Assembly (NCBI GenBank): GCA_017303805.1
Contig: JAFLBQ010000002.1
Span: 186,001 to 250,000, forward strand
Direction of reading: 5' to 3'
From: Cytophagales bacterium
GTDB lineage: Bacteria > Bacteroidota > Bacteroidia > Cytophagales > Cyclobacteriaceae
Length of the DNA stretch: 64,000 nucleotides
Part shown: piece by piece, positions 1 to 64,000 of the stretch
How positions within the stretch are numbered: the stretch's first letter is position 1
Layout of the letters: every line of letters begins with the position of its first letter
The notes under the pieces: model-generated
What the model was told of the DNA's origin: nothing
The model's input: the letters and a program-made list of their open reading frames with translations, nothing else
The model's database searches: none
Program-made: the position numbers and the translations under genes

Positions 1-2
1 CT

Positions 3-968
3 GTAATGGAGTTAAAGTCCCGGTATCGGTTAACACTAACCGGTACACCTTTGGAAAACACCACCCTGGATTTATGGTCGCAAATGACATTTATTAACCC
101 CGGCCTGTTGGGTGGCCAAACTTTTTTTAAGAACGAATACCAACAACCTATTGAAAAGAAGCGCGATGAAGCCAAGACAAAAAAGCTCAACGCGATTATC
201 AAACCCTTTATTTTGCGCAGGTTAAAATCGCAGGTGGCTACCGATTTGCCCGAAAAGGTTGAAAATGTGTACTACACCAACATGACCACCGAGCAAGAAG
301 AGAAATACGAAGAAGCGAAGTCTTTCTACAGGCATAAAATTTTAGACCTGATCGACAAAGAGGGTATTAACAACACCCGCATGATGATTCTGGAAGGGCT
401 TACCAAGTTGCGCCAGATCTCGAATCATCCTAAAATGATCGACACACATTACAAAGGGGCCTCGGGCAAACTGGAAGATGTATCGCACATGCTGGAGAAC
501 GCGCTGTTGGAAGGTCACAAGGTTTTAGTGTTTAGTCAGTTTGTGAAGCATCTTGAAATTGTAAAGAATTTATTGACAGAACAGAAAATTCCGTTTGCCT
601 ACCTGGATGGCTCCAGCACCGATCGCAAAGAACAGGTAGAAAAATTTAATAAAGACCCGAACCTGAAAGTGTTTCTTATTTCTATTAAAGCGGGTGGGCT
701 TGGTCTTAATCTAACGGAGGCTGACTATGTGTTTATTCTCGACCCTTGGTGGAACCCAGCCGTAGAAGCGCAGGCTACAGACCGGGCACACCGCATTGGC
801 CAGAAAAAGAAAGTGTTCAGCTATAAGTTTATTACCCGCAATACGGTTGAAGAAAAAATTCTAACACTTCAAAAACACAAACTAAAACTCTCTGAAAACC
901 TTATCCAATCAGAAGAAAGTGTAATCAAGTCGCTTTCGCGCGAAGACATTGAAATGCTGTTGAACTAA
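3..968 (+). CDS. SNF2-family DEAD/DEAH helicase, C-terminal part (truncated by window start)
   Basis: This is the end of an SNF2/Rad54-type ATP-dependent DNA translocase; the reading frame is open to the first bases, so the gene begins outside the window. The visible part starts in the end of the first RecA-like lobe (LTGTPLEN, motif III region, about nt 36-60), followed by the SNF2 linker and the second lobe. Helicase motif V (GGLGLNLTEADYV) and motif VI (QATDRAHRIGQ, about nt 770-805) are intact, as expected for an active ATPase. Such proteins remodel nucleoprotein complexes, for example RapA-like RNA polymerase recycling, but the exact role in Bacteroidota is not settled. Nothing in this fragment looks broken. 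Confidence 0.93.
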   Translation, partial: VMELKSRYRLTLTGTPLENTTLDLWSQMTFINPGLLGGQTFFKNEYQQPIEKKRDEAKTKKLNAIIKPFILRRLKSQVATDLPEKVENVYYTNMTTEQEEKYEEAKSFYRHKILDLIDKEGINNTRMMILEGLTKLRQISNHPKMIDTHYKGASGKLEDVSHMLENALLEGHKVLVFSQFVKHLEIVKNLLTEQKIPFAYLDGSSTDRKEQVEKFNKDPNLKVFLISIKAGGLGLNLTEADYVFILDPWWNPAVEAQATDRAHRIGQKKKVFSYKFITRNTVEEKILTLQKHKLKLSENLIQSEESVIKSLSREDIEMLLN

Positions 969-985
969 CCTGGCCTTTATATAAT

Positions 986-1825
986 TCATTTACGGTCTTT
1001 CCACCGGTTGTGCGACCATAACCACCCGCCCGGTTGTGCCTGGATAATTTTCTCTGTTGCTTTTACATAATTGTCAATAATCCGATCGCTTCCCTTTTCG
1101 TACGGAGGTTCATCAATTAGTTCGTACTCGGCTTCGTAATATCCGCGTTTAACTTTGCGCACACCCATAAAAAGAACGGGGCACTGCAGCAGAACTGCCA
1201 GTTGACTAATGGCCTGGTAAAATGCGGTGCGTTGATTCAAAAAGGTTGTCCAGTATTTTTTATCATAGCCCATTCCCGGAAACTGATCGGCCACCAGGGC
1301 TATCCCACGCACAAGAGATTTGCGGGTTATCGATTCGCGGCCTACCATCTGGCGTTTGATGGGATACGCACCAAAGCGCGTGCGCCCTGCCAGCGAAAAA
1401 GCATTGAACAGGGCGCTGCTCTGCGGCTGGTAAACAAAGTCCAATACCGTAAAGTAGTTTGAACCGGCTGCCAGCAACCACTCCCAGTTAAACTGATGCG
1501 AAGCCAGCATGAGCACCGTTTTCCCTTCCGAAATTAGTTTTTGAGGTATCTCAGGGTTTACAAACTTGACGCGCGCAAGCAAATCGTCTTTTTGAATTGT
1601 AAGTAGTTTTAAAGTCTCAACAGCATAGTCGCAAAGGTTATGGTAAAACTGTTTTTCAATTTGTCTTATCTCTGCTTCACTCTTCTGCGGAAACGAGTTT
1701 TTAAGATTTTTGCGAACCAATTTTTTACGGTACCCCACCAGGTAATAACTAACCACAAACAATAAGTCGGAAAAGAGATAAAGTATAAAAAGCGGAGTGC
1801 GCGAAAGGATTCTCAGCAACAGCAT
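986..1825 (-). CDS. Lysophospholipid acyltransferase family protein (LpxL/HtrB-like)
   Basis: A 279-residue membrane-associated acyltransferase of the lipid A biosynthesis (LpxL/LpxM/HtrB) superfamily. It begins with a hydrophobic anchor (about residues 5-30) and carries the HX4[D/E] catalytic motif as H110-QFNW-E115. Length and layout are normal for the family, which transfers an acyl chain to a lipid A precursor or related lipid at the inner membrane. Substrate cannot be decided from sequence; in Bacteroidota these genes include ornithine/aminolipid and lipid A acyltransferases. It is convergent with the helicase gene (17-bp gap) and divergent from the SDR gene across 44 bp. Confidence 0.88.
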   Translation of the reverse strand: MLLLRILSRTPLFILYLFSDLLFVVSYYLVGYRKKLVRKNLKNSFPQKSEAEIRQIEKQFYHNLCDYAVETLKLLTIQKDDLLARVKFVNPEIPQKLISEGKTVLMLASHQFNWEWLLAAGSNYFTVLDFVYQPQSSALFNAFSLAGRTRFGAYPIKRQMVGRESITRKSLVRGIALVADQFPGMGYDKKYWTTFLNQRTAFYQAISQLAVLLQCPVLFMGVRKVKRGYYEAEYELIDEPPYEKGSDRIIDNYVKATEKIIQAQPGGWLWSHNRWKDRK

Positions 1826-1851
1826 GGCGGTTCAAAAATAGAATGTTTTAG

Positions 1852-1859
1852 TACTTTTG
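1852..1859 (+). promoter_or_regulatory. Candidate Bacteroidota -7 element (TACTTTTG) for the SDR gene
   Basis: TACTTTTG matches the TAnnTTTG -7 consensus of the Bacteroidota primary sigma factor exactly and lies 10 bp before the SDR ATG. That would give a very short leader. A clear -33 TTG is not visible at the expected spacing, so this is only a plausible call. Confidence 0.4.
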
Positions 1860-1869
1860 CGCGCAACGT

Positions 1870-2676
1870 ATGCATAACAAAGTAGTAATAATTACCGGGG
1901 GCTCTTCGGGTATTGGGTTGGCTTTAGCCGAGCGCTTTGGCCGGGCCGGCTCTAAACTTTTTATTACCGGTCGCAATGCCACTGATTTGAACGCGGCCGT
2001 TGAAACCCTGAAAACAAAGGGCATTACCGTGGCCGCCTTTAGGGCGGATGTAAGCAAAGAAGAAGACAACAAAGCCATGGCCGAAGCGGCAGTGCGTTTG
2101 TACGGCACTATTGACGTGCTCATTAACAATGCCGGTATAAGTATGCGGGCGCTTTTTGCCGAAGTAGATCTTGCCGTAGTAAAGCAGGTGTTGGATATTA
2201 ATTTCTACGGGGTGCTCTATGCTACGCGGTATTGTTTACCCGAAATAATTAAAAACAAAGGGTCGGTAGTTGGCATCTCTTCCATTGCGGGCTTCAGAGG
2301 TTTGCCCGGCCGCGCAGGGTATTCGGCAAGTAAGTTTGCCCTTAACGGATTTTTAGAAGTGCTGCGTACTGAGTTATTGAAAACCGGAGTACATGTGCTA
2401 ACCGCCTGCCCGGGATTTACTGCCTCCAACATCCGCATGCGAGCACTAACCAAAGATGGTACCACGCAGGGCGATTCGCCCCGCGCAGAAGAGAAGATGA
2501 TGACTGCGGAAGAATGTGCCGACCATATTTACAGAGCGGTGGTTAAACGCAAGCGTACATTAATACTTACTACCCAGGGCAAACTGGCTGTGTGGTTAAA
2601 CAAGTGGTGGCCCTCGCTGGCCGACCGGCTGGTCTATGCCACTTTTGCCAAGGAAGCCAATGCGCCAATCCGGTAG
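1870..2676 (+). CDS. SDR family NAD(P)-dependent oxidoreductase
   Basis: A 268-residue classical short-chain dehydrogenase/reductase. Visible motifs are the Rossmann cofactor loop TGGSSGIG (residues 9-16), NNAG (86-89), the catalytic Ser near S138, and the YSASK signature with Tyr151 and Lys155. The C-terminal extension after about residue 200, containing a hydrophobic WLNKWWPSLADRL segment, resembles SDRs of the 3-ketodihydrosphingosine reductase/DhrS7 type. That would fit Bacteroidota sphingolipid synthesis, but substrate assignment is inference. The ATG at 1870 is preceded by a good -7 match. The acyltransferase is divergent next door, so a shared role in lipid metabolism is possible but unproven. 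Confidence 0.88.
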   Translation: MHNKVVIITGGSSGIGLALAERFGRAGSKLFITGRNATDLNAAVETLKTKGITVAAFRADVSKEEDNKAMAEAAVRLYGTIDVLINNAGISMRALFAEVDLAVVKQVLDINFYGVLYATRYCLPEIIKNKGSVVGISSIAGFRGLPGRAGYSASKFALNGFLEVLRTELLKTGVHVLTACPGFTASNIRMRALTKDGTTQGDSPRAEEKMMTAEECADHIYRAVVKRKRTLILTTQGKLAVWLNKWWPSLADRLVYATFAKEANAPIR

Positions 2677-2685
2677 CAGGCCAAC

Positions 2686-4596
2686 TTATGTTTTGGTTAC
2701 AAAAACAATCTTCACGTTATCGGCTTTATTAATGTTCCGGTAAAACTCAACCAGTTCAGGATACGATTCCGGTGGAAACTCTCCCGCTTTCATTTTTAAT
2801 TTACGAATGTAAATCAAGCTGCCCTGGTCTAATTTGTACTGGCATTCGTATTCGCCAAAGCGCGATTGGTGTTTGATCCCTTCCGGTACAAACTCCGGGT
2901 AAATCTCCTCGGGTATTTTATATACAATGCTGTCCACATCTGTAAAAGCTACCCTCCGCACCACATTGTGCTTTCGTTGTTCTGATTTTTCAGGTATGTA
3001 ATTGGAGCGGTTCATCAGATTTGGCACAATAAACAAGCGCTTACCGCTAACTGTGGCCAGCCGGTTTAATGCCAGTTGCACCGTTACATCGGCCGTTGGA
3101 ATACGGTGCTTTTGGTTGGCTACCGAAAAAGAAACCACATCAAAGGCTGGTATTTGGGTGTGATTCTGAATCCACTTTTTCTGATCATCGGGCCCACTGT
3201 TTACGAAATGGTTTAAGTCTCCGTTTTCATATTGTAACCCTGCGTAGCGGGTTTTAACGGTGGCGGTTGCATTACCGGCTTTATCCAGTTGCACTTGGGC
3301 AAAGCGGCTCTGCAAGTTTTGGCTTTGCGAGTAAACCGGAGTGTGTACAATTTTTGCACCGCCATCGGTTATTAACAATGCCTTTCTGTTACCCGTAAAA
3401 CTGCCCATGTACCCAAACGGATTGGTTTGGCTCGTGCATTCCAACCACAAAGTATCGGCACCGTTGGGCACAGCTACCACTACGTGATTGAATTGCGAGC
3501 TGGGGAAATCGGTGATCAGCGGTGCTTCGTCTTCACCGGCCCGAATTAAAACATAGTTCGCCTTCACTCCGGCAGCGCCCAGCAAGGCCACTGTATAATT
3601 CGATAATGCCTTGCAATCGCCATAGCCGGTTTTGTCCACCACCTGGGCTTCGAAGGGCTGATGGCTGCCAATACCCAACTGAATACTCACATAGCGGGTT
3701 TTGTTTTGCAGGTATTGGTAAATGGCGCTGGCTTTTTCTTCGGTGGTTGTTAGCTTGGAAGTGAGCGCTTTGATTTTCAAAATAGTTTCTTCGGGTAACA
3801 CATCGCGGCCCTTGTTCAGCGAGCCAATCCACTTTCCAAATTCGTCCCAGGTGGTCATGTTGCCTTCGTACCCTTCGTAGGAAAATTGTGTGGGCGCTGC
3901 ATAAATTCGTTGTACCAGCACCTCGCGCAGCGGTCCGTGGCGTTCAAACTTAAGGGGCATTACATTTTCAAAGTTCCAGGTAATAGCTTCCAGCTTCTCG
4001 GTTGTTGAAGATTTAACCGGTTGTGCTGAAATATTCTGCGTGCGGTACCGGGGCTCTAATTCTTTTGGATAGGCAATGGTGTACGAAGCCTTTTCGAGGG
4101 CAACGCGCTCGCTACTTAAAACCACATAGCCCGGAATATGAAACAGGTATTTGAACTCCAGCTCGTACTCGAACTCAACTGTGTAGGGGTAAACACTCTG
4201 GGCCAGGCTGGCTACTTTAATCCGGTTATCGCTATACAAGCTATAGCCATCGTATTCACTTTGGTCGTAGAACTCAGAATTCTTTAATTTTTTTATCTGC
4301 TTTCCGGAAGCATCGTAGGCGGCCGCAGTAAAATTGTTGAGCCGCGTTAATTTGTCGTAGCCTACAACTTCGGTTGCGTAGCGTTTGCCGTTTTCATTCA
4401 ATATGGTGTAAACCGACTTAACCGAATAAACCGCCTTACTTTTAGAAGTAATTTTAAAAGTAGATTCTTCCAGCCGTATTACCACATCGGCATTTTCTTT
4501 TAAAGCTGGTGCAATGGTACTTACCGGGTATTTGCTATCGGCTGCCCGGGTATTAAGAACTATACTTGCTGCAATGCTAGCAATTACTAACCTCAT
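2686..4596 (-). CDS. DUF3857 / transglutaminase-like secreted protein, catalytic Cys-His retained
   Basis: A 636-residue exported protein: N-terminal signal peptide (about residues 1-19), a DUF3857 beta-rich domain (about 30-220), a transglutaminase-like domain (about 270-400) and a C-terminal beta domain. The transglutaminase core keeps the catalytic cysteine in GYGDCK (C328) and the histidine in FNHVVV (H371); the usual Asp is Glu in the following WLECT. Function of the family is unknown; a periplasmic or outer-surface role is inferred from the signal peptide. It lies 18 bp downstream of a second DUF3857 gene and is probably co-transcribed with it. The two proteins are clearly related in domain order but diverged, see the neighbouring entry. 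Confidence 0.85.
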   Translation of the reverse strand: MRLVIASIAASIVLNTRAADSKYPVSTIAPALKENADVVIRLEESTFKITSKSKAVYSVKSVYTILNENGKRYATEVVGYDKLTRLNNFTAAAYDASGKQIKKLKNSEFYDQSEYDGYSLYSDNRIKVASLAQSVYPYTVEFEYELEFKYLFHIPGYVVLSSERVALEKASYTIAYPKELEPRYRTQNISAQPVKSSTTEKLEAITWNFENVMPLKFERHGPLREVLVQRIYAAPTQFSYEGYEGNMTTWDEFGKWIGSLNKGRDVLPEETILKIKALTSKLTTTEEKASAIYQYLQNKTRYVSIQLGIGSHQPFEAQVVDKTGYGDCKALSNYTVALLGAAGVKANYVLIRAGEDEAPLITDFPSSQFNHVVVAVPNGADTLWLECTSQTNPFGYMGSFTGNRKALLITDGGAKIVHTPVYSQSQNLQSRFAQVQLDKAGNATATVKTRYAGLQYENGDLNHFVNSGPDDQKKWIQNHTQIPAFDVVSFSVANQKHRIPTADVTVQLALNRLATVSGKRLFIVPNLMNRSNYIPEKSEQRKHNVVRRVAFTDVDSIVYKIPEEIYPEFVPEGIKHQSRFGEYECQYKLDQGSLIYIRKLKMKAGEFPPESYPELVEFYRNINKADNVKIVFVTKT

Positions 4597-4614
4597 ACTT
4601 GGTTCTGTTACGGT

Positions 4615-6555
4615 TTAATTCTTCTTTAGTACAATTTGTTCTGCCTGTTTGGCAACCACCTGGTTATAAAATTCGCGCAGCACGGCATGGTCTGTTTGTG
4701 GTACAATAACCTGGTTCATTGTAAAGATACTTGTAAGTGTGATGTTACTGCCACTGTGGGAGATGTTGTACACATAGCGGCCACCGTTTTGGGGCAAGGT
4801 CATTACCTTACTCTTTGGAAGTTCATCTACCTTGTAGCCGTCCGGAATTTGAATCTTACACATAAATACCTCTTCGGAGGGGGCACCGTAATCTATCGGG
4901 TACACACGCGTTTCACTTTTAAAAGGATTCTGTTTTATGCGGCTGGTTATAAGCGGGTTTAGGTAAATGGCATCGCCCATTACCTCGCCATGCTCTGCAA
5001 TAGTTACTTCGTGGGCATGCACAAAATGCTTATCGTTTTCGCTTACGTTGTTAAATTCGGAATTGGCCAAAGTCCATTGCTTTTCACTTTGAAATTCTTT
5101 CACAAAAGCTTCTTGGTCTCGGGCGTGGTATCTTTTACGAACCGGCAAAGCATGGTAGCCTTCGTTCGAAAAATTTACTTTCCCTTCGATGGAGCCATCG
5201 GCTGTAAGCCGGGCATCTACATTTATAACATTACGCCCTTTTGCTTTGGGCTCAATGTTCAGCCACCCGTGGTTTGTCTTACTTATCACCAGCCCCTGGC
5301 CGTTGAGGCACCGATCGGGTAGTATGGTATAGGGAAGATATTTTTCAGTAGCGTCTAACAAAATAACTTTATCGGCCAGCCGAACTGCACATACCACGTA
5401 GTTGAATTGGCGTGTCATGGGGTATGCCGGGCGAATAAACCCATGGCTGCGGGTGCTTAGCAAAACCATATCTACAGGAATGTTTGCTTTGTCTATCATA
5501 GAAGCCATCAACACATTGATATCGCCCGAGGTTCCTTTCTTTTTTTCAAGAATCTTTTTAAGATCGCCCGGATAAAAATCTTCGGTGCCATCCCACTCTA
5601 TGTTTTGAGAAACATACCGGTGTATTGCTTCAACTTTTTGAATCGGTTCAGTAAGGCCTGCCGTTACTTGTGCTGTTATTTCCTTCAAAAAACCCGACCT
5701 ATCAATTACACGTCCAAAATCTTCATCTTTTAGCAAGTCATCGTTCAGTTTGCTCCACGAGCCCATAATTTCTCGTGTGGGTTGACCCGGAAAAGCCACA
5801 TACGAAAGCGCAAAGTTAATGCGCGAAATGTAGTTGTCTTCCGAAGTCATGTAGGGTTCTTCTCTAAAAGCCGGAGCATCCTTCACAATCCAATGATGGC
5901 CTTTTACCTGCACCCCATTAACATTCAAGTCTTTTGATTCATTGGTGCTTACACTCAAGTATCCTTGCATGTACCGCTCGTAGTGAAAGAAGTCTGGTAT
6001 CATCGCCCAATATTCGCTCCACCGGGTGGGTATGGTTCGCTGAAATTGCCAATTGGGAAAGTTGGTCCAAAATTCGGAGGTAACGGTATAGGAATATTCC
6101 AGGATCGACCCCTCTTTAACATCGGGCATGGTAAATTTTTGTTGATTGAAGGAACGGTTGAATTTTTCTTTGAACATGCCCTTTTTATCCAGTTTCGATT
6201 CTACCATTTTTCCATCTACCAGATTATAGGTGCTGGCTTTTATAGAAGAAACCCTTTCTTCGGTACTTCCCGCCTGTCTTAAAAGTATGGCCACATCACC
6301 CCAACGCAGGCCATCCTTGCGCAGGATTTTTATTCGGGTGTGTCGTTCAAATACCATGTTAATCGAACTGGACATAACGTTGAGATAGGCCGTACCGTAA
6401 TCAACCAGCACGGCTGCGGCTGCCGAAGAATCTGTGGGATAAACTGTCATCTTTAAATCGTCCATCGGAATGTCTCCATACTTTACCGGAGGCTTTTGGG
6501 CTTGTGCGGTTTGAACAAAAAAGACTAAAATCAACAATAGAACACAAAATCGCAT
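4615..6555 (-). CDS. DUF3857 / transglutaminase-like secreted protein, catalytic residues lost
   Basis: A 646-residue exported paralogue of the downstream DUF3857 protein. The signal peptide spans about residues 1-19 (cleavage likely after AQA), then come DUF3857, a transglutaminase-fold region and a C-terminal beta domain. At the position of the catalytic cysteine the motif reads GTSGDI, with Ile346 replacing Cys, and the FNH histidine has become FNY (Tyr386); the Asp in LLDAT remains. The fold is probably kept without transglutaminase/protease chemistry, suggesting a binding or scaffold role. It is the first gene of a two-gene minus-strand unit and is divergent from radA over about 100 bp. 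Confidence 0.84.
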   Translation of the reverse strand: MRFCVLLLILVFFVQTAQAQKPPVKYGDIPMDDLKMTVYPTDSSAAAAVLVDYGTAYLNVMSSSINMVFERHTRIKILRKDGLRWGDVAILLRQAGSTEERVSSIKASTYNLVDGKMVESKLDKKGMFKEKFNRSFNQQKFTMPDVKEGSILEYSYTVTSEFWTNFPNWQFQRTIPTRWSEYWAMIPDFFHYERYMQGYLSVSTNESKDLNVNGVQVKGHHWIVKDAPAFREEPYMTSEDNYISRINFALSYVAFPGQPTREIMGSWSKLNDDLLKDEDFGRVIDRSGFLKEITAQVTAGLTEPIQKVEAIHRYVSQNIEWDGTEDFYPGDLKKILEKKKGTSGDINVLMASMIDKANIPVDMVLLSTRSHGFIRPAYPMTRQFNYVVCAVRLADKVILLDATEKYLPYTILPDRCLNGQGLVISKTNHGWLNIEPKAKGRNVINVDARLTADGSIEGKVNFSNEGYHALPVRKRYHARDQEAFVKEFQSEKQWTLANSEFNNVSENDKHFVHAHEVTIAEHGEVMGDAIYLNPLITSRIKQNPFKSETRVYPIDYGAPSEEVFMCKIQIPDGYKVDELPKSKVMTLPQNGGRYVYNISHSGSNITLTSIFTMNQVIVPQTDHAVLREFYNQVVAKQAEQIVLKKN

Positions 6556-6656
6556 AGTGTAGAGTAGTTAAGTCTTTTAAGATACATACAAAAATTTACA
6601 TGCTAAATGCACCTGCCAGTACTTTTTCCCTAAACTTGCGTACCAATTTTTATTCT

Positions 6657-8042
6657 GTGGCCAAATCCAAAACACTATTCTTCTGCCAGAGTTGTGGGTA
6701 CGAATCGCCCAAGTGGATAGGCAAGTGCCCCTCGTGCAGCGCCTGGAATAGTTTTGTTGAAGAAGTGGTAACAAAAACAGAAGCCGACCGAAACACCTGG
6801 CGGCAGGATAATTCAAAATCCAAAATCAACAAGCCAAAAACGTTAAACGAAATTACATCCTCTTCTGAAGTAAGGATAACCACGCCCGATGTGGAGCTAA
6901 ACCGGGTACTGGGTGGCGGCATTGTGCCAGGCTCATTGATTTTAATTGGTGGCGAACCTGGTATTGGCAAATCTACCTTAATGCTGCAAGTGGCGCTATC
7001 GCTCAGCAAAGCAAAAGTGTTGTACGTATCGGGTGAAGAAAGTGAACAACAAATAAAAATGCGGGCCGAGCGGTTAACCGGTAACTCCAAAACCAGCTAC
7101 GAAAATTTTTTTATGCTGGCCGAAACAGAAACCCGCAACATCTTTCAGGCGGTAGAAAATCTGGAGCCCGCACTTTTAATTGTTGACTCAATACAAACCC
7201 TGCACTCGCACATGTTAGATAGTGCTGCGGGTAGTGTGGGGCAGGTGCGCCAGTGCGCTGCCGAGTTGATGAAGTTTGCCAAAGAAACAAACACTCCGGT
7301 TTTTCTGGTTGGCCATATAACCAAAGATGGTTCGCTTGCCGGGCCCAAAGTGTTAGAGCACATGGTGGACACCGTTTTGCAGTTTGAAGGCGACCGGCAC
7401 CTGGCGTACAGGATTCTTCGTACTACAAAAAACCGGTTTGGCTCCACTTCAGAAATTGGCATTTACGAAATGTTAGGCAGTGGATTACGAGAAGTGAGTA
7501 ATCCTTCAGAGATCTTAATTTCACAGAAAGATGGACAGGTTACCGGTGCTACTATTGGTGCCACCATTGAGGGCAACAGACCCTTGTTAATAGAAATACA
7601 ATCGTTGGTGAGCCCGGCATCGTATGGTACACCGCAACGTACGCCCAACGGGTTTGATCAAAAGCGACTCAACATGTTGTTGGCGGTATTGGAAAAACGG
7701 TGTGGCTTTAGAGTAGGCACACAAGATGTTTTTGTAAACATGGCCGGAGGAATTTACGTGGAAGATCCGGCAATCGATCTGGCACTTTGTGTGTCCATTA
7801 TTTCATCGATGGAAGAAATTCCGGTAAACGATAAAATCTGTTTTGCTGCCGAAATTGGGTTGGGTGGCGAATTGCGGGCTGTAAACAGAATTGACCAGCG
7901 CATTTCCGAAGCCGAGAAATTAGGCTTTGAAGAAATTTACATTTCGAAGTATAGTAAAAAAACACTCGATCTTTCCAAGACAAAAATCAAAGTGAAATCG
8001 TTTGGGAAGTTACGCGAAGTGTTTGAAGAGTTAATGCGGTAG
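6657..8042 (+). CDS. radA: DNA repair protein RadA
   Basis: RadA/Sms, a RecA-like branch migration helicase acting in recombination intermediate processing. I place the start at GTG 6657 (461 residues) because it gives the canonical beginning MAKSKT directly before the zinc finger; the longer frame from ATG 6600 adds 19 residues not typical of the family. The zinc finger uses C10, C13, C24 and C27. The RecA-like ATPase has Walker A GGEPGIGKST, the RadA-specific KNRFG motif, and a C-terminal Lon-type domain. Its stop codon abuts the stop of the convergent alpha-2-macroglobulin gene with no gap. Confidence 0.96.
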   Translation: MAKSKTLFFCQSCGYESPKWIGKCPSCSAWNSFVEEVVTKTEADRNTWRQDNSKSKINKPKTLNEITSSSEVRITTPDVELNRVLGGGIVPGSLILIGGEPGIGKSTLMLQVALSLSKAKVLYVSGEESEQQIKMRAERLTGNSKTSYENFFMLAETETRNIFQAVENLEPALLIVDSIQTLHSHMLDSAAGSVGQVRQCAAELMKFAKETNTPVFLVGHITKDGSLAGPKVLEHMVDTVLQFEGDRHLAYRILRTTKNRFGSTSEIGIYEMLGSGLREVSNPSEILISQKDGQVTGATIGATIEGNRPLLIEIQSLVSPASYGTPQRTPNGFDQKRLNMLLAVLEKRCGFRVGTQDVFVNMAGGIYVEDPAIDLALCVSIISSMEEIPVNDKICFAAEIGLGGELRAVNRIDQRISEAEKLGFEEIYISKYSKKTLDLSKTKIKVKSFGKLREVFEELMR

Positions 8043-11000
8043 TTAGCGGATGGTAACTTGTTTAACCCCTTCTTGCCCATAGATTATTGGAAAATACATC
8101 CACTCGGCCCTTGCCGGGTTTAGGGTATAGCGGCCCGAAAAACGCGGCACCAACATAATGCGGTATTGATACTTGCCGGCTTTTAGTTCTTTACAGAAAA
8201 TAGTTGTTTGATGGAACTCATACTCACGGTGCACTTCTCCGTTGCGCCAATTTTGATTTTTACTCTCGTAGCTGCACCCAGCCGGGATCGGAACATTTAA
8301 CATCACGTACTCAGCATCTTTCTTTACCTCCACATCTACATACAACGTTACAGGCTTGCCTGCTTTCAGGTGTGTCGTATTCTCTGAAAAGGAAGTAGTA
8401 ACTACAAAGTCTTTTTCAGTACGTGCCGGAGCCGAATTCCAAAACTCGCGGTAAGCCGTAAAGTAAACTGGCGATACTCCTGTTTTACGAACCGTAATGG
8501 GTTGAGTTGAATTCACTACGGTATCGAACGGTAATTTTTTAGGCGCAAACTGAAAAGCATCCGTAAACGTAACCTCAGCGGCTGTGCTTTGGCCGGCCTG
8601 GTTCATCAAATCAGGAAGTAACGTTTCAATAATCAACGCGGATTGATACGTGTTGCGCCACGATTGCCCACGTTGCTCCAAAAAGAAATTCCGAATGCGT
8701 GTGAATTCTTCGGTTGGAGTCTTTTCATTTTTCAAAATACGATAGGCTATAACGGTTGCCATGGCATCGTTGTCAAACAAATGGGTGTTATCATCACCCC
8801 AATAGTAATTCCCTTTTAGTGTTTCCTTGCGGCTTTTTAGTAACTTCTCTTTAATGTCAGGAAACCCCTTGTGCTGCATCAATTCTGCCAGGCGCAACCA
8901 ACTGTACACCGATAAGTCTGTTTTAATGAGCGAATCGTACAGACCCTGCGGATCGACTTTTATAGTATGAGTGATCAAAAACTGATATGACAAGATTTGT
9001 TCGCGTAAGGGAAGCCCCGACAAAGCGGTTTGTAAAAAGCGAAGCACTCCTTCTTTGTCGTATCGGGTTTGATAGTTTTCTTTCTCGGCCAACTCCAACG
9101 CTTGCACTACGTGCAGGGTAATCCATGTTAACCCTTCACTCTTATTCCACCAGCCCCAGCCACCTGCTTCGTGTTGGTTTTCGGTTAGCTTTTTAATAAT
9201 ATGTTTAACCCAATCGTCATGCTTAAATTTTACTTTTCGAAAAGCAGTTATTTTCTTTTCGGCAAGCAACACACGAAGTTTAGATGCCAGTTGCTCGTTG
9301 CAATCGTATCGGTATCCTTTTACGGTTTCAATTTCCTCTAACAAAACATCCAGGGCATCGGTTTGGGCGCGCAGGTGCAATATTCCTGCCTCAGGTTGAA
9401 TTGTAAATGTGGTATCGGAACGGAGCGCTGCAAAAAACCCCTTGGCATCCTTAAGCCCTTTCTTGTGAACCGGTAATTTTCGGAGTTCACCATCTTCATA
9501 CTTATTCCGTTCAACAACATATTTTATATTGAGAGAATCAAACCCTGTAGCTACTAAAGCCAGGGTATCAATATGCGAGTTAGCAATGGTTAATGCAGCG
9601 GGGCTACTCGTAGCCGCGATTTGTAGGGTTCTGTTGATAGAAAGTGTATCGGGTGTGTAGTTTGTTATTTTTCCAATTGCCTGCGCACTATCGCCCACTA
9701 TTAAAAAATGTGGCGCTACAATTTGTGCCAGCAAAGGTTTGTACGATTGAGCTGTTGATATTGCGCTTCCACTTTGTTTTTTGCCGGTAGTAGCTAAAGC
9801 TTCAATTTTCCAGCCGGTTATATCATCGGGAAAGGTGGCTGTAAAAGTTGCCTTGCCTTTTTCATCTGTTAATAACTTCGGTTTCCAGAAAGCATAATCT
9901 CTAAAATTCTTACGAATGCTGTTTCCGGGTACACTTTCATCCGGAATTCCGGGAACAAAAGGTTCGGGCAGCGGTGCACCTAAAAGCTGTTGTATGGTAA
10001 TACCTTTTTTTGTGGAGAGCACAATCACCCCGCCCGCTGCTCTCGATCCATAGAGTTCTCTTCCTTCGTCACCGGTAAGCACCTCAATGGCTGTAAAAGA
10101 AGTGGGATCCAAATCTTTGTACGTAGCGGCATCAATTATTTTTCCATCAATAACAATTATAGGATTGCCGCCACTGTTAATAGTAGAGACACCCCGGATA
10201 AAGATTTGTTGATTTGAACCCGGGGCCGTGCCTACCTGTATTCCTGCCATTCTACCCATTAATTGCGACTGAACCGTTGCAACTGAATAGCTTAGCGCAC
10301 GCTTCTCCCTCGAAACTCCAAATCCTACTACAACCACTTCGCTAAGTTGGGTAACATCTGCCTCAAGATTAACATCAACCTGATTGCGACTTCCGGCATA
10401 CACTTCTTTTGTATGCAGGCCGATAAATGAAAACACAAGACTGCTATTAGGCGGTGCGTTAAGAGAGTATTCGCCATTGGCATCCGTAACGGTACCGTAA
10501 CTAGTACCCTTAACAATAACATTTACACCCGGTAGCGGGCTGCCATCATCTGTGGCAACTACCCGCCCCCGCACCATATTACCCGAATATGGGTAACTAT
10601 CGGTGCGTTGGGTGTAATAGGAAGTTCGCACTTCATTCATTTCTATCCTGCGCAATTGCTCCACGTAAGTATTCTTATCGTCCCACGACTTCAATGTGTG
10701 ATAAAGTTTTTCAGAGAATGAATCCCGGCTTTGAAGGGAGTCCGCTTGAAGAGTGATAAAAGTTTGGCCAAAAGGCGACAAGAAAAATTTTCCGGATCGC
10801 AGGTAGTGCAGGTCATTCATCAGCAAAATCAATTCATAGTGCGCGGCTGCCAGCTTGGGGATAGTGTTATTGTAAGCCGGATAAATGGAGTACTGATCGG
10901 GATTATCGAGATTGATAATAAATACAGCCAGGTACGCTTGCTGGGTTGCCGATGGTTGTATAAAGAACCTAAGCCTACTTGTTTCATTGCCTGTGATGTG

Positions 11001-13850
11001 GTGCGTGGTGTAGGCTACAAAATTTGGTCGCCTGATAGACTCTGGTACTACCCAGCGTTTCTGAATTTCTTTTGCCGTTATCACCCGGTCGTTAAAAGCG
11101 GGCGAAAAATCGAACCCGTAGTTCCGGTTGGTTACCGGCTTGCTAAGCGAGCGCTGCCGAATAAGGCCCGGTAAAAATTGATAGGAGAAGAATGGCTCGT
11201 AATTGAATGTAGTTTCTGAAGAATCAACCGTAACAAACTTTGTTAGTTGAGGATGGAGCGGCCCCACAACTTCGGCATAAGGGTAACCCCGTGCGCCCGA
11301 TGTGTTGAAAAGAAAATAATTATCGTATTGCCAGAGGTACGCACGCGCTTGATCGGTTGACCGATGAACAGTAATAAAGTACTTACTGATTTTCTGTTGC
11401 TCAAGGAGTACTTCCTTAGTATCATATTCCAATTTCACTACATCTGCGGGCAGATTCTTCAAATCGATAGCAAGTATCTGTTTGTTGTTCTTCTTGATAT
11501 CTATCGTAAAGGAGATTGCGTAGTTCTTAATTCGCATTCTTATTTGGTGAACTCCCGCCCCAACCCGAAACGAGTAAGGCTGAATGGTATTAACTGAAGA
11601 GTGAAAGACGGGCGTGTTATTGATATAAATTATGTTGGGCATAATAACCTGGCCATCTTCTACTGCATAAGGAGCTAGTTGCGTAATGGAATCTGCTGTT
11701 GGTTTTTCGTAGAGATAGCGGCCACCTGTGGGATACAAAAACTGATAAAACGAAATACTATCCAAGCCTAAAGTTTTATTCCATAACACCCAATCTAATT
11801 TTCTAACAGGTAAATCTTCAAACTCACCCGCGCTGAAAGAATTAAAAAAAGTCCGGCTCTTCTGCTTACGCGGATAGGAAGGCAACTGATTAAATGTTGC
11901 CTGCTTAAACTTTTTGGTGATTGCAAAAGCGGTGACATCGGCTTGGTTAACCGGCTTACCTTTAGCATCGGTAACATGAATTGTAAAATCGGTTGTCTGG
12001 CCTGGATATACCAACGGCTCGTGCAAAATAGAAACGTTCAGTTGTCGATCATTAAACGTTACGGCATAATTTTCTTGTTGGGTGGCTCCTGCCCACATAT
12101 ACTGTACGGACACCGTAAAAGACTCGCGCATGGCGGCTCTATCCTTAAAAATCAAAGTCGATTGACTCGCACTGCCGCGAACGAGCTGCCGGTTGTGTTG
12201 AAAGATCTGGTAATGGAATAAAATTTTACGTGGATTCTTGACGGATATCGTTACAGAGTCGGCCGTTCTGCTGGATAGCACTTCAAGGTTATCATAAGCA
12301 CTCATTTCAAGGGTTTCCCAATCAGGTGTGCCGCCCACCTCGTATTCTTTAACAAACGGATTTATTTTTTCACGATGCGGCAGACTTACTTCTTTAGTAA
12401 AGATTTCATCGCCCTCTTTATTAAAAGCTGTAAGCGCTACATTGCCTGCCAAAGTCTTTGGTAAAATCCACACGCTATCATTCTTTACCTCAAACCGAAC
12501 CGGCTTCTGTCTGTATTCGTATTGCAGATTTAGTTCTTTCGTGTGCCGTTCGTTATCTGCATTTATAAAAGCAATTACGGCTTTGTAGTTTAAAGAAGCA
12601 TTTGGAAAAATGTTTTCCGGCACCATAATTTTCGTTTCGCCTATTGCATCAAGCTTTTGAGTATAGAACCATAATGTATCCGCAATAAAAAGCCTGTTCT
12701 CATACACCTGGTTAACGGTAGCGGGTTGAATCAAAATCTCTGTTCGCACGTCATACAAAGGCATATCGTTAGAATCGGTGCCCTTCAGATAGAGCGTGGC
12801 TCCTTTTTCTTTGTCGTTAGTATCCGCGCGTGCAAAAAACTGGTTTGCTTTTAGTTCATACTGCTCATACCGAAACGATTTAGATAGCGCGGTTTTGTCA
12901 CGATGCTCCAATTGGATGCCCGGATTTGTATCCAATGAAAGTTTGAGGCTGTCGGTAAGCACAAATTCATATACGTAAGCCCCCGCCCGGTAGGGCGAAA
13001 CGGTTTTGAGCTTAAGGTTGGCCGCATTGCGCCCGTAGTTATAAAGCCATACCTCCAGTTCTTTTTTAACGGGCCGTCCTTTTTTAGTAGTGATGAATGC
13101 TTTCAGCTTGAGGGTGTCGCCTGGCTTAAACATGGGTTTATTAAAAACCATATAGCCGATCCAGTTTTTTTCATAACCCGGTTCAACCAGGCGCTTTGCT
13201 TTGTAAAAAATTCCGGGCGGAGAAATGTGGTTTCCCAGCGCAAGGTTTTTAACGGTGCGAATCGGATAGATTACCATCGAAGCAAGATGGTTTACTGGAA
13301 ATGTGCCCAACACCTTTTTGCCCATGCGCACAAAAAACGTGTTGTTCCGTCTTCTTTCAATTGCAAAAAATGAAGTGTGATGATCAAGCGTAACCGAAAC
13401 AATACCGTGGTGGTTCGATTTCTGAATGGTGTAGGCATTATCTTCTTTGCTGAAAGCTATCTTTTTGCCTTTGATTTTAACATCTGCATCGGTAACCGGT
13501 ATGCCAGAACGGTTGCTGACGGTAAAGAGTAAATCGCGCTGGTTATTTAGAATGTGTACGGAGGTGTTGTTGACAGAAACCAGTTCGTAATGCAGCTTAT
13601 CGCTCACAGTTTTCACCAACAGGTAATGGCCAACCGGTAGCTCATCCTGAAATTTGGCCGAATCGGTAGGATAAAGTGAATGCAGTGTATGGCAATATTC
13701 TATCGTTGGTTTTTGGTGTTCGTAAAGTCTCCGGGCTTCGGAAGGAGCGAGTTTGTAAACAAATGTAAAGTAGCTGCTGCGCCTGCTGGTGATAAGGTCT
13801 TGCCCACACACCGATGCAGAAATAAAAAGAAGCAGTAAAAATAATCTCAT
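8043..13850 (-). CDS. Alpha-2-macroglobulin family protein with internal CarboxypepD_reg-like and TonB-plug module
   Basis: A 1935-residue secreted protein. Order: signal peptide (about 1-16); macroglobulin beta domains including MG2 (KPGDTLKLKAF near residue 243); a carboxypeptidase-regulatory-like beta sandwich beginning near residue 1092 (GRVVATDDGSPLPGVNV); a SusC/RagA-type plug (LSEVVVVGFG, FIRGVSTINSGGNPIIVIDG) to about residue 1280; the A2M core (FPDDITGWK, W1347); a thioester-type CNEQ with Cys1517; and an alpha/alpha-toroid (TED) region. No TonB-dependent beta-barrel follows the plug, so this is not a transporter. Bacterial A2Ms are periplasmic protease traps with a thioester; the plug insertion is probably a ligand or partner-binding module. 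It follows the desulfhydrase gene by 17 bp on the same strand. Confidence 0.9.
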   Translation of the reverse strand: MRLFLLLLFISASVCGQDLITSRRSSYFTFVYKLAPSEARRLYEHQKPTIEYCHTLHSLYPTDSAKFQDELPVGHYLLVKTVSDKLHYELVSVNNTSVHILNNQRDLLFTVSNRSGIPVTDADVKIKGKKIAFSKEDNAYTIQKSNHHGIVSVTLDHHTSFFAIERRRNNTFFVRMGKKVLGTFPVNHLASMVIYPIRTVKNLALGNHISPPGIFYKAKRLVEPGYEKNWIGYMVFNKPMFKPGDTLKLKAFITTKKGRPVKKELEVWLYNYGRNAANLKLKTVSPYRAGAYVYEFVLTDSLKLSLDTNPGIQLEHRDKTALSKSFRYEQYELKANQFFARADTNDKEKGATLYLKGTDSNDMPLYDVRTEILIQPATVNQVYENRLFIADTLWFYTQKLDAIGETKIMVPENIFPNASLNYKAVIAFINADNERHTKELNLQYEYRQKPVRFEVKNDSVWILPKTLAGNVALTAFNKEGDEIFTKEVSLPHREKINPFVKEYEVGGTPDWETLEMSAYDNLEVLSSRTADSVTISVKNPRKILFHYQIFQHNRQLVRGSASQSTLIFKDRAAMRESFTVSVQYMWAGATQQENYAVTFNDRQLNVSILHEPLVYPGQTTDFTIHVTDAKGKPVNQADVTAFAITKKFKQATFNQLPSYPRKQKSRTFFNSFSAGEFEDLPVRKLDWVLWNKTLGLDSISFYQFLYPTGGRYLYEKPTADSITQLAPYAVEDGQVIMPNIIYINNTPVFHSSVNTIQPYSFRVGAGVHQIRMRIKNYAISFTIDIKKNNKQILAIDLKNLPADVVKLEYDTKEVLLEQQKISKYFITVHRSTDQARAYLWQYDNYFLFNTSGARGYPYAEVVGPLHPQLTKFVTVDSSETTFNYEPFFSYQFLPGLIRQRSLSKPVTNRNYGFDFSPAFNDRVITAKEIQKRWVVPESIRRPNFVAYTTHHITGNETSRLRFFIQPSATQQAYLAVFIINLDNPDQYSIYPAYNNTIPKLAAAHYELILLMNDLHYLRSGKFFLSPFGQTFITLQADSLQSRDSFSEKLYHTLKSWDDKNTYVEQLRRIEMNEVRTSYYTQRTDSYPYSGNMVRGRVVATDDGSPLPGVNVIVKGTSYGTVTDANGEYSLNAPPNSSLVFSFIGLHTKEVYAGSRNQVDVNLEADVTQLSEVVVVGFGVSREKRALSYSVATVQSQLMGRMAGIQVGTAPGSNQQIFIRGVSTINSGGNPIIVIDGKIIDAATYKDLDPTSFTAIEVLTGDEGRELYGSRAAGGVIVLSTKKGITIQQLLGAPLPEPFVPGIPDESVPGNSIRKNFRDYAFWKPKLLTDEKGKATFTATFPDDITGWKIEALATTGKKQSGSAISTAQSYKPLLAQIVAPHFLIVGDSAQAIGKITNYTPDTLSINRTLQIAATSSPAALTIANSHIDTLALVATGFDSLNIKYVVERNKYEDGELRKLPVHKKGLKDAKGFFAALRSDTTFTIQPEAGILHLRAQTDALDVLLEEIETVKGYRYDCNEQLASKLRVLLAEKKITAFRKVKFKHDDWVKHIIKKLTENQHEAGGWGWWNKSEGLTWITLHVVQALELAEKENYQTRYDKEGVLRFLQTALSGLPLREQILSYQFLITHTIKVDPQGLYDSLIKTDLSVYSWLRLAELMQHKGFPDIKEKLLKSRKETLKGNYYWGDDNTHLFDNDAMATVIAYRILKNEKTPTEEFTRIRNFFLEQRGQSWRNTYQSALIIETLLPDLMNQAGQSTAAEVTFTDAFQFAPKKLPFDTVVNSTQPITVRKTGVSPVYFTAYREFWNSAPARTEKDFVVTTSFSENTTHLKAGKPVTLYVDVEVKKDAEYVMLNVPIPAGCSYESKNQNWRNGEVHREYEFHQTTIFCKELKAGKYQYRIMLVPRFSGRYTLNPARAEWMYFPIIYGQEGVKQVTIR

Positions 13851-13867
13851 AGCAAACGGGTTTCGGT

Positions 13868-14773
13868 TTACCGAAAGCCATGCCCTTGTAATCCACCGGT
13901 GTGTACTGCCAGCACCGTACTGCCGGGTTTAAATTTTCCTTTCTCAACCATATCAAACACCCCCCACAAAAGTTTGGCGGTATAAACCGGGTCGAGCGGC
14001 AGTTGATGTTGTTCCTTCATCGTATTGATAAAGGCCAACAACTGCGGATTTGTTTTTGCATAACCTCCGTGGTGATAGGATGTTTCGATGTACCAATTTC
14101 CATAAACCCGATCCGAAAAATTTTTGAGAAGATTGTTGACTTCATCAACCAGAAATTCGCCATTCTTTAAAACAGAAATGCCCACTACCTGAGTTTGTTC
14201 ATTCATTCCGGCAATTAGTCCGGCTATTGTACCACCGGTGCCTACCGGCAAACACACATAGTCAAAAACAATTTCCTGTTGAAGTTGCTGTGCAAACTCC
14301 GCCACGCCTTTTATAGCTAATGCGTTCGTTCCTCCTTCCGGGATTAAGTAAAATTCGCCAAAGCGATCGTGTAAAGATTGGATGAATTCAATTGAGTTTT
14401 TATTTCGATACGCTTCGCGCGAAACGTAATGCAATTGCATGCCCCTGCTTTTCGCGAAAGCAAGCGTACCATTAAGCGGTAAAGTTTCTTCGCCCCGGAT
14501 TATTCCAATTGAGGTTAGGCCAAGTTCATGCGCAGCGGCAGCGGTTGCATAAATGTGATTAGAATATGCGCCACCAAACGTTAGCAGCGTGTGGTGCCCC
14601 TGTTGTTGGGCGGCTTCAAGATTATACTTCAGCTTCCACCACTTATTGCCCGAAATATGCGGGTGGTTTTGATCTTCGCGCTTGATGAACAGTTGGATGC
14701 CGGCCTTTTGCAAAATCAGAAGCTGCAAATCAATTACCGGTGCGTGCTGGTAAGGTAATACTCGCTCAGACAT
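13868..14773 (-). CDS. PLP-dependent ACC deaminase / D-cysteine desulfhydrase family protein
   Basis: A 301-residue fold-type II PLP enzyme. The family's PLP-binding lysine is seen as K44 in HISGNKWWKLK, and the glycine-rich phosphate loop appears as PVGTGGTIAGL. Relatives degrade D-cysteine to pyruvate, sulfide and ammonia or deaminate 1-aminocyclopropane-1-carboxylate; D-cysteine desulfhydrase-like activity is the safer guess here, because true ACC deaminase determinants cannot be confirmed by eye. The start overlaps the upstream winged-helix/PRTase gene by 8 nt, indicating translational coupling. The protein is slightly shorter than typical homologues of about 330 residues. Confidence 0.85.
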   Translation of the reverse strand: MSERVLPYQHAPVIDLQLLILQKAGIQLFIKREDQNHPHISGNKWWKLKYNLEAAQQQGHHTLLTFGGAYSNHIYATAAAAHELGLTSIGIIRGEETLPLNGTLAFAKSRGMQLHYVSREAYRNKNSIEFIQSLHDRFGEFYLIPEGGTNALAIKGVAEFAQQLQQEIVFDYVCLPVGTGGTIAGLIAGMNEQTQVVGISVLKNGEFLVDEVNNLLKNFSDRVYGNWYIETSYHHGGYAKTNPQLLAFINTMKEQHQLPLDPVYTAKLLWGVFDMVEKGKFKPGSTVLAVHTGGLQGHGFR

Positions 14774-15737
14774 CCGTAATCACATCAAATCCTTTAAAGC
14801 TACCAGTAATGGCCAATGCAGAAACTTTTTCAGCAATACCCTTCTTTTTAATCTTACCTGCAATTTCATTAACTGTTGCACCCGATCCCACCGCATCATC
14901 AATCAACAAAACATGATTAAAACTTCGCGTTTCAGGTACCGAAAAAGTTTGTTGCGCATTCGTAATGCGCTCTTCCAGTTTGCTTAATGACTTTTGAGGT
15001 ACTGGAATTATACCACTGGTTTTATTAAGCTTAATGGAAGGAAGTTTAAGCGCATAGTGTGTTTGCAGATATTTCATTAATTGTACCTCGCGCCTGATGG
15101 TTGGCGGTACAAATCCAACACCATCAGCTTTTAGCAACTCACATAGCTGAACAACGTTTGCTTTTGTTTCATTCACCAGCAGTTTCATCAGCAATTTACT
15201 CTGCCCTTGCTTGGCATAGTGAAGTAAGGTGCCAAGTCGGGTTTTACCAAACCGTTCTATGGCATAGAAATCCAGATAGTACAAGTTGTTCAAATGAATG
15301 GTATCGTAACCTTTCGTGGTTTTCAATTTTTCCATTCCATCTATAAACCCATCCGCATTGAAATAGCTTTTGTATTTCTGTTGTGTAGTAATGTATTCGC
15401 TTACTGTTTTTTCAAATGGAAGTTTTCGTTGCGAACACCAGATCTGAAATCCCTCTGCGCCCTCTCTGATTTCACCGGTTTCAGAAATAAGAATGAAGTT
15501 CTCGCGAAGAAATTTCTCCTTTTCGGATGGCAGTTCAGTTTTACTAACTACTCGCTCCGTTTTAAGTTGATAGACCGTTTTTGGGGGTCTGCCCACTCGC
15601 TGTACTAATCCAGAGTCTGTTAGCTCGCGTAAAGCAGCATGAACCATTTGTCTGGAAAGTTCAAGGCTATTAGCGAGTTCGTGTGCTGATAACGACCCGT
15701 GTGATTTCAGTAGATCAAGAATTCTTTCTTTTGTCAT
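14766..15737 (-). CDS. Winged-helix DNA-binding domain fused to a phosphoribosyltransferase-like domain
   Basis: A 323-residue fusion. Residues about 1-60 form a winged helix-turn-helix (GSLSAHELANSLELSRQMV as recognition unit, then the wing GLVQRVGRPPKTVYQL). A middle region (about 75-200) is of unknown fold. The C-terminus carries a PRPP-binding signature, VLLIDDAVGSGATVNE, with D280-D281, as in type I phosphoribosyltransferases and ComF-like proteins. The architecture recalls, but is not homologous in detail to, PurR of Bacillus, where a PRTase domain senses PRPP. It overlaps the downstream PLP enzyme by 8 nt. Its own start codon touches a 36-bp palindrome, a strong hint of autoregulation. 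Whether the PRTase domain is catalytic is unknown. Confidence 0.82.
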   Translation of the reverse strand: MTKERILDLLKSHGSLSAHELANSLELSRQMVHAALRELTDSGLVQRVGRPPKTVYQLKTERVVSKTELPSEKEKFLRENFILISETGEIREGAEGFQIWCSQRKLPFEKTVSEYITTQQKYKSYFNADGFIDGMEKLKTTKGYDTIHLNNLYYLDFYAIERFGKTRLGTLLHYAKQGQSKLLMKLLVNETKANVVQLCELLKADGVGFVPPTIRREVQLMKYLQTHYALKLPSIKLNKTSGIIPVPQKSLSKLEERITNAQQTFSVPETRSFNHVLLIDDAVGSGATVNEIAGKIKKKGIAEKVSALAITGSFKGFDVITDV

Positions 15738-15771
15738 TTTACACTTTACAGTAAACTGTAAAGTGTAAAAT
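15736..15771. promoter_or_regulatory. 36-bp near-perfect palindrome at the start of the winged-helix/PRTase gene
   Basis: Two 17-base arms (ATTTTACACTTTACAGT and its exact reverse complement) flank a central AA. The palindrome overlaps the ATG of the regulator gene (complement of 15735-15737). Each arm holds two TTTACA units. Its size and symmetry fit an operator for a dimeric or tetrameric winged-helix protein, most simply the adjacent regulator itself. Confidence 0.8.
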
Positions 15772-15795
15772 TGAACTATTAAAATTATAATTCAA
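15771..15795. repeat. Imperfect inverted repeat in the divergent gap
   Basis: Arms TTGAACTAT and ATAATTCAA pair at 8 of 9 positions around a short AT-rich centre (15780-15786). The element directly adjoins the 36-bp palindrome. It could be part of the divergent promoters or a weaker operator; AT-richness makes chance symmetry possible. Confidence 0.4.
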
Positions 15796-15804
15796 AGTAG
15801 GTTT

Positions 15805-15821
15805 TACTAAATAATTTAGTA
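15805..15821. promoter_or_regulatory. 17-bp perfect palindrome upstream of the radical SAM gene
   Basis: TACTAAAT, a central A, then ATTTAGTA: an exact palindrome ending 10 bp before the radical SAM ATG. It overlaps the next hairpin by four bases. The half-site TTACTAAAT recurs in the inverted repeat before the PadR gene at 42672-42730. Confidence 0.5.
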
Positions 15822-15847
15822 TTCTTGCTCAATGGAGCAAGAATACT
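15818..15847 (+). promoter_or_regulatory. Perfect 13-bp stem with the radical SAM start codon in its loop
   Basis: AGTATTCTTGCTC (15818-15830) pairs exactly with GAGCAAGAATACT (15835-15847). The four-base loop AATG holds the ATG at 15832-15834, and the right arm encodes residues 2-5 of the protein. In mRNA this would form a stable hairpin around the initiation site; in DNA it is a 30-bp palindrome that could be a second operator. Confidence 0.7.
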
Positions 15848-16884
15848 TTAAGGGTAGAGGCGCACAGATAAAGACCGAAAACCGGTTTTTGAAAGCACAG
15901 TATGTAACCGATCATATTGAAGGGCTTGACGAGCCGCTGTTGGAAACTCCCACCACCCAAATCTTTATCGAAAACGCCCGGCAGATTGTTAATGAAGTAA
16001 AGAGCCCGGACCTGAGTATGATGTATTCCATGAACCCATACCAGGGTTGCGAGCATGGTTGCATTTATTGTTATGCCCGCAATACGCATGAGTATTACGG
16101 CTTTAGTGCCGGATTGGATTTCGAAAGCAAGATCATCGTAAAGAAAAATGCAGCGGCCCTACTCGAAAAACATTTGCTCTCTAAAAATTGGAATGCGGTG
16201 CCCATTATGCTCAGCGGCAACACCGATTGCTACCAACCACAAGAGCGTAAATTTGAAATTACCCGCAGCCTGTTGAAGGTGTTTGCAAAGTACCGCCATC
16301 CGGTAGGCATAATTACTAAAAACAGTTTGGTGTTGCGCGACCTGGACTTGCTGCAAGATCTTGCCAGCGATAACCTGGTACACGTTTATTTATCCATTAC
16401 CACACTTAACGAAGATCTGAGACGCATTCTTGAGCCGCGCACCGCAAGTGCTGTGAAACGATTAAAAACATTAGAAGAACTTTCAAAAGCCGGAGTACCC
16501 ACCGGTATAATGAATGCCCCTATCATTCCCGGATTAAACCATCATGAAATTCCACAAATCTTAAAAGCTGCGGCTGATCATGGTGCACTAAATTGCGGCA
16601 TGACCGTAGTGCGGTTAAATGGTTCTATCAGAAAAATTTTTGAAGACTGGCTGCGCAAAAACTTTCCGGATCGGTTTGATAAAGTATGGAACCAGATCTG
16701 TTCATTCCATGGCGGAAGCGTAAGCGATTCGCAGTTTGGAAGGCGCATGGCTGGCGAGGGCACTATTGCCGAAGCTATTCATCAATTGTTTAGGGTCTCT
16801 AAAAAGAAGTACTTTGCAAACCGTGCTGCACCGCCTTATAACCTTACTAAATTCCGCAAAGGCGGCACCTTGTCCTTATTTTAA
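15832..16884 (+). CDS. PA0069-family radical SAM protein (SPL-like)
   Basis: A 350-residue radical S-adenosylmethionine protein. The [4Fe-4S] ligands are C73, C77 and C80 in CEHGCIYCYARNTHEY, the CX3CX2C arrangement. Sequence style (MNPYQGCEHGC, LSGNTDCYQPQE, ITKN, GLN near the C-terminal half) matches the PA0069/Rv2578c group, distantly related to spore photoproduct lyase. The reaction is not established. Transcribed divergently from the winged-helix/PRTase gene; the ATG sits in the loop of a perfect hairpin, so expression is probably controlled at this site. The next gene is 57 bp downstream. Confidence 0.9.
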   Translation: MEQEYFKGRGAQIKTENRFLKAQYVTDHIEGLDEPLLETPTTQIFIENARQIVNEVKSPDLSMMYSMNPYQGCEHGCIYCYARNTHEYYGFSAGLDFESKIIVKKNAAALLEKHLLSKNWNAVPIMLSGNTDCYQPQERKFEITRSLLKVFAKYRHPVGIITKNSLVLRDLDLLQDLASDNLVHVYLSITTLNEDLRRILEPRTASAVKRLKTLEELSKAGVPTGIMNAPIIPGLNHHEIPQILKAAADHGALNCGMTVVRLNGSIRKIFEDWLRKNFPDRFDKVWNQICSFHGGSVSDSQFGRRMAGEGTIAEAIHQLFRVSKKKYFANRAAPPYNLTKFRKGGTLSLF

Positions 16885-16941
16885 TCCACTCGTAATAGCT
16901 GCTTCAGAATCTATTCAGAATTTATTGCGTACTTTACACGC

Positions 16942-17328
16942 GTGAAAAAGCCGGTTGCCTATTTGCTTACAGTAGTTATCCTTACGGGATCGCTGATGGA
17001 TCTTCACGATCTTTCAAAAATTCCGTATATGATTAGCCACTTTCAACAACATAAAAACAAAGCAGCCGCTTTTTCGATAACCGATTTTTTTGATCTGCAT
17101 TACGGAGCGCAGGCCGAACAGCACGATCAGCAAGAGCATGAACAACATCAAGGGCTGCCCTTTAAAACGCACGATTGCACCTTTGCCCACATGGGCATGA
17201 TGTTGCCATGCTTTGAGCCCCGCATCGAATCTTCGTTTAGTCTTACCATTCGGTACAACAATTTTTACGAATCAACCTACTCCTCGCACATCGGCCATGC
17301 CATTTGGCAACCACCGCGAGTTGGGTAG
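16942..17328 (+). CDS. Small exported histidine-rich protein, likely metal-efflux associated
   Basis: A 128-residue protein beginning at GTG 16942. It has an N-terminal hydrophobic segment (about residues 5-20) that could be a signal peptide or anchor, then a region with many His, Asp, Glu and Gln (HYGAQAEQHDQQEHEQHQG, about residues 53-71), and further H, M and C residues (THDCTFAHMGMMLPCF). Such a composition suggests binding of transition metals. No catalytic family is recognised. It lies 80 bp before czcA on the same strand, so a periplasmic metal buffer or sensor for the efflux system is a reasonable inference. The GTG start is uncertain; no ATG lies nearby in the same frame. Confidence 0.7.
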   Translation: MKKPVAYLLTVVILTGSLMDLHDLSKIPYMISHFQQHKNKAAAFSITDFFDLHYGAQAEQHDQQEHEQHQGLPFKTHDCTFAHMGMMLPCFEPRIESSFSLTIRYNNFYESTYSSHIGHAIWQPPRVG

Positions 17329-17408
17329 CTAACCCGGTGTGCTGGTTCTAAAAAGAAGCGGGCATATCCAATTATCTTCCGGTTCAGTTTTTCTAAAATT
17401 TCATTCTT

Positions 17409-20400
17409 ATGCTTCATGGCATTATTTCCTTTTCAATAAGGAATAAGGTCATCGTTGGTATGCTAACCATAGCCCTCATTATTTGGGGTGGCTATTCGTT
17501 AAAGCAGTTGCCCATCGATGCCGTTCCTGATATTACCAACAACCAGGTGCAGATCATTACGGTTTCGCCTACGCTGGCGGCACCGGAAGTGGAGCGCCTG
17601 ATTACCTTTCCGGTTGAACAAACCATGGCTACGATTCCACAAATCGTAGAGATGCGTTCGATCTCGCGCTTTGGGTTGTCTTTAGTTACCGTAGTGTTTG
17701 AAGACGATACCGATATTTACTGGGCTCGCCAGCAAGTAAACGAACGGCTTGCACGCGCCAAGGAGCAAATTCCGGCAGGAGCCGGAGCCCCGGAAATCGG
17801 GCCGCTCTCTACGGGCCTAAGCGAAATTTATCAATACATCTTGCGAGCCAAACCCGGCTATGAGCAGAAATACAATGCCATGGAATTGCGCACCATTCAA
17901 GATTGGATTGTGCGCAGGCAACTTATTGGCACCAAGGGCGTGGCCGATGTAAGCAGCTTTGGCGGGTACATAAAGCAATACGAAATAGCCTTAGACCCCG
18001 ACAAACTAAGAAGTGTAAACACAACCCTTACCGAGGTTTTTGATGCGTTGGAGAAAAACAATCAAAACACCGGGGGCGCTTATATCGAGCGCAACCCCTA
18101 CGCCTATTACATCCGCAGCGAAGGGCTGATAGCAACACCGGGAGACATTGAGCAGATTGTTGTTAAAAATCTAAATGGACTGCCCGTGCTGATACGGCAC
18201 GTTGCCGAAGTAAAACTTGGAAACGCAGCGCGCTATGGGGCGCTCACTTTTAACGATGAAGGCGAAGTAGCAGGGGCCATTGTGCTCATGCTTAAAGGCG
18301 AAAACTCATCGGCCGTAATTGAGAATGTAAAAAAACGGATTGACCAGATTAAAACCAGTTTGCCGGAAGGAGTTGAAATAATTCCGTACCTGGACCGCAC
18401 CAAACTGGTTAACAACGCCATTGAAACCGTTACGAAAAACCTGGCCGAAGGTGCGCTGATTGTGGTTTTTGTACTCGTACTCATGCTCGGTAATTTCCGT
18501 GCGGGGCTGGTGGTGGCCTCTGTTATTCCATTGGCTATGCTGTTTGCCATTGCCATGATGAACCTGTTTGGCGTTTCGGGCAACCTCATGAGCCTGGGTG
18601 CAATTGATTTTGGTCTTATTGTAGATGGTGCTGTAATTATTGTAGAAGCTACTATGCATCACCTGGGGGTGGATAAGACCATGCGTAAACTTACCCGCCA
18701 ACAAATGAACGAAGAGGTGGAGCATGCAGCCAGCAACATGATGCGCTCAGCGGCCTTTGGCCAAATCATAATTTTGATTGTGTACTTACCCATTTTGTCG
18801 CTGGTAGGCATAGAAGGTAAAATGTTTGCCCCTATGGCACAAACTGTTTCGTTTGCCATTCTGGGCGCCATGGTGTTATCGCTCACGTATGTACCTGTGG
18901 TTTCGTCTTTGCTGTTGAGCAAACAAACCGGTCACAAAAAAAATATTTCTGATCGCATTATGGGCTTTTTCTACAAAGCCTATGCGCCCGTTATTGTGGC
19001 CGCCTTGCGCAAACGCGTTGTAGTTATAGGCGTTGCGCTTCTCTTATTTATAGCAAGCCTGGTGGTGTTTGCCCGTTTGGGTGGTGAGTTTATACCTCAA
19101 TTGGATGAGGGTGACTTTGCAGTACAAACTCAACTGATTACTGGAAGCTCGCTCGGCCAGATGATTGAAACCACGCAAAGAAGCTCGCGCGTTTTGCTCA
19201 ATCACTTTCCGGAAGTAAAAATGGTTGTTGGCAAAATCGGAACCTCAGAAATTCCAACCGACCCCATGCCCCTTACCGAAAGCGATCTGATTGTGGTGTT
19301 AAAAGATAAATCCGAATGGACCTCTGCAACTACACGCGATGAACTGGCAACCAAAATGTCGGACAAGTTGCATGAAAGCATGCCCGGTGTTACGTATGGA
19401 TTTCAGCAACCCATACAAATGCGCTTTAATGAACTGATGACCGGTGCCCGCCAGGATGTGGTTGTAAAAATTTATGGCGAAGACCTTGAATTACTGGCAC
19501 GCTATGCCGGCCAGATTGGAAAAATTGCGCAGGAGATTGATGGAGCCGAAGACGTTTATGTAGAACCCATTGGGGGCATGCCCCAGATTTTGGTGCAGTG
19601 GAACCGTGAAAGTCTGGCCCGCTTTGGGGTAAGCATTGAAGCTGCCAACCGCGTGTTGCGCGCTGGCTTTAGCGGTGAAGCCGCAGGCCTTGTCTATGAA
19701 AACGAAAAACGATTTGACCTGGTGGTGCGATTAGCCCGCGAAAACAGAACCCAACTGGATGACGTGAAACGGCTTTCGGTACAAACTCCGCTTGGGCTAC
19801 AAGTACCCCTGGAGCAATTGGCAACCATTGAGTTAGTGATTGGTGCCAACCAGCTTCAGCGCGATGATGCCAAACGCAGAATTGTAGTGGGCTTTAATGT
19901 GCGTGGCCGCGATGTAGAAAGTATTGTAAACGAACTGGATCACTTGATTTCTACCCGCTTAAAATTTGAAGCCGGTTATTATGTTACGTATGGCGGGGCC
20001 TTCAAAAACCTGGAAGAGGCAAAGCAACGCTTACTGGTTGCTGTGCCGCTGGCATTGGTGCTCATCTTCTTATTATTGTACTTCTCCTTTCACTCATTTC
20101 GGCACAGCCTGCTCATCTTCACGGCCATCCCACTCTCGGCTATTGGGGGCGTGTTTGCCTTGTGGCTACGCGATATGCCCTTCAGTATTTCTGCCGGTGT
20201 TGGCTTCATTGCGCTGTTTGGGGTTGCAGTATTAAATGGCATTGTACTTATTGCCGAGTTCAACACATTGAAAAATGCCGGCCTTGGCATAACCGAAGTA
20301 GTACGCAGAGGTACCGAGGTGCGCTTGCGGCCGGTGCTTATGACCGCCCTCGTTGCATCCCTTGGCTTTTTGCCGATGGCGCTCTCGCATGGTGCAGGGG

Positions 20401-20528
20401 CCGAAGTGCAGCGGCCATTGGCAACCGTTGTTATTGGCGGCCTCATCACAGCCACGCTACTCACATTGGTTGTGCTCCCTGTCTTATACACTTTATTCGA
20501 AAAGAAAATTCAATCTGTAGAAATATGA
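17409..20528 (+). CDS. czcA: CzcA-type heavy-metal efflux RND pump
   Basis: A 1039-residue inner-membrane RND transporter of the heavy-metal efflux (HME) class. The TM4 proton-relay motif reads DFGLIVDGAVIIVE with D400, D406 and E413, the pattern of divalent-cation pumps (Co/Zn/Cd; CzcA/CnrA/NccA) rather than the monovalent CusA type. There are twelve predicted membrane segments and two large periplasmic loops; length is typical. It exports metal with the TolC-like protein and adaptor encoded immediately downstream. Its stop codon overlaps the next ATG (ATGA, 4 nt). Exact ion cannot be fixed by sequence alone. Confidence 0.94.
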   Translation: MLHGIISFSIRNKVIVGMLTIALIIWGGYSLKQLPIDAVPDITNNQVQIITVSPTLAAPEVERLITFPVEQTMATIPQIVEMRSISRFGLSLVTVVFEDDTDIYWARQQVNERLARAKEQIPAGAGAPEIGPLSTGLSEIYQYILRAKPGYEQKYNAMELRTIQDWIVRRQLIGTKGVADVSSFGGYIKQYEIALDPDKLRSVNTTLTEVFDALEKNNQNTGGAYIERNPYAYYIRSEGLIATPGDIEQIVVKNLNGLPVLIRHVAEVKLGNAARYGALTFNDEGEVAGAIVLMLKGENSSAVIENVKKRIDQIKTSLPEGVEIIPYLDRTKLVNNAIETVTKNLAEGALIVVFVLVLMLGNFRAGLVVASVIPLAMLFAIAMMNLFGVSGNLMSLGAIDFGLIVDGAVIIVEATMHHLGVDKTMRKLTRQQMNEEVEHAASNMMRSAAFGQIIILIVYLPILSLVGIEGKMFAPMAQTVSFAILGAMVLSLTYVPVVSSLLLSKQTGHKKNISDRIMGFFYKAYAPVIVAALRKRVVVIGVALLLFIASLVVFARLGGEFIPQLDEGDFAVQTQLITGSSLGQMIETTQRSSRVLLNHFPEVKMVVGKIGTSEIPTDPMPLTESDLIVVLKDKSEWTSATTRDELATKMSDKLHESMPGVTYGFQQPIQMRFNELMTGARQDVVVKIYGEDLELLARYAGQIGKIAQEIDGAEDVYVEPIGGMPQILVQWNRESLARFGVSIEAANRVLRAGFSGEAAGLVYENEKRFDLVVRLARENRTQLDDVKRLSVQTPLGLQVPLEQLATIELVIGANQLQRDDAKRRIVVGFNVRGRDVESIVNELDHLISTRLKFEAGYYVTYGGAFKNLEEAKQRLLVAVPLALVLIFLLLYFSFHSFRHSLLIFTAIPLSAIGGVFALWLRDMPFSISAGVGFIALFGVAVLNGIVLIAEFNTLKNAGLGITEVVRRGTEVRLRPVLMTALVASLGFLPMALSHGAGAEVQRPLATVVIGGLITATLLTLVVLPVLYTLFEKKIQSVEI

Positions 20529-21742
20529 TTACCCGCATTAAACTTTTTATCGCGCTTTCGCTGATTGGTTTTTACACACACGCTCAAAAGCTGAACCGCG
20601 AAGAAGCCGTGCAGGCGGCCTTGAAAAACAATGAAAAAATAAAAGCTACCAGCCTTCAGATTGATCAGGCCCGCCAGGCAAAAAGAGCCTCGGCCGATTT
20701 CGGAAATTTTTCGGCTGTGATTATGAAAGGCCAGTACAACACCATTGAGCAGGATAATAATCTTACCCTTACGCAAGGCATTCCATTTCCTTCTACACTT
20801 GCCGCGCAGGTAAAGTTAGGTCAGGAGCATGTAACGGGTGCGCAGGTTAACCTGGTAGCAAGCCAAAACAATCTGGCTTTCGAAGTAAAAACAGCCTACG
20901 AAACACTTTTGTATTACACTGCTTTGCAGCAACTCTTGCTTTCGCAGGATAGTCTCTTTACCGACTTTGCGCGGGCGGCAACAGCGCGCTACAAAGCGGG
21001 CGAAACCACGCTGCTCGAAAAAGTAACAGCCGAAAGCCAGCAACTCGAAGCCCGCAATCAACTGCAAAAAAATGAAGCTGATATTTACATGGTGCAATCG
21101 CGGTTGCAACTGTTGTTGAATAGCACCGAACCGCTGGTGCCAACCGATGCATTTCTAAAAAGAACGCTAGCCGATGGAACCATTGCCAATAACCCACTGG
21201 TGCATGTAGAATTGCAGCAAGCTAAAATTAACCGCCAGGTGTTACGCGTAGAACGCAATCGCTTTTTGCCAACCCTTGAGCTGGGGTATTTCAACCAGAC
21301 GTTAATCGGATACCAGAACACCAACGGCAGCGACATCTTCTACAATAAGAACTCCCGCTTTCAGGGCTTTATGGTTGGGGCTTCGTTTCCACTTTGGTTT
21401 GCCCCACAAGCGGCACGGGCCAAAGCAGCGGCAATCGGTTTTGAGGCCAGCCAAAAGAATGCGCAGTACGCCCAATCGGTAATCTTACAAGAGTATGAAC
21501 AAACCCAGCGCGAGTTACTAAAAAATGAAGTGAGTCTTTCTTTCTACGAAACCTCCGCATTACAAAATGCCACCCTTATTATTTCGCAGGCTGCTAAATC
21601 ATTTCGTGCGGGCGAAATCAATTATGTAGAATACTTGCAAGCGCTACGCACCGCCTTAAGCATTAAAACAAATTACCTCGCTGCCTTACAGCAATACAAT
21701 TTAACGTTAACTAAACTGGAACACTTAACCGGAAGTTTTTAA
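20525..21742 (+). CDS. TolC-family outer-membrane efflux protein
   Basis: The start is ATG 20525, overlapping the czcA stop by 4 nt, giving 405 residues; a longer open frame upstream lies inside czcA and is not coding. A signal peptide (about 1-21, ending THAQ) precedes two outer-membrane efflux repeats rich in long helices (AVQAALKNNEKIKAT, EYLQALRTALSIKTNYL). It forms the trimeric outer-membrane channel of the RND system. Gene order pump, channel, adaptor is common for Bacteroidota CzcABC-like operons. Confidence 0.9.
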   Translation: MITRIKLFIALSLIGFYTHAQKLNREEAVQAALKNNEKIKATSLQIDQARQAKRASADFGNFSAVIMKGQYNTIEQDNNLTLTQGIPFPSTLAAQVKLGQEHVTGAQVNLVASQNNLAFEVKTAYETLLYYTALQQLLLSQDSLFTDFARAATARYKAGETTLLEKVTAESQQLEARNQLQKNEADIYMVQSRLQLLLNSTEPLVPTDAFLKRTLADGTIANNPLVHVELQQAKINRQVLRVERNRFLPTLELGYFNQTLIGYQNTNGSDIFYNKNSRFQGFMVGASFPLWFAPQAARAKAAAIGFEASQKNAQYAQSVILQEYEQTQRELLKNEVSLSFYETSALQNATLIISQAAKSFRAGEINYVEYLQALRTALSIKTNYLAALQQYNLTLTKLEHLTGSF

Positions 21743-21745
21743 AAA

Positions 21746-22876
21746 ATGAAAACTATAAACTCATTCTATATCCTGTTGCTGGTAGCCGCATCGGCCTGTA
21801 CCAGCCCTACCGATCAGCGGTCAAATGAAGAACCCGTGGTTGAGGCACACTCTGTTCATCTGACTGATGAACAGATTAAAACCTTTAACCTGCAGCTTGG
21901 CCACATCGAAGAAAAAGTGATCAGCAGCCCACTGCGGGTTAGTGGCATGCTCGATGTTCCGCCTCAAAACCTGGTAACCATTGCCGCGCCTATGGGTGGC
22001 TTTGTAAAACACACCGAGTTATTGCAAGGAATGCGCGTAACGCAAGGGCAGGTTGTTGCCACGTTGGAACACCAGGATTACATTCAATTGCAGCAAGACT
22101 ACCTGGATAGCAAAGCACAGTTAGACTATTTGCAGTTAGAATATAGCCGCCAGCAAGAGTTAGCAAAAGAAAATGTAAATGCCACCAAAGCGTTGCAGCA
22201 GGCCAAATCAAATTACGAAGCCGCCAAAGCACGCGAAGGTGGCTTACGTGCCAGGCTCAAGTTACTTAACATTACTCCGGCTACGCTTGAGGCAGACGGG
22301 ATTAAAAGCACCATCAACATCGTTACACCTATAAGCGGTTTTGTAACCGAAGTAAACGTAAACCGGGGTGCTTTTGTAAACAGCACCGATGCCATGTTTA
22401 AAATTGTTGATACCGATCATTTGCATGCCGAAGCGCAAGTGTTTGAGCAAGATGCAGGCCGGTTAAAAATCGGACAGGTGGTAAAAATCCGGTTGGTTAA
22501 CGAACCAAAAGAAAGGTTGGCGAGTGTCCATCTTATTGGTAAAGAAATTTCAGCAACCCGTACCGTTCGGGTGCACTGCCATCTTAACGAAGAAGATCAC
22601 ACCCTTATACCCGGCCAATATTTTACGGCCACCATTGCTACGGATGGAGCTGCTGTAAAGGCCGTGCCGCAAGATGCTGTGGTTAGCTTTGAAGGCGAGA
22701 ATTACCTCTTCTTCAGCAAAGGCAACGGGAGTTTTGGTTGGACGAAGGTAGAAACCGGGGCCACGCAAGATGACTCTATTGCAATCACACTACCGGAAAA
22801 TTTTGATTTAACTTTACCCGTTGTGATTAAAGGTGGTTATACACTCATCAGCATTTTAAAAAACGTTGCCGAATAA
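21746..22876 (+). CDS. RND efflux periplasmic adaptor (CzcB/CusB-like, probable lipoprotein)
   Basis: A 376-residue membrane-fusion protein. The N-terminus has a signal sequence followed by Cys (LLVAASAC), a plausible though not ideal lipobox. A barrel-sandwich hybrid (PMGGFVKHTELLQGMRVTQG), a helical hairpin with heptad-like Q/E/A pattern (about residues 110-170) and beta-barrel domains follow. It couples the inner-membrane pump to the outer-membrane channel. The gene begins 4 nt after the channel gene, and its stop overlaps the next start (TAATG). Confidence 0.92.
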   Translation: MKTINSFYILLLVAASACTSPTDQRSNEEPVVEAHSVHLTDEQIKTFNLQLGHIEEKVISSPLRVSGMLDVPPQNLVTIAAPMGGFVKHTELLQGMRVTQGQVVATLEHQDYIQLQQDYLDSKAQLDYLQLEYSRQQELAKENVNATKALQQAKSNYEAAKAREGGLRARLKLLNITPATLEADGIKSTINIVTPISGFVTEVNVNRGAFVNSTDAMFKIVDTDHLHAEAQVFEQDAGRLKIGQVVKIRLVNEPKERLASVHLIGKEISATRTVRVHCHLNEEDHTLIPGQYFTATIATDGAAVKAVPQDAVVSFEGENYLFFSKGNGSFGWTKVETGATQDDSIAITLPENFDLTLPVVIKGGYTLISILKNVAE

Positions 22877-23592
22877 TGCGCCTCGGGTTGCTTCTTGTTT
22901 TGCAGATAACTGCCGCAGTGGCCAACAGCCAACCGTCCGATACGGTGCACCATAAAACTACGTGGTTGAAAAAAGTGGTTGTTCCGGCTGCCATGGTTAC
23001 AACAGGGCTCATTGCTCTTGACGAAGATAATTTCGTTACGCGTTTTCATATTCAGGAAGAACGGCAAGAACACTTTCCCTACTTTAGCTCGCACCTGGAT
23101 GATTACCTGCAATATTCACCGGCCGCACTGGTTTACGGATTGCAGGCTACCGGTGTAAACGGTAAAAATCCACTGGCAGAACAAACCATTCTGCTCTTCA
23201 AATCAGAGGTGGTCATGGCCTCGGTGGTGTACCTGCTAAAGCAAACCACTAACGTGCAGCGACCTGACCATTCAACCTATAATTCATTTCCCAGCGGGCA
23301 CACCGCGCAGGCATTTGTGGCTGCAACTTTTTTACACAAAGAATATGGGGCCAAAAGTGTATGGTATAGCATTGGCGGGTACACGGTTGCAACAGCCATT
23401 GGCACCTTTCGGGTATTGAACAACCGGCATTGGCTTTCGGATGTGTTGGTAGGTGGTGCCATTGGAATTCTTTCGACCGAATTGGTTTATGCAACCCACC
23501 AACACAAATGGAGCAAACGCAAAGCAAGGTTTACTGCATTGCCCTTTCACCAGCAAGGGGCCACCGGTTTTTATGCAGCCCTCCATTTTTAA
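22876..23592 (+). CDS. PAP2-family phosphatase
   Basis: A 238-residue protein with a signal or anchor sequence and the three PAP2 signatures: K122-X6-R129-P130, PSGH (139-142) and R179-X5-H185-X3-D189. The family removes phosphate from lipid phosphates or undecaprenyl pyrophosphate in membranes. The start overlaps the adaptor stop by 1 nt, so it belongs to the metal efflux operon by position. Whether it works in metal resistance or simply shares the transcript is unclear; PAP2 genes are seen near CzcABC operons in other Bacteroidota as I recall, but I could not check this. Confidence 0.88.
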   Translation: MRLGLLLVLQITAAVANSQPSDTVHHKTTWLKKVVVPAAMVTTGLIALDEDNFVTRFHIQEERQEHFPYFSSHLDDYLQYSPAALVYGLQATGVNGKNPLAEQTILLFKSEVVMASVVYLLKQTTNVQRPDHSTYNSFPSGHTAQAFVAATFLHKEYGAKSVWYSIGGYTVATAIGTFRVLNNRHWLSDVLVGGAIGILSTELVYATHQHKWSKRKARFTALPFHQQGATGFYAALHF

Positions 23593-23673
23593 TCATTTCT
23601 TAATCGATATAAGAATAGGGCCCGGCACGGATGTGTAAGTTTTTTTGCTCCTTGCAAAGCTTTATTGGCTTTT

Positions 23674-24318
23674 ATGTTTCAGTACACGCTGCCCGACCTG
23701 GCTATTTACGCGCTAGGCTTTTTTGCACAATCGCTTTTTGGAACCCGCATCTTAATACAATGGATTAAATCCGAACGGCAAGGCCGCGTAGTTTCACCCA
23801 CGGTATTTTGGGTTCTGAGTTTACTCGCTTCGTTTTTATTTTTGATTTATGGGGCCTTACGCCACGATGCCGTTATCCTGTTTGGGCAAACCATTTCTTT
23901 CTACATCTATATTCGCAACCTTCAACTAAAAGGGTTTTGGGTACGCATACCGCGTTGGGTGCGCATTCTTATTTCACCGCTTCCCTTTGTGTTGCTGGGG
24001 TGGATGTTCCTCTTCTATCCGCATTCCTTTCAGGCCATCGCAGTTAAAACAAATTTTACAGATCTTATTATTGTGATTGGCACCATTGGCCAGTTGTTGC
24101 TGAACTTCCGCTACTTCTATCAGTGGTATTATTCTGAGCAGGCCAACGAATCGTTGCTGCCCCTCGGGTTTTGGATTATCAGCGCACTGGCTTCAGTAAT
24201 GGTAGTTTATTATGCTGTTAACCGGCACGATCCTGTGCTGTTGGTTTCGCAGGCGCTGGGCTTTGTTGCCTATGCCCGTAACATTTACCTGGCATGGCGC
24301 AACCGCGAAGCATCTTAG
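23674..24318 (+). CDS. LAB_N (lipid-A-disaccharide synthase N-terminal domain-like) membrane protein
   Basis: A 214-residue integral membrane protein from ATG 23674 (a TTG nine bases earlier is less likely). It contains two copies of the LAB_N unit, each with the pattern G-X-X-X-Q-X-X-F-X-X-R/QW followed by hydrophobic helices: residues about 12-85 (FFAQSLFGTRILIQW) and about 115-210 (TIGQLLLNFRYFYQWYYSE). LAB_N proteins are associated with lipid A or glycolipid synthesis, but their precise job is unknown. It is 81 bp after the PAP2 gene and could be either the end of that operon or its own unit. Confidence 0.82.
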   Translation: MFQYTLPDLAIYALGFFAQSLFGTRILIQWIKSERQGRVVSPTVFWVLSLLASFLFLIYGALRHDAVILFGQTISFYIYIRNLQLKGFWVRIPRWVRILISPLPFVLLGWMFLFYPHSFQAIAVKTNFTDLIIVIGTIGQLLLNFRYFYQWYYSEQANESLLPLGFWIISALASVMVVYYAVNRHDPVLLVSQALGFVAYARNIYLAWRNREAS

Positions 24319-24567
24319 CGGTAAAGCCCGTTGGATGTAAGCGTATGAACGACCTGACAAATTCAACTTAAGAAAATAGTTGGTGGGTGTTGGTGGGTAT
24401 TATTTTGTTGATCCTTTCAAAATCAATCTCGGTAAACCATTCTTGTTTATTGGGAAAACTAAAGTATTCTATCCCACACTATTTGTCTTAAAGGCAAACC
24501 AGCTTGCGACTTGCTAACTGGCTTGGTCGACTCGCCAAGACGACCAAAAAAATAAGTATATTTGGAA

Positions 24568-24903
24568 ATGGACTTAATGACTTTAATAAAAGAGAGATAC
24601 ACAGAATTTGTTGACTTATGTCGTTCACATCGAGTGGACAAAATCTATGCATTTGGCTCATCCATTACCGACCATTTCGACCCAGAAAAGAGCGATATTG
24701 ACATTGTTGTTACGATTGACATTGACGACCCAATTGACCGTGGAGAAGCTCTTCTTTCATTATGGGACAACCTTGAGAATCTTTTCAAAAGAAAGGTAGA
24801 TTTATTAACAGAGGAGTCCATTCGAAATCCATTTCTCAAGGCCAATATCAATCGGACAAAAAAATTAATCTATGACGGAGAAGGAGAAAAAGTTTTTGTC
24901 TGA
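24568..24903 (+). CDS. MNT-type nucleotidyltransferase (antitoxin-like)
   Basis: A 111-residue minimal nucleotidyltransferase from ATG 24568 (an upstream TTG is possible). The catalytic GSX11DXD motif is complete: G30-S31 and D43-I-D45, within FGSSITDHFDPEKSDIDIVV. It overlaps the following HEPN gene by 32 nt, the arrangement of MntA/HepT (type VII) toxin-antitoxin modules, in which the MNT protein AMPylates the HEPN toxin. A TATATTTG -7 match ends 3 nt before the ATG (24557-24564), implying a nearly leaderless mRNA. The module is more AT-rich than its neighbours, suggesting transfer. Confidence 0.85.
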   Translation: MDLMTLIKERYTEFVDLCRSHRVDKIYAFGSSITDHFDPEKSDIDIVVTIDIDDPIDRGEALLSLWDNLENLFKRKVDLLTEESIRNPFLKANINRTKKLIYDGEGEKVFV

Positions 24904-25203
24904 CATAGTAAACTCAATTGACTTAATTGAGAGTTTTACGAAAGATTTGAAATCATTTAAAGATTATCAAAAAGACCTAAAGACCAAAGGGTTGTTGAAA
25001 GGCATTTAGGAATTATTGGCGAAGCGCTTAACAAATTTTTGAAGGAGTCCGAAATGAATGATTTAAAGAATGCTTCTCAAATAATCAGTTTGAGAAACAG
25101 ACTCATCCATTCCTATGATACCGTTGACGACTCAATTATTTGGTCCATTTTAACCCGACATTTAGGGCCGCTCAAAGATGAGGTTAAGAAAAAGACGGAA
25201 TGA
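24872..25203 (+). pseudogene. HEPN (DUF86/HepT-like) toxin gene with a frameshift
   Basis: The gene starts at ATG 24872 inside the nucleotidyltransferase gene. The first frame encodes MTEKEKKFLSDIVNSI... to residue 45, then stops at 25007-25009. The expected HEPN continuation (RVVERHLGIIGEALN, then RNRLIHSY) is present in the -1 frame from about 24988 to the TGA at 25201-25203. One base is missing around CCAAAGGG (24984-24991). The RX4HXY nuclease motif (Arg at 25093, His at 25108, Tyr at 25114) is intact in the second frame. It may be an inactivated toxin, a sequencing error or, less likely, programmed frameshifting. Confidence 0.8.
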
Positions 25204-25375
25204 GTGGTGGGCCTGCGCGCAGTCAAGAAGGAGATGCCCTTTCATAATACACTTGCAGTCATTACCCACATTTAACTAATCCTTTCCATGTGGGGCGCAT
25301 GCAGGATTTGGCAAAAGCATGCTAACTGTTTTTCAAAGCCCTCCCTCCACCAGCCGTAAATCGTATCTTGCGCGT

Positions 25376-26575
25376 ATGGATTGGATTGAACCATTGAGCG
25401 CCAGGGCTGTTCAAGACTTTGTTTTTGAAAACGAACAAGCAGACCCACGCAAGCTGGTATTACAACATAAAACACTTGCAGGCTTACCTGCACCCATGGT
25501 TGCCCAGCAACTTGCCGGCAGGCGCAAAGCAAAAGCAAAACTACCCCAATGGTATGCTACCCGCGGCATTGTGTATCCACCCACGCTAAATCTTGAACAA
25601 TCATCCTCGCAGGCAACGGCTCTTTTTAAAGCTGCGTTTTTAAAACACGCCTCTTCGCAGCAGGTGCTTGCTGATTTAACCGGAGGCTTTGGAGCCGATA
25701 GCTTCTTTTTTTCGCAGCAATTTGAAACCGTTACGTATGTAGAGCCCGATGCGAACTTGCTGGCCATCGCCCGGCACAATCACCAACGGCTTGGTATGCA
25801 CACCATCAATTACGTTCATGCCACAGCCGAAGCGTATCTGGCTGCTTCTCCCGCAGCCGTTTTTTATCTGGACCCCGCACGCAGGGATGCGCTGGCGCGA
25901 AAAGTTGTTAAGCTTGCCGATTGCACGCCAGACTGTACCCAATTACAATCTCAGATTTTAAAAAACTCAGAATGGCTTCTGGTCAAAGCTTCGCCCCTGC
26001 TCGATATTCAGCAAGGCCTGCGCGAGTTACCCAACACAAAAACAGTGCTCGCGCTGTCGGTTGAAAATGAAATGAAGGAGTTGCTGCTGCTGGTACAACG
26101 TGGGCATAGTGCTGCAACCCAAATACGAGCCATTGACCTGCATGCCAACGGTGAAGTAAACTGGGAATTTGCTTTTACCCATACAGAGGAAGCTACTGCA
26201 ATACTGCACTATAGCGAACCACTTGCTTATTTGTACGAACCTGGTGCCGCCATGCTAAAGGCCGGAGCTTTTAAACGAACTGCGCAGCACTTTCAATTAG
26301 AAAAGCTGGCCCCCAATACCCACCTCTACACCTCGCATCACCTAATTTCAGATTTTCCCGGTCGCACGTTTCGCATCGAACATTTAAACCCCACCGAAGA
26401 ACACTTGAAAGAACTACTGCCTGAAAGGCGCGCGCACGTAGCGGTGCGTAATTACCCGCTCACTGCGCAGCAGCTAATGAAAAAGCTAAGGTTGCAAGAG
26501 GGTGGCAACTCGTTTGTTTGGGGATTTAGCGGAACCCGTAAAAAGTACCTGGCCTTGTGCCAACGCCTGCGGTAA
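25376..26575 (+). CDS. Class I SAM-dependent methyltransferase, THUMP/PG1098-like
   Basis: A 399-residue protein if begun at ATG 25376 (MDWIEPLSARAV); an ATG at 25319 adds 19 unlikely residues. The middle contains the SAM-binding motif DLTGGFGADSFFFS and acidic motif YVEPD, and a motif IV-like YLDPARRD. The C-terminal region matches the ferredoxin-like/THUMP-like domain of PG1098-type proteins found across Bacteroidota. By family it is probably an RNA methyltransferase, target unknown. It stands alone between the broken toxin module and gltB. Confidence 0.85.
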   Translation: MDWIEPLSARAVQDFVFENEQADPRKLVLQHKTLAGLPAPMVAQQLAGRRKAKAKLPQWYATRGIVYPPTLNLEQSSSQATALFKAAFLKHASSQQVLADLTGGFGADSFFFSQQFETVTYVEPDANLLAIARHNHQRLGMHTINYVHATAEAYLAASPAAVFYLDPARRDALARKVVKLADCTPDCTQLQSQILKNSEWLLVKASPLLDIQQGLRELPNTKTVLALSVENEMKELLLLVQRGHSAATQIRAIDLHANGEVNWEFAFTHTEEATAILHYSEPLAYLYEPGAAMLKAGAFKRTAQHFQLEKLAPNTHLYTSHHLISDFPGRTFRIEHLNPTEEHLKELLPERRAHVAVRNYPLTAQQLMKKLRLQEGGNSFVWGFSGTRKKYLALCQRLR

Positions 26576-26739
26576 GGTACTTCAAACTTCTTGTGCGATC
26601 ACAATTTTTTCGTCTCAACCGTTTTCGCTACTAATCGTTAGTCCACTGCAAAACTTTTATTCGCCCAAACACTAACATTTCCAAATACAATAGCAGTAAT
26701 TTGAAGGTTCACTTCACATTAATTTTAAATAGTACTGCT

Positions 26740-29700
26740 TTGGAAAAAGAAACAGAACAGGGACTGTACCACCCGCAATTCGAGAAAGACTCCTGTGGTG
26801 TTGGCTTTGTTGCCAACATGAAGGGAAACAAATCACACCAGATTGTGAGCGATGCCCTTACCATGTTGGAACGCATGGAACACCGGGGCGCGTGCGGGTG
26901 CGAACCCAACACGGGCGATGGAGCCGGGATTCTTATTCAGGTGCCCCACGAATTTTTTATAAGCGAGTGCAGCAAATTAGGATTTAAACTTCCTGAGTTT
27001 GGTGCCTACGGGGTGGGGCTGGTGTTTTTTCCGCGCGAGGCAAAAGTGCGTGAAGAGTGCCGCAAAGTTGTTGAGCGCCAGATTAAGAAAATGAAGATGA
27101 CATTGCTCGGCTACCGGGCATTGCCAACCAACAATACCAACCTGGGCGAAACCGCCAAAAGTGCTGAGCCGGTAATGGAGCAGATTTTTATTAAACGGCC
27201 CGATAAGATTACCAACCCCGATGACTTTGAGCGCAAACTTTTTATTCTGAGAAAATACACTACGCACATTATTACCGAATCGGTAAAAGGCGTAGATAAT
27301 CAGTTTTACTTTTCTTCGCTCTCATACAAAACCATTGCCTACAAAGGCATGGTTACCTCGGGGCAATTGCGCCCCTACTTTGCCGATCTCGAGCACGAAG
27401 ATGTTGTTTCGGCACTGGCCGTTATTCACTCCCGGTTTTCAACCAACACGTTTCCTTCGTGGCGGCTGGCCCAGCCGTTTCGCTACATCGCGCACAATGG
27501 CGAGATTAACACCGTGCGCGGCAATATCAACTGGCTTAATTCCAAAGAAGCCTTCTTTGCTTCCAAGTATTTTACGCGCGAAGAATTGGATATGATTCTT
27601 CCCATCTGCAACCCCAGGCAGTCGGACTCTTCCAACTTAGATAATGCAATTGAACTTCTGGTGCATGCGGGCCGCTCGCTGCCGCATGTAATGATGATGC
27701 TGATACCCGAAGCGTGGGATGGTAACGAAAGCATGAACCAGGAAAAGCGCGACTTCTACGAATACCACGCTAACCTGATGGAACCGTGGGACGGCCCCGC
27801 CTCTATAACCTTTACCGATGGAAAAATTATTGGCGCTACGCTTGATCGCAATGGCCTGCGCCCCTCGCGCTTTGTAGTTACCGATGAAGATATTGTAATT
27901 ATGGCTTCGGAAGTTGGCGTGCTGGATGTGCCCCCCTCAAAAGTAATTACCAAAGGCCGCCTGCAACCCGGTAAAATGTTTGTGGTGGATATGGAGCAGG
28001 GCCGCATCATTAGCGATGACGAATTAAAAAAAGATATCTGCACCCGCCAACCCTATGGCCAGTGGTTACGCGACAACAAAGTACGCCTGCAAGACTTGCC
28101 CGAGCCGGGCGGAAGTTTTCATAAATACGATCCGGTAACATTTTTAAAACGCCAGATTTCGTTTGGCTATACCAGCGAAGATTTGCGAATGCTGATTGCC
28201 CAAATGTGCGAAACCGGTAAAGAAGCACTTGGTTCAATGGGAAGCGATACCCCACTGGCCGTGTTATCGCAGCAGGCACAACATCTCAGCATTTACTTCA
28301 AACAACTTTTTGCACAGGTTACCAATCCGCCTATCGATCCGATACGCGAGCGGTTGGTGATGTCGCTCGTTTCGCACGTAGGTGGTTCATTAAATCTATT
28401 AGAAGAATCGCCCGAGCATTGCATTACATTAGAGTTGCCCACGCCTGTTCTTGGTAACAACGAGTTAGAAAAAATCCGCTACATCGACCACCGCCACCTG
28501 CAAACCAAAACCATCTACACCTACTTTAAAGCCGATGGAAAGCCGGGGTCGTTAGAAAAAGGATTGAACCGCGTATGTCAATATGTTACCGATGCAATTG
28601 AAGATGGTTTTACAATCATCATTCTTTCCGACCGCAGCTTTGATAGTGGCCACGCACAGATCCCTTCTTTGCTGGCTGTAGCAGCCGTGCATCATGATTT
28701 AATCCGTAAAGGAGTAAGAGGAAAAGTGGGCCTGTTGGTGGAAGCGGGCGATGTGTGGGAAACACATCACTACGCCACGCTTATTGGTTATGGCGCTTCG
28801 GGTGTAAACCCTTACCTCGTGTACCAGACTATACACGACATGAAGAAGCGCAATATGCTAAAGGAAGATTTAACAGAAGAAAAAGCAATTGCCAACTATA
28901 AAAAAGCCGTGGCCGGTGAGTTGCTCAAGATTATGAGCAAGATGGGAATCTCCACCTTGCAATCGTATCACGGAGCGCAAATCTTTGAAGCCCTCGGCAT
29001 TCATTCTGAAGTTATCGATCAGTATTTTACTGGCACCGTTTCGCGCATTGGTGGTTTAAAGTTGGATGATATCGCCCGCGAGGCACTGGTGAAGCACCAG
29101 TTAGCATTTCCCAAAACCTCTAACTGGTTACCGCACCTTGCCGTGGGTGGAGTGTATCAATGGAAGCAACGGGGCGAAGTGCACTTGTTTAATCCGCAAA
29201 CCATACACCTGCTACAGCAAGCTACCAAGGTTAACGATTATACGCTGTTCAAGAAGTACTCCAGTCTCATTAACGATCAAAGCGAACGGGCCATTACCTT
29301 GCGCAGTCTGCTTAAGTTTAAAAAAGGTAAATCCATTCCGCTAAGCGAAGTAGAATCCAAAGAAAGTATTTTCAAACGCTTTGCTACCGGAGCCATGTCG
29401 TTTGGTTCCATTTCATACGAAGCCCACAGTACCTTGGCTGTAGCCATGAACCGGATTGGCGCCAAAAGCAACAGTGGCGAAGGTGGCGAAGATGAATCGC
29501 GCTTTACGCGAAACGAAAATGGCGATTGGGAAAACTCGGCTATCAAACAAGTTGCCTCCGGGCGATTTGGGGTTACCAGCTACTACCTTACCAACGCCAG
29601 CGAACTTCAGATTAAAATGGCCCAGGGTGCCAAACCCGGAGAAGGCGGCCAATTACCCGGGCATAAAGTAGATGACTGGATTGGACGTGTGCGGCACTCT

Positions 29701-31305
29701 ACACCAGGCGTAGGATTAATTTCGCCACCACCGCATCACGATATCTATTCGATAGAAGATTTGGCCCAATTGATTTATGACTTAAAGAATAGCAATCGTG
29801 CGGCCCGCATCAGCGTAAAGCTGGTAAGCGAGGCCGGAGTTGGCACCATTGCCTCGGGTGTTGCCAAAGCCCATGCCGATGTTATTCTTATTGCGGGGCA
29901 CGATGGTGGCACGGGTGCATCGCCCCTCAGCTCCATTCGCCATGCCGGGTTGCCGTGGGAACTAGGCCTTGCCGAAGCACATCAAACCCTGGTGCGTAAC
30001 AAACTTCGCGGGCGTGTGGTGTTGCAAGCCGATGGCCAGATTCGTACCGGCAGAGATTTAGCCATTGCGGCTCTGCTGGGCGCAGAAGAGTGGGGTGTAG
30101 CTACCGCGGCATTGGTTACCACCGGTTGTATAATGATGCGCAAGTGCCACCTCAACACTTGCCCGGTGGGCGTGGCCACACAGAATAAAGAGCTGCGGGC
30201 ACTCTTTACCGGCAAGCCCGAATACGTAGTTAACCTGTTTACGTTCCTGGCAGAAGAACTGCGCGAGATAATGGCTGAACTCGGCTTCCGCACCGTAAAC
30301 GAAATGGTGGGCCAGGCCGACAGATTGCAGGTGCGCGATCTTACCGAAGCGCATTGGAAATATCAAAACCTGAACCTCGCTCCATTACTTTATAAAGAAC
30401 CCGTAAGCCTGGATGTTGCCTTGTTTAAGCAGGAAGAACAAGATCATGGCATCGAGCACGTGCTGGACAGAAAATTAATTGACCTGGCACAACCGGCATT
30501 GAAGAAAGCCGAAGCCGTACACGGAGAATTTGTGATCACCAATCAGGACCGCGCTGTGGGAGCCATGCTTAGCAACGAGATTTCAAAAATCTACTTAGGC
30601 CCCGGCTTACCAGCCGATACGGTGCAAGTAAAATTTAAAGGTACTGCCGGCCAAAGCTTTGGTGCATTTGTAACGGGGGGCGTAACCTTCGAACTGGAAG
30701 GCGATGCGAACGATTACTTTGGCAAAGGTTTGTCGGGCGGTAAATTGATTTTATACCCGCCCGCCCATGCAACTTTTAATGCCGCGCGCAATATTATTGT
30801 TGGCAATGTGGCCTTTTTTGGTGGCACCTCGGGCGTAGCCTTTATTAAAGGCATGGCTGGCGAGCGATTTGCCGTGCGCAACTCAGGAGTAAAAGTAGTG
30901 GTAGAAGGTGTGGGGGACCACGGGTGCGAATACATGACAGGCGGCACCGTGGTGGTGCTGGGCGATACCGGAAGAAACTTTGCGGCCGGCATGAGTGGCG
31001 GTGTGGCGTATGTGTGGGATGTAAATAAAACCTTTGTAAAAAATTGCAACATGGAAATGGTGCTATTGGATACACTGGATGAAGAAGACGAACATCTTTT
31101 GCATACACTGATTGCCGAACACCATAAGCTTACTGCCAGCGAAACTGCTGCCCACATTCTGGGCTATTGGGCCAGCACGTTTAAGAACTTTATTAAAGTA
31201 ATGCCTATCGATTACAAGGCGGTGCTGGAAAAACGAAAAAGCGAAAAGAAAGCCACCGTAACAACATCGATGGGAAATACCGATTTTAAATTTTCACCTA
31301 ACTAA
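26740..31305 (+). CDS. gltB: Glutamate synthase large subunit
   Basis: GltB, about 1521 residues from TTG 26740 (another TTG at 26701 would add 13 residues; no suitable ATG exists). The N-terminal class II glutamine amidotransferase domain has its nucleophilic cysteine at C19 (FEKDSCGVGF), normally exposed after removal of a propeptide. Then come the central domain, the FMN-binding synthase domain (GEGGEDESRF, HDGGTGASPLSS), the [3Fe-4S] cysteines C1130, C1136 and C1141 (CX5CX4C) and the C-terminal beta-helix (GXXG repeats such as GGTVVVLGDTGRNFAAGMSGG). It makes two glutamates from glutamine and 2-oxoglutarate with GltD, encoded 82 bp downstream. Confidence 0.97.
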   Translation: MEKETEQGLYHPQFEKDSCGVGFVANMKGNKSHQIVSDALTMLERMEHRGACGCEPNTGDGAGILIQVPHEFFISECSKLGFKLPEFGAYGVGLVFFPREAKVREECRKVVERQIKKMKMTLLGYRALPTNNTNLGETAKSAEPVMEQIFIKRPDKITNPDDFERKLFILRKYTTHIITESVKGVDNQFYFSSLSYKTIAYKGMVTSGQLRPYFADLEHEDVVSALAVIHSRFSTNTFPSWRLAQPFRYIAHNGEINTVRGNINWLNSKEAFFASKYFTREELDMILPICNPRQSDSSNLDNAIELLVHAGRSLPHVMMMLIPEAWDGNESMNQEKRDFYEYHANLMEPWDGPASITFTDGKIIGATLDRNGLRPSRFVVTDEDIVIMASEVGVLDVPPSKVITKGRLQPGKMFVVDMEQGRIISDDELKKDICTRQPYGQWLRDNKVRLQDLPEPGGSFHKYDPVTFLKRQISFGYTSEDLRMLIAQMCETGKEALGSMGSDTPLAVLSQQAQHLSIYFKQLFAQVTNPPIDPIRERLVMSLVSHVGGSLNLLEESPEHCITLELPTPVLGNNELEKIRYIDHRHLQTKTIYTYFKADGKPGSLEKGLNRVCQYVTDAIEDGFTIIILSDRSFDSGHAQIPSLLAVAAVHHDLIRKGVRGKVGLLVEAGDVWETHHYATLIGYGASGVNPYLVYQTIHDMKKRNMLKEDLTEEKAIANYKKAVAGELLKIMSKMGISTLQSYHGAQIFEALGIHSEVIDQYFTGTVSRIGGLKLDDIAREALVKHQLAFPKTSNWLPHLAVGGVYQWKQRGEVHLFNPQTIHLLQQATKVNDYTLFKKYSSLINDQSERAITLRSLLKFKKGKSIPLSEVESKESIFKRFATGAMSFGSISYEAHSTLAVAMNRIGAKSNSGEGGEDESRFTRNENGDWENSAIKQVASGRFGVTSYYLTNASELQIKMAQGAKPGEGGQLPGHKVDDWIGRVRHSTPGVGLISPPPHHDIYSIEDLAQLIYDLKNSNRAARISVKLVSEAGVGTIASGVAKAHADVILIAGHDGGTGASPLSSIRHAGLPWELGLAEAHQTLVRNKLRGRVVLQADGQIRTGRDLAIAALLGAEEWGVATAALVTTGCIMMRKCHLNTCPVGVATQNKELRALFTGKPEYVVNLFTFLAEELREIMAELGFRTVNEMVGQADRLQVRDLTEAHWKYQNLNLAPLLYKEPVSLDVALFKQEEQDHGIEHVLDRKLIDLAQPALKKAEAVHGEFVITNQDRAVGAMLSNEISKIYLGPGLPADTVQVKFKGTAGQSFGAFVTGGVTFELEGDANDYFGKGLSGGKLILYPPAHATFNAARNIIVGNVAFFGGTSGVAFIKGMAGERFAVRNSGVKVVVEGVGDHGCEYMTGGTVVVLGDTGRNFAAGMSGGVAYVWDVNKTFVKNCNMEMVLLDTLDEEDEHLLHTLIAEHHKLTASETAAHILGYWASTFKNFIKVMPIDYKAVLEKRKSEKKATVTTSMGNTDFKFSPN

Positions 31306-31326
31306 AGGAAGTTTAAAGTGGCAAGC

Positions 31327-31355
31327 TTTAAAGTCTAAAGAGATCAGACTTTAAA
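31327..31355 (+). repeat. Perfect 10-bp inverted repeat between gltB and gltD
   Basis: TTTAAAGTCT (31327-31336) and AGACTTTAAA (31346-31355) flank a nine-base loop. Related TTTAAAGT-like units occur at 31311-31320 and, as TTAAAG or its complement, up to 31378. The hairpin could adjust gltB/gltD expression or mRNA stability; it lacks a T-run and is not a good terminator. Confidence 0.6.
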
Positions 31356-31387
31356 TATTTCACTTAAAAGCGTTAAAGTAAAAAACA

Positions 31388-32854
31388 ATGGGTAAACCAA
31401 CCGGATTTTTAGAACAAGACCGAGAGCTTCCAAAAAAGCGCGATGCAAAAAAGCGGATCAGCGACTACAACGAGGTTGATCCGATTGTAGAAGAAAGCAT
31501 AACCGTAAAGCAGGCCTCGCGTTGCATGGATTGTGGTATTCCGTTTTGTCATCACGGGTGCCCGCTGGGCAATATTATACCCGAGTTTAACGATGCGGTT
31601 TACAATCAAAACTGGAAACTCGCCTACGAAATTCTTATTAACACGAACAACTTTCCAGAGTTTACCGGACGAATTTGCCCGGCCCCGTGCGAGGCTTCGT
31701 GTGTATTGGGCATCAACAAACCCGCAGTTGCAATTGAATACATTGAAAAGTCCATCATCGAAAAAGCATTTCAGGATGGATATGTTAAGCCCCGCATACC
31801 CGCAGCACGCACAACAAAAAAAGTGGCGATTATAGGTTCTGGCCCGGCAGGATTGGCCGCGGCAGCACAACTAAATTATGCCGGCCATTCGGTTACTGTG
31901 TTTGAGCGGGCCGATGAAATTGGTGGATTGTTGCGTTACGGTATTCCGGATTTTAAGTTAGATAAGCAAGTGGTTGATCGCAGGGTGAAGCTGCTGGCCG
32001 AAGAGGGCGTTAAGTTTTTAACCAATGCCAACGTAGGAGTGAATGTTGCGGTGGAGCAGGTGAAGGAAGAGTTTGATGCCATATTACTATGTGGTGGTTC
32101 TACGGTGCCCCGCGATTTACCTATCCCCGGAAGGGAACTGAAGGGCGTACATTTTGCTATGGATTTTCTTACACAACAAAATGGCCGGGTGGCCGGTAAG
32201 AAAGTGACGGCCGAAGAAATCTGGGCTACCGGAAAAAATGTGGTTGTAATTGGTGGTGGTGATACAGGCTCGGATTGCGTGGGTACCTCTAACCGGCATG
32301 GCGCAAAGTCGGTAACACAAATTGAAATTATGCCCAAGCCGCCCAAGGAAAGAACCGTTTCGATGCCGTGGCCCAACTGGCCAATGATTTTGCGTACCTC
32401 CACTTCGCACGAGGAAGGATGCGAGCGTAATTGGTCTATTGTAACCAAAGCATTTGTGGGCGATGACCTTGGCAATCTTAAAGCTCTGAAGATTGTAGAA
32501 GTGGAGATGAAAACGGAGCCGGGCAAACCCGCTTCGTTTGTAGAGATAGCCGGCAGCGAAAAAGAAATTCCGTGCGAGTTAGCCTTGTTGGCAATGGGCT
32601 TTTTACATCCGCAACATACCGGTTTATTAGAGCAACTGGGTGTGGACAAAGACGAACGGGGTAATGTGAAAGCCACGAAGTACCAAACAACTGTAGAGAG
32701 TGTATTTGCTGCGGGCGATATGCGCAGAGGCCAATCGCTGGTGGTGTGGGCCATAAGCGAAGGCCGCGAAGCTGCGCGCGCTGTAGATCAATACCTGGTA
32801 GGGCAAACTTCTCTTGAAGCAAAAGAGAAAGGGATGCTAAGTTTGGCGGAGTAA
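31388..32854 (+). CDS. gltD: Glutamate synthase small subunit
   Basis: GltD, 488 residues. The N-terminal cysteine clusters that bind [4Fe-4S] centres are seen as CMDCGIPFCHHGCP (from C46) and CPAPCEASC. An FAD-binding GSGPAGLAAAAQL (about residue 150) and a second dinucleotide fold GGGDTGSDCVGTS for NADPH follow. It passes electrons from NAD(P)H to the GltB subunit. It is downstream of gltB on the same strand with a hairpin between them, most likely one operon. Confidence 0.97.
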   Translation: MGKPTGFLEQDRELPKKRDAKKRISDYNEVDPIVEESITVKQASRCMDCGIPFCHHGCPLGNIIPEFNDAVYNQNWKLAYEILINTNNFPEFTGRICPAPCEASCVLGINKPAVAIEYIEKSIIEKAFQDGYVKPRIPAARTTKKVAIIGSGPAGLAAAAQLNYAGHSVTVFERADEIGGLLRYGIPDFKLDKQVVDRRVKLLAEEGVKFLTNANVGVNVAVEQVKEEFDAILLCGGSTVPRDLPIPGRELKGVHFAMDFLTQQNGRVAGKKVTAEEIWATGKNVVVIGGGDTGSDCVGTSNRHGAKSVTQIEIMPKPPKERTVSMPWPNWPMILRTSTSHEEGCERNWSIVTKAFVGDDLGNLKALKIVEVEMKTEPGKPASFVEIAGSEKEIPCELALLAMGFLHPQHTGLLEQLGVDKDERGNVKATKYQTTVESVFAAGDMRRGQSLVVWAISEGREAARAVDQYLVGQTSLEAKEKGMLSLAE

Positions 32855-32890
32855 GGGGCGTGATCCGAAAGCTTAAGCGAGAACGCCTGC

Positions 32891-32912
32891 GTCTTGTCAA
32901 GACTTTTAATTT
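32891..32912 (+). terminator. Weak candidate terminator after gltD
   Basis: GTCTTGTCAAGAC can form a 5-bp stem with a 3-base loop, followed by TTTTAATTT. It lies 36 bp after the gltD stop in the convergent gap with the sigma factor gene. The stem is short, so the call is tentative. Confidence 0.35.
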
Positions 32913-32929
32913 GTACTCTGTTGCCGGGC

Positions 32930-34153
32930 TTACTTTAGCAGGTTGGCTAATTTCTTTTGTATTAATTCCCTCTCCGGTTGTGTCTTTGTTAGTTGAAGTG
33001 CTTGCTGGTAATTGACAATTGCCTTTTCGGTATTGGTTTTAGAATATAATTCGCCCAGCAGCAAAAAGTAATACACATTATTGGTTAGCTGTAGTTTCTC
33101 AGCCTCCTGCAAAGCAACAGCGTACCCGGTAGCTTTAGCTAACGCAAAGGTTCGGTTTAAGGCAGCCATGGGCGAGTAGTTAACAAGCAACAATTGATTG
33201 TATAGTTGTAAAATATTTTCCCATTTCTGGTGCGTGTCGTTTGCTTGTGTATGCCAGTAGGCAATACCGGCTTCTAAGTGGTAATGCGAAAGCGTAGTAC
33301 CCGCAGCGGCCTGATTAAAAAAATAAGCGCCTCTCGAAATTAATTCCTGGTTCCATAAGCTTTCATTCTGTTCGTGATATAACAAGACCTCACCGGCAGG
33401 GTTTATTCTTGCCGGAAAGCGCGAGGCATGAAAACACATTAACGCCATCAACGCATTTACAGCGGGTTGATTTGTAACCGGATTTTCAATCAACAGGTAA
33501 GTAAGCCGCATGGCTTCCAGGCAAAAATCTTCGCGCAGCACCGCCTCATTACATTCAGAGTAATAGCCTTCGTTAAAAAGCAAATACAATGTGAGTAACA
33601 CGTTATGCAATCGCGGTATAATCTCGGTAGGCGGAGGCAAGGCCACGGGCGCATTTAGTTCCCGAAGTTTTTCTTTAGCCCGGTAGAGGCGCTTGTTAAT
33701 AGTTTCTCTGTTTGTCAGAAATGCGGATGCAATCTCATCTATCCCAAAGCCACATAAAATCCGCAATGCCAACCCTACCTGCCCTTCGGCAGGAATGGCC
33801 GGATGGCACAACGCAAACAGCATCTGCAATTGACTATCCTGAATTTCTCTTTCCGATACCTCCACCGCAAACAATTCTGCGCGCTGTTTCACCTGCGGGG
33901 CTACTTTGTTTACAAACGCGTGATCCCGGATTTGGAAATTAAGTGCTTTGTTTTTTGCCACCCGATATAACCAGGCTTTTGGGTTTTCGGGTACGCCCTT
34001 ATAACTCCACGTTTCCAGGGCTGCTAAAAATGTTTCGCTGGCAATATCTTCGGCTGCCTGAATATGGGCTATCCCAAAATAGCGGGTAAGCATGGTGGCC
34101 AGGTTTCGAAACTCGGTCCTAAATAAATGCGGAATAAGTTTATCCTGATTCAT
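32930..34153 (-). CDS. ECF sigma factor of the ECF42 type, with C-terminal TPR-like extension
   Basis: A 407-residue sigma-70-family protein, about twice the usual ECF length. Region 2 lies at about residues 10-75 (AAEDIASETFLAALETW, PKAWLYRVAKNKALN) and region 4 helix-turn-helix at about 130-175 (GFGIDEIASAFLTNRETINKRLYRAKEKLRE). The remaining 230 residues are helical and repeat-like (YSECNEAVLREDFCLEAMRLT, then AMAALNRTFALAK, YFLLLGELY), the extension characteristic of ECF42. These sigma factors are linked to DGPF/YciI proteins, one of which is encoded just upstream; no anti-sigma factor is adjacent. Role likely in stress response, unproven here. Confidence 0.87.
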   Translation of the reverse strand: MNQDKLIPHLFRTEFRNLATMLTRYFGIAHIQAAEDIASETFLAALETWSYKGVPENPKAWLYRVAKNKALNFQIRDHAFVNKVAPQVKQRAELFAVEVSEREIQDSQLQMLFALCHPAIPAEGQVGLALRILCGFGIDEIASAFLTNRETINKRLYRAKEKLRELNAPVALPPPTEIIPRLHNVLLTLYLLFNEGYYSECNEAVLREDFCLEAMRLTYLLIENPVTNQPAVNALMALMCFHASRFPARINPAGEVLLYHEQNESLWNQELISRGAYFFNQAAAGTTLSHYHLEAGIAYWHTQANDTHQKWENILQLYNQLLLVNYSPMAALNRTFALAKATGYAVALQEAEKLQLTNNVYYFLLLGELYSKTNTEKAIVNYQQALQLTKTQPERELIQKKLANLLK

Positions 34154-34229
34154 AAATTCTTATCACCTTCTTCTGATTCCTGCTTGTGATCTGTGCTATG
34201 AAAAGGTCGTAAAAAAATTAAAATGGTAT

Positions 34230-34249
34230 GGTCGGTGATAGCACCGACC
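34230..34249 (-). terminator. Hairpin between the YciI/DGPF gene and the sigma factor gene
   Basis: GGTCGGTG and CACCGACC form a perfect 8-bp, GC-rich stem with a four-base loop. On the minus strand it is followed after several bases by a T-rich run (34205-34225), so it could act as a partial Rho-independent terminator or attenuator between the two genes. Confidence 0.55.
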
Positions 34250-34278
34250 TTGGGCTACCTGGCTTACTATCGTAATGG

Positions 34279-34629
34279 CTACCCATGCGCATGCCTGCGC
34301 ACTTCTACGCTGTTGCCCTCGCCTTGCAGAATAGGCGAGCCTTTTGCAAATTCTACGGCTTCTTCTACGCTGGCCGCCTTTACAATAATGTAACCACCTA
34401 ACGTTTCTTTGATATCGCCAAACGGCCCGTTAGTTACAACTAGTTTTCCGTTTTGGGTAGTAACCACTCGGGCATTGTCAAATGGCAATCCATTACCGCC
34501 CACATACTTGTTCTGGGCAGCAATGCCACCAATCCAGTCCATGGTTTGTTTCATCCAAATCTGAATTTGCTCGGGCGAGGCAACTTTCCCACCATCTTCG
34601 TGTCTGAAAATAAGCATGTACTCTTCCAT
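34279..34629 (-). CDS. YciI/DGPF-family protein
   Basis: A 116-residue protein starting at ATG 34629 (MEEYMLIFRHEDGG); the frame is open further upstream but that part is not family-like. The DGPF motif appears as NGPFGDIKETLGGYIIVKA, and the C-terminal EAVEFAKGSP is typical. The fold is a dimeric alpha-beta barrel. YciI/DGPF proteins occur beside ECF42 sigma factors, as here, and may serve as target or modulator. Biochemical activity is unknown. Confidence 0.88.
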   Translation of the reverse strand: MEEYMLIFRHEDGGKVASPEQIQIWMKQTMDWIGGIAAQNKYVGGNGLPFDNARVVTTQNGKLVVTNGPFGDIKETLGGYIIVKAASVEEAVEFAKGSPILQGEGNSVEVRRHAHG

Positions 34630-34758
34630 AATTTTTTTGTTTAGTGTTTTGGTAGACAAACACAGCCCCCGAAACCGGACAATGAAGCTATAATTTTTTA
34701 GTGAGCGGCAAACACCGCGGCCAATCATTCTATATTTTTACGATCTCTTAATCGTCTT

Positions 34759-35886
34759 ATGAAAAAATCTGCATCCAAACTTACCCTTAGTGTCCATGCC
34801 GGCTCAATGGGCGATCCGCTCTATGGCGGAGTTGTTACACCCATCTACCCTTCGGCCGCTTACGATTATGAGACTGAAGTGCGGTACCCGCGCTACTATA
34901 ATACTCCCAATCAAAAAGCGGTAGTAGAAAAACTGGTTGCGCTTGAAAATGGCGAAGATGGATTGATCTTCAGCTCAGGTATGGCGGCTATTATGACCAG
35001 CCTGTTTGCCATGATTAAGGCGGGCGACCATGTTTTATTTCAAAACGACTTGTACGGAGGCACACACCATGCGGCCGTACATGAATTAGAGCGCTACGGC
35101 ATAGCGTACTCCATGGCCGATGTATCAAACCTTACAAATTTTGAAAAAGCCATTCGCAAAAACACCAAAGTCATTTACGTAGAGACACCCAGCAATCCGC
35201 TGTTAAAGATTACCGATTTAAAGGGAGTTGCCCGCCTTGCCAGGAAGCGTGGTATTATTACACTAATCGACAACACTTTTGCGAGCCCGGTAAACCAAAA
35301 CCCGATAGACCTTGGGATTGACATTGTTACCCACAGTGGCACCAAATACATTGGCGGCCACAGCGACATTTGTTGTGGAGCCATGATCTCTTCGAAAAAA
35401 CTTACGGAACAAATCAAACAAAGCGCGCTGCACTTTGGCGGAAGCCTGGATGCGCAGACCTGTTACCTGGTGGAGCGCAGCTTAAAGACAATTGTGCTGC
35501 GGGTAGAAAAGCAAAACGAGAATGCCCTTGCCATTGCACGGTACCTTCAAAGCGAAAGCAAAGTTGACGGAGTTTATTATCCGGGATTAAAGAGTCATCC
35601 GGGCTATGCGCTTGCCAAAAAGCAAATGCCCGGAGGCTTTGGAGGTATGCTTTCATTTGAAGTAAAAATCAACCCGGATAAATTCATTAAGAAGTTGCAG
35701 TACATCAAACGCGCCATCAGTTTGGGTGGTGTAGAGTCAACCATAACACAACCGGTAAAAACTTCACACGCCAAACTTACCGCTGCCGAGCGCAAAGCCG
35801 TGGGAATTAAGAATAACCTGGTGCGCTTGTCGGTTGGGATTGAAGACACCAAAGACCTGATTGCGGATATCCGGCAGGCATTATGA
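34759..35886 (+). CDS. Cys/Met-metabolism PLP-dependent enzyme (cystathionine gamma-synthase/lyase family)
   Basis: A 375-residue fold-type I PLP enzyme of trans-sulfuration. The PLP lysine is K196 in THSGTKYIGGHSD, and the upstream loop FSSGMAAIMTSLFA and YVETPSNPLL are standard. The family covers cystathionine gamma-synthase, cystathionine gamma-lyase, methionine gamma-lyase and O-acylhomoserine sulfhydrylase; these cannot be separated confidently by reading. It is convergent with the antiporter gene (1-bp gap) and divergent from the YciI gene. Confidence 0.9.
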   Translation: MKKSASKLTLSVHAGSMGDPLYGGVVTPIYPSAAYDYETEVRYPRYYNTPNQKAVVEKLVALENGEDGLIFSSGMAAIMTSLFAMIKAGDHVLFQNDLYGGTHHAAVHELERYGIAYSMADVSNLTNFEKAIRKNTKVIYVETPSNPLLKITDLKGVARLARKRGIITLIDNTFASPVNQNPIDLGIDIVTHSGTKYIGGHSDICCGAMISSKKLTEQIKQSALHFGGSLDAQTCYLVERSLKTIVLRVEKQNENALAIARYLQSESKVDGVYYPGLKSHPGYALAKKQMPGGFGGMLSFEVKINPDKFIKKLQYIKRAISLGGVESTITQPVKTSHAKLTAAERKAVGIKNNLVRLSVGIEDTKDLIADIRQAL

Positions 35887-35887
35887 A

Positions 35888-36847
35888 TTACGGGCGGGTA
35901 ATTAAAGAGTACACATAGGCACCGTACACCACCAGAAAGAGAAATCCTTCTATGCGGTTAACCCCGGGTCGCTTACCTATGATTACTGCCATAATAAGCA
36001 CCGAGCTCGAAATCAACACCATCAAAATATCCTGGTTGCTGTGATCTGTAAAGGGTATGGGCGTGATAACCGAAGTTATGCCCACGATCCACAACAAGTT
36101 AAAGATGTTGGAGCCGATGGCATTGCCCACCGCCATATCGGTATTGCCTTTATAGGCGGCAACAGCCGAAGTTACCAACTCGGGCAGGGAGGTGCCAATG
36201 GCAATTACCGTAAGGCCAATAATGCCTTGACTTACCCCCAATTGCAAAGCCAGCGCAGTGGCACCATCTACCACCCAGCCTCCGCCAAAGTATAAGCCTG
36301 CAATGCCAATAGCTATTAAGGCGATCGAATTGAAGAGGGGCTTTTGAACGTGAATGACTTTTTCTGATTCGGGTTTTTTACTTCGGGAAGAAATAAAAAC
36401 GTAAATCATAAAAAGAATAAAAAAGTAAAGCAGGATAAGTCCTTCCTGGCGGCCAATGGTGCTGGCCCCCGAGTTAAAAATATTGGCATTGGCTAAAAAG
36501 CCAATCAGCATTGCTGCCAGTATGGAGAATGGTATTTCGATAAAATAAGTATCGCGTGGAATGGGCAACGGGCGCACCATAGCCGCCACGCCCAGAATAA
36601 TAAGAATGTTGGCAACGTTGCTGCCTAAAATATTGCCGAGCCCCATTTCGGGTTTGCCGCTTACGCTGGAGATCATGGTTACCAGCAATTCGGGCAGCGA
36701 AGTACCAAACGAAACAATGGTAAGCCCGATTACCATTTCGGAAATTCTGAATTGGCGACCAATGGCAGAGGCGCCTGCCACCAGTAAATCAGCCCCTTTA
36801 ATCAGAAAGACAAAGCCAAGTACAAAAAGCAAATAGACCATGAGCAC
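35888..36847 (-). CDS. CaCA-family calcium/sodium antiporter (YrbG-like)
   Basis: A 319-residue inner-membrane protein with ten or so hydrophobic helices. Both ion-binding alpha repeats are clear: GTSLPELLVTM with GNILGSNVANIL in the first half, and GTSLPELVTSAV with GNAIGSNIFNLL in the second half. This inverted duplication is the hallmark of Na+/Ca2+ exchangers. The two halves are separated by a polar loop (SSRSKKPESEKVIHV). It exchanges Ca2+ for Na+ or H+. Divergent from the GNAT gene over only 29 bp. Confidence 0.92.
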   Translation of the reverse strand: MLMVYLLFVLGFVFLIKGADLLVAGASAIGRQFRISEMVIGLTIVSFGTSLPELLVTMISSVSGKPEMGLGNILGSNVANILIILGVAAMVRPLPIPRDTYFIEIPFSILAAMLIGFLANANIFNSGASTIGRQEGLILLYFFILFMIYVFISSRSKKPESEKVIHVQKPLFNSIALIAIGIAGLYFGGGWVVDGATALALQLGVSQGIIGLTVIAIGTSLPELVTSAVAAYKGNTDMAVGNAIGSNIFNLLWIVGITSVITPIPFTDHSNQDILMVLISSSVLIMAVIIGKRPGVNRIEGFLFLVVYGAYVYSLITRP

Positions 36848-36854
36848 ATAATTT

Positions 36855-36871
36855 AATTAAAATATTTAATT
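36855..36871. repeat. 17-bp inverted repeat in the antiporter/GNAT divergent gap
   Basis: AATTAAA, ATA, TTTAATT: perfect 7-bp arms inside the 29-bp gap that separates two divergent start codons. Could be an operator, but pure A/T composition makes chance plausible. Confidence 0.35.
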
Positions 36872-36876
36872 GCACC

Positions 36877-37332
36877 ATGATTCAGATAAGAGAAGCCGTT
36901 GCCGATGATGCTCTTTATATTATCGACTTTCAACAAAAGATGGCCCTGGAGACCGAAAGCCTGGCGCTGGACTACCATACCCTAACTAAAGGGGTGCATG
37001 CTGTTTTTGAAGACCCGGCCAAAGGGAAATACTTTGTAGCTACCGAGGGTACCAAAGTAATTGGCAGCTTGCTGATTACTTATGAGTGGAGCGACTGGCG
37101 TTGCGGACAAGTAGTGTGGATACAATCGGTTTACATTATACCCGAAGGTCGTGGAAAAGGCGTTTTTAAATTAATGTATCACCACATTCAAACTCTTGTT
37201 ACGGCTAACCCGGGCTACCGCGGCATCCGCCTGTATGTGGATAAAACCAATACCCGCGCCCAGCATGTGTACGAAAGGCTGGGGATGAATGGCGACCATT
37301 ACCAGATGTACGAGTGGATGTTGGGGAGTTAA
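36877..37332 (+). CDS. GNAT-family N-acetyltransferase
   Basis: A 151-residue acetyltransferase. The acetyl-CoA-binding motif A is seen as VYIIPEGRGKGVFKLMYHHI (R/Q-X-X-G-X-G/A pattern RGKGVF), and the end LYVDKTNTRAQHVYERLGM is the usual motif B region. The substrate is unknown. Transcribed with the Crp-like gene that starts 16 bp downstream, probably one unit. Confidence 0.88.
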   Translation: MIQIREAVADDALYIIDFQQKMALETESLALDYHTLTKGVHAVFEDPAKGKYFVATEGTKVIGSLLITYEWSDWRCGQVVWIQSVYIIPEGRGKGVFKLMYHHIQTLVTANPGYRGIRLYVDKTNTRAQHVYERLGMNGDHYQMYEWMLGS

Positions 37333-37348
37333 AGGAGCAACTTCACGT

Positions 37349-37960
37349 ATGACTAACAATTCAAATCTTGAGGCTTGCCAACCGTTGACAGCGTATTTCA
37401 ACCGATTCATTCCATTATCACAAGCAGAGCAAGGTCTGATTAACACAAAATTTCATCCGCATCTCTTTCTTAAAAGGCAGTTTGCGCTTCAACACGGTCA
37501 GGTATGCGAACATTTTGATTTTGTGGTGCGGGGTTGTCTCCGGCTTTATAAGGTTGATGACAAGGGAATTTATCATATTCTTCAGTTTGCAACTGAAAAT
37601 TATTGGATACTAGACTTGACAAGCTTTCATAAAAAGAAACCTGCCCAACTCAATATTGATGCCCTGGAGGATACGATGGTACTTCGTATTACGTACGATG
37701 ACCTGATTGATTTGTACCTGAAGGCTCCTAAGTTCGATCGGATCTTCAGAGTTCTTTTGGAAAATCATTTTATGCTTCAGCAGCAACGCATGGTTCAACT
37801 GTTCAGTTCAACAGCCGAAGAGCGGTACCAGCTTTTTTTGGATACTTACCCACACTTACTCACGCGTTTATCGCAAGTACAGATTGCCGCCTACCTGGGT
37901 GTTACCCCTGAATTTCTTAGCCGCATTCGGGGCCGCATGGCAAAAGGGGATCGTAGATAG
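37349..37960 (+). CDS. Crp/Fnr-family transcriptional regulator
   Basis: A 203-residue regulator from ATG 37349 (an upstream frame from 37289 overlaps the GNAT gene and is not convincing). An N-terminal cyclic nucleotide-binding-like beta roll (FALQHGQVCEHFDFVVRGCLRLYKVDDKG) is followed by a long dimer helix and a short C-terminal helix-turn-helix (LSQVQIAAYLGVTPEFLSRIRGRMA). It lacks an Fnr cysteine cluster. Bacteroidota encode many such small Crp-like proteins with unknown ligands. The next gene may be its target, see the repeated site in the intergenic region. Confidence 0.85.
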   Translation: MTNNSNLEACQPLTAYFNRFIPLSQAEQGLINTKFHPHLFLKRQFALQHGQVCEHFDFVVRGCLRLYKVDDKGIYHILQFATENYWILDLTSFHKKKPAQLNIDALEDTMVLRITYDDLIDLYLKAPKFDRIFRVLLENHFMLQQQRMVQLFSSTAEERYQLFLDTYPHLLTRLSQVQIAAYLGVTPEFLSRIRGRMAKGDRR

Positions 37961-37973
37961 CCTGCAAAAGGCT

Positions 37974-38008
37974 TAAACCAGATCAAGGCTTTTTCCTAAA
38001 CCAGATCA
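37974..38008. promoter_or_regulatory. Two direct copies of TAAACCAGATCA
   Basis: The 12-base motif occurs at 37974-37985 and 37997-38008, 23 bp apart from start to start, in the gap between the Crp-like gene and the oxidoreductase gene. Spacing near two DNA turns suggests side-by-side protein sites, conceivably for the Crp-like regulator. Confidence 0.45.
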
Positions 38009-38066
38009 TTGGTACAGCCCTCTTGTTTGATGTTGCTTTGTGTCATTAACAAAAAGAAAAAGCATT

Positions 38067-38720
38067 ATGTCAACAAAAACAAAAATAGCCGTAATCGGCT
38101 TGGGAAACATTGGAAAGGTTGTTGCCTCTAACCTGGTTAAGAGCAATCGGGAGGTTATACTTGCCAGCCATAAAATTGAAGACGCAAACACGTTTGCCGC
38201 CCAGCTTGGAAAGCTTGCAAAAGCAGCAGATGTAAAAACTGCAATTACAGAGGCAGATGTAGTTGTGTTATCTGTTTGGTTCAACGCCATTCAGGAATTA
38301 CTCAAACAATACGCAGCCGAACTTCAGGGTAAGATTATCATCGACCCCTCTAACCCCATTGCGCCAGACGGAAACGGTGGATTTAAAAAGATCATTGACG
38401 CGAATGAATCGGCAGGACAAATTCTAAAAGAATTACAACCAGCCGGAGCAAAACTTGTAAAAGCTCTTGGTTCATTAGGAGCTGGTTCACTTGCAAGTGC
38501 AGCCTTCCAAAATCCCACAAATGTTTTGTTTTACGCAACGGATGAAAAAAGCATAACCAACACCATAGAAGAACTGATAACGAATGTCGGATTCGATCCG
38601 GTTAACCTGGGAGGTATTGATCAATCCATTCGCATGGAAGTGTTTGGTGAGCTGCACGAGTTTGGAGCGCTTGGCAAACCAGTAACGCGCGCAGAATTTA
38701 ATCAATCCGCTAAATCATAG
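38067..38720 (+). CDS. NAD(P)-binding reductase of the F420-dependent NADP reductase-like family
   Basis: A 217-residue protein from ATG 38067. The Rossmann motif is at the very N-terminus (IAVIGLGNIGKVVASNL), followed by ILASHKIED, where family members bind the NADP phosphate. The middle segment IIIDPSNPIAPDGNGG is typical of COG2085 (NADPH-dependent F420 reductase-like) proteins. F420 itself is generally not made in Bacteroidota, so a different substrate such as flavin or ferric compounds is likely; that part is inference. It follows a pair of direct repeats that may be its control site. Confidence 0.83.
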   Translation: MSTKTKIAVIGLGNIGKVVASNLVKSNREVILASHKIEDANTFAAQLGKLAKAADVKTAITEADVVVLSVWFNAIQELLKQYAAELQGKIIIDPSNPIAPDGNGGFKKIIDANESAGQILKELQPAGAKLVKALGSLGAGSLASAAFQNPTNVLFYATDEKSITNTIEELITNVGFDPVNLGGIDQSIRMEVFGELHEFGALGKPVTRAEFNQSAKS

Positions 38721-38838
38721 CACAAGCATTAAAGACCGCATGTGATCAGAGTAAAAAGAAAGTGCATAAATTGGATTATATTTAATGTACTTTTATTTCG
38801 ACTATTCAAAAACAATCAAATTGAAACAAATAAACACT

Positions 38839-39366
38839 ATGAAAACAATCCGATTGGTTGCCTTTCTCTTTACTTTAATTGGGCTATCCTCTTTCGCCAA
38901 AGCACAAAGCATTGATGAAATAGTTAAAGAATGGGAGCGGGCCAAAGCCTACACAAAAGAATACCTGGACGTAATGCCCGAGGCGGGCTACGCCTTAAAA
39001 CCCACTCCCGAAATGCGCTCATTCGCAGAACAGTTGCTGCACCTTACCGATGCCAACTATGGTTTTGCGGCTGCCATAACCGGTGAAAAAAGTCCGATTG
39101 GTTTTGGAGAGTCTGAAAAAACAACCGACAAGTCTAAAGCGAACATAAGCAAACTGGTGTTGGCTGGTTATGATTATGTGATTGCAAGCGTTAAGAAATT
39201 AACCCCCACGCAGCTTTCTGAACAAATCAAGTTATTCGGTCAGTTTGAAATGACAAAGCGGGCAGCCCTTGATAAACTGTTTGAACACCAAACACACCAC
39301 CGTGGGCAAACAACAGTTTACATCCGGTTGGCAGGCGCCAAACCTCCGCAAGAGAAGTTGTTTTAA
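38839..39366 (+). CDS. Exported DinB-family protein
   Basis: A 175-residue protein from ATG 38839. An N-terminal signal peptide (about 1-20, ending FAKAQ) precedes a four-helix DinB-like domain. Putative metal-binding histidines lie in EQLLHLTDANYG and EHQTHHRGQTTVYIR, the HX3H arrangement of DinB/YfiT metalloenzymes. Many DinB relatives are cytosolic thiol transferases, so the signal peptide suggests a distinct envelope role. Function is unknown. Confidence 0.82.
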   Translation: MKTIRLVAFLFTLIGLSSFAKAQSIDEIVKEWERAKAYTKEYLDVMPEAGYALKPTPEMRSFAEQLLHLTDANYGFAAAITGEKSPIGFGESEKTTDKSKANISKLVLAGYDYVIASVKKLTPTQLSEQIKLFGQFEMTKRAALDKLFEHQTHHRGQTTVYIRLAGAKPPQEKLF

Positions 39367-39467
39367 AATTTATTGATAGAATTTCTTAATTAGTATTGGT
39401 TGTAAATCTTGTCGAAGCCTATTTTCAGCTTATACAGAAGTTAGTATTACAATTTCTGAAATAGACT

Positions 39468-39941
39468 ATGAAATCAAAGATTGGAGTTAAATTCGGCCCC
39501 CTACTTCCGTGGACATTTAGGCTATTGGCTGCATGTGTTATAATTTTTGGACTAAAAGTATGGCAAACAAGTCCTTGGATCGCCATAATAATGGGAGCAA
39601 TTGGTTTATTTGCTATAGTTGCCAGTGAAGGCACAGAAATAAATCTAGTCCAGAAAACTTATCGTGAGTATACTTCCTTTGGTCTTTTCAAGACAGGGAA
39701 GTTTCATCCATATGATTCCGTTGAGAAAATATTTATTAATAGTTCCAGAGAAAGTCAGAAGATGTATACTGCGCATACGCTGCACTCCTCAACCTTTAAG
39801 AGCATTTATTATAATGCCTATTTGAAATTTGCAAATGGTGAGAAAATTCATCTCAAGAAAGAGACAGACAAGGAAGTCTTAATTCAGAAACTCAAGCCGT
39901 TGAGTAAAGCCGTTGAGATTGAAATAGTTGACAATTCTTAA
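39468..39941 (+). CDS. Small membrane protein of unknown function
   Basis: A 157-residue protein with two close hydrophobic segments (about residues 14-30 and 34-50) and a soluble C-terminal part rich in lysine and beta-prone residues (EKIFINSSRESQKMY, YLKFANGEKIHLKKETDKE). That layout is like small PH-like membrane proteins, but no family is recognised. The gene is isolated and more AT-rich than its neighbours. It is convergent with the RibD-like gene. Confidence 0.6.
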   Translation: MKSKIGVKFGPLLPWTFRLLAACVIIFGLKVWQTSPWIAIIMGAIGLFAIVASEGTEINLVQKTYREYTSFGLFKTGKFHPYDSVEKIFINSSRESQKMYTAHTLHSSTFKSIYYNAYLKFANGEKIHLKKETDKEVLIQKLKPLSKAVEIEIVDNS

Positions 39942-40030
39942 ATACAAATGGTCTTATCCTGGAATAGAGTTTATTGGGTACAATTATTTCTTGCTAAATC
40001 CTTTCGGTTCCACGCGAAGTTTCGCTTCAT

Positions 40031-40049
40031 GCCTTTAATTCATTAAGGC
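40031..40049. terminator. Hairpin in a convergent gap
   Basis: GCCTT and AAGGC close a stem around TAATTCATT in which a further AAT/ATT pairing is possible; TTTAAAAA follows. It sits between the convergent membrane-protein and reductase genes and could terminate transcription. Confidence 0.35.
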
Positions 40050-40090
40050 TTTAAAAACCAGCCGGGTCTTCAATGGGCTTAAAAGCATCT

Positions 40091-40669
40091 CTACACCTCG
40101 GTATTGGTTTTATAAACAAGTACGATAACTCCGCATTCGAAGTACTTTGATGATACGAACATGAACTTTTGCATTCTTTCTGTCATAGCAAAAATGGTTT
40201 TTCCCGTTCCAATAATTACCGGATTTACAAATAAATACAGTTCATCAACCAGTTTCTCCTTTATTAACGTAGATGCAAATGTTGCTCCTCCGTACACAAG
40301 TATATCTTTGCCCATGTTGCGCTTCAGCTGGTGTACGATAGTTGTTACATTTCCATTTTCAACATGTACGTTTTTACCTTTCATACTAGCAATGCTTTCG
40401 CTAAAAACGATTTTCGGAATATCTACCATTTTTTGTGCAAATGAATGCCATTCACTGCCTGGTTGATTGGCTGCGATATGCTCCCAATGGTTGAGAAATT
40501 CCTCGCTCATTTTTCTACCCATTAGAAGGGTATCTGAAGTTTCGGCCAGATCATATTCATATTTTCTAAACGCTTCGTCCCAAACAGGTGGCATCCAATC
40601 TGTTTCTCCGTTGGATCCTGATATGAAACCGTCCAATGTGATTTGAACCTGCAGTTTTAATTTTCTCAC
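40091..40669 (-). CDS. Dihydrofolate reductase-family protein (RibD C-terminal domain-like)
   Basis: A 192-residue protein if started at GTG 40669 (MRKLKLQVQITLDGFISG); a longer frame to 40735 exists but its start is atypical. Domain features: the N-terminal strand and SLDGF-like loop, LLMGRKMSEEFLNHW, and DILVYGGATFASTLI, where NADPH binds. Such stand-alone RibD-C proteins (YyaP/YwjB type) are reductases of unknown substrate. Single gene, convergent on one side with the small membrane protein. Confidence 0.85.
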   Translation of the reverse strand: MRKLKLQVQITLDGFISGSNGETDWMPPVWDEAFRKYEYDLAETSDTLLMGRKMSEEFLNHWEHIAANQPGSEWHSFAQKMVDIPKIVFSESIASMKGKNVHVENGNVTTIVHQLKRNMGKDILVYGGATFASTLIKEKLVDELYLFVNPVIIGTGKTIFAMTERMQKFMFVSSKYFECGVIVLVYKTNTEV

Positions 40670-40749
40670 TTTTTTGTTTTTTAGATTGCGAAACTGATCG
40701 GTTGCAAATATATGTACAGCCTTTTGGTTTCGCAAATACTTCGCCTTTT

Positions 40750-42357
40750 TTAAGGTTTTCTGATTAAATCGCCCGCCTTCTCCGCAATCATGATAACCGG
40801 AGCATTGGTATTACCACTGGTAAGGGTGGGCATAACCGAAGCATCTACTACCCGCAGGTTTTCAATTCCATAAACTTGCAGATCCGAATTCACCACCGCC
40901 AACTCATCTACACCCATCTTACACGTACCTACCGGATGGTACACACACTCCGCACTGCGTTGAATGTGATCCAGCAACGCCTCATCCGAATCGCGTTGAG
41001 CCGGACAATGGGTGCGAATGCGATACGGAGAAAAGGCATCTGCTTCTAAAATCTGCAACGCCATGCGGGCACCCTTTACCATCACTTCGCGATCGGTTTC
41101 ATGTGAAAGATAGCGTGGATCGATAACTACCGGTTTTAACGGATCTGCGGAAGCGAGCGTAACAAAGCCCCGACTTAGTGGATTAACCTGCGTGGGCAAA
41201 ACCGTGTAGCCATCAACTCGTGGAAAGGTATTCAGATCAAACGGATTGGCGGTATAATCATCGCCCGCGTTGGTGGGCGTAAACTGAAATTGCAAATCGG
41301 GTTTGGATAAAGATGCATCAGATTTTGCAAACGCACAGGCTTCCAATGGCCCAATGGTTAACGGGCCTTTCTTAAACAATGCATAGGTAGCAAGTGCCTG
41401 CACCTGCCGGTGTAAGGGCATCCAATAATTATTACTGATGGGCTTGTTGCATAAACTGCTCACAGCAAAGAATAAATGATCTTGCAGATTTTGTCCTACC
41501 CCCGGCAATTCTTTTTTTACTTCGATGTTGTGTTTACTCAACACATCTTTCGGCCCGATGCCGGAGAGCATTAAGAGTTGTGGCGAGGCAAACGCACCGC
41601 CACACAGAATTACTTCTTTATTGGCATACGCCTTTTCACAGTAACGATCGCGAATAAAAAACTCAACCCCGATTGCTTTGTCCTTTTCAATCAGTACTTG
41701 CTTCGCATGCACCCCTGTATATACCGTAAGGTTATCGCGCGAAAGCGCGGGTTTTAAAAATGCCTGGGCCGTGCTGCAGCGTTTGGCATTCTTAATAGTG
41801 AATTGCATACGTCCGGCACCTTCCTGTTCGCCTCCGTTAAAATCATCGTTGCGCGGAATTCCATTTTGTTCGCACGCACTCACAAAAGCTCCGGCCAATT
41901 CTGTTTCATAGTGTTGCGAATGGGTAACATTCAATACACCACCGCTGCCATGAAAATCGTTTTTGAATTGTTCGTTGTGTTCTGATTTAATAAAGTAGGG
42001 TAAAACATCCGCATAACTCCAACCCTTGTTACCAAGACTTGCCCAATGATTGTAGTCCGCCCGATTGCCACGCACATAAGCCATGGCATTGGTAGAGCTA
42101 CAGCCCCCCAACACTTTACCGCGCGGATGATAAATTCTTCGATTGTTTAAATGAGGTTGGGGTTCGGTCCAATAACAATTCCAATCTACCGAACTGTGGT
42201 GCAGTTTCATGTAGCCTCCGGGGATTGCTACTTCCAGCTTGGTGTCTTTGGGGCCCGCTTCGAGAAGCAATACCGTTGTGCCTGGGTCTTCGGTAAGCCG
42301 ATTAGCCAATACACAACCAGCCGAACCGGCCCCGATAATGATGTAATCGAATGTCAT
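40750..42357 (-). CDS. GMC-family FAD oxidoreductase (choline dehydrogenase-like)
   Basis: A 535-residue flavoprotein from ATG 42357 (MTFDYIIIGAGSAGC); an open frame continues 33 residues upstream but would place a foreign segment before the FAD-binding strand. The ADP-binding GAGSAGCVLANRL, the GMC signatures (GKVLGGCSSTNAMAYVRG and GAFASPQLLMLSGIGP) and the active-site HPVGTCKMG near the C-terminus are present, with the partner Asn in SGNTNAPV. It oxidises an alcohol; choline or other substrate cannot be told. Monocistronic. Confidence 0.92.
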   Translation of the reverse strand: MTFDYIIIGAGSAGCVLANRLTEDPGTTVLLLEAGPKDTKLEVAIPGGYMKLHHSSVDWNCYWTEPQPHLNNRRIYHPRGKVLGGCSSTNAMAYVRGNRADYNHWASLGNKGWSYADVLPYFIKSEHNEQFKNDFHGSGGVLNVTHSQHYETELAGAFVSACEQNGIPRNDDFNGGEQEGAGRMQFTIKNAKRCSTAQAFLKPALSRDNLTVYTGVHAKQVLIEKDKAIGVEFFIRDRYCEKAYANKEVILCGGAFASPQLLMLSGIGPKDVLSKHNIEVKKELPGVGQNLQDHLFFAVSSLCNKPISNNYWMPLHRQVQALATYALFKKGPLTIGPLEACAFAKSDASLSKPDLQFQFTPTNAGDDYTANPFDLNTFPRVDGYTVLPTQVNPLSRGFVTLASADPLKPVVIDPRYLSHETDREVMVKGARMALQILEADAFSPYRIRTHCPAQRDSDEALLDHIQRSAECVYHPVGTCKMGVDELAVVNSDLQVYGIENLRVVDASVMPTLTSGNTNAPVIMIAEKAGDLIRKP

Positions 42358-42671
42358 TGCAGAGTTAACGTACGAAAAAAATGGAGGAATTGAAATTACA
42401 ACTCCGTGCTCACTACAAAGAATCATCGCGGTTGGGTTCTGGCACCTGATCATCACAGAATAATCTTCTATCCCATACTGCGATCCTGATTAAGCAGCGG
42501 TGTATGAACTATGAAAAGCTTTTCATGGCAAATTGGTGCCTACTTAAAGCGAGATTCCGGAATTCGCCATTGCTTCAATAAGTTTTATCTTTTGATTAGT
42601 AGGGTCGGTTTTCAATCGTTCACTCTCACGCTCCTCCGGAATGACTGTGAAAAACTATTTTTTATTATTTC
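42358..42671. other. Intergenic stretch without a recognised gene
   Basis: This part of the 378-bp gap between the divergent GMC and PadR genes holds no convincing reading frame, RNA gene or long repeat. It presumably includes the GMC promoter at its left end. The only structured element I see in the gap is the inverted repeat next to PadR, listed separately. Confidence 0.5.
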
Positions 42672-42730
42672 TTACTAAATCGTAGAACAAATAAAATTCT
42701 TTTCCGTACACTTGTTCTACAATTTAGTAA
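42672..42730. promoter_or_regulatory. 19-bp inverted repeat flanking the probable PadR promoter
   Basis: The arm at 42672-42690 (TTACTAAATCGTAGAACAA) and that at 42712-42730 (TTGTTCTACAATTTAGTAA) pair at 18 of 19 positions across a 21-base spacer. The right arm ends 5 bp before the PadR ATG. This is very likely the operator of the PadR regulator, with symmetrical sites at about four helical turns. Confidence 0.72.
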
Positions 42731-42735
42731 CTAAT

Positions 42736-43071
42736 ATGATCGAAACACGACTGGGTGAATTTGAAGAAGTAATTCTGTTGCTGGTAGGCATTTTGGGCGA
42801 AGGTGCCTATGCCTATCGCATAGCCGAAGAATTTAAAAGTCAGACGGGCCGCTCCATTTCTATTGGCGCCACGCACTCCACATTGGACAGACTCGAAGGC
42901 AAAGGTTTTCTAAAATCGGAAATGGGCAGCGCCACAGCCGAACGCGGTGGTCGTAGAAAAAGGATTTTTTCCATTACCGCCTTAGGCAAACGCGTGCTGA
43001 AAGAATCGCGTGACTTTAAAGTGAGTTTGTGGGAGCAGTATCCTGCGTTTAAGGTAAATATTGGGTATTAG
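42736..43071 (+). CDS. PadR-family transcriptional regulator
   Basis: A 111-residue PadR-type winged helix from ATG 42736. Typical features: GEFEEVILLLVGIL, AYAYRIAEEFKSQTGRSISIGATHSTLDRLE(G) with the recognition helix, and the wing with RGGRRKRIFSITALGKRVL. In Bacteroidota such regulators precede FtsX-type permeases with an N-terminal prefix, as here (63 bp to the next gene). It likely represses its own transcript through the inverted repeat directly upstream. Confidence 0.9.
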   Translation: MIETRLGEFEEVILLLVGILGEGAYAYRIAEEFKSQTGRSISIGATHSTLDRLEGKGFLKSEMGSATAERGGRRKRIFSITALGKRVLKESRDFKVSLWEQYPAFKVNIGY

Positions 43072-43134
43072 GAATTGGGCATTGGGAGATTGGGTATTAG
43101 AAGGTATTAGGCATTAGGAGATTAGGTATTAGGT
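43061..43134 (+). repeat. Degenerate short repeats of GGTATTAGG/GGCATTAGG type
   Basis: About eight variants of a 7-10-base unit (TTGGGTATTAGG, GGCATTGGG, GAGATTGGG, GGTATTAG, GGCATTAGG, GAGATTAGG, GGTATTAGG) fill the gap from the PadR stop codon, which lies in the first unit, to the ATG of the first permease. Copy number may vary between strains. Confidence 0.7.
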
Positions 43135-45753
43135 ATGAATGAGTTAAATAAACCACCGGCTTGGGCCAATAAATTCTTGCGCATGTTTTTGCGCGAAGAT
43201 TTAGCCGAAGAAGTTCAGGGCGACCTGCAAGAGAAATTTTATGCGGATGCAAAAGTAAAATCAGAACTCAGCGCAAAGTTTACTTATTGGTTTCAGGTTT
43301 TAAATTACCTGCGGCCGTTCGCTTTCAAAAAGAAAAAGACAACGCATCTTAATCCATACGATATGTTTGAGAATTACTTCAAAATTGCCTCTCGCAACTT
43401 GCTAAAGCAGAAGCTGTATTCGGGAATTAACATTGCCGGACTTACACTCGGGCTTACCTGCTTTATGGTTATCATCTTATATGTGCAACATGAGTTTTCG
43501 TACGATAATTTTTATCCCAATACCGACCGCATCTACCACGTGTATCAGAAACAAGCCGGCAATGTATTTATGGGCACCGATTACTTTGCAGTTACTCCGG
43601 CCCAACTGGCGCATGTTATGCAGGAAGAATGCCCTGAAGTAACACACGCTACTTCTGTACAACAAACTTCCGGGCTGTTATCCCATAACGAAACAAATTT
43701 CTGGCAGGAAGGAATTGCAGCCGATGCTGAGTTCTTCAATGTGTTTCGGATTCCGTTTAACGAAGGGAACCCGCAAACCGCATTAATGGATGGGCGCAGC
43801 ATTGTGTTAACACAAACATTAGCACAAACTATTTTTGGCGATCAGGACCCAATCGGTAAAGCATTCCGGTACCAGGGTGGCGAAGAAGATTTTACGGTTA
43901 CGGGCATTGTACCCGATCCACCGGCCAACGCCTCTTTTAAATATTCGTTTGTTATTCACTTGTTGTACAGTAAAGGTTATGCAGAAGAAATAAAACGCAC
44001 CGGCTGGAGCAACAACTCGTACTATACTTTTTTTGAATTGGAAGAAGCGGCTACCATTCCAGCTTTGGAAAACAGGTTTGTAGCACTGCTAAAAAAATAT
44101 CAACTACCCGAAGATTATGCCGAGTATCCGTTTAAAGATCAATACTTCGCGCAATCATTAATCGATTCGTATTTTCAAACGGGTGTAAATTTTGATCTCG
44201 GCCAAAAAGGAAATCTGAAAGTTATTTATGCCTATGCAGCAGTAGCGTTGATTGTGCTTTTGTTAGCCTGTGTTAACTACATGAACCTGGCCGTGGCCCG
44301 TTCTGTTAAGCGTGCCCGCGAAGTTGGTTTACGCAAAGTAGTGGGTGCAGTACGCCAACAACTTGTTGCACAGTTTTTAGGGGAGTCGGTATTGATTGCG
44401 CTGTTCGCATTACTATTAGCCATTGGGCTCACCTATGCCGTATTACCTTACTTCGGAAAAATTGTAGAACGACCGGTTGAGTTTAATCTCCTCTCTAATC
44501 CGTGGGTGTTGCCCGGCTTGTTATTATTGGTGCTGGGGGTTGGTTTACTATCCGGAAGTTATCCGGCATTGGCTATGTCAGCTTTAAAACCGGTTGATGT
44601 GCTCAAAACAAAATCCGATATAAAAATTTCCGGGTTCAGCCTGCAGCAGTTTCTGATCGTGTTTCAGTTTGTGGCTTCGATCGTGTTAATCATCAGCAGT
44701 GTGGTAATCTATCGCCAACTGAATTTTATGAAGAACAAAGAGTTGGGTTACGATAAAGAAAATGTAGTTACCATCTGGATACGAGACCGTGCCCTGCGCA
44801 ATAAGTTTGAAATTCTGGGTAGCGAGTGGCAACAACATCCGGGGGTAGTTCACAGTACGATGGTCACCAGCCTTCCGGCAGATATTTCATCCAGTACGTT
44901 AATCAAAAAAACACCGGCCGATAAAGACCAGCTTGCAATTTATAAGTGGTCGGTGGGAACGGACTTTCTGAATGTATTCGGAATGGAACTTGTGGCGGGC
45001 CGTACTTTTTCAATAGAAGTGAAATCGGATGTGCAGCAAGAAAATGCCATCATAAATGAAACAGCCGCGCGTGCCTTGGGCTGGACACCTGAAGAAGCGA
45101 TAGGAAAACAATTTGAGCGCGATGGTGCCAAAACCATTATCGGGGTAGTGAAGGACTTTCACATGCTCTCCATGCATTTGCCCATTCAACCTTTAATGAT
45201 AAACTACGAAGATTCGTGGGGTAGGTTTTTTGCGATAAAAATTAAACCCAGCGAAACACCTCAAACCCTTAGCCACATTGAAGCGGTGGTAAAGAAAAAT
45301 TCTATCTACCCGTTCGAGTATCAGTTTCTGAGTGATGAGTACAACAAATTGTATAACAGCGAGCTTAAACTGGGCGAAGTGTTTGGATTCTTCACTATTA
45401 CCTCTATCGTAATTGCTTCCCTCGGCTTGTTTGGCCTGGCCGCTTTTACTACAAGTCAGCGCACAAAAGAAATCGGCATCCGCAAAGTGTTGGGTGCCTC
45501 GGTACAACAAGTAGTGTTTATTCTGTCGAAAACTTTTGCGTGGCGGGTATTGGCCGCCTTTATTATGGCTGTGCCCATAGGTTGGTATGCCATGAATGCC
45601 TGGCTGCAAGACTTTGCTTACCGGATTGATGTAGCCTGGTGGATTTTTGCGCTGGCAGGTTTATCGGCCTTTTTATTGGCAGGTATCTCCATCGGCTACC
45701 AATCATTAAAAGCATCGTGGGCCAACCCGGTTGATAGTTTGCGATCTGAGTAA
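43135..45753 (+). CDS. FtsX/MacB-type ABC transporter permease with N-terminal prefix domain (1 of 3)
   Basis: An 872-residue protein: a permease prefix domain (about residues 1-75; DLAEEVQGDLQEKF), one transmembrane helix near residue 100, a MacB-like periplasmic core, three membrane helices with an FtsX domain at about 365-485, a further helix, a second periplasmic domain, and a last FtsX helix group (about 755-870; SQRTKEIGIRKVLGAS). It ends in NPVDSLRSE. This is a double-FtsX permease without an ABC ATPase nearby. MacB-type permeases act as mechanotransmitters, but this subfamily's role is unknown. The next gene starts 2 nt downstream. Confidence 0.9.
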   Translation: MNELNKPPAWANKFLRMFLREDLAEEVQGDLQEKFYADAKVKSELSAKFTYWFQVLNYLRPFAFKKKKTTHLNPYDMFENYFKIASRNLLKQKLYSGINIAGLTLGLTCFMVIILYVQHEFSYDNFYPNTDRIYHVYQKQAGNVFMGTDYFAVTPAQLAHVMQEECPEVTHATSVQQTSGLLSHNETNFWQEGIAADAEFFNVFRIPFNEGNPQTALMDGRSIVLTQTLAQTIFGDQDPIGKAFRYQGGEEDFTVTGIVPDPPANASFKYSFVIHLLYSKGYAEEIKRTGWSNNSYYTFFELEEAATIPALENRFVALLKKYQLPEDYAEYPFKDQYFAQSLIDSYFQTGVNFDLGQKGNLKVIYAYAAVALIVLLLACVNYMNLAVARSVKRAREVGLRKVVGAVRQQLVAQFLGESVLIALFALLLAIGLTYAVLPYFGKIVERPVEFNLLSNPWVLPGLLLLVLGVGLLSGSYPALAMSALKPVDVLKTKSDIKISGFSLQQFLIVFQFVASIVLIISSVVIYRQLNFMKNKELGYDKENVVTIWIRDRALRNKFEILGSEWQQHPGVVHSTMVTSLPADISSSTLIKKTPADKDQLAIYKWSVGTDFLNVFGMELVAGRTFSIEVKSDVQQENAIINETAARALGWTPEEAIGKQFERDGAKTIIGVVKDFHMLSMHLPIQPLMINYEDSWGRFFAIKIKPSETPQTLSHIEAVVKKNSIYPFEYQFLSDEYNKLYNSELKLGEVFGFFTITSIVIASLGLFGLAAFTTSQRTKEIGIRKVLGASVQQVVFILSKTFAWRVLAAFIMAVPIGWYAMNAWLQDFAYRIDVAWWIFALAGLSAFLLAGISIGYQSLKASWANPVDSLRSE

Positions 45754-45864
45754 GCTTGAAGCAGCGCACCTCCATACCGCCACTGCACGCACAGCGCTTA
45801 CTGAAACGCTTATTGCGCAACGAACTGGCCGAAGAGGTGCTAGGCGATCTGGAAGAAAAATTTT
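45724..45864 (+). repeat. 141-bp near-identical junction repeat, copy A
   Basis: This block covers the end of permease 1 and the start of permease 2. It matches 48336-48476 at all but five positions, and all five differences fall in the coding part after the TTG and are synonymous. Elsewhere the permeases are much more diverged. The block suggests recent duplication or gene conversion. Confidence 0.8.
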
Positions 45865-48365
45865 ATGAATCCTGTGAAACTCAATCGTCTTTTAGGGCAA
45901 AATTAAACTATTGGTATCAGGTAATGAATTACCTGCGCCCTTTTGCTATTAAGCGCTTCAAAACGAGTCCATCTAACTCTGGCGATATGCTGCAATCGTA
46001 CTTAAAAATTGGCTGGCGAAATCTGTTTCGCAATTCCACTTATTCCATAATAAATATCACCGGACTGGCGCTGGGTATGGCCGTGGCTTTGCTTATTGGC
46101 CTTTGGGTGTATGATGAATTGAGTTTTAATACATCGTTTAAAAATTACAATCGCATCGCAGCGGTGTATCACCACATCGAGTTTGGTGAAGACAAATTTA
46201 CCATTGGGGATGTGCCCGTGCCCATGGGCCAGGAGTTGAGAGAAACCGTTGCTGAGTTTGAGGAAACCGTAATCACTACCTGGCCGAAAGAACAGATCGT
46301 AGATTTTGAAGATACGCCCACCACTATAACCGGACTTTTTGTTGAGCCTGCATTTGCCACTATTTTTTCCTTGGAAATGAATGCGGGCTCAGCGGCTGCC
46401 TTAAAAGAAATTCATGCTGTGTTACTTTCACAAAGCACAGCCGAAAAAATAATTGGGCCCGATGCGGTGGGTAAAACCATTCGCTTAAACAACCACGATA
46501 ATGTGGTAGTGGCTGGTGTGTACAAAGATTTTCCAAACAATTCTGAGTTTGCTAACATTCAGATTTTGTTGCCCTTTAATTATTATACGGCCATGGGTGA
46601 CCCTGCCCAACAAGTGACCAACTGGGAAGACCTCAACTTTCAATGCTTTGTGCTATTGAACGAAAACACTTCGCTCGCTTCAGCAGATTTAAAAATTAAA
46701 AGCCTGCTGATTTCAAAGGGATCAGATGATTTAAAAGCAATTAAACCGGAGGGGTTGCTGCTACCTATGGCACGGTGGCATTTATACAACGAATTTAAAA
46801 ACAGGGTGCCTATAGAAACGAAAGCAAACCTGATCTGGATGTTTGGTTCAGTAGGTGTATTCGTGCTATTACTGGCTTGCATCAATTTTATGAACCTGAG
46901 TACTGCCCGCAGTGAAAGACGTGCCCGCGAAGTAGGTGTGCGCAAGGTAATGGGTTCTGTTCGCAGTCAGTTGATCAATCAGTTTCTAAGCGAATCGTTA
47001 TTGGTAGTGGTGGCTGCGTTTGTCATCTCCATGTTGTTGGTTTGGATAAGTTTGCCATGGTTCAATACATTAACCGTAAAGCAGATTTCTATTCCCTGGA
47101 ATAATTTCTATTTCCTGTCCGCCACATTCTTGTTTATCATAACAACTAGTTTGCTGGCAGGTAGCTATCCAGCATTCTATTTATCCGGTTTTAATCCCAT
47201 AAAGGTTTTGAAAGGCACATTTAAAGTAGGGAAATGGGTAAAGCGCCCACGGCAAATGTTGGTTGTGTTTCAATTTACGGTTTCCGTTATTCTGGTACTT
47301 TGTACGGGGGTTGTGTTTCAGCAAATACAACATGCCAAGAACCGACCCGTTGGCTTTTTGCGACAAGGTGTTTTTTTTGTAGCCGTTCGTACACAAGATC
47401 TCTCGCTTGCCAATTACAATTCATTACGCGCAGATGTGCTTGCTACAGGCTACATTCAAAATATGTCCAAGTCCTTCTTCCCGATAACCGGTTCCATGTC
47501 AGCCGATGCTTCCATTACCTGGGACGGTAAAGACCCAGCCTCTCGTCCCCTGATTGCGTTGAACAGTTGCTCGCATGACTTCCCATCAACCAACGGATTT
47601 GAGTTTGTAGCTGGCCGCGATTTTTCGCGTGCCTATAGTACCGATTCTGCAGCACTTATTGTAAACGAAATGGCTGCAAAAATTTTTGGGGACGATGTAA
47701 TTGGCAAGAAAATAAAATTTGCCAGCGGCATAGAGCGTGAAATTATTGGAGTAATCAAAGATCAGATTCGATGGTCGCCTTTCACTAACCAGTCAGCACA
47801 CATGTACTTTGTAAAGTATGAAGAATATGGCTTTCTCACATTTAGGTTGGCCGAAGGCGCTTCCACGCAAGCCGCATTGGCAAGCATAAAAGGGATTATT
47901 AAAAAGTACGATCAGGCGGCTCCATTCGAATACAAGTTTGTGGATGAAGACTATAACCGCCTGTTTAATCATGAGGAACGAATCGGGAAGCTGGCTACTA
48001 TTTTTGCTTCGCTGGCCATCATTATCAGTGGTATTGGTTTATTAGGCCTCTCAGCCTTTGCAGCCAGTCAGCGTACAAAAGAGATCGGCATTCGTAAGGT
48101 GTTAGGCGCATCGGTGTTTCAGGTTTGGAAACTGCTGTCGCAGGATTTTCTGAAATTAATTTTGATTGCGTTGCTGGTAGCCTTGCCACTGGGTTATTAC
48201 CTGGCCCATAATTGGTTGACCCAATATGAATATCGCACAAACTTATCGTGGGGATTGTTTGCTGTTGTGGGTATAGCAGCAGTTGGGTTGATGTTGATTT
48301 CCATCAGCCATCAATCATTAAAAGCCGCCAGCAGTAACCCGGTTGATAGTTTGCGATCTGAGTAA
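45756..48365 (+). CDS. FtsX/MacB-type ABC transporter permease with N-terminal prefix domain (2 of 3)
   Basis: An 869-residue paralogue of the preceding permease, beginning at TTG 45756 two bases after the previous stop. The prefix (MKQRTSIPPLHAQRLLKRL, NELAEEVLGDLEEKF) is almost identical to that of permease 3. The remaining order is the same: helix near residue 110, MacB core, FtsX (RAREVGVRKVMGSVRSQ), second core, FtsX (KEIGIRKVLGASVFQ). It ends NPVDSLRSE. Co-transcribed by position. No ATPase partner is encoded in the operon, so a shared or distant one is assumed. Confidence 0.9.
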   Translation: MKQRTSIPPLHAQRLLKRLLRNELAEEVLGDLEEKFYESCETQSSFRAKLNYWYQVMNYLRPFAIKRFKTSPSNSGDMLQSYLKIGWRNLFRNSTYSIINITGLALGMAVALLIGLWVYDELSFNTSFKNYNRIAAVYHHIEFGEDKFTIGDVPVPMGQELRETVAEFEETVITTWPKEQIVDFEDTPTTITGLFVEPAFATIFSLEMNAGSAAALKEIHAVLLSQSTAEKIIGPDAVGKTIRLNNHDNVVVAGVYKDFPNNSEFANIQILLPFNYYTAMGDPAQQVTNWEDLNFQCFVLLNENTSLASADLKIKSLLISKGSDDLKAIKPEGLLLPMARWHLYNEFKNRVPIETKANLIWMFGSVGVFVLLLACINFMNLSTARSERRAREVGVRKVMGSVRSQLINQFLSESLLVVVAAFVISMLLVWISLPWFNTLTVKQISIPWNNFYFLSATFLFIITTSLLAGSYPAFYLSGFNPIKVLKGTFKVGKWVKRPRQMLVVFQFTVSVILVLCTGVVFQQIQHAKNRPVGFLRQGVFFVAVRTQDLSLANYNSLRADVLATGYIQNMSKSFFPITGSMSADASITWDGKDPASRPLIALNSCSHDFPSTNGFEFVAGRDFSRAYSTDSAALIVNEMAAKIFGDDVIGKKIKFASGIEREIIGVIKDQIRWSPFTNQSAHMYFVKYEEYGFLTFRLAEGASTQAALASIKGIIKKYDQAAPFEYKFVDEDYNRLFNHEERIGKLATIFASLAIIISGIGLLGLSAFAASQRTKEIGIRKVLGASVFQVWKLLSQDFLKLILIALLVALPLGYYLAHNWLTQYEYRTNLSWGLFAVVGIAAVGLMLISISHQSLKAASSNPVDSLRSE

Positions 48366-48476
48366 GCTTGAAGCAGCGCACCTCTATACCGCCACTGCAC
48401 GCACAGCGCTTACTGAAACGCCTGTTGCGCAACGAATTGGCCGAAGAGGTGCTGGGCGATCTGGAAGAAAAATTTT
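48336..48476 (+). repeat. 141-bp near-identical junction repeat, copy B
   Basis: The partner of 45724-45864, spanning the end of permease 2 and the start of permease 3, offset by 2612 bp. It includes the stop codon, the two-base spacer, the TTG start and the conserved prefix code. Confidence 0.8.
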
Positions 48477-51031
48477 TAGCAGACTTAAGGTCAACTACCG
48501 TACTGAAAGCAAAACTTAGCTACTGGATTCAGACTTTAAACTATTTACGACCGTTTGCACTTCGTAAACGGAAACCAACACGTAATCACATGAGTATGTT
48601 TCAAAATTATTATAGGGTAGGCATCCGCAACCTGCTTCGCAACAAAGTGTTTTCTATCATCAATGTTTCGGGCCTGGCCATTGGCATTGCGTGTTGCGTG
48701 TTGTTGGCGCTTTTTATTCAAGACGAACTTTCGTTCGAAAAAAACTTTGCTGATTATAAGTACATCTACCGTGTAACTTCTACTCTAAAATCGGCAACCA
48801 ACGAAACCCGGTTACAGCGAACCTCCCCTGTTATCGGGCCCACAATGCTACGCGAGTTTCCGGATCTGGAAAATGTTACCCGCGTGGTAAAAGACCTGAG
48901 CGCTCCGCACCAGGTTTTAACTTACCAGGATCGTGCTTTTGCACAAACCCGTGCCTACCAGGTTGACTCTACTTTCTTCGAAATCTTTCCCTACGAATTT
49001 AAAGAAGGAAATCGCACCACCGCGTTAAAAGAACCGTGGTCGGTGGTGCTAAGTGAAGAGCTGGCTCATAAAATCTTTGGAGATAAACCCGCACTGAACG
49101 AATTGCTCGCCATTCCCACATACTCCGATAGTGCCCTGTTGCGGGTAACTGGTGTAGTAAAGCAAACGCAAAGCCACTCCCATCTCGATGCAGATTTCTA
49201 CTTCTCTGGGTTAGAGCAGTTGCTTGAACCTATTACTACCTGGGCCACCAGCAACTTTACTTTTACTTACGTGAAAGTAAAGCCAGATGTGGATGTAGAT
49301 CAATTGCTGGCAAAATTTCCTGCACTTATGGCTAAACATGGCGATGAAGAAAACCGCGCCATGGGCCGCCAGAAAATTTTGGGGTTGCAGCCATTGCAAA
49401 GCATTCATTTACACTCCACCCACCTCGACAATCTGTTTGAATTAGGGACGCGGGGAAGCATAACGTATGTATATCTTGCGGCAGCCATCGGCTTTTTAAT
49501 TTTAATGCTGGCGGCTATCAATTTTATTAATCTCACTACGGCCAAAGCCTCGCAACGCGCGCGCGAAATTGGGGTACGAAAAACAGTGGGCGCCCATCGT
49601 AGTAATCTCATTCTGCAATTTATGGGCGAATCCATTGGTATTGCCCTGCTAGCTATGCTTCTGGGGTGTGCCCTGGTTTATTTGTCGTTGCCGTATTTCA
49701 ACCATCTTGTTCAAAAAAATCTTTTCATCGGAAACCACAACTTTTTCTTTCTTATCAAAAGTTTAACAGCAATAACACTGGTTACAGGCTTTATAGCTGG
49801 TGCATACCCGGCCTTGGTCATTTCATCTTTCGATGCAATAAAAATTTTGAAAGACAAACACCTGCAGTTAGGTTCATCGCCTACTTTACGAAAAGGATTA
49901 ATTGCCTTTCAATTTTCTATTTCGGTCATTCTTGTTTCAGGTACACTGGTAGTGCAGCACCAATTGAATTACATTCAAAACAAACCATTGGGTTTTAATG
50001 TGGCCGATAAGGTGATGGTGCCATTGCGCACAACCGAAGCTTCAACCGAATATGCCCGCTTGCGCGAAACTGTAAAAAACATATCCGGAGTAAAGGCTGT
50101 AACGGCTTCGTCTAACGCGCCCTCTACACCACCGGTAAGCGACTGGAGTTTTTATCCTACCGGAAAAACCGAAGCCGATGCTATAAATCATCTCATCGTC
50201 TCGGTAGATGAAAACTACTTCAAGATGTTATCTGTCCAACAAATAGCCGGACGAGATTTTGTGTTTCCGGCAGATGGAAGGCGTGCTGCCAATGTTCCGC
50301 AAAAGGCAATTGTAAACCAGGCTAGTTTAACTAAGATGGGTGTTCCGGTGGATCAGGCTGTTGGAACACAATTAAAATTTTCTAACAGCGAATCACTTTT
50401 CGAAATTATTGGGGTGGTGGAAGACTTCCACCAATTCTCGTTACACAAGCAGATTGAACCTATGATTTTTCTGGCATCAATCGATTCAGCCGCCTTCCGG
50501 CAGATGGTGGTGGCGATAGATAAAATGAGCGCTGAAGATACCATAATGAAAATACAAACTGCCTGGAAAGAACTTGTGCCCGACACGCCCTTCGAAAAAG
50601 AAATGTTAAGCGAAAGTGTGGGCCGGCAGTATGAAAGCGACCGTAACATGTCGGCCCTGGTGCTGGGTTCTACCTTGTTAGCAGTAATCATTTCTTGTCT
50701 GGGCTTATATGGCCTGTCGGTTTTCTTGGCTGAAAAACGGTTGAAAGAAATTGGCGTTCGTAAGGTATTGGGGGCAGCGGTAAACCAGATAGTATTCATG
50801 CTCATGCTGGAGTTTCTGAAAACTGTGGCGATCGCATTGGCTATTGGTATTCCTATAAGTTATTTTTTAATGCAGCAATGGCTGGCAAATTTTGCTTACC
50901 GCGATAATCCTGGAGCCGGGCTGTTTCTGGTGGCCACATGTTTGTGTACAACGGTATCGCTGCTTACGGTCTTATACGAATCGTTGAAAGCTGCAGGATC
51001 CAACCCGGTTAATAGCCTTAAATCCGATTAG
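48368..51031 (+). CDS. FtsX/MacB-type ABC transporter permease with N-terminal prefix domain (3 of 3)
   Basis: An 887-residue third paralogue, begun by TTG 48368 in the repeated junction. Layout as for the other two, with a longer MacB core. FtsX motifs: RAREIGVRKTVGAHRSNLI in the first and KEIGVRKVLGAAVNQIV in the second. It ends NPVNSLKSD. Sequence beyond the prefix is diverged from permease 2, so only the junction is young. It is last in the PadR-permease unit; signal peptidase follows after about 115 bp. Confidence 0.9.
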   Translation: MKQRTSIPPLHAQRLLKRLLRNELAEEVLGDLEEKFLADLRSTTVLKAKLSYWIQTLNYLRPFALRKRKPTRNHMSMFQNYYRVGIRNLLRNKVFSIINVSGLAIGIACCVLLALFIQDELSFEKNFADYKYIYRVTSTLKSATNETRLQRTSPVIGPTMLREFPDLENVTRVVKDLSAPHQVLTYQDRAFAQTRAYQVDSTFFEIFPYEFKEGNRTTALKEPWSVVLSEELAHKIFGDKPALNELLAIPTYSDSALLRVTGVVKQTQSHSHLDADFYFSGLEQLLEPITTWATSNFTFTYVKVKPDVDVDQLLAKFPALMAKHGDEENRAMGRQKILGLQPLQSIHLHSTHLDNLFELGTRGSITYVYLAAAIGFLILMLAAINFINLTTAKASQRAREIGVRKTVGAHRSNLILQFMGESIGIALLAMLLGCALVYLSLPYFNHLVQKNLFIGNHNFFFLIKSLTAITLVTGFIAGAYPALVISSFDAIKILKDKHLQLGSSPTLRKGLIAFQFSISVILVSGTLVVQHQLNYIQNKPLGFNVADKVMVPLRTTEASTEYARLRETVKNISGVKAVTASSNAPSTPPVSDWSFYPTGKTEADAINHLIVSVDENYFKMLSVQQIAGRDFVFPADGRRAANVPQKAIVNQASLTKMGVPVDQAVGTQLKFSNSESLFEIIGVVEDFHQFSLHKQIEPMIFLASIDSAAFRQMVVAIDKMSAEDTIMKIQTAWKELVPDTPFEKEMLSESVGRQYESDRNMSALVLGSTLLAVIISCLGLYGLSVFLAEKRLKEIGVRKVLGAAVNQIVFMLMLEFLKTVAIALAIGIPISYFLMQQWLANFAYRDNPGAGLFLVATCLCTTVSLLTVLYESLKAAGSNPVNSLKSD

Positions 51032-51145
51032 CAAGATTAAAATCCATGCCCATTTGGTTTGTGTTCTCATAAGCCTTAAAGGTTAAATTTATCAGTGTGT
51101 AATTATTCGCAGCGGGGTGTTACTAATTCCCCCAAACGAATTCTC

Positions 51146-52243
51146 ATGAGATCAAAACCCGCTGTTAAAAAAACAAAATTTCAGGAGTGGCGCGAGTCGA
51201 TTGTGTTTGCCGTAGTAGTAGCCACACTGTTTCGTTGGTCGTTGGCCGAGGCTTTTGTAATCCCAACCGGCTCCATGGAAAACTCCATGTTGGTAGGGGA
51301 TTATCTATGGGTAAGTAAAATTCATTACGGCTCGCGCACACCCCGCACGCCTTTGCAAATTCCACTCACCCACCAAAAAATCTGGGGCACCGAAATCCCT
51401 TCTTATCTGGATTGGATTGAACTGCCTTCGTACCGCTTGCCGGGTTTACGCAAAGTAAAACGCGGTGAGCCTGTGGTGTTTAACACCCCTAAAGATTTAC
51501 TCGACCCCACTGAAAGGCCGGCTGATCTGAAAACCTACCTCGTAAAACGGTGTGTAGCTATTGGTGGCGATGTGGTTCAAATCAAAAATCAACAAGTGTA
51601 TGTCAATGGCGAGCCGATGATCAATCCTCCGGGTATGAAATTCCGGTATCAGGTAGTAACCAAAGAAGAATTGCAACCGCGGGCGCTGGATCGGTTAGGG
51701 TTAGATAGCGAAGACTTTTGGTTGCTGGGTAAAACCAATGATGGCAAAGCTGTTTACAGCATGTTGCTTACACAAGAGCAAGTAGAAGCCGTAAACACAG
51801 CTCCTTATAAAGTTTCGGTAAGCGCGGCTTCCGATGATCAGGGTGGCTTTCCGCTTTTCCCGGCCATGATGAACAACACCTGGACCTTAAATAATTACGG
51901 GCCGCTAACTATTCCACACAAAGGAATGACGATACCCGTTAATGATTCTACCTTGAATTTTTATGGGGAGTTTATTGAAAAGTATGAAGGACATTCATCG
52001 GTTAAAATCACCAATGGAACCTTAGAGATTGCCGGCAATCCAACAAACCAATATACCTTTCGGCAAGACTATTATTTTATGATGGGCGATAGCCGCGATA
52101 ATTCTATCGACTCGCGCTATTGGGGCTTAGTGCCCGAAGATCATATTTTGGGCAAGCCATTGTTTATCTGGTTTTCAGTAAATAAAGACGGGAAGTGGTT
52201 GAATAAAATCAGGTGGGAGCGATTAGGTAAAATGATTGAATGA
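51146..52243 (+). CDS. lepB: Signal peptidase I
   Basis: A 365-residue type I leader peptidase from ATG 51146 (a GTG at 51095 is in frame but gives an unusual N-terminus). One N-terminal membrane helix (ESIVFAVVVATLFRW) is followed by catalytic Ser43 in PTGSMENSML and Lys134 in YLVKRCVAIGGD. The C-terminal box YFMMGDSRDNSIDSRYWG is complete. The domain between them is enlarged, as usual in Bacteroidota. It removes signal peptides from exported proteins. Confidence 0.95.
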   Translation: MRSKPAVKKTKFQEWRESIVFAVVVATLFRWSLAEAFVIPTGSMENSMLVGDYLWVSKIHYGSRTPRTPLQIPLTHQKIWGTEIPSYLDWIELPSYRLPGLRKVKRGEPVVFNTPKDLLDPTERPADLKTYLVKRCVAIGGDVVQIKNQQVYVNGEPMINPPGMKFRYQVVTKEELQPRALDRLGLDSEDFWLLGKTNDGKAVYSMLLTQEQVEAVNTAPYKVSVSAASDDQGGFPLFPAMMNNTWTLNNYGPLTIPHKGMTIPVNDSTLNFYGEFIEKYEGHSSVKITNGTLEIAGNPTNQYTFRQDYYFMMGDSRDNSIDSRYWGLVPEDHILGKPLFIWFSVNKDGKWLNKIRWERLGKMIE

Positions 52244-52260
52244 CCTCACTCCGCCTTTTC

Positions 52261-52277
52261 CCTCGCTACCCGCGAGG
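52261..52277. terminator. GC-rich hairpin in the signal peptidase/DUF2306 convergent gap
   Basis: CCTCGC, loop TACCC, GCGAGG: a perfect 6-bp stem in the 42-bp convergent gap. AATTAAAAC follows on the plus strand and CCTTTT precedes it. Probably a transcription end signal, not a classical T-tailed one. Confidence 0.45.
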
Positions 52278-52285
52278 AATTAAAA

Positions 52286-52900
52286 CTAAACGCTTATCCT
52301 AATTCGCATTCTCGAAATAATCCACTCGGCTACCATTAAATTAGGTACCCAACACAGCCAGGCAATTACGCGGTAGGCTTCAATAAAATCGAATTGCGCT
52401 ACTTGACCAAGCGGCAAGTAAACGCGTAGTGTTACCGCGGCCCATGTTAGTGCGTAGCTGCGAATCATCCACGCCTGGTGTTGACTGATTTGCTTTTGCC
52501 GGATAGCAAGAAATGCTTTTGTAGTAGTAAAGAGCCATGAAACAGCCAACCCACCAAAACCCAATCCAGCAATCCATCCGCCTGTAGCATGAAAGGCGAG
52601 ATAAAATGCTGCACTACCGCTCAGCAAACATACTGCTACATAAATTTTACCCACCAGGTGATGTGTGCTTACATACTTTTGCCTGAGGCGGGCACTGAAT
52701 TGAGACCAACCCGTAAGCAAAGCAATCCCTCCAAAAATAATGTGTTGATAGAAGGCTACATTCCACAGGGTATTGGAAAGCAACTCATCTGACTTAGTGA
52801 AAAGCAAGCCAAACTTACCCTGCACGGCCAGGTAAACGAGCGGGTAAACACCAACCCCCAGAGAAAGGAACGCAAACAAAATCCATTTTGTGGTTTTCAT
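52286..52900 (-). CDS. DUF2306 multi-pass membrane protein
   Basis: A 204-residue integral membrane protein with about six hydrophobic segments (WILFAFLSLGVGVYPLVYL, HIIFGGIALLTGWSQF, YVAVCLLSGSAAFYLAF, IAGLGFGGLAVSWLFTT among them). The central pattern H-X-X-X-G followed later by Q-HQAWM-X-RS-Y is typical of DUF2306. The histidines at membrane edges might hold haem or metal, but function is unknown. Convergent with lepB. Confidence 0.8.
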   Translation of the reverse strand: MKTTKWILFAFLSLGVGVYPLVYLAVQGKFGLLFTKSDELLSNTLWNVAFYQHIIFGGIALLTGWSQFSARLRQKYVSTHHLVGKIYVAVCLLSGSAAFYLAFHATGGWIAGLGFGGLAVSWLFTTTKAFLAIRQKQISQHQAWMIRSYALTWAAVTLRVYLPLGQVAQFDFIEAYRVIAWLCWVPNLMVAEWIISRMRIRISV

Positions 52901-53068
52901 GCCAGCCAGTTATAAGCAATTGAAAGGTAGTAACTGTGCGCATACCATTCACTAAAAAGCTCCACTTTTAAAGTTCGCTGGTAGCGCGGCAAAACCGTTT
53001 AGCAAAAAGCTATTTCCGTTTAATTTCTTTTGCTCAAATTGCCTCACAAAAAAATCCCATTTCCAATT

Positions 53069-54712
53069 ATGAAAAAATTATTCTGCTGGGTGCCGGTATT
53101 CCTGTTTTTAATAGCTCCGGTTCATGCACAGGACTATCTCAATCATGCGCAGCTATCACAAAAATTAAAAAGCCTCGAAGCAGGCTCGGGTGGGCTGGCC
53201 AAACTTCAATCTATAACCAAAACTGCTGGCGGTAAAGACATTTGGCTAATGGAAATTGGTAGCGGAGATCGCGCCTCGCATCCGGCTATTGCCGTAGTTG
53301 GTGGAATTGAAGGGTCTTTACTTATCAGTCAGCAACTGGCGGTTGGCTTTATCGAAAAACTTTTAGCCGCCTCCAAAACGGATAGCGTGAAAAACCTTTT
53401 GGCTACCACCACCTTTTATGTGTACCCCGCTATGAGCCCCGATGCGAGCGAGCAATATTTTGCTGCCCTCAAGTACGAGCGCAGCGGCAACGCTACCGCC
53501 ACAGACGATGACCGCGATGGCCGTATAAATGAAGATCCGTTTGAAGACCTGAATGGCGATGGTATTATCACTGTAATGCGCGTGGAAGATGTTACCGGTA
53601 GATATAAAACTCACCCGGCCGATGCGTGGATTATGGTGTTGGCCAACAAAGAGAAAGGCGAACGCGGCACCCACGAACTTTATACCGAGGGTATTGACAA
53701 CGATAAAGACAAATTATTTAATGAAGATGGCGAAGGCGGCATTCACTTCAATAAAAGTCTTACGTTCGACCCGCCCTATTTCGCAGCCGGTGCAGGCGAG
53801 CATCCGGTTTCGGAGTTAGAAAACCGTGCCCTGCTTAACCTATTGCACGATCAACCCAATGTGTTTGCTGTTGTTTCGTTTGGCCCGGCAAATAACTTAG
53901 CCGAACCCTGGAAGTTTGAGCGCAGCAAAACAACCGCGCGGGTGCTTACCGGTATTTTGGAAAGCGATGCACGGTTTAATAAGATGGTAAGTGATCTTTA
54001 TAAAAAATCGGTAAACGCCAAAGATGCTCCGGCTGCTGCCCCAGCCAAAGGAGATTTTGTACAATGGGCGTACTTTCACTATGCCCGTTTAAGTTTTAGT
54101 ACTCCGGGTTGGTGGGCTCCCAAGTTTGAGATTCCCAAAGACTCGGCTTCGGCTAAGAAGTACAAAGCCAACGAAGACAAAAATACCGATGTGGACTTTT
54201 TGCGCTGGGCCGAAAAAGAAGGGCTGGATGTTTTTGTGCCCTGGAAAAAAATCAACCATCCGGATTTTCCTGGCAAGGTTGTAGAGGTGGGCGGCTTTAA
54301 ACCATTTGTAAGAACCAACCCGCCCGCCAAAGCCATCGATAAAGCTACTACCGACCACACGCACTTTTTGGTAGCGTTGGCCAATAGCAAGCCAGAGCTT
54401 GAGTTGTTGAATCAAAAAACCGAATCGCTGGGCGATGGCATCAGTCGCATAACTGTAACGGTACACAACAAAGGGCTGCTTCCGGCCGTGGCCGAGATTG
54501 CTGCGCGCAACTACTGGGTAAAGTTGATTAACGTTTCGCTTACCCTTACAAAAGATCAGGCATTGGTAAGTGGCAACCGCGTTGTAGTACTCAACAACCT
54601 GCAGCCGGGCGAAAGCCAGGAAGTAAGTTGGTTGGTAAAAGGCAAAGGCACTGTGGTGTTGGATGCAGGTGCCCCACAAACCGGGTTCAAGAAAATCAAC
54701 ATCACACTTTAA
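53069..54712 (+). CDS. Secreted M14 carboxypeptidase-like protein without zinc ligands
   Basis: A 547-residue exported protein from ATG 53069 with signal peptide (about 1-21, ending VHAQ). It aligns with the active M14 protein encoded next, yet the HXXE zinc motif is replaced by GGIEGSLL (E81 where His is expected, L84 for Glu), the third ligand His is Gly272 (SFGPANN), and the catalytic Glu position reads STPGWW. It should therefore not bind zinc or cleave peptides. Acidic Ca-type loops (DDDRDGRINEDPFEDLNGDG and IDNDKDKLFNEDGEGG) and a C-terminal beta domain are kept. Twelve bp separate it from the next gene. Confidence 0.88.
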   Translation: MKKLFCWVPVFLFLIAPVHAQDYLNHAQLSQKLKSLEAGSGGLAKLQSITKTAGGKDIWLMEIGSGDRASHPAIAVVGGIEGSLLISQQLAVGFIEKLLAASKTDSVKNLLATTTFYVYPAMSPDASEQYFAALKYERSGNATATDDDRDGRINEDPFEDLNGDGIITVMRVEDVTGRYKTHPADAWIMVLANKEKGERGTHELYTEGIDNDKDKLFNEDGEGGIHFNKSLTFDPPYFAAGAGEHPVSELENRALLNLLHDQPNVFAVVSFGPANNLAEPWKFERSKTTARVLTGILESDARFNKMVSDLYKKSVNAKDAPAAAPAKGDFVQWAYFHYARLSFSTPGWWAPKFEIPKDSASAKKYKANEDKNTDVDFLRWAEKEGLDVFVPWKKINHPDFPGKVVEVGGFKPFVRTNPPAKAIDKATTDHTHFLVALANSKPELELLNQKTESLGDGISRITVTVHNKGLLPAVAEIAARNYWVKLINVSLTLTKDQALVSGNRVVVLNNLQPGESQEVSWLVKGKGTVVLDAGAPQTGFKKINITL

Positions 54713-54724
54713 CTTTAGTACGTT

Positions 54725-56464
54725 ATGAAGCAGTTAAAAAATATTTTCATTCTTCTGATTATAATTTGTGGTGCATCCGCCCAGGCCCAGGAAGCCAGCG
54801 GAGTGTTTCGTGCAGCCGGTACCCCCGAAACTCCAAAGGTGGCGATTAGCTGGAACCGCTACTACAACTACGAAGGCATTACCGACATCTGTAAAAAAAT
54901 TGCTGCAGCCCATCCGCAATTAGCCAAACTTTCTACCATTGGTAAAAGTTCGCAAGGGCGCGATATGTGGTTGCTTACCATTACCGATTTTAATAAAGGA
55001 AAAGCCGAAAGCAAACCGGGCTTCTATTTGGATGGCAACATCCACAGCAATGAAATACAAGGCACCGAAATGGCGCTTTACACAGCCTGGTACTTAACTG
55101 AAACGTTTAAAGACGTTGCCTACATAAAGGAAATGCTTGCCGATCGGGTATTTTATATTGTGCCAACCATTAACCCCGATGCCCGCGATAACTACATGAA
55201 AGCCCCCAACAACCCCAACAGCCCCCGCTCAGGCATGGTGCCGGTAGATAACGATCGCGATGGTAAAGTGAACGAAGATGGTTTTGACGACCTCGACAAC
55301 GATGGTCACATTACGCAAATGATTCGCAAGAGCCCCACGGGAAGATTTATCAAAGACCCAAATTACCCGGGCCGCCTGATGCAAGCCAAAAACGATGAGC
55401 TGGGGGAGTATGAAATTTTAGGATATGAAGGCATAGACAACGATGGCGATGGCCGTGTAAACGAAGATGGCGAAGGTTTCTATGATCCCAATCGCGATTG
55501 GGGTTGGAAATGGCAACCCAACCCCATTCAGGGCGGTGCGTATAAATATCCGTTCTCGATTATCGAAAACAGAAACGTGCGCGATTTTGTAATGGCCCAT
55601 CCAAACATTGCCGGAGCACAGAGTTTCCATAACAGCGGGGGCATGATTTTGCGCGGCCCCGGTGCCGAAGAAGATGCCAGCACCTACAATGCAGAAGACT
55701 CGCGCATCTACGATGCCATTGGCAAAAAGGGCGAGCAGATGATTCCCGGTTATCGGTATATGATTGTCTATCGCGATTTATACTCGGTGTTTGGTGGTGA
55801 GTTGGATTGGTTTTATGGAGGCCGCGGTATCTACACGTTTACCAACGAGTTGTTTACCTCGTATCTTTATTTTAACCGCGCCAGCTCGCGGGGCGATAAC
55901 GGAGCCCCGGAAGAACCGTATGAGTTTAATCAAAGCCTGCTGTTTGGCGATGCGCTTGTGCCCTGGAAAGAATACAACCATCCGCAATACGGAAAAATTG
56001 AGGTGGGTGGATTTAAAAAGAATTATACACGAGCCGACCCGGGCTTTCTGTTAGAAAGCGATGCACACCGCAACATGTCGTTTTGCTTGTACCATGCTTA
56101 CCACATGCCCAAGCTAAGTGTGGAAGAAATTTCTGAAAAGAATTTAGGCAATGGGCTTACTGAAGTAACGGCTGTAATAAAGAACGGGCGCATGATGCCC
56201 ACCCATGCCAGCCAGGACTTGAAATATAAAATTGAACGCCCCGATTATATTTCCATTGAAGGTGCCAGTGTGGTTGCCGGCATGGTTGTAGAAAACCGCG
56301 ACCTGAACCTTACCACCGAACAAAAAAATAATCCGGCTGTACTGGAAGTAAGCAACATACCGGGGTTGGGGTCGGTAACGGTGCGGTGGATAATTAAAAC
56401 TGCTAAAAGCTATACCATAAAAGTGGATAGCCGCAAAGGCGGCACCGCCACCAAACAGAAATAG
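54725..56464 (+). CDS. Secreted M14-family zinc carboxypeptidase
   Basis: A 579-residue exported metallopeptidase. The signal peptide ends near residue 22 (SAQAQ). Zinc ligands are H107 and E110 in GNIHSNEIQGTE and H302 in SFHNSGG; the catalytic Glu is E375 in TFTNELFTS. Calcium-type acidic loops DNDRDGKVNEDGFDDLDNDG and IDNDGDGRVNEDGEG lie between the zinc motifs. A C-terminal beta domain (NGLTEVTAVIKN, GLGSVTVRWI) probably has a folding or binding role. It likely removes C-terminal residues from external peptides and forms a pair with the inactive paralogue upstream. Confidence 0.92.
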   Translation: MKQLKNIFILLIIICGASAQAQEASGVFRAAGTPETPKVAISWNRYYNYEGITDICKKIAAAHPQLAKLSTIGKSSQGRDMWLLTITDFNKGKAESKPGFYLDGNIHSNEIQGTEMALYTAWYLTETFKDVAYIKEMLADRVFYIVPTINPDARDNYMKAPNNPNSPRSGMVPVDNDRDGKVNEDGFDDLDNDGHITQMIRKSPTGRFIKDPNYPGRLMQAKNDELGEYEILGYEGIDNDGDGRVNEDGEGFYDPNRDWGWKWQPNPIQGGAYKYPFSIIENRNVRDFVMAHPNIAGAQSFHNSGGMILRGPGAEEDASTYNAEDSRIYDAIGKKGEQMIPGYRYMIVYRDLYSVFGGELDWFYGGRGIYTFTNELFTSYLYFNRASSRGDNGAPEEPYEFNQSLLFGDALVPWKEYNHPQYGKIEVGGFKKNYTRADPGFLLESDAHRNMSFCLYHAYHMPKLSVEEISEKNLGNGLTEVTAVIKNGRMMPTHASQDLKYKIERPDYISIEGASVVAGMVVENRDLNLTTEQKNNPAVLEVSNIPGLGSVTVRWIIKTAKSYTIKVDSRKGGTATKQK

Positions 56465-56473
56465 ATTTTATCG

Positions 56474-56508
56474 GGCTGGCAATCTATTTTAGTGGTAGAT
56501 TGTCAGCC
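56474..56508 (+). terminator. Long hairpin just after the M14 carboxypeptidase gene
   Basis: GGCTGGCAATCTA (56474-56486) and TAGATTGTCAGCC (56496-56508) pair at 12 of 13 positions around a nine-base loop, 10 bp after the stop codon. No T-run follows, so it may be a processing or stability element rather than a full terminator. Confidence 0.5.
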
Positions 56509-56523
56509 TCAACTAAAGGTGTT

Positions 56524-57018
56524 ATGCGGATCCGAAAAGAAGTTGCTAACTGGAACATAAACCTGTTTATAAAAACCACCTTGATTTTATTGGTGGTTTT
56601 AAACGGGTTGCTGTTTTTCATTAATTATCTGAGCGGACAGCCTCCCTTTGAATACTTTATGGTAAGTTGGGTAGTAGCATTTTTGCAGCCGGTATTGCTT
56701 GCTTCCGTCTTCGCCTACAACGCCCGCAAGGTTCTTCTTTTTGTAAACGATTATCAGCCTATCGACTCTTTTAGAGAAAAGCTGAACACTGTTATACTCG
56801 GCAACGGTACACAAATTGAAAGCGCAGACGCAACTCAAACCACCTACATTGCAACCGGTTGGTTTTATCGTTTGTTCAGTCTATGGGGTCGAACCGAAGT
56901 GGTTAGGGTGCAGTGGGGTGATCAGGTTGTAATAGAAGGCCAGGGCCGGTTGATATCCCAAATTGAAGATTCACTTACGTGGAATAAAATGTTCCACACC
57001 AGCCCGGTTAAAGTTTAG
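56524..57018 (+). CDS. Small two-helix membrane protein of unknown function
   Basis: A 164-residue protein from ATG 56524 with two membrane helices (about residues 16-38, LFIKTTLILLVVLNGLLFF, and about 46-68, FMVSWVVAFLQPVLLASVFAY) and a soluble C-terminal domain of beta-prone sequence. No family recognised. The hairpin after the M14 gene lies directly before it. Its last 11 bases overlap the 3' end of the convergent gene. Confidence 0.6.
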   Translation: MRIRKEVANWNINLFIKTTLILLVVLNGLLFFINYLSGQPPFEYFMVSWVVAFLQPVLLASVFAYNARKVLLFVNDYQPIDSFREKLNTVILGNGTQIESADATQTTYIATGWFYRLFSLWGRTEVVRVQWGDQVVIEGQGRLISQIEDSLTWNKMFHTSPVKV

Positions 57019-58738
57019 GCGCCAGCCACAAAAATCCGGCAGCCACTAAAAACAAAATAAAAAACCAAAGCGAAGAAATTTTGTGCGCTGGCTGGTTGTG
57101 TGCTTCGCCTGGCAAGGTAACGGTGTGTGCAGCCTCACCTGTTTTTGATTGGCTGGTGTAATTCAGGTTTTGCAATGTGGTGCTTCTTAGCGCTTGCCAG
57201 GCATTCGGCTTGGATACATAAAAGCCAGCGGCTGCAGAATCTGCCGATGTAACGGCATGCCACCCGGATTGGGTTGTCCAGAAAGTTGTTGTCCAATAGC
57301 CATCTATTACGGCATCTTCCCGTAAAGGAAGCGCAATACTGTCCAATGCTACTTCGGGCAGCGCGTGCGATGAAATTACATTCAGTTCGATGGGTTCGTT
57401 CGGGTAAATCGGAAAATCATTCTCGATTTGAATTTTGGTAGCGACTGCATTTGTACGGGCCAGGGTTTCCACTACGGGTGTCCAGATTGCGGCATACACC
57501 TCCGGTTCTCCTTGAGCAAGTAACGCATAGGTTTCTTGCAACAATTGCACCCCCATTTTTCCAACACCAGCTATTTTGTACCCGCTTACCGTACGATTTG
57601 CCGTTGCAATAATAGGATACAAGTTGTTTTTCATGTGGCCGGCAACGGCTGGCAATACAATTTCTTTACCCTCTACCCGCACCCGGGCGGTGTCACTCGC
57701 ATAAGCAATCGGCTCAAAGCCGGCAAATGGTTTTTGTAATTCATCGTTGGTACAAAGCCACAACAACCCGAGGCCTTCGCTCACAGCACGCTCTACCGCA
57801 CCTTGATCCGCTTTTGTTAATGCCGCTTCGTTCGCAAGTACTACCAGATCAAACTCGCGCAACAACTCAGGCGTAATTCTATTTAAAGTACGTGCAGCCC
57901 CGTTGCCAAACTCTGTGTGGTAATTGGTAGCAGAAACCTGCGTACGCACAGCTACATAGTTACCCTGCTCAATAAGGTGATTTTTTAAATAGCGGGTTTC
58001 GGCCGAGGGGTAGGACTGTAGCACAAGCACAGCCAGCGACCGGGTAGGTAAAACCTCTATTGGTAAAATGTCATTCGTGTTTGTTGCACTTGCCTTTATT
58101 GAAAATAAAAACATGCCCGTTTGCTGCGCCTTAAATGAAAGCCTGAATGGCTGAGTTCCGCTTTCCAATCTCACAGAATCTACTGCTCCACCTGGCCCTA
58201 GTAAATGCAACATGGTCGCCTCGCCTCGCCACAAGCCCGTAAGTGTGGTTTTTCTGTTTGCAAAAATCTTTACGGGTTTATTCAGATTTACAATGCCCTC
58301 CGGTTTTTTCCCTTTTACAAATTCAAAATCAGAATTCGGCAGGGCCCACTTTGGTAAGCCATCGCCCATCACAATTCGTATGCGACTCGCATAAGCAGGA
58401 AGCTCATTTACGGAATTTAATCTTGCCGCACTTTTATACGGAGCAGCTTCCGGCACCAGTAGAATTTGTAAGTCGGGGCGCTGCGCCAGCACGCTGTCAA
58501 CCTGGACCGCAAGATAATTTTGAGTTAGTAGCAACACTCCATTCATTACAGCATTGCTGCGTACAGCAGGTTGCAGCAGATAAAATAATACACTCAACAC
58601 CAACAACACTACGGCCACAAGCCGGGCGGCCAAAAGTTTAGCCTTACGTTTTATTTCCAGCACTGTAAATAAAAAGAGCAACACAAGGCTTACTCCAACC
58701 AATAGCGCAGGGGCAAATATGGGTTCCAGTTGCACCAT
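57008..58738 (-). CDS. Membrane protein with GATase-like region in a MoxR/BatA operon
   Basis: A 576-residue protein with two N-terminal helices (about 8-28 and 38-60), a large middle part and one C-terminal helix (SLWFFILFLVAAGFLWLAPKL). The stretch LAVLVLQSYPSAETRYLKNHLIEQ... FDLVVLANEAA resembles the class I glutamine amidotransferase-like fold, without a clear catalytic Cys-His pair. BatA-like long proteins in this operon type have the same layout. It starts 1 bp after the DUF4175 gene stop, so it is the last gene of the operon. No function is assigned. Confidence 0.68.
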   Translation of the reverse strand: MVQLEPIFAPALLVGVSLVLLFLFTVLEIKRKAKLLAARLVAVVLLVLSVLFYLLQPAVRSNAVMNGVLLLTQNYLAVQVDSVLAQRPDLQILLVPEAAPYKSAARLNSVNELPAYASRIRIVMGDGLPKWALPNSDFEFVKGKKPEGIVNLNKPVKIFANRKTTLTGLWRGEATMLHLLGPGGAVDSVRLESGTQPFRLSFKAQQTGMFLFSIKASATNTNDILPIEVLPTRSLAVLVLQSYPSAETRYLKNHLIEQGNYVAVRTQVSATNYHTEFGNGAARTLNRITPELLREFDLVVLANEAALTKADQGAVERAVSEGLGLLWLCTNDELQKPFAGFEPIAYASDTARVRVEGKEIVLPAVAGHMKNNLYPIIATANRTVSGYKIAGVGKMGVQLLQETYALLAQGEPEVYAAIWTPVVETLARTNAVATKIQIENDFPIYPNEPIELNVISSHALPEVALDSIALPLREDAVIDGYWTTTFWTTQSGWHAVTSADSAAAGFYVSKPNAWQALRSTTLQNLNYTSQSKTGEAAHTVTLPGEAHNQPAHKISSLWFFILFLVAAGFLWLAPKL

Positions 58739-58739
58739 G

Positions 58740-60971
58740 CTACTCGTTTACCAGATTTAGTAAAAACTGTTGCTGCAACGGATGCTGGGCACTGCCTTTT
58801 AATGAAGGTGTAGCCGGAGCAGGCGGTACAAGCTGCCAAAAAATTTGTCGTAGTGTCAGCCATATACTTCGTGGAGTTTCTCTATCCGGTACTTCTTCTG
58901 TAACAACTTTTAGCAGCGACAATCCTTCCAGGTATTTTCCCGGATGTTCCAACGCAGCCGTAGCCAATTCAACTCCGGCACTTCTTAGAATATTTTTTTG
59001 CACAAGCGTAGGCGAGGCTTCACTTTCCAAAAGCTGTTCTATCAGTTGCTGCGCCTGGCGAATGGCCGGATAAGCAGTAGCGCTGGTGGTGCGCGAGGTG
59101 GTTGTACCGGATTTGATTTCTGTCAGATCGCCACTCAACCGCTTCTCTTCCTTCAGGGGTGGAGGATCGAACCCGGTGCGGTGTACATAAATCCGCGAGT
59201 CGTTGCTGATCTCTTTTAAAAGTTTCAAAGCCGTATATTGATACGGTAATGACTTCTCCGGTTCGTATAACCGCAGGTGCAATTCGGCATCCCACATTAC
59301 CGTAAGCGCGGCCTTCAGTTTGGTGCGCATCGATTCAATAAAAAAAGTAGCCACTTCGCCATCATCGTGCTGATGTGCAAAGGCGGCCAGTGGATCATGG
59401 TCTTTTTCTGTACCGCTTTTATGATCATGAGGTGCTGCCTTCTTTTGTTCTACCAGATTATGTTCGTTCTCGGTATCGTGCTGATGGCCGAAGCGTTTCG
59501 CAACATCTTCGGCCGTTGCATCCTGATCGTCTTCAAATGAAATTGCCGCTCCCCCAATCTGGTCCTCAAACTCTTCGCCCATAAATTGGCCATAGCGTAG
59601 CCGCAATACTTTCTGATCGTACCCCAACTCGTTGCTGGTTGCTTTAAATTGTTGTGCCGAAATCTTTTTCTTCTCTTTCAACAGTTTTTCTGTATCAATA
59701 ATAATCTGCCGCTGACTGCGAAAATATTCTGGCATCAGATCTACACCCAGCCCGTCTTCATCTACCGCCTGGTAGTGTGCTGTGTCCTGAACCGCAATAA
59801 AAAATGTTTCGGTACGATTGTAGTTGGCGGTGGGGAGTTGGTTATCGCGCGCCTCCACATAAAAGTAGAGTTCATCGCCCGGTTCCAGGCCCAATGCGCT
59901 TAGGTTCAAAGTAAGCTGGGCCTCCACTTGCTTACCAGAAATAATTGCTGGCGAATTAAAGCGCAGCTTTTCTTCTCTGAATTTTACCGACTCACCACTG
60001 CCCTTGCTTACGGTGGCTATTAGCTGAGCATCGGTCAACCCATAGTCATCGCGCAAGCTTGCTTTTACAGGAACCGACCAGGAGTCTTTCTGGGTAAGCC
60101 GGGTAAACTGTTGCAGGTTGGTAACTTCTATTTGTGGCGGCTGATCTTTAATTACCTCAATCTTAAAAAAGTCTGAGTACACCGTTTTATTTGAGGTTTG
60201 CCAGGCCAGTTGGTAGAAGCCGGATTCTGAAAAAGTTCGTGTGGTAATGGATAGTTCGTTTTGTTGGGTTAGCAAAACGGAGTCGCGGCCCGACACCACA
60301 AGCCATGCAGTTGCAGGTGCCGAAAATTTTGCCTGCCACATAACTGTACTGCCCTGCGGAACCATCAGGTTTGCGTCTTGCGCTTTGCGCGATGCAAGGC
60401 CCGTATAGGCCGGTGGGGTAATCACTACTTCGAGCGATAGAAGCCGGGCGGACTGCGGCTCCGCATCAACGGGTTGAATTTGATTTGCTAACTCAGTCGC
60501 GGCTTTTCCTGTTGAAGACCGAAAGGCCATTAACGCTGAGCTGATTACTGTACTGCACAGCAGAATAATAGCTGCTACCCGTAGCTGATGCGGAACTTTT
60601 ATGTCGGGGTAAATTTTTTGCAATTGGGTTTGAACCCGGGCCAACTGAATTTTTTGAATCGGGTTGAGTAGCGCCTCCTCTTGCAACAACAAATCGGCAC
60701 TAGCTTGCAATTGCGGATACCTGTTGTTGAGGTGATGAACAAGGAATGGTGCCGGTGGCCCTAATAGTTTTGTTCGCTTTGTTGCCAGCAGCGCGGCAAC
60801 AAGCACTGCGGCAGTCGTTAAACAAATCTTTCCAATTTCATCAGTTGTTATCCAGCCTGAAATTGCCCACGTTAGAACTCCCGCTGCAAGCACCAACAGC
60901 ACCACCTCGCTACCCCGCAAAAATGTATAGCGGGCGCTAAGTTTTTTCAATAAGCGCTCCGGTCTGTTCAT
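58740..60971 (-). CDS. DUF4175-like membrane protein with a histidine-rich segment
   Basis: A 743-residue protein. Two close N-terminal hydrophobic segments (about 18-60) and one more near residue 142-160 are followed by beta-rich extracytoplasmic sequence, a helical region, and a His/Asp/Glu-rich stretch at about residues 492-530 (FGHQHDTENEHN, APHDHKSGTEKDHDPLAAFAHQHDD). The rest is helical and ends near FLLNLVNE. The His-rich part could bind divalent metals. The start overlaps the BatA-like gene by 4 nt. The family is present in Bacteroidota envelope operons; molecular role unknown. Confidence 0.75.
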   Translation of the reverse strand: MNRPERLLKKLSARYTFLRGSEVVLLVLAAGVLTWAISGWITTDEIGKICLTTAAVLVAALLATKRTKLLGPPAPFLVHHLNNRYPQLQASADLLLQEEALLNPIQKIQLARVQTQLQKIYPDIKVPHQLRVAAIILLCSTVISSALMAFRSSTGKAATELANQIQPVDAEPQSARLLSLEVVITPPAYTGLASRKAQDANLMVPQGSTVMWQAKFSAPATAWLVVSGRDSVLLTQQNELSITTRTFSESGFYQLAWQTSNKTVYSDFFKIEVIKDQPPQIEVTNLQQFTRLTQKDSWSVPVKASLRDDYGLTDAQLIATVSKGSGESVKFREEKLRFNSPAIISGKQVEAQLTLNLSALGLEPGDELYFYVEARDNQLPTANYNRTETFFIAVQDTAHYQAVDEDGLGVDLMPEYFRSQRQIIIDTEKLLKEKKKISAQQFKATSNELGYDQKVLRLRYGQFMGEEFEDQIGGAAISFEDDQDATAEDVAKRFGHQHDTENEHNLVEQKKAAPHDHKSGTEKDHDPLAAFAHQHDDGEVATFFIESMRTKLKAALTVMWDAELHLRLYEPEKSLPYQYTALKLLKEISNDSRIYVHRTGFDPPPLKEEKRLSGDLTEIKSGTTTSRTTSATAYPAIRQAQQLIEQLLESEASPTLVQKNILRSAGVELATAALEHPGKYLEGLSLLKVVTEEVPDRETPRSIWLTLRQIFWQLVPPAPATPSLKGSAQHPLQQQFLLNLVNE

Positions 60972-62137
60972 TGTTTTCTTACAAAAGCCACCACGCGTTC
61001 TACACTAAGCACAAGCAAAAAGAAAATTAATATAGCAGCGTTGTTTCCGGCATCAACTACCGAACTCATTGCAACTTCGGTTTTGTTTAGAAAAGCTGCG
61101 GGCAGGCTACGGTTATCCGGAATAGCGGCTTGCCGGGTTATATCTTTGGTAAGCAAAGCTGCTAACCTAATTGTTAAATCGTTTTGAAGCGCAGCATCCA
61201 GCGTAAAGGCTTTTGGCAATTGCCATTGCGTTGCCGACCGCGGTTGAAGCAACATACCCGAAGCAGGAGTTGTGTAAATAATTTTTGCCGCGGTTTCAGG
61301 AGTTGGTTTATCCGAGAGCCAGATCAGCCAATCGGCCGCAGGGTGAAGTTCTGTTGTTACATTTATTTTTATAGGTAGTGTGGCTATGGATTTGAGGGCT
61401 GCAGTTACAATTCTTGCTTCCGTCTCATATCCTTTGTCCGCAACCAGACTTATCTGAATCGGGCGCGGGGTTGGCAACGAATCGGGCAGCATGCTCACCG
61501 CTTCGGATTCAAAATAGGTTCGCGTGGCGGATGTGAACACAGTACGAACAAGTTTGGTGTTTTCTTTTTCAACACCATAGATACTTAGTTTGCGGGGCTC
61601 CAGTTCAAACACCTGCCAGTCGATATGTGCCCCCAGTGGCTGCAATTCCCCTTTAAACTCAGTCAGCAACCCAGTTGACAACACTACCGCATGTTGCAGA
61701 TGTTGCGTGCGTAATTGCTCAATTGCCTGCCAATTATTTTTTGAACTGAGCGCTCCAGAATTATTTTTTTTTGGAAACCCGGATTCCAACCAACGCCATT
61801 CATACCCTTTGGCTACCAGGCTATCGGCCAAAGCCATGGCGCGCGTGTTCTGCAAAAGATCGCGATCGACTACAACCCATGCCTGGCGTTCGGTGTTTTT
61901 CCAGAATAGCCCCGCCAACAGCAGTACCAATAAAATAAGCAGCAACAACCGCAAGGCGAGCAAAAGCAATTCATTCAGTTTTATACCCCTAAACTGTTGC
62001 GAGGTTGTTTCGCGCAGGTGGCGCAGACTTCCTACCGGCACCACACGGCCTTCTTTACGGCTTAGCAAATGAATAGCCACCGGCACTGCAAGTGCTGCCA
62101 AACCCCAAAGCCACGCAGGTTGTGTAAATTGAATCAT
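60968..62137 (-). CDS. BatA-like protein (aerotolerance N-terminal domain)
   Basis: A 389-residue protein with the BatA/aerotolerance regulator N-terminal domain: QPAWLWGLAALAVPVAIHLL as first helix, SLRHLRE motif, then a second strongly hydrophobic helix (LLLLALRLLLLILLVLLL). A variable soluble middle and a C-terminal helix (AAILIFFLLVLSVERVV) follow. No VWA MIDAS is visible. Overlaps both neighbours by 4 nt (ATGA), so the operon is tightly coupled. Confidence 0.82.
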   Translation of the reverse strand: MIQFTQPAWLWGLAALAVPVAIHLLSRKEGRVVPVGSLRHLRETTSQQFRGIKLNELLLLALRLLLLILLVLLLAGLFWKNTERQAWVVVDRDLLQNTRAMALADSLVAKGYEWRWLESGFPKKNNSGALSSKNNWQAIEQLRTQHLQHAVVLSTGLLTEFKGELQPLGAHIDWQVFELEPRKLSIYGVEKENTKLVRTVFTSATRTYFESEAVSMLPDSLPTPRPIQISLVADKGYETEARIVTAALKSIATLPIKINVTTELHPAADWLIWLSDKPTPETAAKIIYTTPASGMLLQPRSATQWQLPKAFTLDAALQNDLTIRLAALLTKDITRQAAIPDNRSLPAAFLNKTEVAMSSVVDAGNNAAILIFFLLVLSVERVVAFVRKQ

Positions 62138-63030
62138 CGTACCAACCGCTTACGGGTAACTAAAAAATCGCGTAACACTTTTTCTGCACCTGCTTCCATA
62201 TTCACTACATGGTAGTTGATTTGCTTTTCCAGCATCCAGGCGCGGGTTTGTTGTAGCCACTCTGCTACACGCGCAGTATATTCCTTGCGTTGCACCTGCG
62301 TATTAACTTTTGTGCGCGCTTTTGTTTCCAGGTCTTCGAACGTAAGCGACTCTTCGTAGTTTAGCGCTTGTTCTTGTTGCCCCACCAGATGAAAAACAAC
62401 AACTTCGTTGCGCGGGGTTTTTAGGCGTGCCACGAAGCGTAGCAGGTCGCCTGCATGGTCATACATATCAGTAAAAAATACAATCATCTCTTTACCGTGA
62501 TGATCAAACAATTGTTCTTCACCTGAATTTTCCCAGCGTCCTTCACCCTGCACGTTTATTAACTCCACCAAAAAGCGCATGAACTGCTGCTGCTCAAATC
62601 GGGGAAGCAATACGCGCAGGTGTTGATCATTAACCGCAAACAATCCGAATGTATCGCTTTGTTTACGGGCCAGGTGGGCCAATGCCGCAATCATTACTTT
62701 GGCATGCTGTAGTTTGCTCAGCCCCTTTTCGGCATACGCCATCGAGCGGCTGGCATCTACCATAAACTTTACGGTAATATTGGTTTCAATTTCTGCTTCC
62801 TTGATGTAGTACCGCTCGCTGCGTGCAAACATCTTCCAATCAAGCTGGCGCAAGTCATCGCCCGGTTGGTAATTCCGATACTGACTAAACTCCTGCCCCG
62901 CACCTACCGACTGGCTTTTGTTGCTGCCACTCATAAAACCTTCTACTATTACGCGCGCCACCAACTCCAACCCGCTAACCGTATTGAGTACAGAAGGATT
63001 GAGAAGTTCTTTTACGCGTGCGTCAATCAT
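62134..63030 (-). CDS. DUF58 protein with VWA-like fold
   Basis: A 298-residue protein. The DUF58 signature is complete: GSNKSQSVGAGQEFSQYRNY, PGDDLRQLDWKMFARSERYYIKE, and a VWA-type MIDAS VDASRSMAYAEKG. It is soluble or peripheral and works with the MoxR AAA ATPase encoded 3 bp upstream, probably as a substrate adaptor or chaperone partner in envelope protein assembly. Overlaps the BatA-like gene by 4 nt. Confidence 0.93.
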   Translation of the reverse strand: MIDARVKELLNPSVLNTVSGLELVARVIVEGFMSGSNKSQSVGAGQEFSQYRNYQPGDDLRQLDWKMFARSERYYIKEAEIETNITVKFMVDASRSMAYAEKGLSKLQHAKVMIAALAHLARKQSDTFGLFAVNDQHLRVLLPRFEQQQFMRFLVELINVQGEGRWENSGEEQLFDHHGKEMIVFFTDMYDHAGDLLRFVARLKTPRNEVVVFHLVGQQEQALNYEESLTFEDLETKARTKVNTQVQRKEYTARVAEWLQQTRAWMLEKQINYHVVNMEAGAEKVLRDFLVTRKRLVR

Positions 63031-63033
63031 CGC

Positions 63034-64000
63034 TTATTGAATTTTATCGGCTGTAATGGTTTCCAGCAATTGCTTCGTTACTTCATCAGAAGTAATACCC
63101 TCGGCCTCGGCTTTAAAATTTACCAGAACGCGATGACGCAACACCGGGTACGCCACATGCTTAATGTCTTCCTGGGTTACGGCTAATCTTCCCTGCAATA
63201 AGGCTCTGGCCTTGGCCGTAAGAATCATAGCCTGACCTGCGCGTGGACCCGCACCCCAACGCACCCAATCCCGCACATATTTTACCGATGTTTCTTTAGG
63301 CCGGGTTGCGCGAACCAGTTCACTCACCCAACCTATTAAGGCTGCGTTGATGTGCACATCGCGCACAATCTTCTGCGCTTCCAGAATTTGTGGGCCCTCC
63401 ATTGCCTTTTCAATTGCGGCCCCCTTGCGACCCGTGGTTCCGGCAAGAATAGCACGCTCTTCTTCGGCTGTGGGGTAACTTACTTTAATGAAAAGCAGGA
63501 AGCGATCGAGTTGCGCTTCCGGCAACGGAAATGTGCCCGCTTGTTCTATCGGGTTTTGTGTGGCAAGAATAAAGAAGGGCCGATCGAGCGGATAGGTTAC
63601 ACCGCCATAGGTAACTTCAAACTCCTGCATGGCTTCGAGCAATGCGGATTGTGTTTTGGGTGAGGTGCGGTTGATTTCATCGGCCAGAATAATATTGGCG
63701 AAAATCGGCCCCTTGTTGAATTTGAAAACCCGTTTGCCGGTACCATGATCTTCTTCCAGGATTTCGGTTCCGATTATATCGGTTGGCATTAAGTCGGGTG
63801 TAAACTGAATGCGCTTAAACTTTAAGTCTATGGCCTCGCTGAGCGAACGGATCATAAGCGTTTTGGCAAGGCCCGGTACGCCTTCCAGCAACCCATGACC
63901 GCCCGCCAGAAACGTGATCAACAACTGATCAATAATTTCTTCCTGCCCAACAATGGCTTTGTGAATTTCTTTTTTCAGTCGGGCTAACCCGGCAATTATT
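63034..64000 (-). CDS. MoxR-family AAA ATPase, truncated at the window end
   Basis: The C-terminal 322 or so codons of a MoxR ATPase; the frame remains open to base 64000, with family-like sequence HKAIVGQEEIIDQLL before the first in-frame ATG, so the true start is outside. Walker A is GVPGLAKT, Walker B is IILADEINR, and sensor sequence FILATQNPIEQAGTFPLPEAQLDRF is present. It drives the downstream DUF58, BatA-like and DUF4175 proteins' assembly by inference from moxR-bat operons. It is the first gene of the minus-strand operon within the window. Confidence 0.95.
   Translation of the reverse strand, partial: IIAGLARLKKEIHKAIVGQEEIIDQLLITFLAGGHGLLEGVPGLAKTLMIRSLSEAIDLKFKRIQFTPDLMPTDIIGTEILEEDHGTGKRVFKFNKGPIFANIILADEINRTSPKTQSALLEAMQEFEVTYGGVTYPLDRPFFILATQNPIEQAGTFPLPEAQLDRFLLFIKVSYPTAEEERAILAGTTGRKGAAIEKAMEGPQILEAQKIVRDVHINAALIGWVSELVRATRPKETSVKYVRDWVRWGAGPRAGQAMILTAKARALLQGRLAVTQEDIKHVAYPVLRHRVLVNFKAEAEGITSDEVTKQLLETITADKIQ

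What the first reader, a model, noticed from the sequence alone, without database searches (positions are those of the whole stretch)
15735..15847. A divergent gap made almost entirely of palindromes between a winged-helix/PRTase gene and a radical SAM gene
Four inverted repeats cover nearly all of 15736-15847: 36 bp (17-base arms, centre AA), an imperfect 25-bp one, a perfect 17-bp one, and a perfect 13-bp stem. Two of them include the start codons of the two divergent genes. One regulator acting on itself and on the radical SAM gene would explain this. I do not know of a described system with this pairing.
Basis: partly seen in the sequence, partly recalled or inferred. Interest (0 to 1): 0.78.

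Follow-up and report, generated by a model that had tools for sequence, protein, structure and literature searches.

The report
Two unrelated operators between divergent genes
The palindrome-filled gap holds two separate switches: a known DNA-damage (LexA) box for the radical SAM gene, and a new four-part operator by which an undescribed DNA-binding, phosphoribosyltransferase-like protein most likely controls only its own gene.

Summary
The palindromes are real; the 17-nt arms of the 36-bp repeat exceed all 1000 shuffles. They are not one system. (1) The 36-bp repeat is the operator of the wHTH-PRTase gene. It contains TTKAYnnTTKAYnRTMAAnnRTMAA, four pentamers in 7-bp steps. All 32 distinct Bacteroidota genomes examined with a homologue have it before that gene (28 exact, 4 with one mismatch), ending within 10 nt of the start codon in 28 of 32. 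Exact copies occur nowhere else in those assemblies. (2) The 17-bp palindrome is the published Bacteroidetes LexA box CTAA-N5-TTAG (PMC8565304, passages), found upstream of 19 of 29 radical SAM genes without the regulator and 17 of 21 dinB genes. (3) The 13-bp stem and imperfect 25-bp repeat lack comparative support. The gene pairing occurs in five of 32 genomes; the regulator was probably inserted between two older divergent genes. The protein is a ComF/RqlH-type PRTase with a winged helix; it keeps the PRPP loop, but an invariant Gly replaces the Asp linked to RqlH toxicity. Best reading: a PRPP/nucleotide-sensing autorepressor of an undescribed family. Binding, repression and ligand are inferred.

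The parts
14766..15737 (-). regulator gene, 323 aa: N-terminal winged helix (about 1-60), middle region, C-terminal ComF/RqlH-type PRTase domain
15736..15771 (.). 36-bp perfect inverted repeat over the regulator's start codon and 5' side
15738..15762 (-). core operator, exact match to TTKAYnnTTKAYnRTMAAnnRTMAA, directly before the start codon; a second register at 15745-15769 has two mismatches to the own-genome pattern
15805..15821 (.). 17-bp palindrome TA-CTAA-N5-TTAG-TA: Bacteroidetes LexA box of the radical SAM gene
15832..16884 (+). PA0069-family radical SAM gene, predicted SOS gene
15818..15847 (.). 13-nt stem, 4-nt loop over the radical SAM start codon; at the same offset 10, 9, 1 and 7 of 13 pairs in L008, L009, L010 and L011
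15771..15795 (.). imperfect 25-bp repeat, 9 of 12 positions paired; no comparative support found
13868..14773 (-). PLP-dependent enzyme gene (ACC deaminase / D-cysteine desulfhydrase type, under the cut-off of those models); its start overlaps the regulator's end, so probably co-transcribed here; the divergent neighbour of the radical SAM gene in relatives without the regulator between

Best explanation
The gap holds two independent control sites. Site 1 (15736-15771) is the operator of the wHTH-PRTase protein encoded at 14766-15737. Dimers of the protein most likely bind four TTKAY pentamers (readable as two overlapping TTKAY-N8-RTMAA palindromes shifted by 7 bp) that lie over the promoter -7 region and transcription start and up to the start codon, and so repress their own gene. 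The PRTase domain most likely senses PRPP or a nucleotide and tunes binding. Because the full operator occurs only at this gene, the output is the protein's own level, plus the probably co-transcribed PLP gene in this clade. Site 2 (15805-15821) is the LexA box of the radical SAM gene, left from the older PLP/radical SAM divergent pair into which the regulator gene was inserted. Shown by computation: operator conservation, placement and uniqueness, the LexA box and the different gene order in relatives. Inferred: insertion as the direction of change, binding, repression, ligand.
For: Operator: 40 sites in 32 of 32 distinct upstreams at one mismatch or less; its end lies 0-10 nt before the start codon in 28 of 32 and abuts it in 13. 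Exact pattern in whole genomes: 32 places in 28 of 32 distinct genomes, with numbers and sequences equal to those at the regulators; backwards control, 1 match. TAnnT stands directly before pentamer 1 in 23 of 40 sites, against a background of 289 of 7936 positions; 20 of 40 give the full TAnnTTTG -7 box (box recalled). Operator type tracks DNA-contact positions: among 247 protein columns, wing residue 51 ranks 1st and recognition-helix residues 34 and 31 rank 3rd and 9th for the share of TTG pentamers. Model pLDDT 88; the top Foldseek matches are H. pylori ComF and B. subtilis PurR with cPRPP, then PyrR; ShosT follows at E 0.0012. PRPP-loop residues D280, D281, S285, G286 and T288 are invariant in 32 of 32 rows. 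LexA box: CTAA-N5-TTAG upstream of 24 of 34 radical SAM genes (expected 0.13) and 17 of 21 dinB genes (expected 0.07); the published motif was bound in EMSAs and its regulon includes dinB and splB (PMC8565304, passages). Insertion: PLP and radical SAM genes lie in one divergent pair with no regulator in the locus in 7 of 29 regulator-less loci, the seven being L083-L089.
Against: No binding or expression data. The pattern was derived from the same upstreams, so its presence there is partly circular; its absence elsewhere is not. Most of the genomes are draft metagenome assemblies, so a missing site is not proof. At one mismatch, 30 of 70 genome matches lie outside the counted regulator upstreams, against 19 in the backwards control, so a few weak targets cannot be excluded. 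The window's own site lacks the strict TAnnT box. In 4 of 32 genomes the nearest site ends 24-38 nt before the start. For the other variable pentamer position (C or T) the top-ranked protein columns (102, 92) lie outside the winged helix; top-20 enrichment is modest, 8 and 6 of 20 against about 4 expected; relatedness is not corrected for. 10 of 29 regulator-less radical SAM genes lack CTAA-N5-TTAG within 110 nt. In the own genome alone the 17-bp pattern is not significant: 6 places at one mismatch or less against 12 in the backwards control. Foldseek TM-scores to PurR are low (0.21-0.28).
Confidence: 0.75

Rival explanations
1. One reading: one regulator binds all the palindromes and controls both itself and the radical SAM gene.
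For: Both genes share the gap, and the 36-bp site ends 60 bp before the radical SAM start codon. The pair persists in the window and four close loci.
Against: The 17-bp box does not match the operator and occurs at radical SAM and dinB genes without the regulator nearby. Within the fetched flanks the pair is absent from the other homologue loci. The 13-bp stem is not conserved. In G017 the two genes lie 41 kb apart.
Confidence: 0.08
2. The palindrome acts as an RNA hairpin beside the start codon (translation control or attenuation) rather than as a DNA operator.
For: It abuts the start codon in 13 of 32 homologues. Spacer positions 6-20 and 7-19 are complementary in 34 and 27 of 40 sites against 19.4 and 17.4 for independent columns; pentamer pairs 5-21 and 10-16 show a smaller excess, 34 against 28.4 and 24 against 18.6. 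Symmetry is expected of a dimer's DNA site too.
Against: Pentamer pairs 3-23 (21 of 40, 17.2 expected) and 12-14 (17 of 40, 18.5 expected) are near independence. In 23 of 40 sites a -7-like TAnnT directly precedes the operator, so the transcript would probably start inside it and lack the left arm (inference). No folding run was made.
Confidence: 0.05
3. A self-silenced toxin or defence effector: the PRTase half acts on nucleotides or DNA like RqlH/PsyrT/ShosT when the winged-helix half lets go of its own operator.
For: PADLOC PsyrT model matches residues 4-312 to 368-683 of 689, E 1e-16. ShosT structures are among the structural matches. RqlH toxicity maps to its PRTase domain (PMC4670107, passages). 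Patchy distribution.
Against: An invariant Gly (G284, 32 of 32 rows) aligns with the Asp of the PsyrT homologue L139 at the position that, by motif, is RqlH D663, whose change to Ala removed most of the toxicity. No DprA-family match lies on the regulator's contig in 30 of 32 genomes (one of them has no match at all), and in the other two it is 71 and 75 kb away; short contigs limit this (positions). No match in plasmids, phages or viral contigs.
Confidence: 0.15

Closest known systems
B. subtilis PurR (wHTH + PRTase-fold repressor that senses PRPP)
   Same: Order of domains, Foldseek match to the cPRPP complex 1p4a; degenerate PRTase used for regulation (recalled)
   Different: No sequence match to PurR in the PDB sequence searches; PRTase is of ComF/RqlH type; PurR has a purine regulon (recalled), whereas here exact operators occur only at the gene itself
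RqlH / PsyrT C-terminal half (RecQ-like helicase toxins with PRTase domain)
   Same: Winged helix plus PRTase aligned from residue 4 to 312 by the PADLOC model; VPPT and DDxxxSGaT motifs align in the profile comparison, which covers the PRTase part only
   Different: No helicase domain, no DprA partner found near it, Gly instead of the toxicity-linked Asp; G171 carries a full-length PsyrT-like gene with a DprA-like gene near it and the solo gene on another contig
ComF / GntX family
   Same: Weak NCBIfam matches to the C-terminus; best Foldseek hit is H. pylori ComF
   Different: Far under the curated cut-off (26.4 against 233.55 bits), extra winged helix
Bacteroidetes LexA network, CTAA-N5-TTAG (PMC8565304)
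   Same: The 17-bp palindrome is an exact instance; splB (radical SAM, COG1533) and dinB are named members
   Different: No difference found; that this radical SAM family is the paper's splB group was not checked
TAACTGA heptamer repeats (PMC4679880)
   Same: 7-bp units just upstream of start codons, patchy in Bacteroidetes (abstract and passages)
   Different: Different heptamer, direct repeats at many genes, no known reader; here an inverted arrangement at one gene

Membership tests
Bacteroidetes LexA box (CTAA-N5-TTAG) | exact motif with fixed 5-nt spacer in the promoter | tested here: met
   15805-15821; motif read
Bacteroidetes LexA box (CTAA-N5-TTAG) | same motif at other SOS genes of the lineage | tested here: met
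   17 of 21 dinB upstreams, 24 of 34 radical SAM upstreams
Bacteroidetes LexA box (CTAA-N5-TTAG) | bound by the lineage's S24-type LexA | not testable with these tools
   needs EMSA; presence of the S24 repressor gene in this genome was not searched
PurR-type PRTase-fold repressor | N-terminal winged helix and C-terminal PRTase fold | tested here: met
PurR-type PRTase-fold repressor | sequence homology to PurR | tested here: not met
   no PurR chain; no PurR model among the 25 families shown of 41
PurR-type PRTase-fold repressor | PRPP loop conserved | tested here: met
   D280, D281, S285, G286, T288 invariant in 32 of 32
PurR-type PRTase-fold repressor | binds PRPP and operator | not testable with these tools
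   bench
RqlH/PsyrT toxin | RecQ-like helicase domain | tested here: not met
   323 aa; no helicase among the Pfam families shown (25 of 43); the match is to model positions 368-683 only
RqlH/PsyrT toxin | adjacent DprA-like antitoxin | tested here: not met
   no DprA-family match on the regulator's contig in 30 of 32 genomes, 71 and 75 kb away in two (positions); some contigs are short
RqlH/PsyrT toxin | Asp in the PRPP loop needed for toxicity | tested here: not met
   invariant Gly; role of the Asp from PMC4670107 passages
ComF (TIGR00201) | score over the curated cut-off | tested here: not met
   26.4 against 233.55 bits

The most novel reading that the evidence does not exclude
A horizontally spread, one-gene regulatory unit: a RqlH-like winged-helix/PRTase protein whose only full operator in the genome is its own promoter. 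DNA-binding half and enzyme-or-sensor half in one chain would form a self-silenced switch that is thrown when PRPP or nucleotide pools change (for instance under phage attack or DNA uptake). The heptad operator may also bear on why tandem TTGACTA heptamers occur in at least one such genome (G177).
Probability: 0.17. Interest if true: 0.75.

Novelty: new variant of a known kind. Interest (0 to 1): 0.52.

Why it matters
It splits a puzzling gap into a known SOS box and a clear operator of a regulator family that I found no description of. It gives a precise 25-bp site, a candidate ligand class and a named strain that carries the gene (Ekhidna lutea DSM 19307, L017) for a direct test. It also suggests a case where a RqlH/ComF-type PRTase, usually discussed as toxin or competence factor, serves in transcription control, and where the full operator of a regulator spread over a phylum occurs at one gene only.

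Tried and rejected
Plasmids, phages and viral contigs were searched for the regulator: no match in the first two, and 54 pattern stretches but no relative in the third. A regulon was sought in the own genome with up to 3 mismatches. Three forward places resulted: the operator, its second register and one 3-mismatch site; the backwards control gave 1. Eight off-regulator one-mismatch sites of 30 were fetched: three lie inside ORFs, one in a heptamer tandem array, and the other four show no pattern that I could see. Shared neighbours: one search listed only gene families found in three or more loci. These were the syntenic groups (the window's clade; a Flavobacterium-like clade) and a lipoyl synthase-like ORF (named by eye) in L003/L023, which are one genome, and L024; families shared by two loci were not listed there. 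Nine paper searches listed no paper on this protein with this operator; that is the limit of the claim. A common regulator for both genes and an RNA hairpin were considered and rejected (see rivals). L039 (partial) was left out of the alignment and upstream counts; L004-L007 (a remnant and weak matches) too. L002 and L003 duplicate L012 and L023 and were dropped from the 32. A protein tree had 9 of 29 inner branches well supported and was not used for any claim.

Full report
1. Observation. A 17-nt arm was reached in 0 of 1000 dinucleotide shuffles of the gap, and the 13-nt arm in 0 of 1000 shuffles of the part without the 36-bp repeat. The 25-bp repeat pairs at 9 of 12 positions.

2. The genes. 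14766-15737 (-) encodes 323 aa with a winged helix (HTH_24 E 1.7e-8 and MarR models) and a C-terminus that weakly matches ComF/GntX and Pribosyltran models. The longest match in the four family libraries is the PADLOC PsyrT model, E 1e-16, residues 4-312 to model positions 368-683 of 689. No NCBIfam model shown (25 of 41) reaches its cut-off. A model from 32 homologues has mean pLDDT 88. Foldseek finds H. pylori ComF (E 1.1e-5), B. subtilis PurR with cPRPP (6.5e-5), PyrR (6.5e-4) and ShosT (1.2e-3), each with a TM-score under 0.4 on the query length. 15832-16884 (+) is a PA0069-family radical SAM protein (NF033668, 486.9 against 360 bits).

3. Homologues. A scan of a collection of 84,980 species with patterns from the window protein gave 32 loci with 50-93% identity; every title is Bacteroidota or a group inside it. 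The gene is rare and patchy. In the family 7 of 148 genomes matched, of which three were full-length, one a C-terminal remnant (G122) and three very weak. In the phylum 3 of 395 matched, one of them the G122 remnant. Within the fetched flanks the radical SAM gene is next door only in the window and in L008-L011.

4. The operator. Lining up the upstream regions by eye showed a shared design close to the start codon: TTKAYnnTTKAYnRTMAAnnRTMAA. Counting 32 distinct genomes, 28 upstreams hold it exactly and 32 at one mismatch or less. The nearest site ends 0-10 nt before the start codon in 28 of 32 (0 nt in 13) and 24-38 nt before it in four (start codons by my choice). There are 40 sites; seven genomes have more than one. 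In the whole assemblies (about 117 Mb by the listed sizes) the exact pattern occurs in 32 places in 28 of 32 genomes, the same in number and sequence as those at the regulators; the backwards control gives 1. At one mismatch there are 70 places, 40 at regulators and 30 elsewhere, against 19 in the control. One of the 30 lies about 1 kb from the operator in G167, probably just behind the regulator gene. TAnnT precedes pentamer 1 in 23 of 40 sites (3.6% background), giving TAnnTTTG in 20; the window's site is not among them; the Bacteroidetes -7 consensus is recalled. Two dimers on two 18-bp palindromes TTKAY-N8-RTMAA shifted by 7 bp is my inference.

5. Link between protein and site. For the share of TTG pentamers, wing residue 51 ranks 1st and helix residues 34 and 31 rank 3rd and 9th of 247 columns. 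The second variable position does not single out the winged helix (top columns 102 and 92). Relatedness is not corrected for. This is supportive, not proof.

6. The 17-bp palindrome. TA-CTAA-N5-TTAG-TA is an instance of the LexA motif of Bacteroidetes, CTAA-N5-TTAG, bound in EMSAs, with dinB, recA and splB in its regulon (PMC8565304, passages seen). In the own genome a one-mismatch copy of the longer pattern lies 11 bp before a DNA polymerase IV-like gene (gene named by sequence reading). That search found 6 forward places against 12 in its backwards control, so the pattern alone is not significant there; the comparative count is. CTAA-N5-TTAG is within 110 nt upstream of 24 of 34 radical SAM genes (0.13 expected from mononucleotide shuffles), including 19 of 29 with no regulator in the locus, and of 17 of 21 dinB genes (0.07 expected). 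Among 32 regulator upstreams it occurs only in the five that share the gap with the radical SAM gene.

7. Insertion. The radical SAM gene is in 64 of 98 family genomes at E 1e-100 or less. In 7 of 29 regulator-less loci, L083-L089, the PLP gene and the radical SAM gene form a divergent pair with no regulator between; the other 22 have no PLP match in the fetched 4 kb. G017 has that pair, with the regulator 41 kb away. So the regulator with its operator was most likely put between them; the PLP start now overlaps the regulator's end.

8. The other two repeats. At the same offset from the start codon the 13-nt stem pairs at 13, 10, 9, 1 and 7 of 13 positions in the window, L008, L009, L010 and L011. 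One arm is coding and the other runs into the LexA box. The 25-bp repeat has no comparative support that I found.

9. Mechanism. Most likely an autorepressor, with PRPP or a nucleotide as signal: DD...SGxT is invariant, and the fold neighbours PurR and PyrR are PRPP/nucleotide-responsive regulators (recalled). The toxin reading is weakened because invariant Gly284 aligns with the Asp of a PsyrT homologue at the place that, by its DIVD motif, is RqlH D663, whose change to Ala removed most of the toxicity (PMC4670107, passages). G171 holds a full-length PsyrT-like gene with a DprA-like gene about 2 kb away on one contig and the solo gene on another, so the solo protein is not a broken copy of that system. 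ShosTA background: PMC9122126 and PMC12593503, passages.

10. Verdict. The joint control of the radical SAM gene does not: half of the puzzle is a known SOS box, and the other half is a regulator family, undescribed as far as I found, with a single full operator.

Noticed in passing
window 8043-13850 (-): 1935-aa protein that combines alpha-2-macroglobulin domains (A2M, bMG10) with a carboxypeptidase-regulatory-like domain and a TonB receptor plug in the middle.
   Followed up: partly
L139, G171:C57:31028-33025 and C57:28570-29181: Full-length PsyrT-like helicase-PRTase gene with a DprA-like gene about 2 kb away, in a genome that also carries the solo regulator on contig C43.
   Followed up: partly
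L143 around 1516-1616 (G177:C123): Intergenic tandem array of TTGACTA-like heptamers in a genome whose regulator operator is made of similar heptamers; reminiscent of TAACTGA arrays (PMC4679880).
   Followed up: no
window 14769-14804 (-), protein residues 312-323: Nearly invariant C-terminal tail GSFKGFDVITDV that the model leaves with pLDDT under 50 from residue 315 on; a partner or ligand may order it.
   Followed up: no
L010:4677-5093: PIN-domain gene between regulator and PLP gene in one close relative; no PLP overlap there.
   Followed up: no
G122:C1:2164014-2164298 (L004/L081): C-terminal remnant of the regulator gene, suggesting loss of the gene in that genome.
   Followed up: no
L116/L118 (G000:C10:114078-114094): LexA-type box 11 bp before a DNA polymerase IV-like gene in the window's own genome.
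   Followed up: yes
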